Shown here: positions 1 to 42,063 of the stretch, piece after piece
Numbering within the stretch: the stretch's first letter is position 1
Layout of the letters: each line of letters begins with the position of its first letter
IMG/VR virus record: IMGVR_UViG_3300033149_001760
Location: 1 to 42,063 of that record
Source: a virus
Reading direction: 5' to 3' (one strand)
DNA: 42,063 bases
Made by a program: the position numbers and the translations under genes
The notes under the pieces: model-generated
Seen by the model: the letters and a program-made list of their open reading frames with translations, nothing else
Databases searched by the model: none
What the model was told of the DNA's origin: nothing

Positions 1-120
1 GTCTTTAGACCACTGTGCCACTGTTAGGTCTGCCATTTTCATCCAACGCAAATCCCATGTATTATATGGTTTCCAGTTTTCATCAACTACTGATACTCCA
101 ATCATTTCGTTTTTCGTCAT
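1..120 (-). CDS. Hypothetical protein, 3'-truncated by the window edge
   Basis: The reading frame begins with ATG at 118-120 and stays open to position 1, so only the first 40 residues are visible. The peptide is rich in Trp (four residues) and charged residues, and no family is recognised. Its start overlaps the TGA stop of the preceding 54-residue gene in an ATGA arrangement, which is typical of translational coupling and supports a real gene at the end of the same operon. Confidence 0.55.
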   Translation of the reverse strand, partial: MTKNEMIGVSVVDENWKPYNTWDLRWMKMADLTVAQWSKD

Positions 121-281
121 TTTAGTTTCCATAATCTATCTTTTTTCAATTTTTCTGCTTGTTCAATTAATTCTTCAATTTCTTCAATGTCATACTTATC
201 ATCAACATCGAGTTCAGCAAGCTCATTAACAATTGTTAATGCTTTTTTAATTAAGTCCGCTTTTTGTTCGTTTTCAGTCAT
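117..281 (-). CDS. Small acidic helical protein, 54 aa
   Basis: A complete 54-residue frame running from ATG at 279-281 to TGA at 117-119. The product is charged and predicted helical, with Glu/Lys/Leu-rich stretches and no Cys, and no family is recognised. Both ends are coupled to neighbours: its ATG overlaps the TAA of the upstream membrane protein by one base (TAATG), and its TGA overlaps the next ATG (ATGA). This tight packing, with no alternative use of the DNA, is the main evidence that it is a gene. Confidence 0.6.
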   Translation of the reverse strand: MTENEQKADLIKKALTIVNELAELDVDDKYDIEEIEELIEQAEKLKKDRLWKLK

Positions 282-1432
282 TATTTAATATTTTCAAGTA
301 CACGATATGAGTCGTCATAATTATCGACCAACTCAAGTGCTTCACTAAATGTCACATTAATTAATCTACGCTTACCATGTGTCGTAAAGATAGATAATCT
401 ATCCATGTCACGCAAGAACTCTTCAACAAATTTATTGGAGTTCTGTATATTTGTTTTATCAGCAACCGCTTCCTTCAGTATCAACCCACTCATAACCTTA
501 TCACCAGTGGTAAGTTCACCATCATTAAAAACAAATGTTACAAGTGCTTTATACCTATCTTTTTTCTGATACATTTTCTCAAACTTCTCTTGATTAATCA
601 TATATAGGGTGTATTCGTAATATTCTCGGAAATACAATCCACCGATAATAAGAACTTCATTGAAACAAACAATGATGATAAATAGAAAAATGTTTTTGCT
701 GTCCTCGGTTTCATTATCTGATTTAGTTTCAGCGAATTCAACATTATAATCACCAATCTTCTGTTGTAGTTTGGCATTAATAACATCAATCTTTGCATCA
801 TTTTCCCTGATAAGTTCGGTGTTTTTATCAATATTGTCTTGATACTCTTTCCTAATTGTTCTATAAGTAACAGGTGTTTCAGCAAGTTTTTCACGTAAAT
901 CTGTACTAACCGCCCTTAAAGATATGTTATCAATAACATATGGTTGTTTCTGTATATCATAAATTGATACAAGACTGTCAGATTTTGATATCACTTCGGT
1001 CTGCACAATAGCATTTTTTATCGAACTCGTGCTTGCAAGATTCTTTGAACCACTAATCGATAAGTAGAAACTCAGTACAACAATCGCAATTGAGGTAACC
1101 GACCACCCGAATATCTTAAAGTTTAATTTTCTTTTATTGATTACGTAATCATTACTGAAATTTCGAATCAAATATCTTTTAATAATTTCAAATATTGATA
1201 GAATCATTAGTGTTAGACCACCCGCAAGTACTAATGCACCTGTTCCAGTGATGAAGTTCAATGTTATTGCTTTCAATAGTGCTGGGTAAACTAAGAAGAA
1301 TGCGAAGAAAATGGAACTAATATTTCCAAGAAACGAAAAATTCCATAACCATTTATCCAGTCCCTTATTGTTACCTTCAAAATCTTTGGTTTCGATTTTG
1401 TGTCTTAATTTGTCATATTTTTTTGTATCCAT
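281..1432 (-). CDS. Multi-pass membrane protein with a coiled-coil segment
   Basis: About 383 residues. Visible hydrophobic segments suggest four membrane spans: two near the N-terminus, one around residues 110-130 and one around residues 250-270. Between the last two is a Lys/Glu/Asn-rich stretch with coiled-coil character. The C-terminal ~110 residues are soluble and charged. I chose the ATG at 1430-1432 over a TTG at 1450, because a GTATTTATT promoter-like motif at 1450-1458 would leave no room for a leader before the TTG. It lies 3' of the Mre11/Rad50 fusion and 5' of two small coupled genes. No family is recognised; a role at the host inner membrane is inference only. Confidence 0.7.
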   Translation of the reverse strand: MDTKKYDKLRHKIETKDFEGNNKGLDKWLWNFSFLGNISSIFFAFFLVYPALLKAITLNFITGTGALVLAGGLTLMILSIFEIIKRYLIRNFSNDYVINKRKLNFKIFGWSVTSIAIVVLSFYLSISGSKNLASTSSIKNAIVQTEVISKSDSLVSIYDIQKQPYVIDNISLRAVSTDLREKLAETPVTYRTIRKEYQDNIDKNTELIRENDAKIDVINAKLQQKIGDYNVEFAETKSDNETEDSKNIFLFIIIVCFNEVLIIGGLYFREYYEYTLYMINQEKFEKMYQKKDRYKALVTFVFNDGELTTGDKVMSGLILKEAVADKTNIQNSNKFVEEFLRDMDRLSIFTTHGKRRLINVTFSEALELVDNYDDSYRVLENIK

Positions 1433-1449
1433 ACGTATTTTTACTTTCA

Positions 1450-1458
1450 AATAAATAC
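1450..1458 (-). promoter_or_regulatory. GTATTTAT-type promoter motif (site 1)
   Basis: On the minus strand this reads GTATTTATT followed by TG and AAA, matching the window-wide consensus GTATTTATWNNAAA. It sits 17 bases before the ATG at 1432. Confidence 0.55.
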
Positions 1459-1471
1459 TGAAAAATATGTT

Positions 1472-4400
1472 TTATTCAATTGTTAATGATGATATACCGT
1501 TCTCGTCTAACTGTACCTGAATCAAATAATCAGGGTTAATTTCAATGAGTTGTTCAACCACCAAGACCTTCTTCATCTTCAATTTGATTAGTTGTAGAAT
1601 CTCTTTGAATTCATCAATTGCATTTGAATCTAACTTACCCATGACCTCATCCAATAAGAAGATTGATGGTTTTGCTTTAACATTGATTTGATTAAGTGCA
1701 AACTTCAATACAACACTACTGAAAGTTCTTTCTTTACCACTGGCACTGATACAATCAATAATGGCTTCAGGTCTATCATAATAAACCAACTTGGGTCTGA
1801 GGTCGTTTACATCAAGCCAGACCTTAAATGGTGCTACACTAAGTATATTTTCCAACGTAATATTGATTTTCGGTATAATATGATTACTTAACATCTGTCT
1901 TGGAATACCGTCACGATGCACGCATTTCTTATAAAGTGCCATAACACTATCCTGATACTCCTGAACCTTGAACTCTTCAATTAATAATTTATTACCCATT
2001 ATTCTGGTTTCTTTCTCTCCAATAGATGTTTTTCTAATAAACACATTTTCTTTTTCATCTTCTTCTTCGACTTCAAGAATTTCAATCTTTCCTTTAGCTG
2101 CTTTGATTCCCTTTTCAATTCTCTGATTCTCTTCAATCTGCTTCAAACTATTTTCATGTCTGGTAATCTTTTGTTCCAGAATATCGATTTTCAATTGTTC
2201 ATTATCAATCAGCGTTGGGACTTGATTAAGTTCGATTTGAAGTGTATTGCGTCTATCAACATCATTCTTTTCGTTGGTAAGAACACCAATATCTTTCAGA
2301 ACCGCTTCCATCTCTAAATCAAGTTTGGTGATTTCCCCATTTATTGTCACAACATTATCATCACATTTCTTTATAGCTGATTTCCAATCAGTATCAATAT
2401 CATGTTGATATTCCTTCATTTCCTTGGCGAAAGCAAACATCTTAACTTCTTTTTCCTTAACAGAATTTGTTATATGGTCTTGATGTTCTTTCTTATCGAT
2501 TACTTGACCACATTCGGGACAATTTTTACTATTCTTCAGTTTAGCTATTTCATCTTTCAGATTTCCACCATCCCTTTTCGCAGTATGAATCCTACCTTTA
2601 AGAAGTTCGATTTTGTGTTGGAAATCTGCTTTCTTTCTTTCCTCTTCTTTTATTGCAAATTTCTTTTCATAAACCTTTTGTTTATGTTCGTCACGCTTTA
2701 TAATGAGATTATTTAGTTTTACTTCATCATAACTTTCTCTTAACTCACCAATACTTTGCTGTAGAACCATCTTACGTGCCTTAATTTCAACGATTCTCTT
2801 CTTATGGTCACTTATGTCAAGTCTGGCTTCATCTACGTCCAGATTGTAGATTTCATCGTCTATTTGATAGAGTTTCTTTGTAAGTGTTTCAATATACTCA
2901 CGACCAGTTTGAATTCTGCCTTGGATATCAGGTAATTTCGTACCTTCTATTTCGGTAATTTCGCTTTGAAGTGTTGTAATTTCCTGAGTTAATGTTGCAT
3001 TCTGAGTCGTTGTGAATTCAATGTTACAACTCACACGTGTTTTTTCATTCGCACGCTTCTGATATACTTTAAGACCTTCAAGTTTTTTATCAAAGATATC
3101 CAATCCACTATCATATAATAATGAATCAATAAAAACTGCCATATCATTAGATAAATTCTGATTCAATGTATCTGAAGTCGTCATGACGATTCGCATGAAA
3201 TTATCATATGTACCAATAATACCTTCGATTTTCTTTTGGGTTTTAGTTCGTCTGTCACCATCGAGTTTATCCAAGCAGTTATCATCAGTCATTTCATCAT
3301 CAGGATTATTGAGAACGTAATAACTCAAGGAAGTCGGTGCTCCATTAATTGTCCCATCTCGCTTTCTCTCGATTTTAGTAGCTTTCTTAATTCCATAATA
3401 TTCACCATTGGCTTCCAATACCATGTAGGCTTCACATGAAGTCGCATCATTTCTATTATTGACGAAACGTTTATCACCAAATTTCATACGGTTTTCGGTT
3501 TCCAATGTTTTACCGAATAACAAATACGAAATGAGTTTCATAATGGTGGTTTTACCAGCAGTATTTGCACCGTTTATTTGGAAAATACCATCAGTCTTTC
3601 GCCAATCAACATCAAGCTCACCATAAGACATGAAGTTCTTTCCACCAAATTTAATAACATCCCATTCGATATTCTGGTCTTCAGGAACATCAATTTCATT
3701 TAAGATTTCTTCATCCAAAGCAATGATGTCATTCATTAATTGTTCATCAGTCCCAATTCTTTCCAAATAGTCCTTAAATATTTCTTGCTGAACAGCAGCA
3801 TCAGTCACATTTTCTAACGTAATATTTTCATTAACATCTACGTCTTCTGATTCAATGAATTCGTTTTTATGAGAAATTGTGAGATTTTTATGTTCCTTAA
3901 ATAAGTAACCTTTGGTGTAGTCAATAAGTTTTCGTTCATTTTCTTTGGTACGTGTTTGTGGTAGCGTACCCCAGACAAATCTGAGTTTCATATATTTAGT
4001 TGGATTCTCTACCTCAAAATCCAAATCATCAAAATCAGTATATGGTGTTATTTTAATATTCTTAAAACTATAATTATTAGGTATTTCAATTTCAGCAGTA
4101 GTCTGCTTAATTATATCCCAAAGCAAATAACCATGAAAAGCATCATCACCCTCTGATACGTCTTGTGAAATAAGAGACCCACAATATGCTTTCTTATTAT
4201 CTTTATCAAGGTATTGCATTCTATGAATATCTCCGAAGAACGAATATGTACCTTTGAAGTCACTGATTTTATAATATGACTTGCTTTTCATTTCGAAATC
4301 AGTGGTTGACATGCAACCAGTAATAGGGTCATGGAAAAGGTCAATATTAACTCTGGCATCCTGTCCTTGATAAGCAAGAAGTTTCTTACCTTCCTTAGTT

Positions 4401-4813
4401 TTCCAAGGGTTATTGTTTTTCTCACCATGATGCCAAACTGCCCAAGTCACGTTTTCATCAACATAAAAACCTGTCTTATCATAATATTCAACATCAATAT
4501 CACCAAGCGTTTCAACAATCGCTTTAATACTATCCACACGTTTGAGATTTTTCTTACGACAATCATGATTACCTCTGGTTGTTCGTACAGGAGCGATTGT
4601 AGCCAATTCTTTAAGGAAATTGTGAGCCATGATTAATTGCTCACCCTGTAAGTCAAGATAGTCATGAACAAGGTCACCAACAATTATAATTCTATCAGGT
4701 TTTTGTTTCTTTAAAGATGTGATTAATCTTTTAAATACTTGTTGATATTCTTCATTTCTTGTAGGTGTTTTTCGTATGTGAATATCTGCGAGATGCGCAA
4801 TTGTTTTAATCAT
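1472..4813 (-). CDS. Fused Mre11/Rad50 (SbcD-SbcC; T4 gp47-gp46) recombination nuclease
   Basis: 1113 residues joining two normally separate subunits. The N-terminus is a calcineurin-type phosphoesterase with DIH (10-12), GDLVHD (46-51), GNHD (81-84) and a later GDIH. From about residue 390 an SMC-type ATPase begins: Walker A GANTAGKTT near 415, long Glu/Lys coiled coils, a zinc hook CPEC near 766, then the signature-like SASGKE and Walker B FLLDE near 1050. In T4 and bacteria the complex resects DNA ends for recombination-dependent replication, and both active sites look intact here. It is preceded by a host-like promoter at 4828-4858 and sits divergently from hsp20. The family call is firm. 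A sequencing-induced fusion is unlikely because the frame is continuous and both halves are complete. Confidence 0.95.
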   Translation of the reverse strand: MIKTIAHLADIHIRKTPTRNEEYQQVFKRLITSLKKQKPDRIIIVGDLVHDYLDLQGEQLIMAHNFLKELATIAPVRTTRGNHDCRKKNLKRVDSIKAIVETLGDIDVEYYDKTGFYVDENVTWAVWHHGEKNNNPWKTKEGKKLLAYQGQDARVNIDLFHDPITGCMSTTDFEMKSKSYYKISDFKGTYSFFGDIHRMQYLDKDNKKAYCGSLISQDVSEGDDAFHGYLLWDIIKQTTAEIEIPNNYSFKNIKITPYTDFDDLDFEVENPTKYMKLRFVWGTLPQTRTKENERKLIDYTKGYLFKEHKNLTISHKNEFIESEDVDVNENITLENVTDAAVQQEIFKDYLERIGTDEQLMNDIIALDEEILNEIDVPEDQNIEWDVIKFGGKNFMSYGELDVDWRKTDGIFQINGANTAGKTTIMKLISYLLFGKTLETENRMKFGDKRFVNNRNDATSCEAYMVLEANGEYYGIKKATKIERKRDGTINGAPTSLSYYVLNNPDDEMTDDNCLDKLDGDRRTKTQKKIEGIIGTYDNFMRIVMTTSDTLNQNLSNDMAVFIDSLLYDSGLDIFDKKLEGLKVYQKRANEKTRVSCNIEFTTTQNATLTQEITTLQSEITEIEGTKLPDIQGRIQTGREYIETLTKKLYQIDDEIYNLDVDEARLDISDHKKRIVEIKARKMVLQQSIGELRESYDEVKLNNLIIKRDEHKQKVYEKKFAIKEEERKKADFQHKIELLKGRIHTAKRDGGNLKDEIAKLKNSKNCPECGQVIDKKEHQDHITNSVKEKEVKMFAFAKEMKEYQHDIDTDWKSAIKKCDDNVVTINGEITKLDLEMEAVLKDIGVLTNEKNDVDRRNTLQIELNQVPTLIDNEQLKIDILEQKITRHENSLKQIEENQRIEKGIKAAKGKIEILEVEEEDEKENVFIRKTSIGEKETRIMGNKLLIEEFKVQEYQDSVMALYKKCVHRDGIPRQMLSNHIIPKINITLENILSVAPFKVWLDVNDLRPKLVYYDRPEAIIDCISASGKERTFSSVVLKFALNQINVKAKPSIFLLDEVMGKLDSNAIDEFKEILQLIKLKMKKVLVVEQLIEINPDYLIQVQLDENGISSLTIE

Positions 4814-4827
4814 TCAAAAATTTTTTA

Positions 4828-4858
4828 CAAATATATCTAAAACTACCATGAAATGCAA
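4828..4858 (-). promoter_or_regulatory. Bacteroidota-type promoter for the Mre11/Rad50 fusion gene
   Basis: The minus strand reads TTG (4856-4858), a 20-base spacer, then TATATTTG (4828-4835). This matches the known Bacteroidota primary-sigma pattern of a -33 TTG/TTTG and a -7 TAnnTTTG. The -7 element ends 14 bases before the ATG at 4813, implying a very short leader. Confidence 0.6.
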
Positions 4859-4873
4859 GAGTTTTTAGAAATT

Positions 4874-4915
4874 GTCATTCTGTCATTTTTAATTAAAAAT
4901 ATCTGACATTTTGAC
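4874..4915. promoter_or_regulatory. Interrupted inverted repeat between divergent genes (possible operator)
   Basis: The arms GTCATTCTGTCA (4874-4885) and TGACATTTTGAC (4904-4915) are inverted copies around one centre, matching at GTCA/TGAC and TGTCA/TGACA. The spacer includes a perfect 16-base AT palindrome at 4885-4900. The right arm overlaps the possible -35 of hsp20. Position and symmetry suggest an operator, but no binding protein is identified. Confidence 0.4.
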
Positions 4916-4939
4916 TTGTTAATCACTATGGCACATTAT
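4911..4939 (+). promoter_or_regulatory. Possible promoter for hsp20
   Basis: TTGACT (4911-4916), a 17-base spacer and CATTAT (4934-4939) resemble a -35/-10 pair of the E. coli primary-sigma type. No TAnnTTTG element is seen before this gene. If the host is a member of the Bacteroidota this match may be fortuitous. Confidence 0.3.
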
Positions 4940-4985
4940 TCGCAATACATGTGGAAAATAACGTTAAATTTAAATAAATAGAATT

Positions 4986-5393
4986 ATGTATAAAATTAGA
5001 TTAGGAAATCCAACACACGAATTTATGAAAATCTTCGATGAATTTTTTGATGAATCATTTGATATCACATCCAGAAAGTGCCCAGCACATGATGTAATTG
5101 AGAACGATGATGAATTCGTCATTGAGATGGAATTGGCTGGAGTTAAGAAAGATGATGTTAGTATTGATACCGAAGACGGGACGCTAACCATTGAAACCGA
5201 GCGCAAAAAGGATGAAACCAAAAAATATAGGCGCAATGAAATGTATGTTGGTAAATATAAGAGGTCATTTATTCTTCCAGATAATGTTAGTACTGAAGAA
5301 ATTAAAGCATCAATGGAAGACGGTATATTAACAGTAACAATTCCCAAGACTGTTGATGAAACCAAAAAGAAAAAACAAATCGTGATTAAGTAA
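4986..5393 (+). CDS. hsp20: Small heat-shock protein, Hsp20/alpha-crystallin family
   Basis: 135 residues. After a ~35-residue N-terminal arm there is a complete alpha-crystallin domain: FVIEMELAGV, GTLTIETER, YGKYKRSF-like strand residues around 85-92, and the hallmark GILTVTIPK near 118-126. It ends in a short tail containing IVI, the I-x-I motif used for oligomer assembly. The family holds unfolding proteins in an ATP-independent way, and Hsp20 genes are known in T4-like cyanophages. This is the only plus-strand gene in the window. It diverges from the Mre11/Rad50 fusion and ends at a bidirectional terminator. It probably supports folding of phage or host proteins during infection; its timing is unknown. 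Confidence 0.95.
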   Translation: MYKIRLGNPTHEFMKIFDEFFDESFDITSRKCPAHDVIENDDEFVIEMELAGVKKDDVSIDTEDGTLTIETERKKDETKKYRRNEMYVGKYKRSFILPDNVSTEEIKASMEDGILTVTIPKTVDETKKKKQIVIK

Positions 5394-5410
5394 CATTAAA
5401 AGTCCGAAAC

Positions 5411-5443
5411 AAAAAGAGGTCACAATTTGTGACCTCTTTTTTT
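5411..5443. terminator. Bidirectional hairpin terminator between convergent genes
   Basis: A GAGGTCAC/GTGACCTC stem with a short AATTT loop is flanked by an A-run on the left and a T-run on the right, so it can terminate both the plus-strand hsp20 and the minus-strand ArdC-like gene. The T-run overlaps the TAA of the ArdC-like gene at 5442-5444. Confidence 0.85.
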
Positions 5444-6827
5444 ATGCTTGCGGTTCTTGAGTTTGTTGTGATTGTCCCATGCTGGCTTTAGCTGCTTGGA
5501 ACTCGTCATCATATTTATCGATTTGTTTAAGGATAAAGTTACTCACAGTACTAATTGTTGAAATATTTTCTTTAATTAACTGCTTACTATTCAAACCACC
5601 TTGTGCTTGCCATAATGCCATGTATGTTGGGTGATGGTCTGCTGGTAAACCAAAGTGTTTACAAAGTGTTGCAGAAACGGTTTCTGCCTGTATTTCCTTA
5701 ATTTGTTTTATTTGTCCATAATTTAATTGACCTTTGGCTTCAAAATATTTCTGTGCTCTATCATAAAAACGACCACCTTTTTGATGTAACATATCATGTG
5801 CCCATTCATGAAAAATTGTTGAGGCAGCACCACTTCCACTTGCATCAGCACTAACATTTATTTGACCCTTCCTACTCCAACCACCCTCACCTGCCGTTGC
5901 TGGGTCTTGCGTTACCCTAATACCCATTGCTTCAAGACTTTTCTTAGCAATACTGAACAATGCCACAGCATCTGCTCTTTCATCATTACTACCTTTCCAA
6001 AGCGGTTCATCGGGAATCGGGTCACCTGTAGTATCAGCAATATCGAAAACCACACATGGTTTAAAACCAATATGCTTAATGTCTTTTCTGGTTCTAATCG
6101 CATCCATCTTACCACTATCCATTCTCTCCTGACCATTCTGAACTCTTTTAACATACTCTCTATCTGACCTTTGCTGGTCTAAAGTGTATTCAGCCAGTTT
6201 CCCACTTCTGGGATTACGATAAAATTTATTTCCACAGTTAATTGTTATTGCTTTATTTAAATCAACAACAGTTCTATTAAAATCTTTTTTCCATTTATTT
6301 TTACCAGCAACTTTAGTTGCATTAGGATTTTGTAAATAAATAAACATGATGTTATTGAAACTGTATTGGTGAAATTTGCTTGAGAAATTTAAGAATTTCT
6401 GGAGTTCAGCAGTTGCTGCTCTTTCATCGGTTGCATTGGCAATGTCATCAATATATTGCTCCAGATTTGATTCGAGTTCGGTTTTGGTTTTAAGAGGAAT
6501 ATCTGCCCCCTGTACCTCGGCTTTAAATCCTTCGAGTTGATTGAGAAAATCCTCAAGGTCACCAGTTTGACCACCTTGTGTTTCTAATTCTTTGTTGATT
6601 TCTTTTAATTTATCAACCATTGGTTTCGTTAATTTATTCCCAAATACCCACCACTCTTTGCCGTTCCATTTAAATCCGAGAGGACCCAACTTACTGGCGA
6701 CTTTCTTGGTTTCCATGTTTTGGTCAGACACTACTATATAACGAGTATATGGATTATGAGGTGGTTTCTTACCCTTAAGTTCTTGTTTTTCAAGATTAAC
6801 GTATTCAAAGATATTTTCTTTACCCAT
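5442..6827 (-). CDS. ArdC-like protein: ssDNA-binding-type domain plus zincin metallopeptidase
   Basis: About 461 residues. The N-terminal ~80 residues (a Tyr-Trp rich GFKWNGKEWWV segment) form a separate small domain. The middle, from about residue 125, resembles the ArdC N-terminal domain, with FSSKFHQYSFNNIMFIYLQNP-type residues. The C-terminal third has the zinc motif HEWAHD near residue 341 and a downstream AETVSATLCKHFG segment that could supply the third ligand. ArdC proteins of plasmids and phages protect incoming DNA from restriction; that role here is inference. I chose ATG 6825-6827 over 6837-6839 because a promoter-like motif at 6844-6852 runs directly into the upstream ATG. It lies downstream of the sigma factor and ends at a bidirectional terminator. 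Confidence 0.8.
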   Translation of the reverse strand: MGKENIFEYVNLEKQELKGKKPPHNPYTRYIVVSDQNMETKKVASKLGPLGFKWNGKEWWVFGNKLTKPMVDKLKEINKELETQGGQTGDLEDFLNQLEGFKAEVQGADIPLKTKTELESNLEQYIDDIANATDERAATAELQKFLNFSSKFHQYSFNNIMFIYLQNPNATKVAGKNKWKKDFNRTVVDLNKAITINCGNKFYRNPRSGKLAEYTLDQQRSDREYVKRVQNGQERMDSGKMDAIRTRKDIKHIGFKPCVVFDIADTTGDPIPDEPLWKGSNDERADAVALFSIAKKSLEAMGIRVTQDPATAGEGGWSRKGQINVSADASGSGAASTIFHEWAHDMLHQKGGRFYDRAQKYFEAKGQLNYGQIKQIKEIQAETVSATLCKHFGLPADHHPTYMALWQAQGGLNSKQLIKENISTISTVSNFILKQIDKYDDEFQAAKASMGQSQQTQEPQA

Positions 6828-6843
6828 TGTTTCAAGCATTTTT

Positions 6844-6852
6844 TATAAATAC
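6844..6852 (-). promoter_or_regulatory. GTATTTAT-type promoter motif (site 2)
   Basis: The minus strand reads GTATTTATA followed by AA and AAA. It is 16 bases before the chosen ATG of the ArdC-like gene (6827) and only 4 before the alternative ATG (6839). Confidence 0.6.
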
Positions 6853-6857
6853 TTGAA

Positions 6858-7496
6858 TTATTCGTAAATTATCTCTGGATTATTCTTTTTTAGTTTAGTC
6901 TTTATATAATTAACTTTATTACTGATTGTAGAACTCGTGACATTAAACTCGTTTCCGATTTCGTTATAACTATAACCTTGCACATATTTCATGTCAAGTA
7001 ACGTAAAATCTTCTGGTGATAACTGGTCTGATATAAAATTAATTGAACTACAGTTCTCAAATTCGGAATCTGTACCACAATTAGTAGTTGTATATGAACC
7101 ACTACCATTAATCGCTCCAGTATTGGTTGAAGTAATGAAACTATTATCACAAGTAATATCTGCTCCTGTTGTTGAATATGAGTACACACAATTAGTATTG
7201 CTTCCCGTAAGAGTAATTGTTGTGTTTCTCCATTTATCAATCATGTGATTCTTCGCAACACTAAAAACCCATGACCTGAATTTTGATTTGGTTTTATCAA
7301 ATGTCTCTAAATTCATGAATACCTTAATCATGATTTCCGACACATCATCTTCAAGGTCATAATAAATAGAGTACTTATTCTTTAAAAAATTTCTAACAGA
7401 TTGTTTATATTTTTCGTATAGTATTTCCTGCGCTTGTTGATTTCCATTCAGGATACTTTGAATCAGGTCTATATCTTCCTGTATATTTCTTATCAT
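6858..7496 (-). CDS. ECF-like sigma factor with an unusual Ser/Thr/Asn/Cys-rich linker
   Basis: About 212 residues from ATG 7494-7496. The first ~90 residues match sigma region 2: a GNQQAQEILYEKY start, a DDVSEIMIKVFMNL segment, and FRSWVFSVAKNHMIDKWRN for region 2.3/2.4. The last ~50 residues match region 4, with LSPEDFTLLDMKYVQGYSY followed by a helix-turn-helix ending NKVNYIKTKLKK. The two are joined by about 65 residues rich in Ser, Thr, Asn, Gly and four Cys, longer and stranger than usual ECF linkers. The protein would bind host RNA polymerase and redirect it to phage promoters; the GTATTTAT motif is the likely target by inference. An earlier in-frame ATG exists at 7529, but the family-like start fits 7496. 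It overlaps the primase 3' end by about 92 bases. Confidence 0.85.
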   Translation of the reverse strand: MIRNIQEDIDLIQSILNGNQQAQEILYEKYKQSVRNFLKNKYSIYYDLEDDVSEIMIKVFMNLETFDKTKSKFRSWVFSVAKNHMIDKWRNTTITLTGSNTNCVYSYSTTGADITCDNSFITSTNTGAINGSGSYTTTNCGTDSEFENCSSINFISDQLSPEDFTLLDMKYVQGYSYNEIGNEFNVTSSTISNKVNYIKTKLKKNNPEIIYE

Positions 7497-8496
7497 ATGG
7501 TTTTTGTAACTTTTGAATAAAGTAATCATCGATAATCAAACCCCTTGCACTATATAAACACTTTATTACTTCATCAATTCCTTGATTCTTACGAAGTTCA
7601 TCAAGGTCTTCCTTGGTGGGGAGCTTAACAATCTTAACCCTTTCTTCACAGCCAATATAAATAGTGTTTAAAATATAATATAACTCAACACTATTTTTAT
7701 AGGCATCAGGGTCTAATAAAACAACGACATCTGGTTTTAATTCTTTCAGTTTTAAAAACAATGTGGTCGAGAGCGTTTTCCCCAACATCGGAATGATGTT
7801 GACAGGAAAACTGAGCATCTCAAACGCACCTTCAACAAGGTATACAGTAGAATCCCAATTTACAAGACCTTCATTAAAAATAATTGCGTCTTTATCTGCA
7901 ACAGGATTGAGATAAGGCAATTTCTTTTTTAATTTAAAGTCATTTCCATAATATCTACCAACAAAATAATTAACTTCACCCTGTGCATCGAATGACGGGA
8001 TGATTATTCTGTTAGCGTATTTTCCAGTAGTACAAAAACCAAGCCGATATCTTAAAATAATGTCTCGACTTATTTTTCTTTCAGTAACAAGATAACTATA
8101 TGCTTCAAAATGTTCAGGATTACTTACATCCATTTGAGAGAAATAAATCATTTCTTCAGGTAATTTAACCTGAACATATTCTTTTTCGTCTTCATCAAAA
8201 ACGTAATCCTGAAAAATTCCAGCATATGATTTATACATTTCATAGTCAGCATGACCACCAAATGTCCTTACAAGTCTTCCCAGAGACCCACTAAATCTGG
8301 GTTCTTCACACTTCCAACACCTAAACATACGTTTAGCAGTATTAATTTCCAAATTAAATCTACCATCTGGATAACTAAGACCTTCTCGTTCCTGACAACG
8401 TGGACAATTAACCTGCAATTGTTCGCTTTGCAGGTAACCGTTAACATCACCAAATATGTTTTGGATTATGGAATGAAATTCTTGTCCTTTAATCAT
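7405..8496 (-). CDS. DnaG-type primase (zinc-binding plus TOPRIM)
   Basis: 363 residues. The N-terminus carries a zinc-binding site, CPRC (31-34) and CWKC (60-63). The centre carries a TOPRIM fold, with VYLVEGAFEML near residue 220 supplying the catalytic Glu and VVLLDPDAY near 260 supplying the DxD pair. Such proteins make RNA primers for lagging-strand synthesis; the helicase-binding C-terminus is short and unrecognised. The gene follows a terminator hairpin immediately and appears to have its own host-like promoter with almost no leader. Its last ~30 codons overlap the sigma factor gene in another frame. Family assignment is firm; the C-terminal end beyond the TOPRIM region is less certain. 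Confidence 0.9.
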   Translation of the reverse strand: MIKGQEFHSIIQNIFGDVNGYLQSEQLQVNCPRCQEREGLSYPDGRFNLEINTAKRMFRCWKCEEPRFSGSLGRLVRTFGGHADYEMYKSYAGIFQDYVFDEDEKEYVQVKLPEEMIYFSQMDVSNPEHFEAYSYLVTERKISRDIILRYRLGFCTTGKYANRIIIPSFDAQGEVNYFVGRYYGNDFKLKKKLPYLNPVADKDAIIFNEGLVNWDSTVYLVEGAFEMLSFPVNIIPMLGKTLSTTLFLKLKELKPDVVVLLDPDAYKNSVELYYILNTIYIGCEERVKIVKLPTKEDLDELRKNQGIDEVIKCLYSARGLIIDDYFIQKLQKPYDKKYTGRYRPDSKYPEWKSTSAGNTIRKI

Positions 8497-8500
8497 GAAG

Positions 8501-8530
8501 CAAATATATAAAAAAATTGCCTTAAAACAA
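8501..8530 (-). promoter_or_regulatory. Bacteroidota-type promoter for primase, nested in a terminator
   Basis: The minus strand reads TTG (8528-8530), a 19-base spacer and TATATTTG (8501-8508). The TTG lies in the hairpin loop of the upstream terminator. The -7 element ends only four bases before the ATG at 8496, implying a leaderless or nearly leaderless message. Confidence 0.55.
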
Positions 8531-8547
8531 AGAGTTTTAAGGCAATT
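8509..8547 (-). terminator. Hairpin terminator downstream of the zinc-ribbon gene
   Basis: The arms 8515-8528 and 8534-8547 pair over 14 bases (AATTGCCTTAAAAC and its complement) around a five-base loop. A run of seven or more T follows on the minus strand. Confidence 0.8.
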
Positions 8548-8550
8548 AAA

Positions 8551-8706
8551 TTATTGGTCAATCCATTTATATAAGTCATTTGGGTGTCCATGTGGTTTAT
8601 TAACCACCCTTTTCTGCTTCTTCCCACAACGTTTACACGTGCGTTTCGAAGGCATCCAAGTGAAATTATAACTCCATTTGTGCCCCAACAACCAACACCA
8701 GTTCAT
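8551..8706 (-). CDS. Small zinc-ribbon-like protein, 51 aa
   Basis: A complete 51-residue frame from ATG 8704-8706 to TAA 8551-8553, directly before a strong terminator. It contains CKRCGKK near residues 24-30, plus an upstream Cys and His residues that could complete a zinc site, and it is basic and Trp-rich (five Trp). This looks like a small nucleic-acid-binding zinc ribbon. It starts two bases after the stop of the Lys/Ala-rich protein and so belongs to the same operon. The exact family is not recognised. Confidence 0.65.
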   Translation of the reverse strand: MNWCWLLGHKWSYNFTWMPSKRTCKRCGKKQKRVVNKPHGHPNDLYKWIDQ

Positions 8707-8708
8707 TA

Positions 8709-9257
8709 TTAATATCTTTTATGCTGCTCTAAAAACGGGAAAAATTTAATCATGCGATTGAGGAAACCGGGCGTATAGATTCTAAAATTACCTATACCAC
8801 GATTATCAACACCCATTTTGACGAAATTTTCTTGTAATTCATTGAAGAGGTCAACAACCAGTTTGGATACATTACCATCATTCGAACCACCACTTGCTTT
8901 AAGTGTTTGGTTTTCAATCTTAACCACATCCAATTCAGCAGTTAAGGCTTCATTTTTCTGATTAAGTAATGTAACTTGTTCTTCAAGCCATTCAACACCT
9001 TTAGGTTCTTCAGGGGTTGGTGTTTCATCGAGCACAAGAAGGTCATCCTTTTTTTCGAGAGTAACAATTGGAGAATCCTTAAGTAATTCTTTAACTGTTT
9101 CTTTTGCTTTAAGGTCTCTTTCTTCTTTAGCAGTGAGTTTCTTAACAGCAGGTTTCTTTGCTGCTGGTTTTCTTGTCGTTTTCTTTGCTGCTGGTTTTTT
9201 AGCAGCAGGTTTTTTTGTGGTTTTTGCTAAACCAACTACATCATTTTTTGTTGCCAT
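8709..9257 (-). CDS. Lys/Ala/Pro-rich basic N-terminus plus coiled-coil protein
   Basis: About 182 residues from ATG 9255-9257; a TTG at 9266 would overlap the preceding gene. The first ~45 residues are repeats of KPAAKK/TTRKPAAKK type, like histone H1 or bacterial Hc1-type tails, and would bind nucleic acid non-specifically. A heptad-rich coiled coil follows around residues 88-118. The C-terminal ~55 residues form a distinct aromatic domain ending in FPFLEQHKRY. It sits between a metallophosphoesterase and a zinc-ribbon protein in the replication cluster. A role in DNA packing or as a replication accessory factor is inference. Confidence 0.7.
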   Translation of the reverse strand: MATKNDVVGLAKTTKKPAAKKPAAKKTTRKPAAKKPAVKKLTAKEERDLKAKETVKELLKDSPIVTLEKKDDLLVLDETPTPEEPKGVEWLEEQVTLLNQKNEALTAELDVVKIENQTLKASGGSNDGNVSKLVVDLFNELQENFVKMGVDNRGIGNFRIYTPGFLNRMIKFFPFLEQHKRY

Positions 9258-9258
9258 A

Positions 9259-10743
9259 TTAGTCAATTATTAAATTTGTATTTAAATGAGCGACCAAGCC
9301 AAATTCGAAGTTCCAAACGAAACCATCTGCTGCTTTCACTGAACCAACGTATCCTTTTTTGTGATGCCATTCTTCAGTACCAGTCAAACTTGACAAATAC
9401 CTGATGGTAACACCTAAGTCTTCATTTAAAAGTCTTGATTTATTTATATCATATTGCACGGTTCTCTTCCTATGAATATGTCCAAGATGCCATTCATGGA
9501 ATTTTGTTACACTCCACAGTGGTTTGGATTGAATATCGGTAGCCATTAACATTGGAAGACTTGCTTCTTTTTCTTCACTACCATGAGTGAGTCCAAGTAA
9601 TAGATTACCGTAATCATAATATTTTCTTGGTGACGCATGATTATCAATGCTTATTGTTGGGTCATCTTTGAACCATGCTTCCAGATAACTACCCAAGTAG
9701 TAACTGCGTTCGAAGTCGTGGTTACCGGGGATGACCACTATGTCAATCGGAACACCAGCTTGTTTCATTAAATTAATTGCATCAACAAGTAATCGTGTAC
9801 CAACTTTAAATGTCTTCTGCCATCTCAAATCTTCGTCTTGTTGAGTTCCCTTGGTTGTGGTATTCTCCATAGTATCACTATTAAAGAAATCGTTTCCAAC
9901 GGGGAATAATATTCTTTCATAATTAAAACCACTTGCGTTTTGCATGAGTTTTTCAATTGAAGTTAAGAAACGTTTACGTGCGATTTTAACATCGTAGTTC
10001 TCAAAAGTTTCACCACCCCATGCAAGTTTACCAATATGTAGGTCAAAGACACTGATTTCCAAGAGATTTTGTTCTTTGGTTTCTTGTGGTCTTTCTGGTG
10101 TCCAATCATATACAGGTGGTTCATAACCATTAATCATTTCTTGGAATATCTCACCAATCATTCTTTCCCTGACAACTTTCATGTCACGTTCCAAACGTGC
10201 TTTCACTTGCCAGTTTTGATAGGTTTTAACCACCCACTCACCAAATTCCTGAACCTTCATTGTCACATCCCATTTATTGACAATATGAGAACTTACTTTC
10301 CAAACCTCAGTATCTACTTCAGTTGCAGCGAGTAATTGGTCAAGTGTTCTTACGTGGTCTTTTGGGTAGTGACTGCTACCAATCCACTCATATTCGGCTT
10401 CGTTGGCATTCTTTTGATTGAAAGTCTCTCTATTTCCTCCTTTTGGTAAGTCTTTGGGTTTATTAGGTTCTGATTTTTCTTCTGATTTTGAAGGTTCAAT
10501 AAATCCCTTCATATTAATATAATTTTGATACGGATTTTGGAACATGTTATAAAGGTTGATGTCCAGTTCACCATCATTAAACTTCTGATAAATCATCGCC
10601 TTCATATTCTTAACATAAGTGTCGGAAAATCCACATTTTACACTTGCTTCCTTTACCGACACTTGATTTTTTATTGCGTATTGTATGATTTCAACAGCAT
10701 TCTCAATTCTTTTCTGTATTGATTTACTTCGTTTTTTTGTCAT
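9259..10743 (-). CDS. Calcineurin-like metallophosphoesterase with an N-terminal helix-turn-helix
   Basis: 494 residues. Residues ~10-55 are basic and helical with a helix-turn-helix pattern (SVKEASVKCGFSDTYVKNM). The C-terminal half has the full metallophosphoesterase signature: FDLHIG near 234, GND near 281, GNHD near 339, THG near 384 and GHIH near 422. The enzyme class hydrolyses phosphodiesters or phosphomonoesters with two metal ions, and phage members are often nucleases or phosphatases. It lies among replication genes, has a host-like promoter about 40 bases upstream, and also has a GTATTTATA motif about 80 bases upstream. It is not an SbcD paralogue in length or arrangement. The substrate is unknown. 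Confidence 0.85.
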   Translation of the reverse strand: MTKKRSKSIQKRIENAVEIIQYAIKNQVSVKEASVKCGFSDTYVKNMKAMIYQKFNDGELDINLYNMFQNPYQNYINMKGFIEPSKSEEKSEPNKPKDLPKGGNRETFNQKNANEAEYEWIGSSHYPKDHVRTLDQLLAATEVDTEVWKVSSHIVNKWDVTMKVQEFGEWVVKTYQNWQVKARLERDMKVVRERMIGEIFQEMINGYEPPVYDWTPERPQETKEQNLLEISVFDLHIGKLAWGGETFENYDVKIARKRFLTSIEKLMQNASGFNYERILFPVGNDFFNSDTMENTTTKGTQQDEDLRWQKTFKVGTRLLVDAINLMKQAGVPIDIVVIPGNHDFERSYYLGSYLEAWFKDDPTISIDNHASPRKYYDYGNLLLGLTHGSEEKEASLPMLMATDIQSKPLWSVTKFHEWHLGHIHRKRTVQYDINKSRLLNEDLGVTIRYLSSLTGTEEWHHKKGYVGSVKAADGFVWNFEFGLVAHLNTNLIID

Positions 10744-10783
10744 TATTTAAAATAGTTAGATTAAATTATTCAGATATTTTTGT

Positions 10784-10814
10784 CAAAACTATAACAAATA
10801 TATCACAAACACAA
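10784..10814 (-). promoter_or_regulatory. Bacteroidota-type promoter for the metallophosphoesterase gene
   Basis: The minus strand reads TTG (10812-10814), a 20-base spacer and TAGTTTTG (10784-10791), fitting TTG-N20-TAnnTTTG. The predicted leader is roughly 35 bases to the ATG at 10743. Confidence 0.5.
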
Positions 10815-10819
10815 GGGTT

Positions 10820-11128
10820 TTATATAAATACATTACCATTTTTTTTCAAAATGACAAAATTTTCTTCGATTTGCTTACAATCTGAAAGAAAGGAAACTTC
10901 TTGACTAATTGATATATCGAACCATTCACCTTCTTTTTTCATGTGTGAATATCTACGCTGTAACGCTCTCTCAACTTTGTGAGCATACTCCGATTGATAA
11001 GATTCAATGAGTTTTAATTCGGAAGAATTTCCCGTTTGTAATTGTGCAACTCTTTTCTTGGGATGTTTAGATACACCTATTTTATAATAACCGTCTTCCA
11101 ACGATTGAATTAAATAAATATGTTTCAT
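10820..11128 (-). CDS. GIY-YIG-like (T5orf172/MUG113 type) nuclease-domain protein
   Basis: 102 residues. The N-terminal IYLIQSLEDGYYKIGVSKHPKKRVAQLQ segment has the layout of the T5orf172/MUG113 branch of the GIY-YIG superfamily: a YLI strand, a GYYKIG strand and a helix starting with basic residues. A later HKVERALQRRY and GEWFDI also fit that branch. These proteins are small phage endonuclease-like domains of mostly unknown target. Its ATG overlaps the stop of the RuvC-like gene by one base (TAATG), so the two are coupled. Catalytic activity is not certain from the visible residues. Confidence 0.75.
   Translation of the reverse strand: MKHIYLIQSLEDGYYKIGVSKHPKKRVAQLQTGNSSELKLIESYQSEYAHKVERALQRRYSHMKKEGEWFDISISQEVSFLSDCKQIEENFVILKKNGNVFI
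10823..10831 (-). promoter_or_regulatory. GTATTTAT-type promoter motif overlapping a stop codon (tentative site 13)
   Basis: GTATTTATA followed by TA and AAA matches the full consensus. It overlaps the end of the GIY-YIG-like gene and is about 79 bases before the metallophosphoesterase ATG. If active it would give that gene a second promoter. Confidence 0.35.
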
Positions 11129-11736
11129 TAAATTATTTCCAACTTCTTTAGTCCTGCAAATCCAACGGCATAACTATCTGACATATCAAAACACATTGGT
11201 TTAGGTGTTTCACCATCTTTCTTAAAAAACCAAGGAATTTGCGGTTCTAAGTTACAAACTTTTTCCCAGATATACAACTTCTTTTCTTTTCTGTACTCAA
11301 GTGGGAAGCTAAGTGTCTCTTTTCTTTCACCTTTTACATAGCTGACCTTAACCAATTCATCACAAAATAGTTTACGACTTTCGTATACACTAATTTTCAT
11401 AGGATACATACCAAAAACAGAATATAGAATGTATCTACAAATACCATTAAAACCAAACAGAAGTGAAACAGTGTTGGCGTTATTACTACCACCAAGAGGT
11501 TCTTCCACTATGACGTGCTCAACTATTCCATTATGTACATTAAGTACATGTTCTTTATAATCGAGAACATATTTCTTAAAAATCTCGGCTTTATATATGT
11601 CCCTGTTTTCAACAGGAGTATTTTTATCGGTTTTTAATTCAAGATGTTTGAGTTCAATGAGTTTCCCCTTATCATCCCATAACGCCATGCCGATATTTGT
11701 TGTACTAATGTCTAATGACCAAATGTATTTCAACAT
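11128..11736 (-). CDS. RuvC-like Holliday-junction resolvase / RNase H-fold nuclease
   Basis: 202 residues. The first strand carries SLDISTTNIGMALWD with catalytic Asp9. The second acidic position is in VIVEEPLGG (Glu78/79). The C-terminal MCFDMSDSYAVGFAGLKK supplies Asp184/Asp187. This D-E-D(D) order and spacing is that of RuvC-like resolvases, which cut branched DNA before packaging or during recombination. It is coupled to the downstream GIY-YIG-like gene and lies close to other recombination and replication genes. The fold call is good; specificity for Holliday junctions is assumed from the family. Confidence 0.8.
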   Translation of the reverse strand: MLKYIWSLDISTTNIGMALWDDKGKLIELKHLELKTDKNTPVENRDIYKAEIFKKYVLDYKEHVLNVHNGIVEHVIVEEPLGGSNNANTVSLLFGFNGICRYILYSVFGMYPMKISVYESRKLFCDELVKVSYVKGERKETLSFPLEYRKEKKLYIWEKVCNLEPQIPWFFKKDGETPKPMCFDMSDSYAVGFAGLKKLEII

Positions 11737-11742
11737 AACTAA

Positions 11743-11961
11743 TTATTTATGCAATTCTTCGTAATTTATTGTTTTAGATTCTTCAATCATGGTCTGAATC
11801 TTTTTAGGATTGGTGAGATATAATGAAATCAAATTTTCAAGCACACCACCAATTTTCAAACTTTTACCTTTACATAACAACTTGAACCTACCATGTAGTT
11901 CTCCATCAATAATAACTGACTTGGGTTTTGTTGCTAATTTAGGCATCTCTATATTATTCAT
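11743..11961 (-). CDS. Small ribbon-helix-helix-like DNA-binding protein
   Basis: 72 residues. The KSVIIDGELHGRFKLLCKG strand-turn-helix followed by SLKIGGVLENLISLYL resembles the CopG/Arc ribbon-helix-helix pattern of a short beta strand and two helices. Such proteins act as dimeric repressors. It sits five bases upstream of the RuvC-like gene in the same operon and is preceded by a GTATTTATT motif, so it may regulate its own operon. No close family is recognised. Confidence 0.55.
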   Translation of the reverse strand: MNNIEMPKLATKPKSVIIDGELHGRFKLLCKGKSLKIGGVLENLISLYLTNPKKIQTMIEESKTINYEELHK

Positions 11962-11990
11962 ATCTGTAATAATTTATTTTCTTAATTTAT

Positions 11991-11999
11991 AATAAATAC
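11991..11999 (-). promoter_or_regulatory. GTATTTAT-type promoter motif (site 3)
   Basis: The minus strand reads GTATTTATT then AT and AAA, matching the consensus. It is 29 bases before the ATG of the RHH-like gene and just downstream of the tail operon. Confidence 0.5.
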
Positions 12000-12032
12000 T
12001 AAGAAATTATAAAAAATTATAGATTTTTATGA

Positions 12033-12578
12033 TTATTTCGAATAAAGAAGATGATTTAGTTCTTTCAGAACTTTGTTTTGTGTGCTAAGTGCTTGAATTT
12101 CATAGGGTCTCTCATGATATGGTGTAGATAATAACAATATGGTATCACCTTGATATATCATAGCCAATGAATCTTGAATAGGGATTAAATCACCGATTTC
12201 CATTTGATTTAAATGGATTAATTCATGTGATAGAAAATTCTTCACTGAAGTGGGTAAACCACCTTTTTTTAAAAAGATATTATATGAATGATTTACGAAC
12301 GGATTCTTCTGAATAAAGCCAGCGACATCAAGTTCATCAGTACCATAATCTCTGGGTGAATAATAAATATTGAGATTAACAGTATCATAATCATATATCT
12401 TATTTAAAATGATTTTCGAATAAATGTCAGCATTCTTGTGTTCGGTATAATTGATAACAACTAAAGTATCTGGGTATTCATAGACGTTCACATTTCTTTC
12501 TCTACGCACTAACAAAATAATGGTAATGAGAATTGCGAGAGCAACAACTCCAATAATTATAAATTTTTTGTTTTTCAT
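12033..12578 (-). CDS. Membrane-anchored zincin metallopeptidase-like protein
   Basis: 181 residues. Residues 5-24 form one hydrophobic span (IIIGVVALAILITIILLV) flanked by Lys and Arg, giving a signal-anchor topology with the bulk of the protein probably outside the cytoplasm. The zinc motif HELIH lies near residue 118, preceded by KNFLS, and a later Glu in HERPYEIQAL could be the third ligand. It is the last gene of the tail/baseplate operon, immediately after a fibre-like protein. It could act on the host envelope or a virion protein; neither is shown. The two-base gap to the upstream gene supports co-transcription. Confidence 0.65.
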   Translation of the reverse strand: MKNKKFIIIGVVALAILITIILLVRRERNVNVYEYPDTLVVINYTEHKNADIYSKIILNKIYDYDTVNLNIYYSPRDYGTDELDVAGFIQKNPFVNHSYNIFLKKGGLPTSVKNFLSHELIHLNQMEIGDLIPIQDSLAMIYQGDTILLLSTPYHERPYEIQALSTQNKVLKELNHLLYSK

Positions 12579-12579
12579 T

Positions 12580-13347
12580 TTAAAAATCTAAAGCGAATAC
12601 AATTGTTCTGGCAATCGTTGCATCTTTGGCTACAGGGTCATTCAGTTTAGCAATTGCAACCAAATTTTTATTACTATCATATATACCAATCTCACTAATA
12701 TAAACGGTTTCAAGACCATCCCAAGTTTTATTTGAACTTGAATTGAATTCATTTAATGGTAAATTAATACTGATATCGGTTGTATAAACATCAGCTTTGA
12801 TTTCGGTTTTAACATTACCGAAGAAAAAAGTTGCATCACCAAAAACCAGTTCCTCTTCTTGACTACTTGATGGATAATTTATGTAATCGAGATTATATGG
12901 CATGAACACAGATACGTTATCATACAATAAAAACGATATTTTGAAAACAACTGTTGTAAGTTTGGCAGCAGTTAGAAAGAAAGTATCACCACTACTATAC
13001 CCTGTTACTTGAGGCGTGATATCTATTTGTTTCCATGCTGTTGAATCTGGTTTAACATCATCAAAACTATCAAATGGTGTATTACTTACAATTTGCGTCA
13101 AGGCATGAATTTTATGTGCGGTATAACCTAATCCAAGAGGATTTGCGCCACCACCAACACTTGAAGCCAGAAATTTGAAATCATCGATATTCGGGAAATT
13201 TAAACTAACTTCCTGTACATATGGATTACCTGCACCCAAATTAATTTTCTTAATATAATTACAATGAATTGTTTGACTATAATCACCAGCAGTTAATCCT
13301 GTTGTTGGTAATAATATGTATGATATAAATACTGTGTTTCCGCTCAT
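12580..13347 (-). CDS. Putative tail fibre/baseplate structural protein
   Basis: 255 residues, beta-rich and low in charge, with no recognised enzyme motif. The segment YISEIGIYDSNKNLVAIAKL near residues 215-235 resembles a motif seen near the end of many phage tail-fibre or receptor-region proteins. It lies between a Cys-rich virion protein and a membrane-anchored peptidase, in the tail operon. Role as a tail appendage component is inferred from composition, that motif and position. Confidence 0.55.
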   Translation of the reverse strand: MSGNTVFISYILLPTTGLTAGDYSQTIHCNYIKKINLGAGNPYVQEVSLNFPNIDDFKFLASSVGGGANPLGLGYTAHKIHALTQIVSNTPFDSFDDVKPDSTAWKQIDITPQVTGYSSGDTFFLTAAKLTTVVFKISFLLYDNVSVFMPYNLDYINYPSSSQEEELVFGDATFFFGNVKTEIKADVYTTDISINLPLNEFNSSSNKTWDGLETVYISEIGIYDSNKNLVAIAKLNDPVAKDATIARTIVFALDF

Positions 13348-13358
13348 TATTTTAAATT

Positions 13359-15056
13359 TTAATCGTCATTACAAATGTAACCACTAAAACAATAACTATT
13401 CGTGTGATTAACACATGATAGAGTTGCTGGTTGAGTGCAGCTTCCGGGGTCTCCATAAACACTACATATTTCATATCCACCACTACATGGTAAACAATAA
13501 TCATTAATATAGTCATACGCACAAATACTAAGTGCAACTTCACCATATATTGCACCACCAACATCAACACCTCCAATGGCACTATAACCAGCATTAACTA
13601 CGTTTGTAAGACATACTGTGCTACCAACACTGAACGGTATCCATCCACTACAAAATGTACTTGATGTTCCACCTGATTCATAACAATAACATTGAGAATC
13701 AATACAAACAATAGTTGGGTCATGATTTACTGGTGTTGTCCAAATTACTGATGATGTGGGGGTTGTAATTATTTCACCTGTACCAGCATAATAATCTGGA
13801 AGTGTCCAAGACCTATTTGATTTATATGACATAGCAAATAACAATTCTTGGTCTTCAATCACAAATATTTTTAAATCAGGAAACACCTTCCCAACAACAA
13901 ATCCCTCGGAGTCTGCAAGGTCATAATAATAAAGATTGAGTCCAGCCAATAACTGTTGACCACCAATTGGTGATAATGTTGTACCAAGTGTCATTGTTGT
14001 AGATTTATGCCACATAATCGTTGGAATATCAAGTGTTGGTGTATTATTAAGAAATCCTTCACCATACACATTTGCTGGACTACTATTCGTGTAATGAATC
14101 ACGCCTAACTTCTTAAAGACTGGTGCTTGATTTTGGATATAAGATACAAATCCACCTAATGTTCTATCATTAAATTGTGTATATTTTAAATTCCCTGCTT
14201 GTACACCTGCAATTTCCTCGGTAAAAATGATTGACATATTCCAGTACGGAAAAACAATTGTTGGGCACTGACTGTTTTCGAGAAAACTTAACACACTTTC
14301 ATCAAGATAGTCTGTTGATGACATATTAATTATAGTGTCGCCACTAAAAGTAATCTCGTTATAAAGAATCATTGCACCAGCCTTATATGGGTACGATGTT
14401 CCATTATTAAAATCAGGTAATTCCCTATCAATATAAACACTCATTCCCAAACCACTCGCCAAAGTATTAGTACCGGGTACAATTCCAGTTATCCTATAAA
14501 ACAAGTGTGGTTTTGGTTCATTCACATTAACATCAAATCCTGTTGTATCTTGATAATATGTCCATTTAACAAAAACAATATCACCAACAGCAGGTTCTTC
14601 TCCACTTGTACCATATGTTGGTGCTTTCTCCAGTTTTAAAACCGTACCACCATTAAGTGTTGACATATCAATCATTACATCTGGTTGTTTCACATGATTA
14701 CTATCAGTAATGTATTCGGTATTATTATTAGTGAAAAAACCCAAAGACTCAACCTGATTTTCAACTTGATATTGCGCTGGATTTATTGGTGCAATATTAT
14801 ATGGGTCACCACTTACGTTTCTTGGAATAAATGATATTTGATTCCCACTTTTATCGGCTGCTCTTAATATTGTTGAATCAAAAGCACTATACTCAGTATC
14901 AACAGCCTGAACCTCGGCATTAAATTTATAATCAATCTCACTATCTCCAATAGCATAGTATTTAAAATCCAACTCACCTCTTGATAGTAAATCTCTACCT
15001 TTTGAAGTTAGTTTGATATTTAATACAATCGGATTTTTTCTCTCAATAAATGCCAT
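13359..15056 (-). CDS. Tail/virion structural protein with a Cys-rich C-terminal domain
   Basis: 565 residues. The N-terminus (NPIVLNIKLTSKGRDLLSRGELDFKYYAIGDSEIDY, split over residues 8-42) matches a start common to tail and fibre proteins of phages. The body is beta-rich. The last ~115 residues hold 13 Cys among Ser, Gly and Tyr, unlike its neighbours, and may form a disulfide- or metal-stabilised tip. It has its own GTATTTATA motif 15 bases upstream. Tail-appendage function is inferred; no receptor is implied by sequence. Confidence 0.65.
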   Translation of the reverse strand: MAFIERKNPIVLNIKLTSKGRDLLSRGELDFKYYAIGDSEIDYKFNAEVQAVDTEYSAFDSTILRAADKSGNQISFIPRNVSGDPYNIAPINPAQYQVENQVESLGFFTNNNTEYITDSNHVKQPDVMIDMSTLNGGTVLKLEKAPTYGTSGEEPAVGDIVFVKWTYYQDTTGFDVNVNEPKPHLFYRITGIVPGTNTLASGLGMSVYIDRELPDFNNGTSYPYKAGAMILYNEITFSGDTIINMSSTDYLDESVLSFLENSQCPTIVFPYWNMSIIFTEEIAGVQAGNLKYTQFNDRTLGGFVSYIQNQAPVFKKLGVIHYTNSSPANVYGEGFLNNTPTLDIPTIMWHKSTTMTLGTTLSPIGGQQLLAGLNLYYYDLADSEGFVVGKVFPDLKIFVIEDQELLFAMSYKSNRSWTLPDYYAGTGEIITTPTSSVIWTTPVNHDPTIVCIDSQCYCYESGGTSSTFCSGWIPFSVGSTVCLTNVVNAGYSAIGGVDVGGAIYGEVALSICAYDYINDYCLPCSGGYEICSVYGDPGSCTQPATLSCVNHTNSYCFSGYICNDD

Positions 15057-15071
15057 TTAAATTCGCTTTTC

Positions 15072-15080
15072 TATAAATAC
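15072..15080 (-). promoter_or_regulatory. GTATTTAT-type promoter motif (site 4)
   Basis: The minus strand reads GTATTTATA followed by GA and AAA, 15 bases before the ATG at 15056 and in the short gap after the 1541-residue tail protein. Confidence 0.65.
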
Positions 15081-15088
15081 AATTAATT

Positions 15089-18000
15089 TTAAAACTCACC
15101 TGTTCCAGAAATCTCATAAAATACATCATGAGTGTCTGGGTCACCATATGTGATATTTGATGTTTGACTTGTAGTATACCATGTAGGAATACTTGCCCAT
15201 CTCCAACGTTCATCTTTAACATGTTGATTACCATCAACCCACGCATAAATAGCATTAAATCTAAGCACATATGTTCCTGTTGTTGGGATACTCCAATCAA
15301 CTTCTGCATGTTTTGTATATGGTGAAAATACCTGTGATTCAACTAATGTAGTTCCATTATATAATTTAAGTGCACCACCAAATCCTGTATCAAATTCATC
15401 AACACCAGTCCAATCCAGTGAAACAGTGAAACCAAATTCTGGTGGTGGTGGTGCGCTACCAGTTACAACGGTTTCAACATCACCATAACCAGTTTTAATG
15501 TTCGTGTCAAGTGGATAAAGACCGTTTTCAATAAATGCTCTGTAATAAGTTAATGTATTTGGTAATAATCCACTTGCGTTCGCAGTAAAGGGACTACCTG
15601 TATTTCCAATGTGATAGTCTTTTTTAACTGTCGAATTTGTATTTGTTATCGTAAGACTTCCTGCTTGTGACGCATTTTGTGTGTAAACCATACCATATCT
15701 TAATATGTTCGAAGGAGTGCCAGCAACATAAGTATTATGTGGAGTATCAAAACCAGTTCCACTAAGTAACATAAGTGGATTAGTGTCTGTTGTTACACTA
15801 TATGCGACAGCAGGTTCTGTACCTATCATTGCTGTCCTTGGACTACCATAATATGCAGTTCCACCAACAACCATATATGCACGATATTCATAAGTTGAAT
15901 TGTAATCAAGTCCAGTAAGATTTGAAACATTGAAGTAATTAACCGAAAGCGGTCCTGCTGCTGGTGAAGATGGTTGATATGACCAAGGAAGTGATGGGAT
16001 TTTTCTATATTGTATCGCATAATTTGATATATCTTCATATCTTACAATATCAATACCACCAATATGTAATAATTGATTACCAACCACAGTACCTATCTTT
16101 GTCTCAATACTTGGGTCTGGTAATGGTGCTTGGGGTGTTGTGAATGAACGTATATTACCAGTAGCACCAGTTGAAAGTGATTCGATAAACGCACGATAAT
16201 CATACCAAGTATCATAAGCCAGTCCATCTAACGTCATACTGAAATTATTGACCGTAAGTGCAGGATTAGGTGGGATTGTCTTTGATATTCTTGTCCAATT
16301 ATCTTCCATTGTTTCTATTTCAAAATCAATTCCTTCTAATAAGTTTTCTAATCCAATTGGAAGTGCGTTACCATATGGATAGTAAGGATATTTTAGTTTA
16401 TAATCAATACCATATTCAATAACCTCATTCCATCCTATAATGTTTTCACCACCAGTTGTAAAACTACCCAACACACCCTGTGTTGTTTCAACATACAGTT
16501 GTGTGGGTGGAGGTGGAGGTGCGGGTGTTTCTTGAGCAATACTAAATGTAGCACCATCAGTACCAAAATATTGCATTAACGGATTACCCCTTTTATCTAT
16601 TGTTATTGACCCATTAGCATATAAATTTACACCTCTTTTATACCAATGCTTCTGTTTCGTAAAAATACTGTTTCTAATTAATAACCCACCTCTTCTCAAT
16701 ATAATTGTTGCCGACAATAATTGGTCAACAAATCTCTGGAAGAAAGCATTATATTTACTCAGGAACGGATATAGGTTCTGGAACGTATATCCATTAGATT
16801 GTAATGGGTCGTCATCTGGAAGAAGTGCTCTTTCCAAATATGTTTCATATAATTTCAATATTGTTGGATACCAACCACCTTTAAAATCGGTAACAACTTT
16901 TCTATTTCTAACGTTTACCATTTTCCTCTGAACCAATTCGAGGAATTCCAAAAACGATAATTCACTAATATCACCAAGTCCAAACACATCATTTATAACT
17001 GGATTAAATGCTCCTGCTCCACCAACAATATAATATGCACTAATTACAGTACCAAATCTAAGTCCTCTTGGTAAGAAAATCTCGTATGGATTCTGCACAT
17101 TAACGTTATAATCAGTAATTGGTTCTAAAGCGATTCCATCAACTAAAAATTTAACATCACTTGCTTGATTTACTCTGTAATTAAGTTTATATACGTATTT
17201 GTTTGCGCTATTATTGAAATAAATCTTACTACTATTAAAACTATCGATTCTAATTACTTCACTTCTTAAATTAATTTCATTCGTGTTCTCCACATGAAGA
17301 TAAGAAATTTGCACATCGGGGTTCTGATTAAGATATGCAATAACATCTGGATTCTGAATAATAATTTGATTTGTTCCACCAGTCGAATTTGCTGGGTCAA
17401 GAATATAATCAGCAACGAATTGAGGCGTACCTTTAGTAAGTGCAATACCGTTAATTGTTAATTGGACATCACCATGTGGAAAACTTGGTAACGGAATATA
17501 TGTTCCTCCCAAAATTGCTTTAACACGTGTCACAATATAATCAACTGTCATTGTTAAACCAGTTAATGTTGTTGCACCTGAATTAGTAAATGTTACCTGA
17601 ATCACGTCAGAAGGACGTGTTCCACCACTAAGTTCATATATTGTAAAATATTTCCCATTTACTTCATAATCTGCTTGATATGTAATTCCTGATGTAGTTC
17701 CAGTAGTATTACCAGTTGAAGGAGCATTTAATAAAATTCCATTATATCTTACTTCAAAATTACCCTGATGATTATAATCAAAAGGTAGTGAGAATGTATT
17801 ACCTGTTTGTGGTAATGATGAAATGTTAACATATGAATATGGTAATGTGTATCCACTTGAGTTGGCAGCAAAATCTTTTTGAATATATTCATAAACATCA
17901 TATTCAATACCACGTGCAGTATCAAGTGAAATATCGACTTCTTTGGTATTAATCACCAATTTACTGTCTTCTTGATAATATTGTGGTGTTGTACTGTGAA

Positions 18001-19714
18001 TTCTTGTAGTTGCTCCACTTTGTTCCCATGATTTCTTATTATCGGGTGTTTGTTTAAGATTGAACCCAGCCATACGAAATACATCGAGATATGCCTGACC
18101 ACTATCACTATTACCACTGAGTTGAAAATAGAAATCATTGGTTTCCAATGGTGCAACAGGATATCCTTCGGTATCATACGGTAATGAATTTGAAGGAAAA
18201 TCAGCTTGTGCGAGAGATACGGTATTTGGATTAATCTTACCATCTACGGTATATACGTATTCTGTGATGTTAATGAAAGGTTCTGGAATACCAATTAACA
18301 AGAACATTGATTTTATTGCTTGACGAGTACCTTTTGATTTCCAAAAATAACTTGTGTTATTAATAATTCTTCTCCAGAGTTCAATATCAATTTCTGCTGG
18401 TAAGATATTCTCATTTAAATTTCTTTCCGTATCATCTACAGTTAAAAATCCTTCAACTAATTCACTTTCATTCACCAACGAAAAATAATCCCAACCAAAG
18501 GTATTTGCCATATTCTTTATTAATTGGTCAGGTATGTTATTTAATTTATTATATGTAACCTTATTAATGTTAACCAATGAATCAATAAACTGTCTGAGTT
18601 GGTCAAATTCTCTTCCATATAATCTCAGTAGTTTAGGTATTTTACCATCATCAGTATAATCATACATTTTAAGTGAATCAGGTGTTAAAAATCTTGCAAT
18701 TAAATCAGTTTTTATTTTATCATATTTCTCAGCAATAGTCAATACAATTTTCAAAAATCTTTGATATGTTGGTGTATTGACATCAATATTATATTTATCA
18801 CTGGTTGTCCAGAGAATTTGCGAATCACTATAAATAATTTTACCGTCTTCAAGCTGTGTTGGGTTTTTTAAGGTGAACACAAATCCATCAGTATTATCTC
18901 TTTCTGAAACCATATTTTGTTCATAACTATTAAGGAATGCTCGGAATTCTTCAAAAGTAACATTATTTGGTCTGATATGATAATCAATATTAGCAGTAGT
19001 TCCAGTTCCCATTAATGCAAAAGGATTGCCTTCGACCTGTAATTTCAAATGGTTATTCATTGAAATTGTTGTTCCAGTATAGTCAAGAGAACTATTTACA
19101 GTATTTCCAGTATAACCAACAATTATAAATAATGTATCTGGTTCAAGACTCGACCAAATGACATACTTTTCATATGAATCATTTAAGTTTTTTAACTCAT
19201 TATCATCAGGTATACTCGTATTACCATCATTAATAACTAAACCAAAGGTATTAATAGTTGACTCCGTTGGAACATAAAATGTCGAGACATTCGAAACAAT
19301 ATCATAGTTAAGTCCTTTATACGTTGGATTTCCACCTATTTCTTTTTGTGAATTAGCGAACAACGACCCCGGGTATGCCAAAATCACATTCTGAATACTT
19401 GTTCTAAGAAATTCATATGCCGACCCATATCTAACAAAAGTATTTAAATCTGATTTATCGAGATTCAATACGGCATTTGTTGTATAGTCATGAATTATTT
19501 CAGACTGTATTTCTGAAACATTAAGTGTTTCTAATGTAACTGGACGAACAAATGAACTCAAAGAATTGGTGTAATCAATAGTTACCTTATTATCAAAGTT
19601 CGTTGTAACGAAAAACTTTCCAAAAGAAAATATTGTATTGGATGGGGTATCATTAAAATACTCCCCATTTAAATTCCCATTAAGTTGTGTTTTTATTACT
19701 TTTACCTTTGCCAC
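15089..19714 (-). CDS. Giant tail/baseplate protein with P2 gpI-like region and FN3-like repeats
   Basis: 1541 residues from a GTG start at 19712-19714, 14 bases after a promoter motif. Residues ~350-485 (LLRLYGREFDQLRQFID, then LWRRIINNTSYFWKSKGTRQ) resemble the P2 gpI/tail-wedge family, in which this segment helps join fibres to the baseplate. The middle has several beta-rich stretches of TGNTFSLPF and DYxV type. After a PPPPP stretch near residue 1070, about 390 residues hold three FN3-like units marked by YDYRAFIES, YEYRAYMVV and TYYRAFIEN, then a further beta domain at the C-terminus. It is followed by another structural gene with its own motif. The tail role is well supported by region and position; the exact T4 equivalent is uncertain. 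Confidence 0.75.
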   Translation of the reverse strand: MAKVKVIKTQLNGNLNGEYFNDTPSNTIFSFGKFFVTTNFDNKVTIDYTNSLSSFVRPVTLETLNVSEIQSEIIHDYTTNAVLNLDKSDLNTFVRYGSAYEFLRTSIQNVILAYPGSLFANSQKEIGGNPTYKGLNYDIVSNVSTFYVPTESTINTFGLVINDGNTSIPDDNELKNLNDSYEKYVIWSSLEPDTLFIIVGYTGNTVNSSLDYTGTTISMNNHLKLQVEGNPFALMGTGTTANIDYHIRPNNVTFEEFRAFLNSYEQNMVSERDNTDGFVFTLKNPTQLEDGKIIYSDSQILWTTSDKYNIDVNTPTYQRFLKIVLTIAEKYDKIKTDLIARFLTPDSLKMYDYTDDGKIPKLLRLYGREFDQLRQFIDSLVNINKVTYNKLNNIPDQLIKNMANTFGWDYFSLVNESELVEGFLTVDDTERNLNENILPAEIDIELWRRIINNTSYFWKSKGTRQAIKSMFLLIGIPEPFINITEYVYTVDGKINPNTVSLAQADFPSNSLPYDTEGYPVAPLETNDFYFQLSGNSDSGQAYLDVFRMAGFNLKQTPDNKKSWEQSGATTRIHSTTPQYYQEDSKLVINTKEVDISLDTARGIEYDVYEYIQKDFAANSSGYTLPYSYVNISSLPQTGNTFSLPFDYNHQGNFEVRYNGILLNAPSTGNTTGTTSGITYQADYEVNGKYFTIYELSGGTRPSDVIQVTFTNSGATTLTGLTMTVDYIVTRVKAILGGTYIPLPSFPHGDVQLTINGIALTKGTPQFVADYILDPANSTGGTNQIIIQNPDVIAYLNQNPDVQISYLHVENTNEINLRSEVIRIDSFNSSKIYFNNSANKYVYKLNYRVNQASDVKFLVDGIALEPITDYNVNVQNPYEIFLPRGLRFGTVISAYYIVGGAGAFNPVINDVFGLGDISELSFLEFLELVQRKMVNVRNRKVVTDFKGGWYPTILKLYETYLERALLPDDDPLQSNGYTFQNLYPFLSKYNAFFQRFVDQLLSATIILRRGGLLIRNSIFTKQKHWYKRGVNLYANGSITIDKRGNPLMQYFGTDGATFSIAQETPAPPPPPTQLYVETTQGVLGSFTTGGENIIGWNEVIEYGIDYKLKYPYYPYGNALPIGLENLLEGIDFEIETMEDNWTRISKTIPPNPALTVNNFSMTLDGLAYDTWYDYRAFIESLSTGATGNIRSFTTPQAPLPDPSIETKIGTVVGNQLLHIGGIDIVRYEDISNYAIQYRKIPSLPWSYQPSSPAAGPLSVNYFNVSNLTGLDYNSTYEYRAYMVVGGTAYYGSPRTAMIGTEPAVAYSVTTDTNPLMLLSGTGFDTPHNTYVAGTPSNILRYGMVYTQNASQAGSLTITNTNSTVKKDYHIGNTGSPFTANASGLLPNTLTYYRAFIENGLYPLDTNIKTGYGDVETVVTGSAPPPPEFGFTVSLDWTGVDEFDTGFGGALKLYNGTTLVESQVFSPYTKHAEVDWSIPTTGTYVLRFNAIYAWVDGNQHVKDERWRWASIPTWYTTSQTSNITYGDPDTHDVFYEISGTGEF

Positions 19715-19728
19715 AGTTTACGATTTAC

Positions 19729-19737
19729 TATAAATAC
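19729..19737 (-). promoter_or_regulatory. GTATTTAT-type promoter motif (site 5)
   Basis: GTATTTATA followed by GT and AAA, 14 bases before the GTG start. It lies immediately after a terminator, which fits a new transcription start here. Confidence 0.7.
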
Positions 19738-19740
19738 GAT

Positions 19741-19775
19741 AAAAAGAAAAATCCCAATCCTTTAGATTGGGATTT
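19741..19775 (-). terminator. Hairpin terminator after the 301-residue virion protein
   Basis: The arms AAATCCCAATC (19749-19759) and GATTGGGATTT (19765-19775) pair perfectly around CTTTA. A T-rich stretch follows on the minus strand. Confidence 0.85.
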
Positions 19776-19795
19776 CTTTATTTTAATTAAAATAA

Positions 19796-20701
19796 TTATT
19801 CGACCTCGCTCGTGATGTCATCGAAGTCTTGAGTTTCATCGATATTTGTTCGTTTTTCTTTAACTTCATACAATGGAACATTCCCAACACTTTCTTTAAT
19901 TTCATAAATATTAAATTGTTTAGTTATCACTCTATTTTCATCATAATAAGTAAGAACACCATTATCAACATCCTTAATTTGTTCACCAGCCACATAGTTA
20001 GTCAACGTATCGATTGTATTCTGAACCATATCGACTTCAATTACGACTGGAGAAAAGAATGTGTTTGAAATAATTATCATTTGGTCAGGGTTACCAATAA
20101 AAGGACTGGCATTTGGTTTTACATCGCTTGAACTGCTTGGAGTTAATTGTACGAAAAGCAATGTGCCAGTATCGTCAAATCGATATCTAATTGCTTTTTG
20201 ACTTGTATTACCAACGTTCTCACTAACTGGAACTACCTTATTTGATGTTACCACGTACCTTACAACATTTCTTATTTTGGTATTGGTTGTCGCATCGATG
20301 TATTCGATACGATAACCTTGCAATGCGTTATTTGCTCTTAATTCTTCAGGTATTTGATTGATGTCAAGTATAATCCCCTTAACACTTGGAAGTGATGATA
20401 AAACACTACAATCAACAATTGTCGTATTAACCTTTTTCGGCTTTAGATAAATAGTATATATACCCAATTGCCCAAAAACTGTTGCTGGTAGTCTTAAATT
20501 ATATAGACCCTCTAAAAGATTTTCATCACCAAGAATTTGTTCGTCATCAGGTAAATAATTATATGATAGAATCTCAGATGAATTTAACTTATAAATGTTA
20601 CTATTTGTTGTTTCCCTGTTAGGTGTATAGTTATAATAAACATCGATATCATCAACGCTTACATCTGCGGGTCTTGTCGTGCCATAAATTCCTACTGCCA
20701 T
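19796..20701 (-). CDS. Putative virion/baseplate protein, 301 aa
   Basis: No family recognised. The protein is beta-rich with a Ser/Thr-rich, acidic C-terminus (DIDETQDFDDITSEVE-type residues) and no membrane segment or enzyme motif. It lies one base after the stop of a 144-residue neighbour and immediately before a strong terminator, so it ends the gp25-gp6 transcription unit. That position among baseplate genes suggests a tail or baseplate component. Confidence 0.55.
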   Translation of the reverse strand: MAVGIYGTTRPADVSVDDIDVYYNYTPNRETTNSNIYKLNSSEILSYNYLPDDEQILGDENLLEGLYNLRLPATVFGQLGIYTIYLKPKKVNTTIVDCSVLSSLPSVKGIILDINQIPEELRANNALQGYRIEYIDATTNTKIRNVVRYVVTSNKVVPVSENVGNTSQKAIRYRFDDTGTLLFVQLTPSSSSDVKPNASPFIGNPDQMIIISNTFFSPVVIEVDMVQNTIDTLTNYVAGEQIKDVDNGVLTYYDENRVITKQFNIYEIKESVGNVPLYEVKEKRTNIDETQDFDDITSEVE

Positions 20702-20702
20702 C

Positions 20703-21137
20703 TTATGTGTTATTTATAATATTAAAATATTTTCCACCAGCATATGTTGTCAAATCAACTAAATTTCTAATATACTCCAACCTATAATTTTTGTCAAATG
20801 CCGATAATTCGCCTCTGGTTATAAATACATCATCAATAATTTTCGGATTACTTATTATTTTACTCTTATCAGGATTTTTTATATATTGTTCATCAATAAA
20901 ATTTCCAGTGTTATCTGGTGAGTATTCGAAAGTCGTTATTGTTCCTTCAAGAGTAACATCATTATATTTGATACCACCAAGATAATAAACAACATCTTGA
21001 ATAACTGGTGAGTTTGGATAATCAACACCGTCAGTGGTCCAATTTCCACCACTAACATATTGGTCTGTGAAACCCGTTGCTACGGTATATTTACGCAACT
21101 CTGGTAACCTACTATTATTTGTTGTACCCGTTATCAT
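20703..21137 (-). CDS. Hypothetical tail-region protein, 144 aa
   Basis: No family recognised. It has Tyr/Thr/Asn-rich beta character near the N-terminus and a basic/aromatic C-terminal region. Its ATG overlaps the stop codon region of the upstream glycosyltransferase gene, and its stop is one base before the next gene, so it is part of the tail operon. It is likely a small virion protein, by position only. Confidence 0.55.
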   Translation of the reverse strand: MITGTTNNSRLPELRKYTVATGFTDQYVSGGNWTTDGVDYPNSPVIQDVVYYLGGIKYNDVTLEGTITTFEYSPDNTGNFIDEQYIKNPDKSKIISNPKIIDDVFITRGELSAFDKNYRLEYIRNLVDLTTYAGGKYFNIINNT

Positions 21138-21985
21138 TATACTACAATTTTATTTAAAACTTCTCCTTCATATTGTCGAACCAGTTTTTCTTGCTCTGGG
21201 AAATCTTTAATTATTTTTGCTTTCATTGCTTCAATATATCTTGGAACATATTTTGATTTGGAAACCATATGAGTGTAGTTCCTCATATTCCCAACTTTTT
21301 CCTGTCCATATTGTTGTACCAAGTCATATGGTAATATTTCATAAACATTGAGTTTATTTTTTAGGGCAGTTAAATGAATACTAACTTCTTCCAAAATCAT
21401 TGGATTATCGATTTCAATTTCCCCCTTTTTTATTCCAGCCTCTAATTTAGCAACGGTTTCTAAATACATTTTCTTTGCCTTGAATTTATGTCCACTCACA
21501 CCACCAAATGCATATCTATTATCATATTCGTCCATTGTAATGATATTGTTGTCAGCCAAGAACTTAGCATTCTTTTTGATGTATTCAACAACAAGGTCTT
21601 TAACCCAACCAGTTGGTGGACTATAATTTTGAATTATTACATCATATTCTTTCTTTTTAATGAATTCACCAAAAATATCAGCAAAAATAAAGACATCAGG
21701 GTCAACATGAATGCACCCGCCTCTAACGGCTTTCATAGCATCAACTTTATATGCACCCCACAACTCAAAATCATAACTACTTTCAACTATCTTAGTTTCT
21801 TCATATGGAATATATTTAATAAATGTATCATGTGCCTTCTGATTACATATCATTGTGACATGCCCATAATATCTATTCAATGTTAAATAACTCAGTAAAA
21901 ACGAATAGAAATTCAAATAAACATTGGTGTCACTCACATACGGACTACCCTCATCAAATTGCGCAAAACTTTGTATTATCTTCAT
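21137..21985 (-). CDS. GT-A-like glycosyltransferase
   Basis: 282 residues. The segment GGCIHVDPDVFIF (residues 89-101) has the DxD motif (Asp95-Pro-Asp97) in a hydrophobic strand, as in metal-dependent GT-A glycosyltransferases that bind nucleotide sugars. The N-terminal ~75 residues fit a Rossmann-like start, and a later YAFGGVSGHKF is compatible with an acceptor-side loop. It is coupled by ATGA to an AT-rich gene and is embedded between tail genes. It may glycosylate a virion protein or DNA; the target cannot be told from sequence. Confidence 0.7.
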   Translation of the reverse strand: MKIIQSFAQFDEGSPYVSDTNVYLNFYSFLLSYLTLNRYYGHVTMICNQKAHDTFIKYIPYEETKIVESSYDFELWGAYKVDAMKAVRGGCIHVDPDVFIFADIFGEFIKKKEYDVIIQNYSPPTGWVKDLVVEYIKKNAKFLADNNIITMDEYDNRYAFGGVSGHKFKAKKMYLETVAKLEAGIKKGEIEIDNPMILEEVSIHLTALKNKLNVYEILPYDLVQQYGQEKVGNMRNYTHMVSKSKYVPRYIEAMKAKIIKDFPEQEKLVRQYEGEVLNKIVV

Positions 21986-22473
21986 TTCAATTTATGATTA
22001 TTATAAATATTAATTTTATCATTAATTTTATCTGTAAATTTATTGTAATTATCACCATAAATTTCTTTTAATGTTTTTTCAATATATTTATCGGTAACAT
22101 CATAATCAATAGAATTTTCATTCAAAACATTTCCATCATAAATATATTCTTCTTTAAAACCAACAAATGATTTTAGAATCTCAAAATTATTTAATAACAA
22201 AAATGGTTCTTTTTGGGAAAAAATAACTTTATTTTTAAACGCCCTAAAACTACTATATTTTACTAATTCACAATTAAATGGAAATAATGTTGATACTATT
22301 CTATACGCACTAATATCAACATATATTTTTATGTTATTGGTGATGTTAGTGTTTACCATTAATATACTATATATTAATCTATTCATCTTTTTTTTCATAT
22401 CGTTTATATCACGACAATATTTAACATAATAATGATTAAAAGGAAATATATATATGATTTTAATGTTGTTCAT
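21982..22473 (-). CDS. Hypothetical AT-rich gene, 163 aa
   Basis: No family recognised. The product is extremely rich in Ile, Asn, Lys and Tyr, unlike the adjacent baseplate genes, and has mixed alpha/beta patterning with no membrane span. It overlaps both neighbours by four bases (ATGA), a putative nucleotidyltransferase upstream and a glycosyltransferase downstream. It is therefore probably part of one small cassette and may work with them. Confidence 0.5.
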   Translation of the reverse strand: MNNIKIIYIFPFNHYYVKYCRDINDMKKKMNRLIYSILMVNTNITNNIKIYVDISAYRIVSTLFPFNCELVKYSSFRAFKNKVIFSQKEPFLLLNNFEILKSFVGFKEEYIYDGNVLNENSIDYDVTDKYIEKTLKEIYGDNYNKFTDKINDKINIYNNHKLK

Positions 22474-22946
22474 AAATCCAAAATACTTTTATATATCATT
22501 ATTTTTTTTAGATGTTTGAATATTCTATGATAATGTTGACCATCACTAATATTTTGTTTTTCAAATTTTGCGACCACATCCATCAACATATTATATCTAC
22601 CAATTGGCGATGCGTGGAATATCTTATGATTATTATAAGTTCCCTCACAATAATCATAAGATATTTCACTGAAGATATCGAGAATTAAATTATCATTTAA
22701 AATCATTTGGTTCTGCTTATATTCTGATAACTGAAATAAAGATGATTGAACATTAAAATGAGATTCAATCTTTTTTAATGTACTAATATCCATAATATTA
22801 ATATCAATATCATGGATATCGTAATTAAAATTAATGCCAGCAAAATTAAAATAATCTGAAATTGAACCACCATAGTAAAATTCACCATACTCAGTGATTT
22901 CTGATAAAATGTTCATGTGTCTATTTATCTGTTCATTAATTTTCAT
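22470..22946 (-). CDS. Putative nucleotidyltransferase-fold protein
   Basis: 158 residues. It carries GGS at 26-28 in the YYGGSISDYF context, then an Asp pair in DIHDIDINI (Asp46 and Asp48), and a third Asp at 90 in LILDIF. This is the GGS...DxD...D layout of the polymerase-beta-type nucleotidyltransferase fold. The spacing from GGS to DxD is a little longer than usual. The C-terminal third is helical with His and Lys residues. It sits in an AT-rich cassette with a glycosyltransferase. Possible roles include nucleotidylation of a protein, RNA or sugar; none is shown. Confidence 0.55.
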   Translation of the reverse strand: MKINEQINRHMNILSEITEYGEFYYGGSISDYFNFAGINFNYDIHDIDINIMDISTLKKIESHFNVQSSLFQLSEYKQNQMILNDNLILDIFSEISYDYCEGTYNNHKIFHASPIGRYNMLMDVVAKFEKQNISDGQHYHRIFKHLKKIMIYKSILDL

Positions 22947-22947
22947 A

Positions 22948-23451
22948 TTAATCGTATGATATTGTTACAAAACCCCTGCTAATACCAGTATTATTAAAAT
23001 CGGCACTATCAAAAAAACCACCATTCTCTACCTGAATGGTTAACATAGTCCACGTAGGAAATATCCAACTGCCTTTACCAATAGAATACCAAGGAGCACT
23101 ACTTGCACTCCCACCTCGCTGCGTACCCATATCATACCATAGAGTTCCTGCATCATTTCTCACAATAACACTAACGCTTCTTACTTGTTCAGGTTCAATA
23201 ATTGTCCCAAATATATCTGGAGGTATTGGTTCTTCAAATAATGCAATGCTTTTAAATTGTACGTAACTCATATCCCATCCACTCGTCATTTCATATACAC
23301 GAGTTTTAAGATTACCACCGCCACTTAATAATTCGGCTTTAAAATTAGCAACCGTAATGTTTTTGTAACTACTTCCAGATTTACCATATGCAATTAAATC
23401 GGTATCTGAAGGCGTTCCTTCTTGTAATTCAAATAATTTCTTGTCTGCCAT
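22948..23451 (-). CDS. Tail fibre/tip-like protein, 167 aa
   Basis: The N-terminal KKLFELQEGTPSDTDLIAYG and the following YKNITVANFKAEL match an N-terminal module common to phage tail-fibre proteins. The remainder is beta-rich with Gly/Ser/Trp residues and no enzyme motif. It lies two bases upstream of the putative nucleotidyltransferase and just downstream of gp6-region genes. Likely a minor fibre or host-contact protein. Confidence 0.6.
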   Translation of the reverse strand: MADKKLFELQEGTPSDTDLIAYGKSGSSYKNITVANFKAELLSGGGNLKTRVYEMTSGWDMSYVQFKSIALFEEPIPPDIFGTIIEPEQVRSVSVIVRNDAGTLWYDMGTQRGGSASSAPWYSIGKGSWIFPTWTMLTIQVENGGFFDSADFNNTGISRGFVTISYD

Positions 23452-23456
23452 ATCAT

Positions 23457-23720
23457 TTAATATAAAAATTTATCACCATTATTATCAACAAATACATTAC
23501 CTTCACTATCCACCAAATAAAATGTTTCTGATGGTGGAACAGGTGGTACTGGTGGAATTGGTTCACTGTATGCATCCATAAATCCTAAGTCATGACCAAC
23601 CTGTTTCAACCCGATTTTAACGTAATAAATAACACTTAAATCGGGTATTATAATAGTACCACCAGTAATTGTTGTTCCAGTGGTTACTGCTTGTAATATT
23701 GTCTTTTTCAGTACTTCCAT
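23457..23720 (-). CDS. Small Pro-rich tail-region protein, 87 aa
   Basis: The N-terminal half is hydrophobic and beta-prone. A PIPPVPPVPPSE linker follows, then a short terminal unit of LVDSEGNVFVDNNGD type resembling a small beta hairpin or attachment module. Its ATG overlaps the stop of the gp6-like gene (TAATG). Probably a minor structural or adaptor protein; no family is recognised. Confidence 0.55.
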   Translation of the reverse strand: MEVLKKTILQAVTTGTTITGGTIIIPDLSVIYYVKIGLKQVGHDLGFMDAYSEPIPPVPPVPPSETFYLVDSEGNVFVDNNGDKFLY

Positions 23721-25567
23721 TAAGTAACATTCTTTCTCAATAATACTTTAATATCTTTTTCAGGATGTTTGATTTCGAACATCGAATCCTGAGTTGAATA
23801 AATCGTATTATTCTCAATCTTTATTTCACCAGTGCTGGTATTTGTAATTCCTTGTGCAATACTGTTAGTTGAATATTGGTCACCGACTTTATTAAATACC
23901 TTAATTCCAATAATATTTATCACACCATTGGCTTCCAGAATTTGCTTTTCTAATCTCCCAAGAAAAATGTCTTGATTCATTTCATGTGTGTCGATATCAA
24001 GATACTCAGTAACGAGTGAAATAACACTGTTTGCAATTTGATTATCTGCTGTATTCTCAACATATACATCGATTTCGAACGCCAAATTATATATCTTACC
24101 GTCTTTAATTTCAACATAATCATTAACCATCCTATATTGTGTCAGGTATTCAGCAATATTTGTTTTTAATAATGAGTTACTGGTATTTGATAACTTACCG
24201 TCTTCACCAATACCCAATATTGAAATCAAAACTTTATTGTTTATTTTAAAAGCGTTCGCACGATATGGAGAACCATACTCCCCGGGCATTTTATAAACCT
24301 GTAACAAATAATCGGTAAGTGTCACATCTCTATTTTGACTGGCAAAATTATATTTAATTAATTGTCTGATTTGTTCCGTACTTAAACCATCGTTTCCACC
24401 AATTGCTGGAATCGGGTTCGTTGTTTGTAAACTTCTTTGAACTTGTTGATTAATATCTTGACGAGAACCATTTACTTTTAAAGTATATGAACCAAGTTGT
24501 GTTAGAACATCTGAACCAATGTTAGAAGCAATCCCACCACCAGTTCTATATTTAACAAATAACGTATAATTTGCTTGGAGTTTTTCACCCAATGCTGTGT
24601 TATTTAAAAAATTTTCAAGGAAATAACGATTACTAACACCTTCTTTCAAGAAACCATCTCGAAAAGCATTAACATCACTATCACCAGAACCAAATGTTAA
24701 TTTACAAAAACCTTTAGGAGTATATTCCTTTATAAATTTTTTCGTAATATCAACCCATCTCGCTGCTTTGATATTATTTGTTGTGGTATTTGCACTTGAA
24801 CTCAAACCATCTTCAATGAAGACACGTTGCTGCGCCAGATAATCAACTTCAAAATATCTACTATTAAAATCATTAAAATCTCCAGTGTCTGGATTTGTTG
24901 TATAATTAGTACCTTCTAAAAGTATAATACTTTCAATTTCCAACACATCTGGGTCTGGTAATGTTATTGCAAAAAATGGTATCACATCGGTTGTGCTAAT
25001 AATCTTCTTATAGATGCTTGTGCCTCCATTTATAACCACTTCTCTTTTTGTTATAGTATATGACTCAGGAATTCCGTTAGTGTTCAGATTTGGAATAATA
25101 CTACGATTAGGGTCACCAAGACTACTAACAAGGGATTTCCAGTCAATATTTTGTTGTATTTCAAATATCTTACCACCACCAAGAACTTGTGCACCTGCTT
25201 CTAAAACAGGATAATATGTGGCATCTGGGGTATTCCCAAGTACTGGAACAATAACACTAAAATCAACAACAGTAACACTTGGTCTACGAGCAGGAATATT
25301 GAATCCCATGTTTTTTGCAATGTTTAAAATACTCGCCCTTTGTTGTGCATATTGTAATTGAGTCTCTTGAAATGCTCTATCGGTGTTAACACTAAGATTA
25401 TTACTTACACCAGCATTTAGGTCGATAAGCATTGCACCAACACTTGAATCAGTGAAATCACTAAGGACTTCGGGATACATTTGTCTGATTAATGCAATTA
25501 GGTCTGTTCTAATTTCTCCGAAAGTTCTGCTTCCGTATTGAACTACATTTGTCGTTTCTGTTGCCAT
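23720..25567 (-). CDS. T4 gp6-like baseplate wedge protein (baseplate J family)
   Basis: 615 residues. The N-terminal region (FGEIRTDLIALIRQMYPEVLSDF, SSVGAMLIDLNAGVSNNLSVNTDRAFQE, and the ASILNIAKNMGFNIPARRPS segment) matches the gp6/baseplate J start, and the length is close to T4 gp6. The protein forms the wedge ring that carries the contractile sheath trigger in myoviruses. The C-terminal half has the usual beta-rich repeats and a NRDVTLTDYLLQVYKMPG segment typical of the family. It follows the gp25-like gene by ten bases, the same order as in many contractile systems. Confidence is high. Confidence 0.92.
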   Translation of the reverse strand: MATETTNVVQYGSRTFGEIRTDLIALIRQMYPEVLSDFTDSSVGAMLIDLNAGVSNNLSVNTDRAFQETQLQYAQQRASILNIAKNMGFNIPARRPSVTVVDFSVIVPVLGNTPDATYYPVLEAGAQVLGGGKIFEIQQNIDWKSLVSSLGDPNRSIIPNLNTNGIPESYTITKREVVINGGTSIYKKIISTTDVIPFFAITLPDPDVLEIESIILLEGTNYTTNPDTGDFNDFNSRYFEVDYLAQQRVFIEDGLSSSANTTTNNIKAARWVDITKKFIKEYTPKGFCKLTFGSGDSDVNAFRDGFLKEGVSNRYFLENFLNNTALGEKLQANYTLFVKYRTGGGIASNIGSDVLTQLGSYTLKVNGSRQDINQQVQRSLQTTNPIPAIGGNDGLSTEQIRQLIKYNFASQNRDVTLTDYLLQVYKMPGEYGSPYRANAFKINNKVLISILGIGEDGKLSNTSNSLLKTNIAEYLTQYRMVNDYVEIKDGKIYNLAFEIDVYVENTADNQIANSVISLVTEYLDIDTHEMNQDIFLGRLEKQILEANGVINIIGIKVFNKVGDQYSTNSIAQGITNTSTGEIKIENNTIYSTQDSMFEIKHPEKDIKVLLRKNVT

Positions 25568-25577
25568 GTTTTATATT

Positions 25578-25976
25578 TTAAAAATTTAAATCAATATTAC
25601 CTTGTTCCGTTAATGAACCCTCAGTATATACAAATTGAACACTCACATTTAATTGAGTTTCAGGTATTGGTTGACCATCCTCAGTTTCATTCCAATTAAA
25701 ACGTACTGAAGTAATTTTAACTTCTGGAATATATAATGCCACTGTGTTTCTAATCTCTTCTTCAACATCAGTTGCAGTTAATTGGTCGTTAGGTTCAAAT
25801 ATATATTTCAATAAATTTGTACCGTAATCTGACTCATAATATCTCTGACCTTTTTGGGTTAATAGAAGTAACAATAAGTTAGAACTGTATGAATCTTTAC
25901 TTACCTGATTCATTTGAATAAAACTTCTTGTTTCGTTATCGTCTTTAAACGGAAATGTGATATTATACGAATTCAT
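25578..25976 (-). CDS. gp25-like baseplate wedge protein
   Basis: About 132 residues from ATG 25974-25976. A longer frame starting at 26009 would translate through a promoter motif. Features include SSNLLLLLLTQKGQRYYESDYG, an EPN segment (FEPNDQL) and LYIPEVKI, the known hallmarks of the gp25/GPW family. The EPR-like loop is EPN here. The family bridges the baseplate hub and wedges and starts sheath assembly. It is followed by gp6 and preceded by terminator plus promoter, so it is the first gene of the baseplate operon. Confidence 0.92.
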   Translation of the reverse strand: MNSYNITFPFKDDNETRSFIQMNQVSKDSYSSNLLLLLLTQKGQRYYESDYGTNLLKYIFEPNDQLTATDVEEEIRNTVALYIPEVKITSVRFNWNETEDGQPIPETQLNVSVQFVYTEGSLTEQGNIDLNF

Positions 25977-25990
25977 TATTATTGATTTCC

Positions 25991-25999
25991 TATAAATAC
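25991..25999 (-). promoter_or_regulatory. GTATTTAT-type promoter motif (site 6)
   Basis: GTATTTATA followed by GG and AAA, 14 bases before the gp25-like ATG and immediately after a terminator. This is the clearest late-promoter context in the window. Confidence 0.7.
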
Positions 26000-26007
26000 T
26001 TATAAAC

Positions 26008-26043
26008 AAAAAAATCCCGACAAATTACTGTCGGGATTTTTTA
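26008..26043 (-). terminator. Hairpin terminator after the 153-residue gene
   Basis: The arms AAAATCCCGAC (26011-26021) and GTCGGGATTTT (26030-26040) pair perfectly around an eight-base loop. On the minus strand they are followed by TTTG and further AT-rich sequence. Confidence 0.85.
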
Positions 26044-26061
26044 ATTAACACTTATAATCTA

Positions 26062-26523
26062 TCAGACCTTCGCTTTTCTACCACGCTTACCTTTTGTAAT
26101 AGCTCTCTCTTCATCTTCTCGCTGTTTCTTTTCATCAAAAAGACTCTTAATTGACTCATGTAATTTAATTATTGATTCATGCCCATATTTCTGAAGTACA
26201 CCAGTGTACGTATTGAAATTAGGTTTGTCTAATGAAACAGCATCGCTTTCACTTACACTAACCCCAGCAAGACATTCAATAATTGCCGTTTCCTGCATAT
26301 CAACAGGAAGTGCTTCAAGAACCTCTTCATTGAAGACAATTGCAAAATTCACGCCTTCAGTAAGAACTTCCACCACATCATTTGATTTGGTTATTTTATA
26401 AAGTTCCTTCTGTTTTTCATTACAGAGAACTTCAAACTGAATCCAATGTGGAATACTTGTTTTGTTTCTTATCTCTTCAAAGAGATTTACTACGTCCTCA
26501 GACGCTCTTTCAATTTTTGCCAT
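26062..26523 (-). CDS. Conserved-looking phage protein of unknown function, 153 aa
   Basis: No family named. The centre has IVFNEEVLEALPVDMQETAIIECLAG and a following KPNFNTYTGVLQKYG, a pattern I recognise as resembling proteins encoded near tail genes of large myophages, but I cannot name it. The C-terminal ~20 residues are basic (KGKRGRKAKV), suggesting nucleic-acid or capsid contact. It follows a helical acidic gene and ends at a terminator, just before the gp25 promoter. Confidence 0.55.
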   Translation of the reverse strand: MAKIERASEDVVNLFEEIRNKTSIPHWIQFEVLCNEKQKELYKITKSNDVVEVLTEGVNFAIVFNEEVLEALPVDMQETAIIECLAGVSVSESDAVSLDKPNFNTYTGVLQKYGHESIIKLHESIKSLFDEKKQREDEERAITKGKRGRKAKV

Positions 26524-26535
26524 AAATAATTGTTT

Positions 26536-26988
26536 TTAATTAATAATAGATTTATATTTCGATTTAATTTCTTCGATTTTCAGATTCAGGTCACCGAATA
26601 TCGGGTCTTCTGTTTCAAATTCTTTCTTGAATTTGGCATCGAGTTCATCAGTGAAACTGAACATGTCTTCAATACTTAATTTAACCATGTCCTCGATTTC
26701 AACAAGAGTTGCAATTTGTGCATTAACTGCATCCAATTTTTTAAATTGTGTCATTTTCTTCTCATATTCGGTATTGGCTTCAACTACTTTTTCTTCACTA
26801 ACTGGTTCAACCAATTCTTCACCTTGACGCTTCTCAAGGGTTTCTTGTAGCTTCTCAATATCAGCAGGAGTGGCTTCACCAATTTTAGTATCAGCCAATT
26901 CATTTATTTCAAGTATTTTTTTCGCAGCTTCGGAATTAAATTCTCCCTCATCGGCTGCTTTCTTCAGATTATCTAAAAAATTTGTCAT
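26536..26988 (-). CDS. Acidic helical protein, 150 aa
   Basis: Highly charged, Glu/Lys-rich and almost entirely helical, with no Cys, His or Trp and no membrane span. A central NTEYEKKMTQFKKLDAVNA-type coil is visible. No family is recognised. It lies 12 bases upstream of the 153-residue gene and could be a scaffold or chaperone for the tail, by analogy only. Confidence 0.55.
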   Translation of the reverse strand: MTNFLDNLKKAADEGEFNSEAAKKILEINELADTKIGEATPADIEKLQETLEKRQGEELVEPVSEEKVVEANTEYEKKMTQFKKLDAVNAQIATLVEIEDMVKLSIEDMFSFTDELDAKFKKEFETEDPIFGDLNLKIEEIKSKYKSIIN

Positions 26989-26999
26989 TTCATATAGTT

Positions 27000-27911
27000 T
27001 TAACGTGGCGCACCTACGGTCTGCATTTCAATTCCTTCGAACTTCAGAACTTCATGGGTGTCATTATAATTTATTCTTTTAACATATTTATTGATTCCAA
27101 ATCCAATTAATTCACCATATTCATCATTAATGAATACAGAATTAATATCGATAATTTCTTTAAAAATATCAGATTCTTCATCAAACTCTGTTGTTTTGAA
27201 CTTCAAAGGTACAAAAAATTCTAATTGTCTGTACTCAAAACCAATTTTTTTTATGTGAAGAAATTCACTTAATTCCTCAATCTTATTTATTGCGTCCTTG
27301 TTTTCACGAAGAACATTAATTGGAAACTTGAATTGTTTTGATTTCTTTTCCATATCAACAACCTCATATTCATCAAGAGTTCCTTCTTTTTTCTCAACAA
27401 CATCCATCACTTTAGCCAAACCAACTTCAATTGGGTTATTATTGAAAATATACATTATCTCCAAATCATCGTCCTTTGTTCGTCTTTCTTCGAATTCCAA
27501 AGCCAATACCTCACCAATGGTTTTACCAGCATGTTTGTGTTTGTCGTCAAAGAAACCATAGTGTTCATATCGTCTACCATGTGGGTCTTTCATACCATAA
27601 CTCGTACCATATTTATCGGCAGCAACAGCCATTTGACGTGGCGTTGCTGTCCTGATAAATTTATCTGCTTTCTTTAGAACTTCATAATATTCCTGAACAT
27701 ATTTCTCATCAGTTTGTCCAGCATAGAATTTCTCAAGTAACTGATTACGGCTACGCATTCTCTGCGTATGATTATTTCTTTCATTACCATCATTTGGGTC
27801 ACATTTTAGAATTTCAGTCTCGGTATTAAATAATGCAATACCAATAGCAAGTCCTAACATATGTAGTTTAAGATAAATCCAAAGGACTATATTTAGAAAG
27901 AATTTTTTCAT
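27000..27911 (-). CDS. Hypothetical protein with an N-terminal hydrophobic segment, 303 aa
   Basis: Residues 4-30 are hydrophobic (FFLNIVLWIYLKLHMLGLAIG) and could be a membrane anchor or signal segment. The rest is charged with His/Arg-rich patches (RYEHYGFFDDKHKH). No family is recognised. Its ATG overlaps the stop of the coiled-coil gene by one base, so the two are coupled. It belongs to the same operon as the helical and basic proteins that precede gp25. Confidence 0.55.
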   Translation of the reverse strand: MKKFFLNIVLWIYLKLHMLGLAIGIALFNTETEILKCDPNDGNERNNHTQRMRSRNQLLEKFYAGQTDEKYVQEYYEVLKKADKFIRTATPRQMAVAADKYGTSYGMKDPHGRRYEHYGFFDDKHKHAGKTIGEVLALEFEERRTKDDDLEIMYIFNNNPIEVGLAKVMDVVEKKEGTLDEYEVVDMEKKSKQFKFPINVLRENKDAINKIEELSEFLHIKKIGFEYRQLEFFVPLKFKTTEFDEESDIFKEIIDINSVFINDEYGELIGFGINKYVKRINYNDTHEVLKFEGIEMQTVGAPR

Positions 27912-28273
27912 TAATTATTACGAACCTTTTCTTGAACCTCTTGCAATAAATCTGATTTTTTCTTAACCGTTTCTTGGAGACTGTTAACTAATTTATCTTT
28001 CTTAGCATATGCTTTATCTTTCTCATCATAATGCTTTTCAATTACTTTCTGAAGTGATTTAAGAAGTTCATCATCAAATTGTTCTTGTTTCAACATCTCG
28101 GCTTTAGCAACGGTTTTAGCAACCATCTTTGCAGATTTATATATTGCAATTTCTATTTCTTTTGCTCGTGAATTAGTGTGTTGATTGCCGATATGACTAC
28201 CAACAATTAATTTAATCATTTTTCGTCTTTTATGGTTAATTAACCATATTTTAATTTGTTTAAATAAATTCAT
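27911..28273 (-). CDS. Basic coiled-coil protein, 120 aa
   Basis: The N-terminal ~25 residues are basic and hydrophobic (IKIWLINHKRRKMIKLIVG). Residues ~60-118 are Lys/Glu/Gln-rich heptads predicted to form a coiled coil. No family is recognised. It is the first gene after a GTATTTATT motif and is coupled to the 303-residue protein, so it probably heads this small operon. Confidence 0.6.
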   Translation of the reverse strand: MNLFKQIKIWLINHKRRKMIKLIVGSHIGNQHTNSRAKEIEIAIYKSAKMVAKTVAKAEMLKQEQFDDELLKSLQKVIEKHYDEKDKAYAKKDKLVNSLQETVKKKSDLLQEVQEKVRNN

Positions 28274-28304
28274 AATTTCTCGGTTTTTGTGTATAGTTAT
28301 TTCA

Positions 28305-28313
28305 AATAAATAC
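28305..28313 (-). promoter_or_regulatory. GTATTTAT-type promoter motif (site 7)
   Basis: GTATTTATT followed by TG and AAA, 31 bases before the ATG at 28273. The first 14 bases are identical to those at site 1. Confidence 0.55.
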
Positions 28314-28325
28314 TCACGATTTCAA

Positions 28326-29708
28326 TTATTGAATTTGTAACCCCTTCATGACCACAGATTTATAGAATTCTGCACGCTTTGCAGTCACGTTTTCAAGGTT
28401 ATAATCTTCCTTAAAATCTTCATATAATTGTTCACCTAAACGCTTACGTAAATCGGCATCTAATATCAACTGTTTCAAGTACTTCTTCCAGTATTTATGT
28501 GAATTTTTCTTATTCGGAATCAACACACAATTCTCCATGTGTCTGCCGTCTATATTATATGGTGGAATGTCACTACAAACAATAGGAAGTTTTCTTGTCC
28601 AGCATTCAACTTGTTTCAAGTTTGACTTCATTCTATTAAACTCATTATCTGCAAGTGGAGCAAGCACAATATCTGTTTCATTCAAAACACCAGCATATGT
28701 GTTGGCTTTCTGTGTCCAACGTCTACCAAAATTACCTTCTCCATCGTATTTCACGTCTCTCTCAAAGTTTAACAACCATTGCAAGTAATCAGGATTTTCA
28801 ATAAGCCTATGATTATCAGTTAAAATCTTTTCATAAACAAGATATACACTTTCTTCAGATTTAATGTCACGTTGTTTACTATCAAATACCTTATCTCTAT
28901 ACTTGTCTTTCAATTCCTGTGAAATTCTTGGGATTTGGTCAACATCACCCCTCGATTTATTAATTGCTTTCACCACTTCATGTGTCCACAATCCCTTCTT
29001 TTCGAGTTCAGTTCTGAAATCCTGATTGAAAGTAATATCTGTTGTACTACCTTCGGTGTCCCAACCAGCGATTGTAATTTTGAATTTTCCTCTGGTCTCT
29101 GGATTACCATTCAATACATTTATCACGCCTTCAAGTTGTTGAACATCGACCATGTGAGAACTACCCGCCATATAAGTAATTCTAACAAGACCATCTGGGT
29201 CTGGTTTCCAGTTGTTTTGAAATTGTTTCATCCACTTAGGGTCAACACTATTATATAATACCTCAATATTGTCTTTACCAGTTACTTTACGAATCTCAGA
29301 TGCAAATAAATCAGTTGTAGTTGTAACGTAATCAGCAATTTTCATGTTCTCAATAATTGGAACATCCAATTTCTTTTCCAAACTCATGTTGTAAAATGGA
29401 TGAAGTCTGTGGAGTTTCCAATAGTCATCAATATCCATAATAAGAATAGTTCCAGATTTTCTTAATTCTTCTGCCAATTTCAACATTTGTGCTGTTTCAC
29501 CTAAAAACTGACGGTGATAATGGATTATGTGAAATGATTTTAAATATTCAACAATATTAGGGTCATTGAAGTCCAATTGTGGGTTTATTTCAACATAAAA
29601 TTCGTCAGAGTGATTTCTTTCCAGTTCTTGTGCTGGGGTTTGAGTCCTGAAGTAGTTTACTCCTGCTCCATCAAGGTTGTAGAATAAAATTCTAATTTTA
29701 CCGTCCAT
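28326..29708 (-). CDS. GT-B-like glycosyltransferase, 460 aa
   Basis: The N-terminal domain starts with KIRILFYNLDGAGVNYFR, a glycosyltransferase-family-4-like Rossmann start. It continues with DIDDYWKL and a TTTTDLFASEIRK segment before VLYNSVDP. The C-terminal half has ITYMAGSSH and then DIVLAPLADNEFNRMKSNLK and KLPIVCSDIPPYN, the usual donor-site Glu/Lys region and following loop. These enzymes add sugars from nucleotide donors. It lies between a Lys-rich protein and the coiled-coil operon and seems to have a separate, AT-rich upstream region. A target on the virion or DNA is possible; neither is proved. Confidence 0.85.
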   Translation of the reverse strand: MDGKIRILFYNLDGAGVNYFRTQTPAQELERNHSDEFYVEINPQLDFNDPNIVEYLKSFHIIHYHRQFLGETAQMLKLAEELRKSGTILIMDIDDYWKLHRLHPFYNMSLEKKLDVPIIENMKIADYVTTTTDLFASEIRKVTGKDNIEVLYNSVDPKWMKQFQNNWKPDPDGLVRITYMAGSSHMVDVQQLEGVINVLNGNPETRGKFKITIAGWDTEGSTTDITFNQDFRTELEKKGLWTHEVVKAINKSRGDVDQIPRISQELKDKYRDKVFDSKQRDIKSEESVYLVYEKILTDNHRLIENPDYLQWLLNFERDVKYDGEGNFGRRWTQKANTYAGVLNETDIVLAPLADNEFNRMKSNLKQVECWTRKLPIVCSDIPPYNIDGRHMENCVLIPNKKNSHKYWKKYLKQLILDADLRKRLGEQLYEDFKEDYNLENVTAKRAEFYKSVVMKGLQIQ

Positions 29709-29785
29709 ATATTTTTATAATTAATTATAATTATTATCGTCTATATATGGTTATACGGTATTCGTTAAGAAATCTTGAATAATAA
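29709..29785 (-). other. AT-rich gap before the glycosyltransferase (no clear promoter found)
   Basis: It contains a TATAATTAATTATA palindrome and nearby CATATAT/ATATATG copies, but neither the GTATTTAT motif nor a TAnnTTTG element in promoter spacing. If the upstream terminator is efficient, a different promoter class must act here. Confidence 0.35.
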
Positions 29786-29819
29786 ACAAAAAAAGCCAAC
29801 ATTTCTGCTGGCTTTTAAA
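29786..29819 (-). terminator. Hairpin terminator after the Lys-rich protein
   Basis: AAAAGCCA and TGGCTTTT arms pair over about eight bases around an internal loop. A run of seven T follows on the minus strand. Confidence 0.75.
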
Positions 29820-29836
29820 TAACATGAGTGTTACTA

Positions 29837-30217
29837 TTATTCTTTAACTGTCTTTTTTCTTGTTGTCGTTTTCTTTTCTGGAATTACTGTTTCTTTCTTT
29901 TCAGCAACCACAGGCTCTTTTTTAGTTACAGATTTCTTTGCTGCTTTAGGTTTGCGTGGTGCTTTAGGTTTTGCTTTTTCCATTGATTTCTTCAATTCAG
30001 CAGGACTGACTTCAACAATATCAATCAATTTTTTTATTCTCAATCTATGTACCGATAATGGTAATGATTGAACTGTTAAGAATACGCTCTCACTTGGTTT
30101 CAATGCAATTATCTTTCTCGTTCTGTTATCAACATATTCAATATTAGCGATTGAATTAAATTTTGGGTCACGTTTCCCAACAAGATTTGTTATGTTTGTT
30201 ATTTTATATGTGTTCAT
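29837..30217 (-). CDS. Small protein with a basic, Lys/Pro/Ala-rich C-terminal tail
   Basis: 126 residues. The first ~70 form a compact beta-like domain with no recognised family. The tail from ~78 on is built of KPKAPRKPKAAKK and EKKET-type repeats, like a histone H1 or ribosomal-protein tail, and should bind nucleic acid. It lies seven bases after the ParB-like gene and before a strong terminator. It is similar in style, but not in domain order, to the Lys/Ala-rich protein at 8709. Confidence 0.6.
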   Translation of the reverse strand: MNTYKITNITNLVGKRDPKFNSIANIEYVDNRTRKIIALKPSESVFLTVQSLPLSVHRLRIKKLIDIVEVSPAELKKSMEKAKPKAPRKPKAAKKSVTKKEPVVAEKKETVIPEKKTTTRKKTVKE

Positions 30218-30223
30218 ATCTAA

Positions 30224-31039
30224 TTATTTTAGTCCTTGAATTATTGAGTTACCGTATTTAATACCGTCATAACCCATTTTCATTGCTTTTTCGGCAACAG
30301 CTTTAGTTTTAATATTAATTGCATCAGTACTATGTTCTGAAGATAATTTTTCAAAATTTATGTTTGGAAACCAAGATTTAGCCAATATATCCACAGGGTC
30401 TTGTCCGTCTTTATATGTAACACCTAAAGAATTGGTATCCATAAGATTTTCAAAATCAATTTCATATTTATCGTAGCCTTCAACTGGTTTCAATGTAAAG
30501 AAATTCCCAACAACAGAATTCTCCTTAATTGGATTCTTTCTATATCCAACTATGGTCTTCTGATTTTTTGATGGACTCTCAGTTTGAAGTGCTGTGTTAT
30601 CTTCTTCCAATGAATTTAGAAACTGGTTTTCATCATCTCCGTAAAAGTTTATAGTATCCTGTACCTGAACCTCTTCCAATCCCTGTGATTGTTCATACTC
30701 ATAGATGTCCTGAATTTTATTTAAAACTCTACAAGCATCTTTATGGTTCATATTCATCATGATACATTTAATTGGAATCTCGTCAAGTAATGCACGAACC
30801 ATTCTATGATGACCATCCAATACTTGCATGTCAGAGCTAATCCAAATCGGATTCATGTCATCAACATCGACACCACCGACATCATCACTAAAAACAATTC
30901 CTTGTAATGGTGATAAATCATTTGGGTCAACTTCGACATTGGTATAATTCACACCCTCATCATCAAGTTTTTGAAGCACGACATCATAAGGTGCATGCAC
31001 TTGTGGTAAAAATTGTGGTTTATATCTCATGTCAATCAT
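30224..31039 (-). CDS. ParB-like domain protein with an ART-like C-terminus
   Basis: 271 residues. Residues 64-85 include PIWISSDMQVLDGHHRMVRAL with the DGHHR box of the ParB/sulfiredoxin fold, a nucleotide-binding or nuclease-like domain. A linker of about 80 residues follows. The C-terminal region ends AVAEKAMKMGYDGIKYGN, the A...GYDGIxY.N pattern seen in ADP-ribosyltransferase-like domains of phage polyvalent proteins. This makes a ParB-ART two-domain arrangement plausible. An ATG nine bases further in (31030) is also possible. It is preceded by a GTATTTATA motif. The second-domain call is tentative. Confidence 0.6.
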   Translation of the reverse strand: MIDMRYKPQFLPQVHAPYDVVLQKLDDEGVNYTNVEVDPNDLSPLQGIVFSDDVGGVDVDDMNPIWISSDMQVLDGHHRMVRALLDEIPIKCIMMNMNHKDACRVLNKIQDIYEYEQSQGLEEVQVQDTINFYGDDENQFLNSLEEDNTALQTESPSKNQKTIVGYRKNPIKENSVVGNFFTLKPVEGYDKYEIDFENLMDTNSLGVTYKDGQDPVDILAKSWFPNINFEKLSSEHSTDAINIKTKAVAEKAMKMGYDGIKYGNSIIQGLK

Positions 31040-31051
31040 ATTGAAATTTAT

Positions 31052-31060
31052 TATAAATAC
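31052..31060 (-). promoter_or_regulatory. GTATTTAT-type promoter motif (site 8)
   Basis: GTATTTATA followed by AT and AAA, 12 bases before the ATG at 31039. Confidence 0.6.
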
Positions 31061-31062
31061 TG

Positions 31063-31656
31063 TTATTTAAATTTTATGATTTCCTCTTGAATGATATTCA
31101 ATAATTTATTTGTTGAATTGAAATTAACCACACCTTCACCGATAAGTGGACGAATACTACCCTTATCAACAAAATTCAATGTGTAGGTCACATCATCAGA
31201 TAACTTGTTTTTGATTTTGGTGTACTCAGCAATCTTTTCAGCATTCCTATCCATGAAATCATCATACACAACAATCTCTTTCAAATCTTGATTATAATTC
31301 TCGATTCTCAATATAATATCACCTTTATCTTCACGACCTCTTTTCGTAATAAGGTCATCGACAGTAATTCCATTCAGTTTTAAAATATTTTCAAGTTCAG
31401 GACGCAGTTTCTCCATACGAGAAGTCAGAATAATCGTACTGGTATCAGGGTCAGCCATGTCTGTTTGAAGTTTTGCAAGAATGTTTGGGAATGGTTTGAT
31501 TTCAAATACATCGGTGTCAAGACTTTCTCTGCGCCCCCACCATCCAACGTGTGGATATGGTTGACCCATTTTCTCTTCCCATTGTACTTTTCCTGTTTCT
31601 GGTTCTGGGGAATCAATTAGTGTTCCATCAAAATCATATACTGCCAATCTTTTCAT
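31063..31656 (-). CDS. HAD-superfamily phosphatase, RNA-repair-like
   Basis: 197 residues. The catalytic motif DFDGT is at residues 8-12, with Asp8 as nucleophile and Asp10 as the general acid. Motif II LTSR lies at 77-80, and a later acidic YDD at 131-133 completes the metal site. The overall layout matches the HAD branch seen beside RNA-repair and nucleotide genes (the 'Swiss Army Knife' RNA repair-like family). It would dephosphorylate a small substrate or RNA end. It sits between the ParB-like gene and a PD-(D/E)XK-like protein, downstream of the giant multi-domain gene, in one transcription unit. Confidence 0.8.
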   Translation of the reverse strand: MKRLAVYDFDGTLIDSPEPETGKVQWEEKMGQPYPHVGWWGRRESLDTDVFEIKPFPNILAKLQTDMADPDTSTIILTSRMEKLRPELENILKLNGITVDDLITKRGREDKGDIILRIENYNQDLKEIVVYDDFMDRNAEKIAEYTKIKNKLSDDVTYTLNFVDKGSIRPLIGEGVVNFNSTNKLLNIIQEEIIKFK

Positions 31657-31657
31657 G

Positions 31658-32164
31658 CTATTTGTATATTGTTGTCATTATAAATTGTTCGATATCAGAG
31701 AATGGTACAATAACCACCATATCTCTTCGACCCATTCTTTTATATCTATGATATGCTATTTCAGAAAGGTCATCTGGTTTAAGGAACACATAACCAGTTG
31801 GATTTACTATTTTGCTTTCAACAAACTCCTTTATTTTCACTCTATGAATTAAATCAAATCGGTCTTCTCTTTCAAAGGCAATCGCATGCGCTTTTCCTTT
31901 TATCCAACCATCTTTACCATTAACTGCTTGAAATTCAATCCAAGTAAGTCCATCCTTATGACTTTCCTTATATCCTTTTACATCAACACGTGCAAACTTA
32001 CCATGACCTTTACTCATCTTAACATCCCAATGTTCATGCCTGTCTTGATAATTTGTTGGTCTTATACATCGGTATCCATCACGTGTCGCTAATTCTATGA
32101 AATAATCTTCGACCTTTAAACCATCAGCATACATTTGTTCTTGTAATTCATGAATAGTTGCCAT
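31658..32164 (-). CDS. Possible PD-(D/E)XK-type nuclease-fold protein, 168 aa
   Basis: The core shows EHWDVKM (Asp47), VDVKG (Asp61 and Lys63) and WIEFQ (Glu77, Gln79) in a beta-strand setting, resembling a restriction-endonuclease-like core of D-x-K followed by E. The rest is basic and aromatic. It lies between the giant protein (three-base gap) and the HAD phosphatase (one-base gap), so it is part of the same unit. Nuclease activity and target are not shown; a structural role is possible. Confidence 0.5.
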   Translation of the reverse strand: MATIHELQEQMYADGLKVEDYFIELATRDGYRCIRPTNYQDRHEHWDVKMSKGHGKFARVDVKGYKESHKDGLTWIEFQAVNGKDGWIKGKAHAIAFEREDRFDLIHRVKIKEFVESKIVNPTGYVFLKPDDLSEIAYHRYKRMGRRDMVVIVPFSDIEQFIMTTIYK

Positions 32165-32167
32165 AAC

Positions 32168-35100
32168 TTATTCTTCACTTACTTTTCCAGTTAAATTCAA
32201 TGGAAACCCAAGAGGCTTCCAGTCTTTCAGTTTATTTGACATAAATGGTTTACCACCATCGGCACGATTAACAGCAATTGTTATGTGTGGTTTTGGATTA
32301 TTAGAATGATAACCTTCAACACCAACTGCCATAACCAGTTCGTCCATCGCATAATCAATCACTCTCAACGAAATCTCAATGTTCTTCTCCATATCTTCCT
32401 GCGCATCACTACCGTTTTCAAGTGCACCCATCATTATTGTCATGTGATGTGCAACAACTTCCCAACCTTCAGGTATCATCGGACTTAAAACCTTAAGTAA
32501 ACTGGCTCTTGATTTATCATCAAGAACAACTGCGCTATAACTCACTCTTTTCACTTCTTCTTCTCCTAATAAATTTCTATCTGTTAATGCCCAATATAAT
32601 TCTTTCCTTAATTTTTCATCAACACTGAAGTCTTCATAATTATTCTGAAGAAATTCCAGTACTGATTCATGTGATGCATCATGATATCCACTATCTTTCC
32701 CACCTTGATTATTCCATTTATCGTATTCCTTAACAAAAAAATCAATAGTTACTTGCTTTCCATTGACATTCCATGTCTTTGGTTGTATACCATCGTAATT
32801 AGGGTATCCTTCTTGAATTTCCTTATCTTTCTCTCTCACCAAAGATAGTAATTCTTCTCGGTCATTCCTAACATTATCACTATAAACTTTAATTAATAAT
32901 GATTTCAACATATCACCAATTTCCCTACCTTGTAATCCCATACTCATTAAAACGTTTCCATCAATAGCGAGTTCACCAAAATCTTTTGGATATTTTCCAG
33001 TCAACAATTCCTGTGCTGCTCTTTTTATTGGTTCAGGTAAAATCTCACTGTTTAATGTATTTGGTAAAATCTTGAAGATGTTATGTGCAAGAGTTCTTGC
33101 TGTAACATTATCTATATTATCATCGGCTTGAAATGCTTGTTGAAATGCTTTTAATTCTTTATATGTATCAATATCACATTTCAGTTTCGATTTACAATAT
33201 TCCGCAATGTCTTGAACAAGATGATGTGCTGTAAGCCAAAGAAATTCTCCCATTGTTTTAACAACATTCCATTCTTTACCCATATATAAACCACCATCAC
33301 CGTTAAATATTTGTGGGGTAAGTCCTAAATCTTTAAGTAAATACGCTCCTTCAAACGCATTACCTTTCTTAACAATTTTATCAAACTCAATTAATATCCT
33401 TTCAGGTGGAATTTCTTTAATTCGACCTGCATTCTTTTTAATCATTTCTCTGGTCTCGTCATCAATCTTGAAACCAAAACGTGCAGCGAATTGAACAGCA
33501 CGTAACATTCTCAAAGGGTCATCACTAAATGCTTCTGGATTAACGATACGAATAATTTTATTTTTAAGGTCTTCTTGACCACCAAAAGGGTCAATTATAT
33601 TACCATCAATATCTTTAGCAATCGCATTAATCGTAAAATCCCTGCGTTCCAAATCTTTTTCAAGTGGAAGTTCGTGGTCTGATGACACATCAAATCCTTT
33701 ATGACCACCTTCACCAGTCGCTTTTTCAGTTCTTGGAATCGCCACATCAATTTCTTCTGATGCACCTTGTGGCTTAAATTTTAACACACCAAATTGTTTA
33801 CCCACTGCGTCAACTTTTCCATATTTTGACATGAGTGTACCTAACTTATCCATTGGAATGCCTGTCACAAGAATATCAAGGTCTTTACTTTCTTTACCTA
33901 AAAACTCATCACGTACAGCACCACCAACGCTAAATATCTTACCGCCAAGTTGTTCGACCTCTTCTTTAAAAGGTAAGTCTTGTAATGACATTATATTCTC
34001 ATTCATATCGGGTACAAGACTACTAAAATATTCTGAGACTTCCAAATCATCTTCATTCACAGAACCAAATTCCAAATTATTAATGTCGCCTTGATTACAA
34101 GCAACACTGGTATTACCCAAACCTGCAAGCTGACATTTCCTCTTTACTTTAACGGTTTTTGAACCAGTACCAAAAGATTTGTCTCTTTCGATTAATGCGT
34201 TATCACCATTAATCTTATTATCATAATATGTATATAATCTTCTCGTTAATTTTTTCTTATTATCAGCATTCAAATTTCGAATAAATTCTCCATTAAATGG
34301 TTTATTATGCTCTATTGAATCTTGAAACAATTTTGAAATGAAAACATTAAAGTCTGAATATTTTTCATATCTTTTTTTATTAGCATGTATATTTTTTAAT
34401 CCTTCGAGATAATATGCATTATATTCTTCATCTCTATTATAATATGAATCGTTTGATGATTTGTAGGTATCACTATATTTAGTATCATCCAGATAATGGA
34501 CAAATTCGTGGACAAATGTATCTTCGTTCACCCAAGATGCAAATCTAATTCGGGCAAAATGTATATCCGATTCGACATTTTGTTTTGGTGGTTCGTCACT
34601 AAATGATTGTCGCTTCTCTAATATAAAAAAACAAAGTGTTTTTGTTTTAGGGTCAAAAAATGCCCTATTATTTTTCATTAAAGGAAAAAATGCTATTTGT
34701 AAATCAATTATACTTATTTGGTTTATATTAAATCCGACACCACTAAACATTCTTTCACCATTCGTAGTATTGAATTCAAGTTCAATACTTTCAAATTTAA
34801 TGTTATTAATATTCTCTTTAATTTTCTTATATAAATTCTTCCCTAAATTAGTGGTCTTTATATCAGAACCAAAATCTTCTCCTAACATATATTCGTCATC
34901 GGTTGCATCTCCTTTAACATGATTATATTCAAGGTCTTCATACATCGCAACATTAGCATCGAGGTCATTATTAATGCTTGGTGAAGTATCGTTGGTATTG
35001 TAAGGGGGAAAACCGTCTTGTCCAACATCACTATCTGTACTGAATTTAGCACTACCGTCTTCATCTACTTCGACACCCATTTTTTCAGCACCATGAGGTT

Positions 35101-37459
35101 GCATAAAAAAATCTGTAAATCCAACATCAAAGAATCCAATTACTCCACTTGGTTTATATCCAAGATTTTCTGGATTATAAAAATCATAACTATCAATCCC
35201 ATGTTCTCTGAGTTCTTCAACGATTCTTAAAATACTAAAAAAGAATTCTCCGTCTTGACTGTTCTTTTTAAAATAGTTATCAACTTTACTTTTATCAATT
35301 GCGTCATCATTATATTGATGACCATCCAAATATGAATCCAATGCTTCTTTATAATCGGTATCAAATATATTCTTGAAAACGTAATCAAGTCTCTCATACA
35401 TTCGTTTAAAATTGGCTTCATCGGGAACGAGTTTTTCTAAAATAATCGCATATGTTTTCCATTCTCCCTCTGGTATATTTTCTGGGGTTACCTCAAACAC
35501 ACGATAAACATCTGCAATATATTTAAGTTTTTTACCAACCAGTTTCAGATTCTCATAAGCCTCACTATTATCTTTTGTGATTTTCAATACTTTATTATCC
35601 CCAATATCGTATGCAACACCAATTGTACCATGTCCAAGATATTTAGGTTCTTGAATACCTAACTTAGTTGTAATTCTATTAGCAATTCTATCCGCTTTAT
35701 CTCTTGGGTAATCTTCTTCGAGTTGTTCTTCAGTAATGTTTTCAGGTAATTGAATAACATCATCATCACCAATATTTGGTTCATCAACACCATAATAACC
35801 ACCAGTGTCAAAGAATTTTAAAACACCGTCTTTATATCCAAGATTTCTTTTTTCAACATAGTCTTTTGATTTAATTCCATATCCCAATAATTCTTTGCGA
35901 ATATTTAAAATACCAACAAGAAACTCATATGCTGCTTGCCTATCGGTTTGACTAACATTTGCTGCTGGATTATCAGTCAATACATGTTTTGCTATTTCAA
36001 GCATCTGATTATAATCAAATCTCTTAGGAATTCTTATTGAAGATAAAATATCAGTATATCCCATTCCTGCTGGTTGAATTTTCTCTATATCATCATCAAA
36101 TTTTCTGAATTTCTCAAGTGGTTTCTCATTAACATTTTCTTGCATAATAACAAAAATAGATTTATTTGTAGCTGTATCAAGAACCTTATATAAATTAAAA
36201 ATTGTTGCAATGTTTTGTGGTCTTACTCTCAATAATTTTGATGCAGCATCAGCTTCACTAACATCCGTAGTTAATTTCATTACGAGATTATCATTTATTT
36301 GATAAGCAAAACCATTCGCACCACCACCAATATATTTTGGTTGTGTCAGACTTAATTTATTGGCAATCTCTCTCGCCAATTCATCAGCATAATTTCTATC
36401 AGTTAATGTATCGGGGTCAACAGCAGGTATATCTTCATTAATAACATAGCTTTCACTTAATAATGGGTCTCTATTATAGAATCCTCGTCTAATAAGATAT
36501 TCTTGTAACTTCAATAAGTTCCCGTAAAACTGTTCTTTATTATCTACGTGATTCAGTGTTTCTCTTATGTTATTTACACATTCATGGAAACTATCAGCCA
36601 GTACAGAAATACCTTCCACTGATTTGTTAGGATATTTATCACGTTTCGAAACCAGATTAACGAAACCTTCATTAATAACTGCATTACTATTATCACCACC
36701 ATCACTAACACTGTAAGGCATTTGTGCCCACATACCTGTTCTAATGTCTTGTCCACCACCAGCATCGCTTAATATGTCATCATTACCATCAGCATAATTG
36801 TAGAGTTCATACATCTGATATCTATTCCTCTTCTTTCTATCAGGACTATAATGGGTATCATAAACTTCATCATTAAGACCGTAATCAGTTAAAACAATTG
36901 CTGGTTGTCCATCACGAAGAACCTCACCATAACTACTTGGTCTTCCCATATCACCAGCATTTTGACCGTAATTGGCTATAAAATTACTTAAATCTTGTGC
37001 AAACTCGTTCTCGTAAAGAAACTCTTCTTCTTCACGAGTTATGTAGTTCTCTTCAAATCTTTTATTTTGTCCTTTACTTTGTACTTCATAATTTATTAAA
37101 AAATATCCCAATATATCGAGATTCGGAATTTCTGTTAATTCTTCAATTCGTTTCTTTGTAACTTTTTTTGCCTTTTCCGCAATCAACCAAGTGTCATCAT
37201 CTGCACTATCAAATACTTCAGTTACGATATGTTGAGTATCACGATAATAACCAGCACCTGCTTCAGCACCATTCTGTGCAACGCCTTTGGCGTTCATTGC
37301 AAGTTTTAGTACCTTCTCACCATCAATATCATACACTCTTCTGCCAGTACCACTACCAATTCTTGGTAATCTTTCATCGGCATATCTCATCCTACCAGCA
37401 TAGGAATTTATATTCAGAAATTCTGGTAAGAAATTTTGTTTAAATTCATCATAAGTCAT
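32168..37459 (-). CDS. Giant polyvalent protein: three kinase-like domains, metallopeptidase motif, CCA-adding-type nucleotidyltransferase, 2H phosphoesterase motif
   Basis: 1763 residues. Three regions (about 30-200, 380-560 and 610-780) each have a Gly-rich loop and a following Lys strand (GSGTGRRVY...VLKLA; GGGANGFAY...VMKLT; GHGTIGVAY...VLKIT), and end in DxG-like residues (TDYG, FDTG, FDVG). A zincin motif HEFVHYLDD is near 985. From about 1170 a tRNA nucleotidyltransferase/poly(A)-polymerase-type core is clear: FSVGGAVRDEFLG, SKDLDILV, RRDFTINAIAKD and DPLRMLRAVQFAARFGF. The last ~130 residues have two H-x-T motifs, HHMTI near 1671 and PHITI near 1725, as in 2H phosphoesterases. Known roles are kinase-like transfer, proteolysis, CCA/RNA 3'-end addition and cyclic phosphate opening. 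A joint RNA-repair or counter-defence role is inference. It is followed by nuclease-like and phosphatase genes. Confidence 0.85.
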   Translation of the reverse strand: MTYDEFKQNFLPEFLNINSYAGRMRYADERLPRIGSGTGRRVYDIDGEKVLKLAMNAKGVAQNGAEAGAGYYRDTQHIVTEVFDSADDDTWLIAEKAKKVTKKRIEELTEIPNLDILGYFLINYEVQSKGQNKRFEENYITREEEEFLYENEFAQDLSNFIANYGQNAGDMGRPSSYGEVLRDGQPAIVLTDYGLNDEVYDTHYSPDRKKRNRYQMYELYNYADGNDDILSDAGGGQDIRTGMWAQMPYSVSDGGDNSNAVINEGFVNLVSKRDKYPNKSVEGISVLADSFHECVNNIRETLNHVDNKEQFYGNLLKLQEYLIRRGFYNRDPLLSESYVINEDIPAVDPDTLTDRNYADELAREIANKLSLTQPKYIGGGANGFAYQINDNLVMKLTTDVSEADAASKLLRVRPQNIATIFNLYKVLDTATNKSIFVIMQENVNEKPLEKFRKFDDDIEKIQPAGMGYTDILSSIRIPKRFDYNQMLEIAKHVLTDNPAANVSQTDRQAAYEFLVGILNIRKELLGYGIKSKDYVEKRNLGYKDGVLKFFDTGGYYGVDEPNIGDDDVIQLPENITEEQLEEDYPRDKADRIANRITTKLGIQEPKYLGHGTIGVAYDIGDNKVLKITKDNSEAYENLKLVGKKLKYIADVYRVFEVTPENIPEGEWKTYAIILEKLVPDEANFKRMYERLDYVFKNIFDTDYKEALDSYLDGHQYNDDAIDKSKVDNYFKKNSQDGEFFFSILRIVEELREHGIDSYDFYNPENLGYKPSGVIGFFDVGFTDFFMQPHGAEKMGVEVDEDGSAKFSTDSDVGQDGFPPYNTNDTSPSINNDLDANVAMYEDLEYNHVKGDATDDEYMLGEDFGSDIKTTNLGKNLYKKIKENINNIKFESIELEFNTTNGERMFSGVGFNINQISIIDLQIAFFPLMKNNRAFFDPKTKTLCFFILEKRQSFSDEPPKQNVESDIHFARIRFASWVNEDTFVHEFVHYLDDTKYSDTYKSSNDSYYNRDEEYNAYYLEGLKNIHANKKRYEKYSDFNVFISKLFQDSIEHNKPFNGEFIRNLNADNKKKLTRRLYTYYDNKINGDNALIERDKSFGTGSKTVKVKRKCQLAGLGNTSVACNQGDINNLEFGSVNEDDLEVSEYFSSLVPDMNENIMSLQDLPFKEEVEQLGGKIFSVGGAVRDEFLGKESKDLDILVTGIPMDKLGTLMSKYGKVDAVGKQFGVLKFKPQGASEEIDVAIPRTEKATGEGGHKGFDVSSDHELPLEKDLERRDFTINAIAKDIDGNIIDPFGGQEDLKNKIIRIVNPEAFSDDPLRMLRAVQFAARFGFKIDDETREMIKKNAGRIKEIPPERILIEFDKIVKKGNAFEGAYLLKDLGLTPQIFNGDGGLYMGKEWNVVKTMGEFLWLTAHHLVQDIAEYCKSKLKCDIDTYKELKAFQQAFQADDNIDNVTARTLAHNIFKILPNTLNSEILPEPIKRAAQELLTGKYPKDFGELAIDGNVLMSMGLQGREIGDMLKSLLIKVYSDNVRNDREELLSLVREKDKEIQEGYPNYDGIQPKTWNVNGKQVTIDFFVKEYDKWNNQGGKDSGYHDASHESVLEFLQNNYEDFSVDEKLRKELYWALTDRNLLGEEEVKRVSYSAVVLDDKSRASLLKVLSPMIPEGWEVVAHHMTIMMGALENGSDAQEDMEKNIEISLRVIDYAMDELVMAVGVEGYHSNNPKPHITIAVNRADGGKPFMSNKLKDWKPLGFPLNLTGKVSEE

Positions 37460-37478
37460 ATTACGAATATATTATATT

Positions 37479-37487
37479 CATAAATAC
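37479..37487 (-). promoter_or_regulatory. GTATTTAT-type promoter motif (site 9, weakest tail)
   Basis: GTATTTATG, 19 bases before the giant gene's ATG and right after a terminator. It is the only site whose downstream bases do not fit the NNAAA part. Confidence 0.55.
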
Positions 37488-37500
37488 AGAATTAATAGGA

Positions 37501-37528
37501 AAAAAAGCGGAATGATTATTACGCTTTT
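37501..37528 (-). terminator. Hairpin terminator overlapping the stop of the 237-residue gene
   Basis: AAAAGCG (37503-37509) pairs with CGCTTTT (37522-37528) around a 12-base loop holding the stop codon. A T-run follows on the minus strand. The stem is short, so efficiency may be modest. Confidence 0.6.
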
Positions 37529-38232
37529 ACTTTGCTTTTATCTCGGATTTCTTTAATTGTTTCAATAACCACAGATTTGATTAAATCTTTGTTCTCATTT
37601 AAAACTTCTTGAATTCTTTCAATGGCATACATTTCAATTATCGTACCCTTGATAGCTTCTTCAAAGACAGTACCAAGATTTTCATCAAGATAACCATGAA
37701 CAACATTTTTCACATTTTCAACCAATGCTACTTCATTTATTTGCATTGTTGCACCAGCAGGTGCTGCAACAGTAGGTGAGCCAGCAGGTGCTGAAGTCAA
37801 ATATTGTGTTCCGTTATAATTTACAGCAGGTGGGGTTTCTCCAGCAGGAGCATTACCTTGAAAATTACTAATACTTTCAGCAAGAGTTTGTTTTCTTTTC
37901 TTTTCAAGGTCAGCAAATAACTGTTCATCTCTTTCAGGTGATGGTGCTGCAACTGTGGGGGTTGCAACTGCCGTAGGTGCAGTTTCGTTAACAGTATGCA
38001 CTTTGACACCACCATGTTTCTCAGCAACTTTATTTTCAACGACTTTAATTAGTGTGCTTGCAGGATTCTCTTGTCCTGATTTAAGTGAGGCTTGTAAACC
38101 ATGAAGGAAAACATCTCGTGGTGCTACACCTGTGCCAACAGATTCACCTAATTGTGAAGGGATGATATTTCGATTTTGTTTCTCCTTATGGATTTCATCC
38201 TTCAATTTATTTAAGTCAAGTTTCTTTGCCAT
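37519..38232 (-). CDS. Pro/Ala/Thr-linker protein, probable virion-associated, 237 aa
   Basis: The N-terminal ~75 residues are basic and helical. They are followed by two Ala/Pro/Thr/Val-rich flexible stretches (around 85-100 and 130-160) and a helical C-terminal ~65 residues ending in KSKVKA. No enzyme motif or membrane span is present. Such linker composition is common in virion or scaffolding proteins. Own promoter motif 23 bases upstream and own terminator, so it is probably a single-gene unit. Confidence 0.55.
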   Translation of the reverse strand: MAKKLDLNKLKDEIHKEKQNRNIIPSQLGESVGTGVAPRDVFLHGLQASLKSGQENPASTLIKVVENKVAEKHGGVKVHTVNETAPTAVATPTVAAPSPERDEQLFADLEKKRKQTLAESISNFQGNAPAGETPPAVNYNGTQYLTSAPAGSPTVAAPAGATMQINEVALVENVKNVVHGYLDENLGTVFEEAIKGTIIEMYAIERIQEVLNENKDLIKSVVIETIKEIRDKSKVKA

Positions 38233-38255
38233 TATTATAATTTTTTATATTTTTT

Positions 38256-38264
38256 TATAAATAC
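38256..38264 (-). promoter_or_regulatory. GTATTTAT-type promoter motif (site 10)
   Basis: GTATTTATA followed by AA and AAA, 23 bases before the ATG at 38232. Confidence 0.55.
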
Positions 38265-38268
38265 TCTG

Positions 38269-39225
38269 TTATTTGAAAAAAGTCATCTTTTTATGTGGAA
38301 TTGATGGAGCATTTGTTTCTTTTATTTCTGGTTCTGGTTGATTTGCAGCGTCTTGTGCCTTCATTCTTAAATCTCTCTGTGTTTTATTTTTCGCATCATT
38401 GAAGAATTTATCATCAGCAGGTGCATTTTTTTTAACCAGACTATCGTATAAATACGGTAATGACCCAACAATTGCATTATCGGGTATATTTTGTTTATCC
38501 TTATCTTTTGCCAACATTAATTGAAAGTTATTCTTGTCATCAATAACAACCAGATAATTTCCATGAGCAGTTTTTTGTACTCGACTTGCAACATCTCGTA
38601 ATTTAACGACATCATCAGCAGTAATTTGTTTACTATTCTTATTACCTCTTCTAATACTATCCCATTTTTCTTTGTCTCGGTCTGCTCTTGAAACCTTGTC
38701 AATTTCTTGGTCTTTATCGTATTTCATGTCGAAATCAGGTTCTGTTTTCGTTGAAACATATGCCTTAACACTTGTCATATCGTCATCATCACCTTCATGA
38801 TAACCGGGCGGTATCATCGGAAGACCGTTTTTATCATTAAATTTTTTACCAGTTGGATATATTTTTGAAATCTTGTCTACGTTGAACATTCTCCAACCCG
38901 GTTTCGCACCCTCACGGTCACTCCAATAGTCATGACCCATACTATCTGGACGGGTTGCTCTATTACTGAAATGCCAACTATTTTTTGCATTGTCTTGCCA
39001 TGCTCTGAGAACTATATGTCCAGCAGCATTTGTGCCAAGCACATATGGTCTCACCGTGCGATAACCAGTTGCATTTTTACCTTCTTCATTATCACCATCG
39101 TAATAAAGATAAATCCACTCATGATTGTTAATCGCATCAACAATACCACTTTCGCCAACGCCTTCAGTAAGAAGATGACGAAAATTTTTTATGTTTTCGA
39201 ATAATATTTTTAGTTCGCTTTTCAT
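38269..39225 (-). CDS. WYL-like domain protein, 318 aa
   Basis: Residues ~25-135 resemble the WYL fold: IVDAINNHEWIYLYYDG, then RTVRPYVLGTNAAGHIVLRAWQ and RMFNVDKISKIYPTG, in the usual strand order. WYL domains bind nucleic acid or nucleotide ligands in bacterial regulators and phage-defence proteins. The N-terminal ~22 residues (FENIKNFRHLLTEG) are a separate short segment. The middle is acidic (EGDDDDM) and the C-terminus is charged and disordered-looking. There is no helix-turn-helix, so it is not a standard WYL repressor. Its ATG overlaps the stop of the repeat protein. The role is unknown. Confidence 0.6.
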   Translation of the reverse strand: MKSELKILFENIKNFRHLLTEGVGESGIVDAINNHEWIYLYYDGDNEEGKNATGYRTVRPYVLGTNAAGHIVLRAWQDNAKNSWHFSNRATRPDSMGHDYWSDREGAKPGWRMFNVDKISKIYPTGKKFNDKNGLPMIPPGYHEGDDDDMTSVKAYVSTKTEPDFDMKYDKDQEIDKVSRADRDKEKWDSIRRGNKNSKQITADDVVKLRDVASRVQKTAHGNYLVVIDDKNNFQLMLAKDKDKQNIPDNAIVGSLPYLYDSLVKKNAPADDKFFNDAKNKTQRDLRMKAQDAANQPEPEIKETNAPSIPHKKMTFFK

Positions 39226-39806
39226 TATACTCTATCACTTCCAGCACAATATTCATTCCCGGGGGTGTAAAGATTAGCATTCTTTGCAATTGAACAACCT
39301 CTGCTTGCAAAATCAATACATGTACCAGCTTGTTCACCCTGTTCTGGTTCTCTACCTTTATCATCTCCGTCTGCAATTGTATCACCATGCCCGGGGAGAT
39401 ATTGATTATTTGGAGTGTAACCATCAGCATTTTTTGACATTAATTTATTTCTCATTTCAATGTCTTTATTAGTTCCAATTGAACCACCTTGTGCTTCAGG
39501 GTCTCTACCTTTACAATCACCATCAGAGATAGTGTCTTCGTGACTCGGACCGTACTCATCTCCATAAGTATAACCATCGGCATTCCTTGCCATTAATTTA
39601 TTTCTTGTTTCGATATCGATATTAGTTCCAATTGTACCACCATCTCTTTCAGGGTCTCTACCTCTATTGTCACCATCAGAAATTGTATCTGGGGTTGTAG
39701 GAAGATATTCCTTACCGGGTATGTATCCATCAGCGTTTTTTGCTATTGAACACTTTCTGAAATCGGCACTACTTGCTAATAATCTGCTGCTTTCTTCGTC
39801 TGCCAT
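39225..39806 (-). CDS. Tandem 51-residue-repeat protein, 193 aa
   Basis: Three full copies and one partial copy of a ~51-residue unit: (K/R)NADGYxxGxxYxPxxxDTISDGDxxGRDPExxGGxIGTNxDIExRNKLM. The DGDxxGRDPE segment is acidic and loop-like, similar in spirit to calcium-binding loops. No enzyme motif or membrane span. The N-terminus repeats the cap-like KCSIAKNADGY. The copies are alike enough to suggest recent duplication or selection for identity. It may be a virion or adhesion/structural protein. Family not recognised. Confidence 0.7.
   Translation of the reverse strand: MADEESSRLLASSADFRKCSIAKNADGYIPGKEYLPTTPDTISDGDNRGRDPERDGGTIGTNIDIETRNKLMARNADGYTYGDEYGPSHEDTISDGDCKGRDPEAQGGSIGTNKDIEMRNKLMSKNADGYTPNNQYLPGHGDTIADGDDKGREPEQGEQAGTCIDFASRGCSIAKNANLYTPGNEYCAGSDRV
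39250..39745 (-). repeat. In-gene tandem repeats (three ~150-base units plus a partial unit)
   Basis: The DNA counterpart of the 51-residue protein repeats; the units are about 153, 153 and 150 bases and are diverged at the base level. Boundaries are approximate. Confidence 0.6.
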
Positions 39807-39838
39807 TTTGTTTGTTATTAATTTTTTCTGTTATTTCT

Positions 39839-39847
39839 TATAAATAC
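39839..39847 (-). promoter_or_regulatory. GTATTTAT-type promoter motif (site 11)
   Basis: GTATTTATA followed by AG and AAA, 32 bases before the ATG at 39806. Confidence 0.55.
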
Positions 39848-39850
39848 AAA

Positions 39851-40648
39851 TTATTCATATTTTTTAAATACGAGTGTTATGTATTCAATTAAATGAGGAA
39901 CGATATTAAGATATTCCATCTCACTTACATCATACCAACCATAATTAGTATTTTCATCATCAAGAGTAATGTCCGTTGGGTCATCCTCGTATCTGCAAGC
40001 AAATATGTGTTCAATACTATCAGCATGTCTTTCAATACTAAATGATTTGGTAAATTTCTTAAGTTCTAAACCAGTTTCTTCCTCAATTTCTCTTTCAACT
40101 GCTTGTTGTGGTGTTTCGCCTTTATCAATACCACCACCAACAAGACCCCATTTACTTGGCATCCAAGGTGCTTTCTCACCTCTTTTCAATAAAAGGATTT
40201 TATTATCTTTATTTACAATAACCGCAACACTATTTTTTTGTTTTTCTTTTTTCTCCTTTTTTTCGGCTTCATTCATCACATCATTATGTTGTCTATTCAC
40301 ATTAAACGCTTTCAAATCCGAAGTCATATCATTGGTTATATCACGTCTAACTTCTCTACTGGTTTTCACAGCATTTCTGTCTTGATTTAACGTGGTTTCA
40401 ATAAACGCTTTCATTGGTTGACCACCAGCAAGTGTGAATTGTGTGTTATCACCAGTTTGTGGATTAAAGTAGTCAAAATAATTCTTCAATCTCTTCATTG
40501 CTTGATAGGTGATAACACCGTTCTTAAGCATGAATTTAGCTCGTTTTACGCCCTCTCCTTGCGGATTGGATACCAAGGCTGTCTGGATACCTTTTAACAC
40601 GTCTGAGGGTATCCTATACGATTTATCATATAGTTCTTGGTTAGCCAT
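39851..40648 (-). CDS. Nudix hydrolase with an extra N-terminal domain
   Basis: 265 residues. The Nudix box is at 172-194 (GGIDKGETPQQAVEREIEEE then TGL), with all G-x5-E-x7-REUxEExGU residues present. The Nudix domain occupies about 140-265. The first ~135 residues form a separate helical domain (TYQAMKRLKNYFDYFNP, DITNDMTSDLKAF) whose family is not recognised. Nudix enzymes cleave nucleoside diphosphate-linked compounds such as NDP-sugars, dinucleotides or capped RNA. In phages they may change nucleotide pools or RNA ends. It overlaps the upstream 214-residue gene by eight bases. Confidence 0.9.
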   Translation of the reverse strand: MANQELYDKSYRIPSDVLKGIQTALVSNPQGEGVKRAKFMLKNGVITYQAMKRLKNYFDYFNPQTGDNTQFTLAGGQPMKAFIETTLNQDRNAVKTSREVRRDITNDMTSDLKAFNVNRQHNDVMNEAEKKEKKEKQKNSVAVIVNKDNKILLLKRGEKAPWMPSKWGLVGGGIDKGETPQQAVEREIEEETGLELKKFTKSFSIERHADSIEHIFACRYEDDPTDITLDDENTNYGWYDVSEMEYLNIVPHLIEYITLVFKKYE

Positions 40649-41285
40649 TCTTTGTCTCCAATAAATTAATTAACTTATCAATATCCTTCTTCTCCAACTT
40701 ATTAATTAAGCCAGCAATTTTTTCAAGTTTCTTTTCCCTCACTTCACCATCATCAGACTTAATTGCCATTTCATCTTCTTTCCTATCGACCATCTTGTCT
40801 TCAACAACTTTACTTTCAGCAATATTCTCTTTGAATTGTTCATCAAGATTTTTAAATTGTTCCTCGAAATGTTTTTCAATGACTTTAAGAATTTTTTCTG
40901 CCCACTCAACATTATATTTCATGGTTTCGTCACTGATTTCATTATCAGTTACATGTTTTCTATAATCAGACTTGATTCTTTTAGGATTTCTAAAATAATG
41001 ACTGATGATGTCAATATATCTTTGATTCATAAGGTCAACCAAATCATTTTCCAATTCGGCTTGACCCTGATTCTTTTCTTCGCCTTCCATAAACGGCATA
41101 AGTGTGAATCCAAAACGACCCAACATATCGTATCTAAATGGTTGAGTTCCTACTTTAGCGTTGTAGTCACTGGTATGTTTTGCTTGAGTATCTGCATTGG
41201 CATCCACAGCAGGTATACTATCACTCCCAATTAACTCTCCATTTCCATCAATTATTTCGAGTAAATCTTTCTTTTTTAATTCCAT
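40641..41285 (-). CDS. Hypothetical charged helical protein, 214 aa
   Basis: No family recognised. The first ~60 residues are mixed. The rest is Lys/Glu/Asp-rich and helical with a likely coiled coil around 125-210. Its start is preceded by a GTATTTATA motif. The end overlaps the Nudix gene by eight bases, so the two are co-transcribed. A structural, chaperone or accessory role is possible but not supported by motifs. Confidence 0.6.
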   Translation of the reverse strand: MELKKKDLLEIIDGNGELIGSDSIPAVDANADTQAKHTSDYNAKVGTQPFRYDMLGRFGFTLMPFMEGEEKNQGQAELENDLVDLMNQRYIDIISHYFRNPKRIKSDYRKHVTDNEISDETMKYNVEWAEKILKVIEKHFEEQFKNLDEQFKENIAESKVVEDKMVDRKEDEMAIKSDDGEVREKKLEKIAGLINKLEKKDIDKLINLLETKNG

Positions 41286-41300
41286 TATAGCATGTTTTCA

Positions 41301-41309
41301 TATAAATAC
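41301..41309 (-). promoter_or_regulatory. GTATTTAT-type promoter motif (site 12)
   Basis: GTATTTATA followed by TG and AAA, 15 bases before the ATG at 41285. Confidence 0.6.
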
Positions 41310-41318
41310 TTGATAATA

Positions 41319-42063
41319 TTAATATGAACCATCACCAACATCTAAATATTCGCTTGCTTGTTCATCAACTTCACTATCCCGTGTTGCCACATATGAATCA
41401 AATGCTCCTTTCGCTTCAGGAACATCAGTAAACAACTTATCCATAGTATATACTAAATCGAGTTTGAATTGTTGTTTGAATTCAATGAAATACTTGGCGT
41501 GTTTCTTCTGTTGTGCCTCAAGAAAAACTTCTCTATCAGTCTTAGTACCTAACTCACTACCTTCCAATTTCTCGATTTTCTTCTGGTTTTCTTCCCTCAT
41601 CTTATCGAGTTCTAATTCAAGGTCGCTCTTTGGTATCTTAACATTCTCCCTAATAATTTGCATAAACACACCATTATACGACCCAACATGATATTCGCTA
41701 CCATCTTTAATCAGTACCAAATCACCATCAACATACTCATCATTAATTGATTTAATCAGTGCTTTGCCAGTTTCAATCATTTTCTGATTTAAGAAATCCA
41801 ATGCTCCCTCATATATTTCATAATGAACCTTATAATCATCATACATTTTAAAACCATTCCAAACTTTTCTTGGGTCATATCCTGTTTTATTCCAAAAATC
41901 GACTTCTCTCTTCTCCAAATGCATGCTTTCATCGAAATCATCAAGGTCAAAACTCTTGAGTTCAAGTTCATCTTTTAATGGACTAAATTCAGCTTTCTGT
42001 AATTCACCCTTATGTTCACCTTTCTTTATGATTTTAACAACCATTCTTTCAGCGACTTCAGGT
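41319..42063 (-). CDS. Hypothetical protein, possibly 5'-truncated by the window edge
   Basis: At least 241 residues if it begins at ATG 42042-42044. The frame stays open to the window edge, reading PEVAER upstream, and those bases are GC-richer than the usual intergenic gaps, so an upstream start is likely. The visible part is charged, with a coiled-coil-like segment around residues 140-175 and an acidic C-terminus. No family is recognised. It ends before the GTATTTATA motif of the next unit. Confidence 0.55.
   Translation of the reverse strand, partial: PEVAERMVVKIIKKGEHKGELQKAEFSPLKDELELKSFDLDDFDESMHLEKREVDFWNKTGYDPRKVWNGFKMYDDYKVHYEIYEGALDFLNQKMIETGKALIKSINDEYVDGDLVLIKDGSEYHVGSYNGVFMQIIRENVKIPKSDLELELDKMREENQKKIEKLEGSELGTKTDREVFLEAQQKKHAKYFIEFKQQFKLDLVYTMDKLFTDVPEAKGAFDSYVATRDSEVDEQASEYLDVGDGSY

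Follow-up and report, generated by a model that had tools for sequence, protein, structure and literature searches.

The window, a 42,063-nucleotide stretch of viral DNA, carries on its minus strand a gene (32168..37459) whose 1763-residue product was judged, with moderate confidence, to be a polyvalent polyprotein from a giant T4-like phage; it would enter the head, be cleaved by the prohead protease and then be injected, with tRNA-repair and host-modifying enzymes among its modules. Several domains of unlike biochemistry (kinases, a CCA enzyme and a 2H phosphoesterase) were detected in this one polypeptide by Pfam searches, the module map and structure comparison. The original prediction had reported the frame without its strand; the ORF call and the recurrence of the gene in other contigs showed it to be real. 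Two other contigs held the same ORF at 100% and 99.9% identity and the full-length fusion was kept in loci L005/L009, at 68% identity in the best segment, and L013, at 58%. As the ORF recurs in independent contigs, it is not an assembly accident. All motifs quoted originally were located in the protein: HEFVH at residue 984, GGAVRD at 1179, DLDILV at 1193, RRDFTINAIA at 1272, DDPLRMLRAVQF at 1313, HHMTI at 1671 and PHITI at 1724. A tblastn search of the phage collection with residues 1–1165 returned two records, XacN1 and SCTP-2, and the search of bacterial and archaeal genomes gave a single match, to a Bacteroidota MAG contig, which is too little for naming the host. All features described below lie on the minus strand.

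The N-terminal part of the protein forms a kinase-rich header. It begins with MTYDEFKQNFLPE (residues 1–13, 37421..37459), in which a candidate capsid-targeting start, similar in sequence to those of T4 internal proteins (MTYDEF compared with MKTYQEFIAE of ipII/ipIII), precedes [IL]xE. The [ILVM]xE pattern was found at E13 in 17 of 24 relatives and, in the related genome G001, one of 458 ORFs had such a start, namely the effector itself. In the predicted model the start is an ordered helix (pLDDT of about 95), which counts against a targeting role. Three kinase-like regions had been proposed, of which the second and the third were upheld. KIN2 (residues 354–563, 35771..36400) and KIN3 (residues 586–781, 35117..35704) were delimited in the module map and have a protein-kinase fold according to their predicted structures, as residues 358–559 matched PKR (VIA-align Z 11.1, rmsd 3.7, 150 aligned residues) and residues 596–786 matched CDK2 (Z 9.2, rmsd 4.0, 138 aligned). 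In KIN3, K41, E48, N180 and D193 (the Lys, Glu, Asn and DxG Asp) were invariant in 23 relatives and the catalytic-loop D174 was conserved in at least 90%; a PDB profile search with this module gave three matches, of E 0.95 or worse, with no kinase among them. The Asp-to-Asn distance, described previously as one residue longer than canonical in regions 2 and 3, was confirmed, and so was the missing Asn of region 1, where Ser occupies that place.

Region 1, KIN1 (residues 26–210, 36830..37384), matched phrog_4301 and is less certainly a divergent relative of kinases. In structure comparison its highest Z, 3.2, was to kinases, aminoglycoside phosphotransferases and SAICAR synthetases, Foldseek returned no E below 0.1 for it, and the profile match to the SteC kinase was weak (0.021). 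The KIN1 profile matched region 3 at 42 bits, a partly circular score because regions 2 and 3 had supplied two of the 29 segments on which that profile was trained, the kinase profiles having training segments in common. The adjacent module KIN1b (residues 213–333, 36461..36823), taken from the module map and the model, has no assigned function; it is helical in the predicted model, partly at low confidence, and recurred in 31 of 50 proteins.

Two conserved elements lie downstream of the kinases. Element 1 (residues 800–857, 34889..35062; EDGSxxFST..G.D.FP.Y...) was present in 39 of 50 proteins and was modelled with low confidence. Element 2 (residues 1091–1136, 34052..34189), delimited by conservation, contains the near-invariant KC.LGG.GNTS.ACNQGD..NL, in which both Cys are invariant, and ends in [ILV]xE. 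This sequence of about 45 residues, which the original prediction had overlooked along with the payload shuffling and the sites in the linkers, was common to 64 viral-contig stretches; a tblastn search of the phage collection with element 2 alone gave no match. Element 2 separates the header from a shuffled payload, and after it and the [ILV]xE at fixed spacing the sequences of the 50 proteins diverge. The mapped proteins, some of them truncated, gave 49 distinct module strings among 50, the module envelopes having been defined with single-seed profiles derived from these 50 proteins themselves. The payload slots of relatives held GNAT, ART, Acb1/LigT-like 2H and unnamed modules; Pfam counts, which cover 37 of the 50 non-redundant proteins, were 6 for ART-PolyVal, 8 for Acetyltransf_1 and 10 for 2_5_RNA_ligase2. 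Five payload modules (WVS, SEAY, EGVG, GEGN and AYRV) searched alone had no match in Pfam and a single weak one in PHROGs (GEGN to phrog_16075 at 0.0039). The longest frame among the relatives was open for up to 2693 residues. Since the payload slots are refilled in relatives, the locus would represent a combinatorial effector polyprotein.

The linkers between modules carry [ILV]xE, which looks like the cleavage motif of T4 gp21, and its occurrences there were regarded as putative prohead-protease sites. In the window protein such sites are INE in the KIN1b–KIN2 linker (residues 340–342, 36434..36442; [ILVM]xE in 19 of 22, low pLDDT at 336–342), LPE in the KIN2–KIN3 linker (571–573, 35741..35749; 20 of 20, adjoining low-pLDDT residues 574–582), VDE at the start of element 1 (798–800, 35060..35068; [ILVM]xE in 38 of 38) and VNE at the boundary of element 2 and the payload (1134–1136, 34052..34060). 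At this last site, which has a fixed spacing, I, L or V was present in 50 of 50 and E in 46 of 50 proteins, with [ILVM]xE at E1136 in 34 of 38. For the intermodule linkers, 73 of 95 were retained after the removal of similar ones, with the element junctions deliberately excluded. [ILV]NE was found in 35 of these 73 non-redundant linkers against 8.4±2.7 in equal within-module windows, and [ILV]xE in 65 against 37.6±4.1, related sequences inflating such site counts. The [ILV]xE test was designed after the sequences had been viewed and a ranking of 937 reduced-alphabet tripeptide classes was added to check it with less bias. [ILV]NE ranked first by excess over shuffles (35 linkers versus 6.4) and fifth, after four rarer classes, by the ratio to module interiors. 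The mirror pattern was enriched in linkers too (E[ND][ILV] 26 versus 12.3, compared with 52 versus 12.5 for the site form [ILV][ND]E), and in the loosest form it was nearly equal (Ex[ILV] 105 versus 65; [ILV]xE 118 versus 65). The specific linker signal is [ILV]NE. The bare motif is common: of the 17 [ILVM]xE positions conserved in the header, eight fell within ordered structure, chiefly in the kinase modules. The window protein by itself has 33 [ILV]xE occurrences, 15 of them in or near low-confidence stretches, with no strong bias, and in the G001 proteome the effector ORF was no outlier in [ILV]NE (p=0.07), the first place being taken by a 1044-aa DUF3008 protein.

A gp21-like protease (Peptidase_S77) was encoded in 11 of 17 contigs of relatives and in 11 of the 13 that were at least 200 kb long; it was absent from four contigs of 94–168 kb and two of 200–218 kb, and a search of 41 smaller contigs found it in none. 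A T4-type capsid protein was detected in 12 of 18 records, i.e., in 12 of the 13 of at least 200 kb. In the window's own 42-kb record, a fragment, no S77 protease and no T4-type capsid protein were matched. In all 12 capsid proteins, which are close relatives, residues 58–60, near the propeptide position, are INE followed by S. The S77 protease has [ILV]xE at one N-terminal place in 14 listed loci (10 of 11 genomes); VTE stands at that place in the eleventh, L080. In G001 the effector and protease loci are about 115 kb apart. The same type of site was observed in two neighbours of the effector gene. One encodes a 237-aa protein (37519..38232) in which Q[IL]NE is invariant within an otherwise variable linker (8 of 8); it is possibly a co-packaged internal protein. 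The other encodes a NUDIX protein (39851..40648), in which NE was invariant in the variable linker directly before the NUDIX domain (8 of 8; [IL]NE in 7 of 8 and MNE in the window).

The payload of the window protein starts with a CCA-adding enzyme module (residues 1161–1552, 32804..33979), the identity of which is certain from sequence comparison: Pfam PolyA_pol (2.2e-23) and PolyA_pol_RNAbd (3.9e-14) were both above cut-offs and phmmer matched bacterial CCA-adding enzymes (PDB 6ibp and 1miv) at 2.4e-31, as the original prediction had suggested. The window copy (L002) has the GGxVRD, DxD, RRDF[TS]xNA and [ED]DPxRxxR motifs, and a few relatives deviate from single patterns. The phage module has DDxxR in place of the EDxxR of cellular enzymes. 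The predicted 2H phosphoesterase (residues 1637–1748, 32216..32551) was likewise borne out by profile and Pfam searches and by its two HxT motifs, both invariant in 12 of 12, and was assigned to the fungal tRNA-ligase CPDase type. Pfam tRNA_lig_CPD matched 11 of 12 relatives (best member 2e-7), the window copy scoring 21.4 bits (E 1.9e-4), below the cut-off of 23; the 2H profile found no phosphoesterase in the PDB, with the best match at 0.039 to MYB. Two genes downstream, a HAD phosphatase (31063..31656) with homologues at 12 of the 14 related loci had its best Pfam match in the ‘Swiss Army Knife’ RNA-repair HAD family (HAD_SAK_1, 2.4e-4, 21.4 bits, below the cut-off of 25.6), and the tRNA-repair content proposed earlier was upheld by these three enzymes. 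In G001, 32 of 33 tRNA genes were without encoded CCA and the only CCA-type match was located at the effector locus. Of 13 large contigs, 12 had exactly one CCA head-domain match; eight of these matches were in a long frame and the other four in a frame of 531–596 aa, separate from the mapped effector. For the CCA module, fusion is not obligatory, and because the module is apart from the effector in 4 of 12 genomes, it need not be an injected effector.

This gene content also suits an uncleaved, non-virion multi-enzyme, which would work whole as a hub of tRNA repair and host modification in the infected cell, its [ILV]NE linkers being compositional or inherited. The CCA enzyme, the tRNA-ligase-type 2H domain and the HAD neighbour fit together well as a set for tRNA repair, jumbo phages employ such enzymes for RNA repair according to parts of PMC7824862, and a separate CCA enzyme in some relatives is consistent with it. 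However, such a hub was considered rather unlikely, as it leaves unaccounted for both the [ILV]xE that follows element 2 at fixed spacing and the top rank of [ILV]NE among 937 classes, along with the recurrence of this tripeptide in two neighbour genes and close to the propeptide position of the capsid protein.

The HEFVH zincin-like domain (residues 881–1085, 34205..34819) has a relative in phage SCTP-2. That relative, the stand-alone gp462, shares with it a Glu-containing stretch after HEFVH, which speaks for a polyprotein cut by its own metallopeptidase, as the original prediction had considered possible and as the zincin proposal of Iyer et al. (in part of PMC5512222) would have it. The domain was found in one of 50 mapped relatives, a viral scan detected it in two contigs, both of the same phage, and it matched no Pfam peptidase. 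The model had low confidence over residues 881–1085, which may reflect merely the scarcity of relatives. As the linkers and their prohead-protease-type sites are general and the domain is not, self-processing was rejected as a general rule and seems very improbable; the polyvalent, possibly injected character of the protein was retained from the same interpretation.

The idea that element 2 is a DNA tract with no protein role, serving payload exchange by homologous recombination, is scarcely credible, for although the payload switches directly after it, the third-base identity at its four-fold sites was ordinary (0.46, compared with 0.46 in KIN3, 0.47 in KIN1 and 0.49 in CCA), so the protein and not the DNA is conserved.

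According to the preferred reading, a packaged and cleaved polyprotein, the product would be synthesised late and drawn into the prohead, probably via the header and elements 1 and 2, where a T4 gp21-like protease would cut after the Glu of the [ILV]-x-E linker sites. Once freed, the modules would travel inside the head and pass into the host together with the DNA, like T4 Alt and the internal proteins. The kinase modules would then modify host proteins, and the CCA enzyme, the 2H CPDase and the neighbouring HAD phosphatase would serve tRNA maturation and repair, beginning in the first minutes of infection. The broader proposal is evenly balanced: a lineage of giant T4-like phages may use a combinatorial effector polyprotein with a constant kinase header, a 45-residue prohead-targeting element and interchangeable modules flanked by protease sites, so that one gene would supply a tailored collection of enzymes, each injected separately, among them a CCA enzyme and a tRNA CPDase repairing tRNA from the start of infection.

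If true, polyvalent proteins and T4-type ejection proteins would be joined by a simple code, in which payloads are placed between capsid-protease sites, and the passage of proteins from frames of up to about 2700 residues through the tail tube would be easier to explain. Element 2 and the [ILV]NE linkers would provide a sequence rule for spotting injected effectors in unannotated giant phages, and the injected content of such phages would become testable by mass spectrometry. The arrangement would also show how nature can load a T4-type head with several enzymes by a modular design.

The individual modules resemble known proteins. KIN1 corresponds to phrog_4301 (4.1e-28), represented in Xanthomonas phage XacN1 by ORF170, which is 28% identical by tblastn and differs in being a single stand-alone protein of 215 aa. 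The CCA module shares the head and RNA-binding domains with the bacterial enzymes of PDB 6ibp and 1miv, here fused in a phage polyprotein. The 2H domain is like the fungal tRNA ligase CPDase in its family matches and its two invariant HxT motifs, whereas no ligase domain was found in the phage protein and the window member falls just below the Pfam cut-off. As the consulted parts of PMC5512222 describe, polyvalent proteins are large and combine kinase, ART, GNAT, 2H and peptidase domains, with kinase domains that are without the C-terminal subdomain among them; their injection together with the DNA is predicted. The repertoire is alike, with ART-PolyVal, GNAT and 2H in the relatives and kinases and 2H in the window. 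In contrast, those parts ascribe processing to in-protein zincin or assemblin-like domains, unlike the linker sites for a separate protease observed here, and their account does not include element 2 or the fixed [ILV]xE; ‘CCA’ and ‘gp21’ occur 0 times in the main text of PMC5512222. T4 Alt is cut by gp21 at ITE-6 and LTE-619 according to a portion of PMC5694885, and the T4 internal proteins are head-packaged, gp21-cut and injected, as portions of PMC5694885, PMC3012670 and PMC7411985 state. Alt and IPI–III, in the same portions, are similar in that a constant targeting part is followed by anti-host payloads of diverse kinds, but they are short separate proteins, whereas here many modules share one frame with intermodule sites and an internal constant element. 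Polyvalent proteins, T4 Alt and the internal proteins are already known, and what looks new is the linker-coded, shuffled format.

The giant frame named in the original prediction proved to be a single ORF of 1763 aa on the minus strand (32168–37459, first base 37459) of the viral record of 42,063 bases. As the same ORF was found in two other contigs with 100% and 99.9% identity, and additional relatives shared 55–70% identity with it, the frame is not an assembly error.

The predicted domains were largely borne out. The CCA-adding-type enzyme was matched by the Pfam families PolyA_pol (2.2e-23) and PolyA_pol_RNAbd (3.9e-14), and a PDB sequence search backed the assignment (6ibp, 2.4e-31). Both HxT motifs of the C-terminal 2H domain were invariant in 12 of 12 relatives, 11 of which matched the fungal tRNA-ligase phosphodiesterase family, with the window member slightly below the cut-off. 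The structure of aa 1–1165 was predicted from 39 sequences (mean pLDDT 71, with values mostly >90 in the kinase modules). Of the three proposed kinase-like folds, the models of regions 2 and 3 resembled protein kinases (Z 11.1 and 9.2, respectively), with the catalytic residues kept in region 3 and its relatives. Region 1 was weaker (modelled alone, mean pLDDT 74 and Z 3.2); its profile matched region 3 at 42 bits, partly because regions 2 and 3 had contributed two of the 29 segments used to train it. A relative of the HEFVH domain is gp462 of Salicola phage SCTP-2, whose gene lies two genes away from one for a putative RNA ligase.

The kinase and CCA halves are separated by the near-invariant KC.LGG.GNTS.ACNQGD..NL stretch (element 2, aa 1091–1136), which is conserved at the protein and not at the DNA level. 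When 2.9 million viral contigs were scanned by DNA pattern, element 2 was detected in 64 stretches, 13 of them in contigs of at least 200 kb; among bacteria and archaea (84,980 species, one genome each), a scan gave a single match, in a Bacteroidota MAG contig. It lay mostly inside long frames; in loci L046 and L079 the frames measured 84 and 182 aa, and L047 and L070 had a tandem double copy. After the removal of near-duplicates, 50 effector proteins were left, on which modules were mapped with profiles built from module seeds. Kinase-like header modules were present in 41, element 1 (aa 800–857) in 39 and element 2 in all 50. Nine module kinds were found immediately C-terminal to element 2; the payload drew on GNAT, ART and five unnamed modules, followed often by the CCA enzyme (29 proteins) and in 12 by 2H of the window's kind. 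For 37 of the 50 proteins, Pfam gave PolyA_pol (26), 2_5_RNA_ligase2 (10), Acb1 (8), Acetyltransf_1 (8) and ART-PolyVal (6). There were 49 distinct module strings, a number exceeding that of true architectures as contig ends cut some proteins.

Comparison of the relatives also revealed gene fission and fusion. The kinase and CCA parts were separate ORFs in loci L010, L011, L012 and the L006/L007/L008/L015 group, with the 2H part additionally separate in L010 and that group, where the effector halves were split by an antisense LAGLIDADG homing endonuclease gene (L006:11489–12493). In L065, a close relative of this group, the effector was one uninterrupted 2317-aa frame. Among nine window neighbours compared, the highest conservation was noted for a glycosyltransferase-like gene (28326–29708; 78–88% identity in more distant relatives).

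Candidate cleavage sites were sought in the linkers. Following NNL (or its variant) of element 2, all 50 proteins had I, L or V as the fifth residue, and the seventh was E in 46, D in three and A in one, with divergence beyond. In the header alignment, [ILVM]xE was kept at E800 (38/38), E573 (20/20), E342 (19/22), E264 (28/29), E1091 (29/36) and E1136 (34/38). In all, 17 header positions reached 60%, and the eight lying in ordered parts, mostly kinase modules, show the background of this motif. Among 73 non-redundant inter-module linkers, element junctions left out, [ILV]xE occurred in 65 vs. 37.6 ± 4.1 equal-length windows inside modules and [ILV]NE in 35 vs. 8.4 ± 2.7. Across 937 reduced-alphabet tripeptide classes, [ILV]NE had the largest excess over shuffles (35 vs. 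6.4) and was fifth when ranked by the ratio to module interiors. Mirror patterns were also enriched: E[ND][ILV] about two-fold vs. four-fold for [ILV][ND]E, and the loosest, Ex[ILV], 1.6-fold, nearly equal to the 1.8-fold of [ILV]xE. The case therefore stands on [ILV]NE and the fixed positions, excluding the loose motif. Two neighbouring proteins carried similar residues within otherwise variable linkers, an invariant NE in a NUDIX protein (8/8) and an invariant Q[IL]NE in the upstream 237-aa protein (8/8). The N-terminal part of the NUDIX hydrolase (39851–40648) ends in this NE, and PHROGs also links the protein to portal protein family phrog_15528.

The cleavage motif of the T4 prohead protease gp21 has the general form [IL]-x-E. 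An excerpt of PMC5694885 reports that gp21 cleaves Alt at ITE-6 and LTE-619. Peptidase_S77, the gp21 family, was encoded by 11 of the 17 contigs searched, which were large or related; all 11 were among the 13 contigs of at least 200 kb. It was absent from 41 of 41 smaller contigs and the 42-kb window. In G001, a large relative's contig, the effector lies ~115 kb from the protease, so small fragments are expected to lack it. At one N-terminal position, the protease sequences of 14 loci, representing 10 genomes, had [ILV]xE, and that of an eleventh genome had VTE. A T4-type major capsid protein was found in 12 of 18 records (12 of the 13 contigs of at least 200 kb); all 12 proteins, closely related to each other, had INE|S at residues 58–60, near the position of FLTE at 65 in T4 gp23. 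In G001, G002, G003 and G009 (L087–L094), the protease frame was 615–653 aa instead of 235–266 because of an intein-like insertion of ~400 residues in the protease domain. ORFs which we take, by motif, to be GIY-YIG endonuclease-like lay at the 5' end of the protease gene in L083 (2102–2788, overlapping it) and L085 (2130–2807). A 1044-aa DUF3008 protein of G001 (L117:8690–11821) with nine [ILV]NE, the strongest outlier among 458 ORFs, is possibly a second processed virion protein.

G001 (L121–L129) encoded 33 tRNA genes, 32 without encoded CCA, and its sole CCA-type match was the effector locus; ARAGORN assigned anticodon CTA to one tRNA gene. Exactly one CCA-type match was present in 12 of 13 large contigs, in frames of 749–2693 aa in eight and 531–596 aa in four, which indicates that the CCA function is kept while its attachment varies. 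The largest such frame (2693 aa) was in G003:C1 around 178380–178769. The window payload (CCA enzyme and tRNA-ligase-type 2H) and the downstream HAD gene, probably of the RNA-repair kind, fit tRNA maturation and repair as described for jumbo phages in part of PMC7824862. By analogy with the polyvalent kinases in sections of PMC5512222, the kinase modules may, as a guess, modify host proteins.

The main text of that 2017 polyvalent-protein paper (PMC5512222) mentions neither gp21 nor CCA, and it was the only open-licence source found for polyvalent proteins combined with a phage prohead protease. The available portions of open-licence literature on tRNA nucleotidyltransferases and virion proteins, and on prohead proteases and ejection proteins, contained no comparable system. 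2H domains and phage CCA enzymes are already known, as are polyvalent proteins and injected Alt/IP proteins. The effector N-terminus, MTYxEF, a helix in the predicted structure and among 458 G001 ORFs the start of the effector itself only, bears a short likeness to MKTYQEF, the start of T4 internal proteins II and III.
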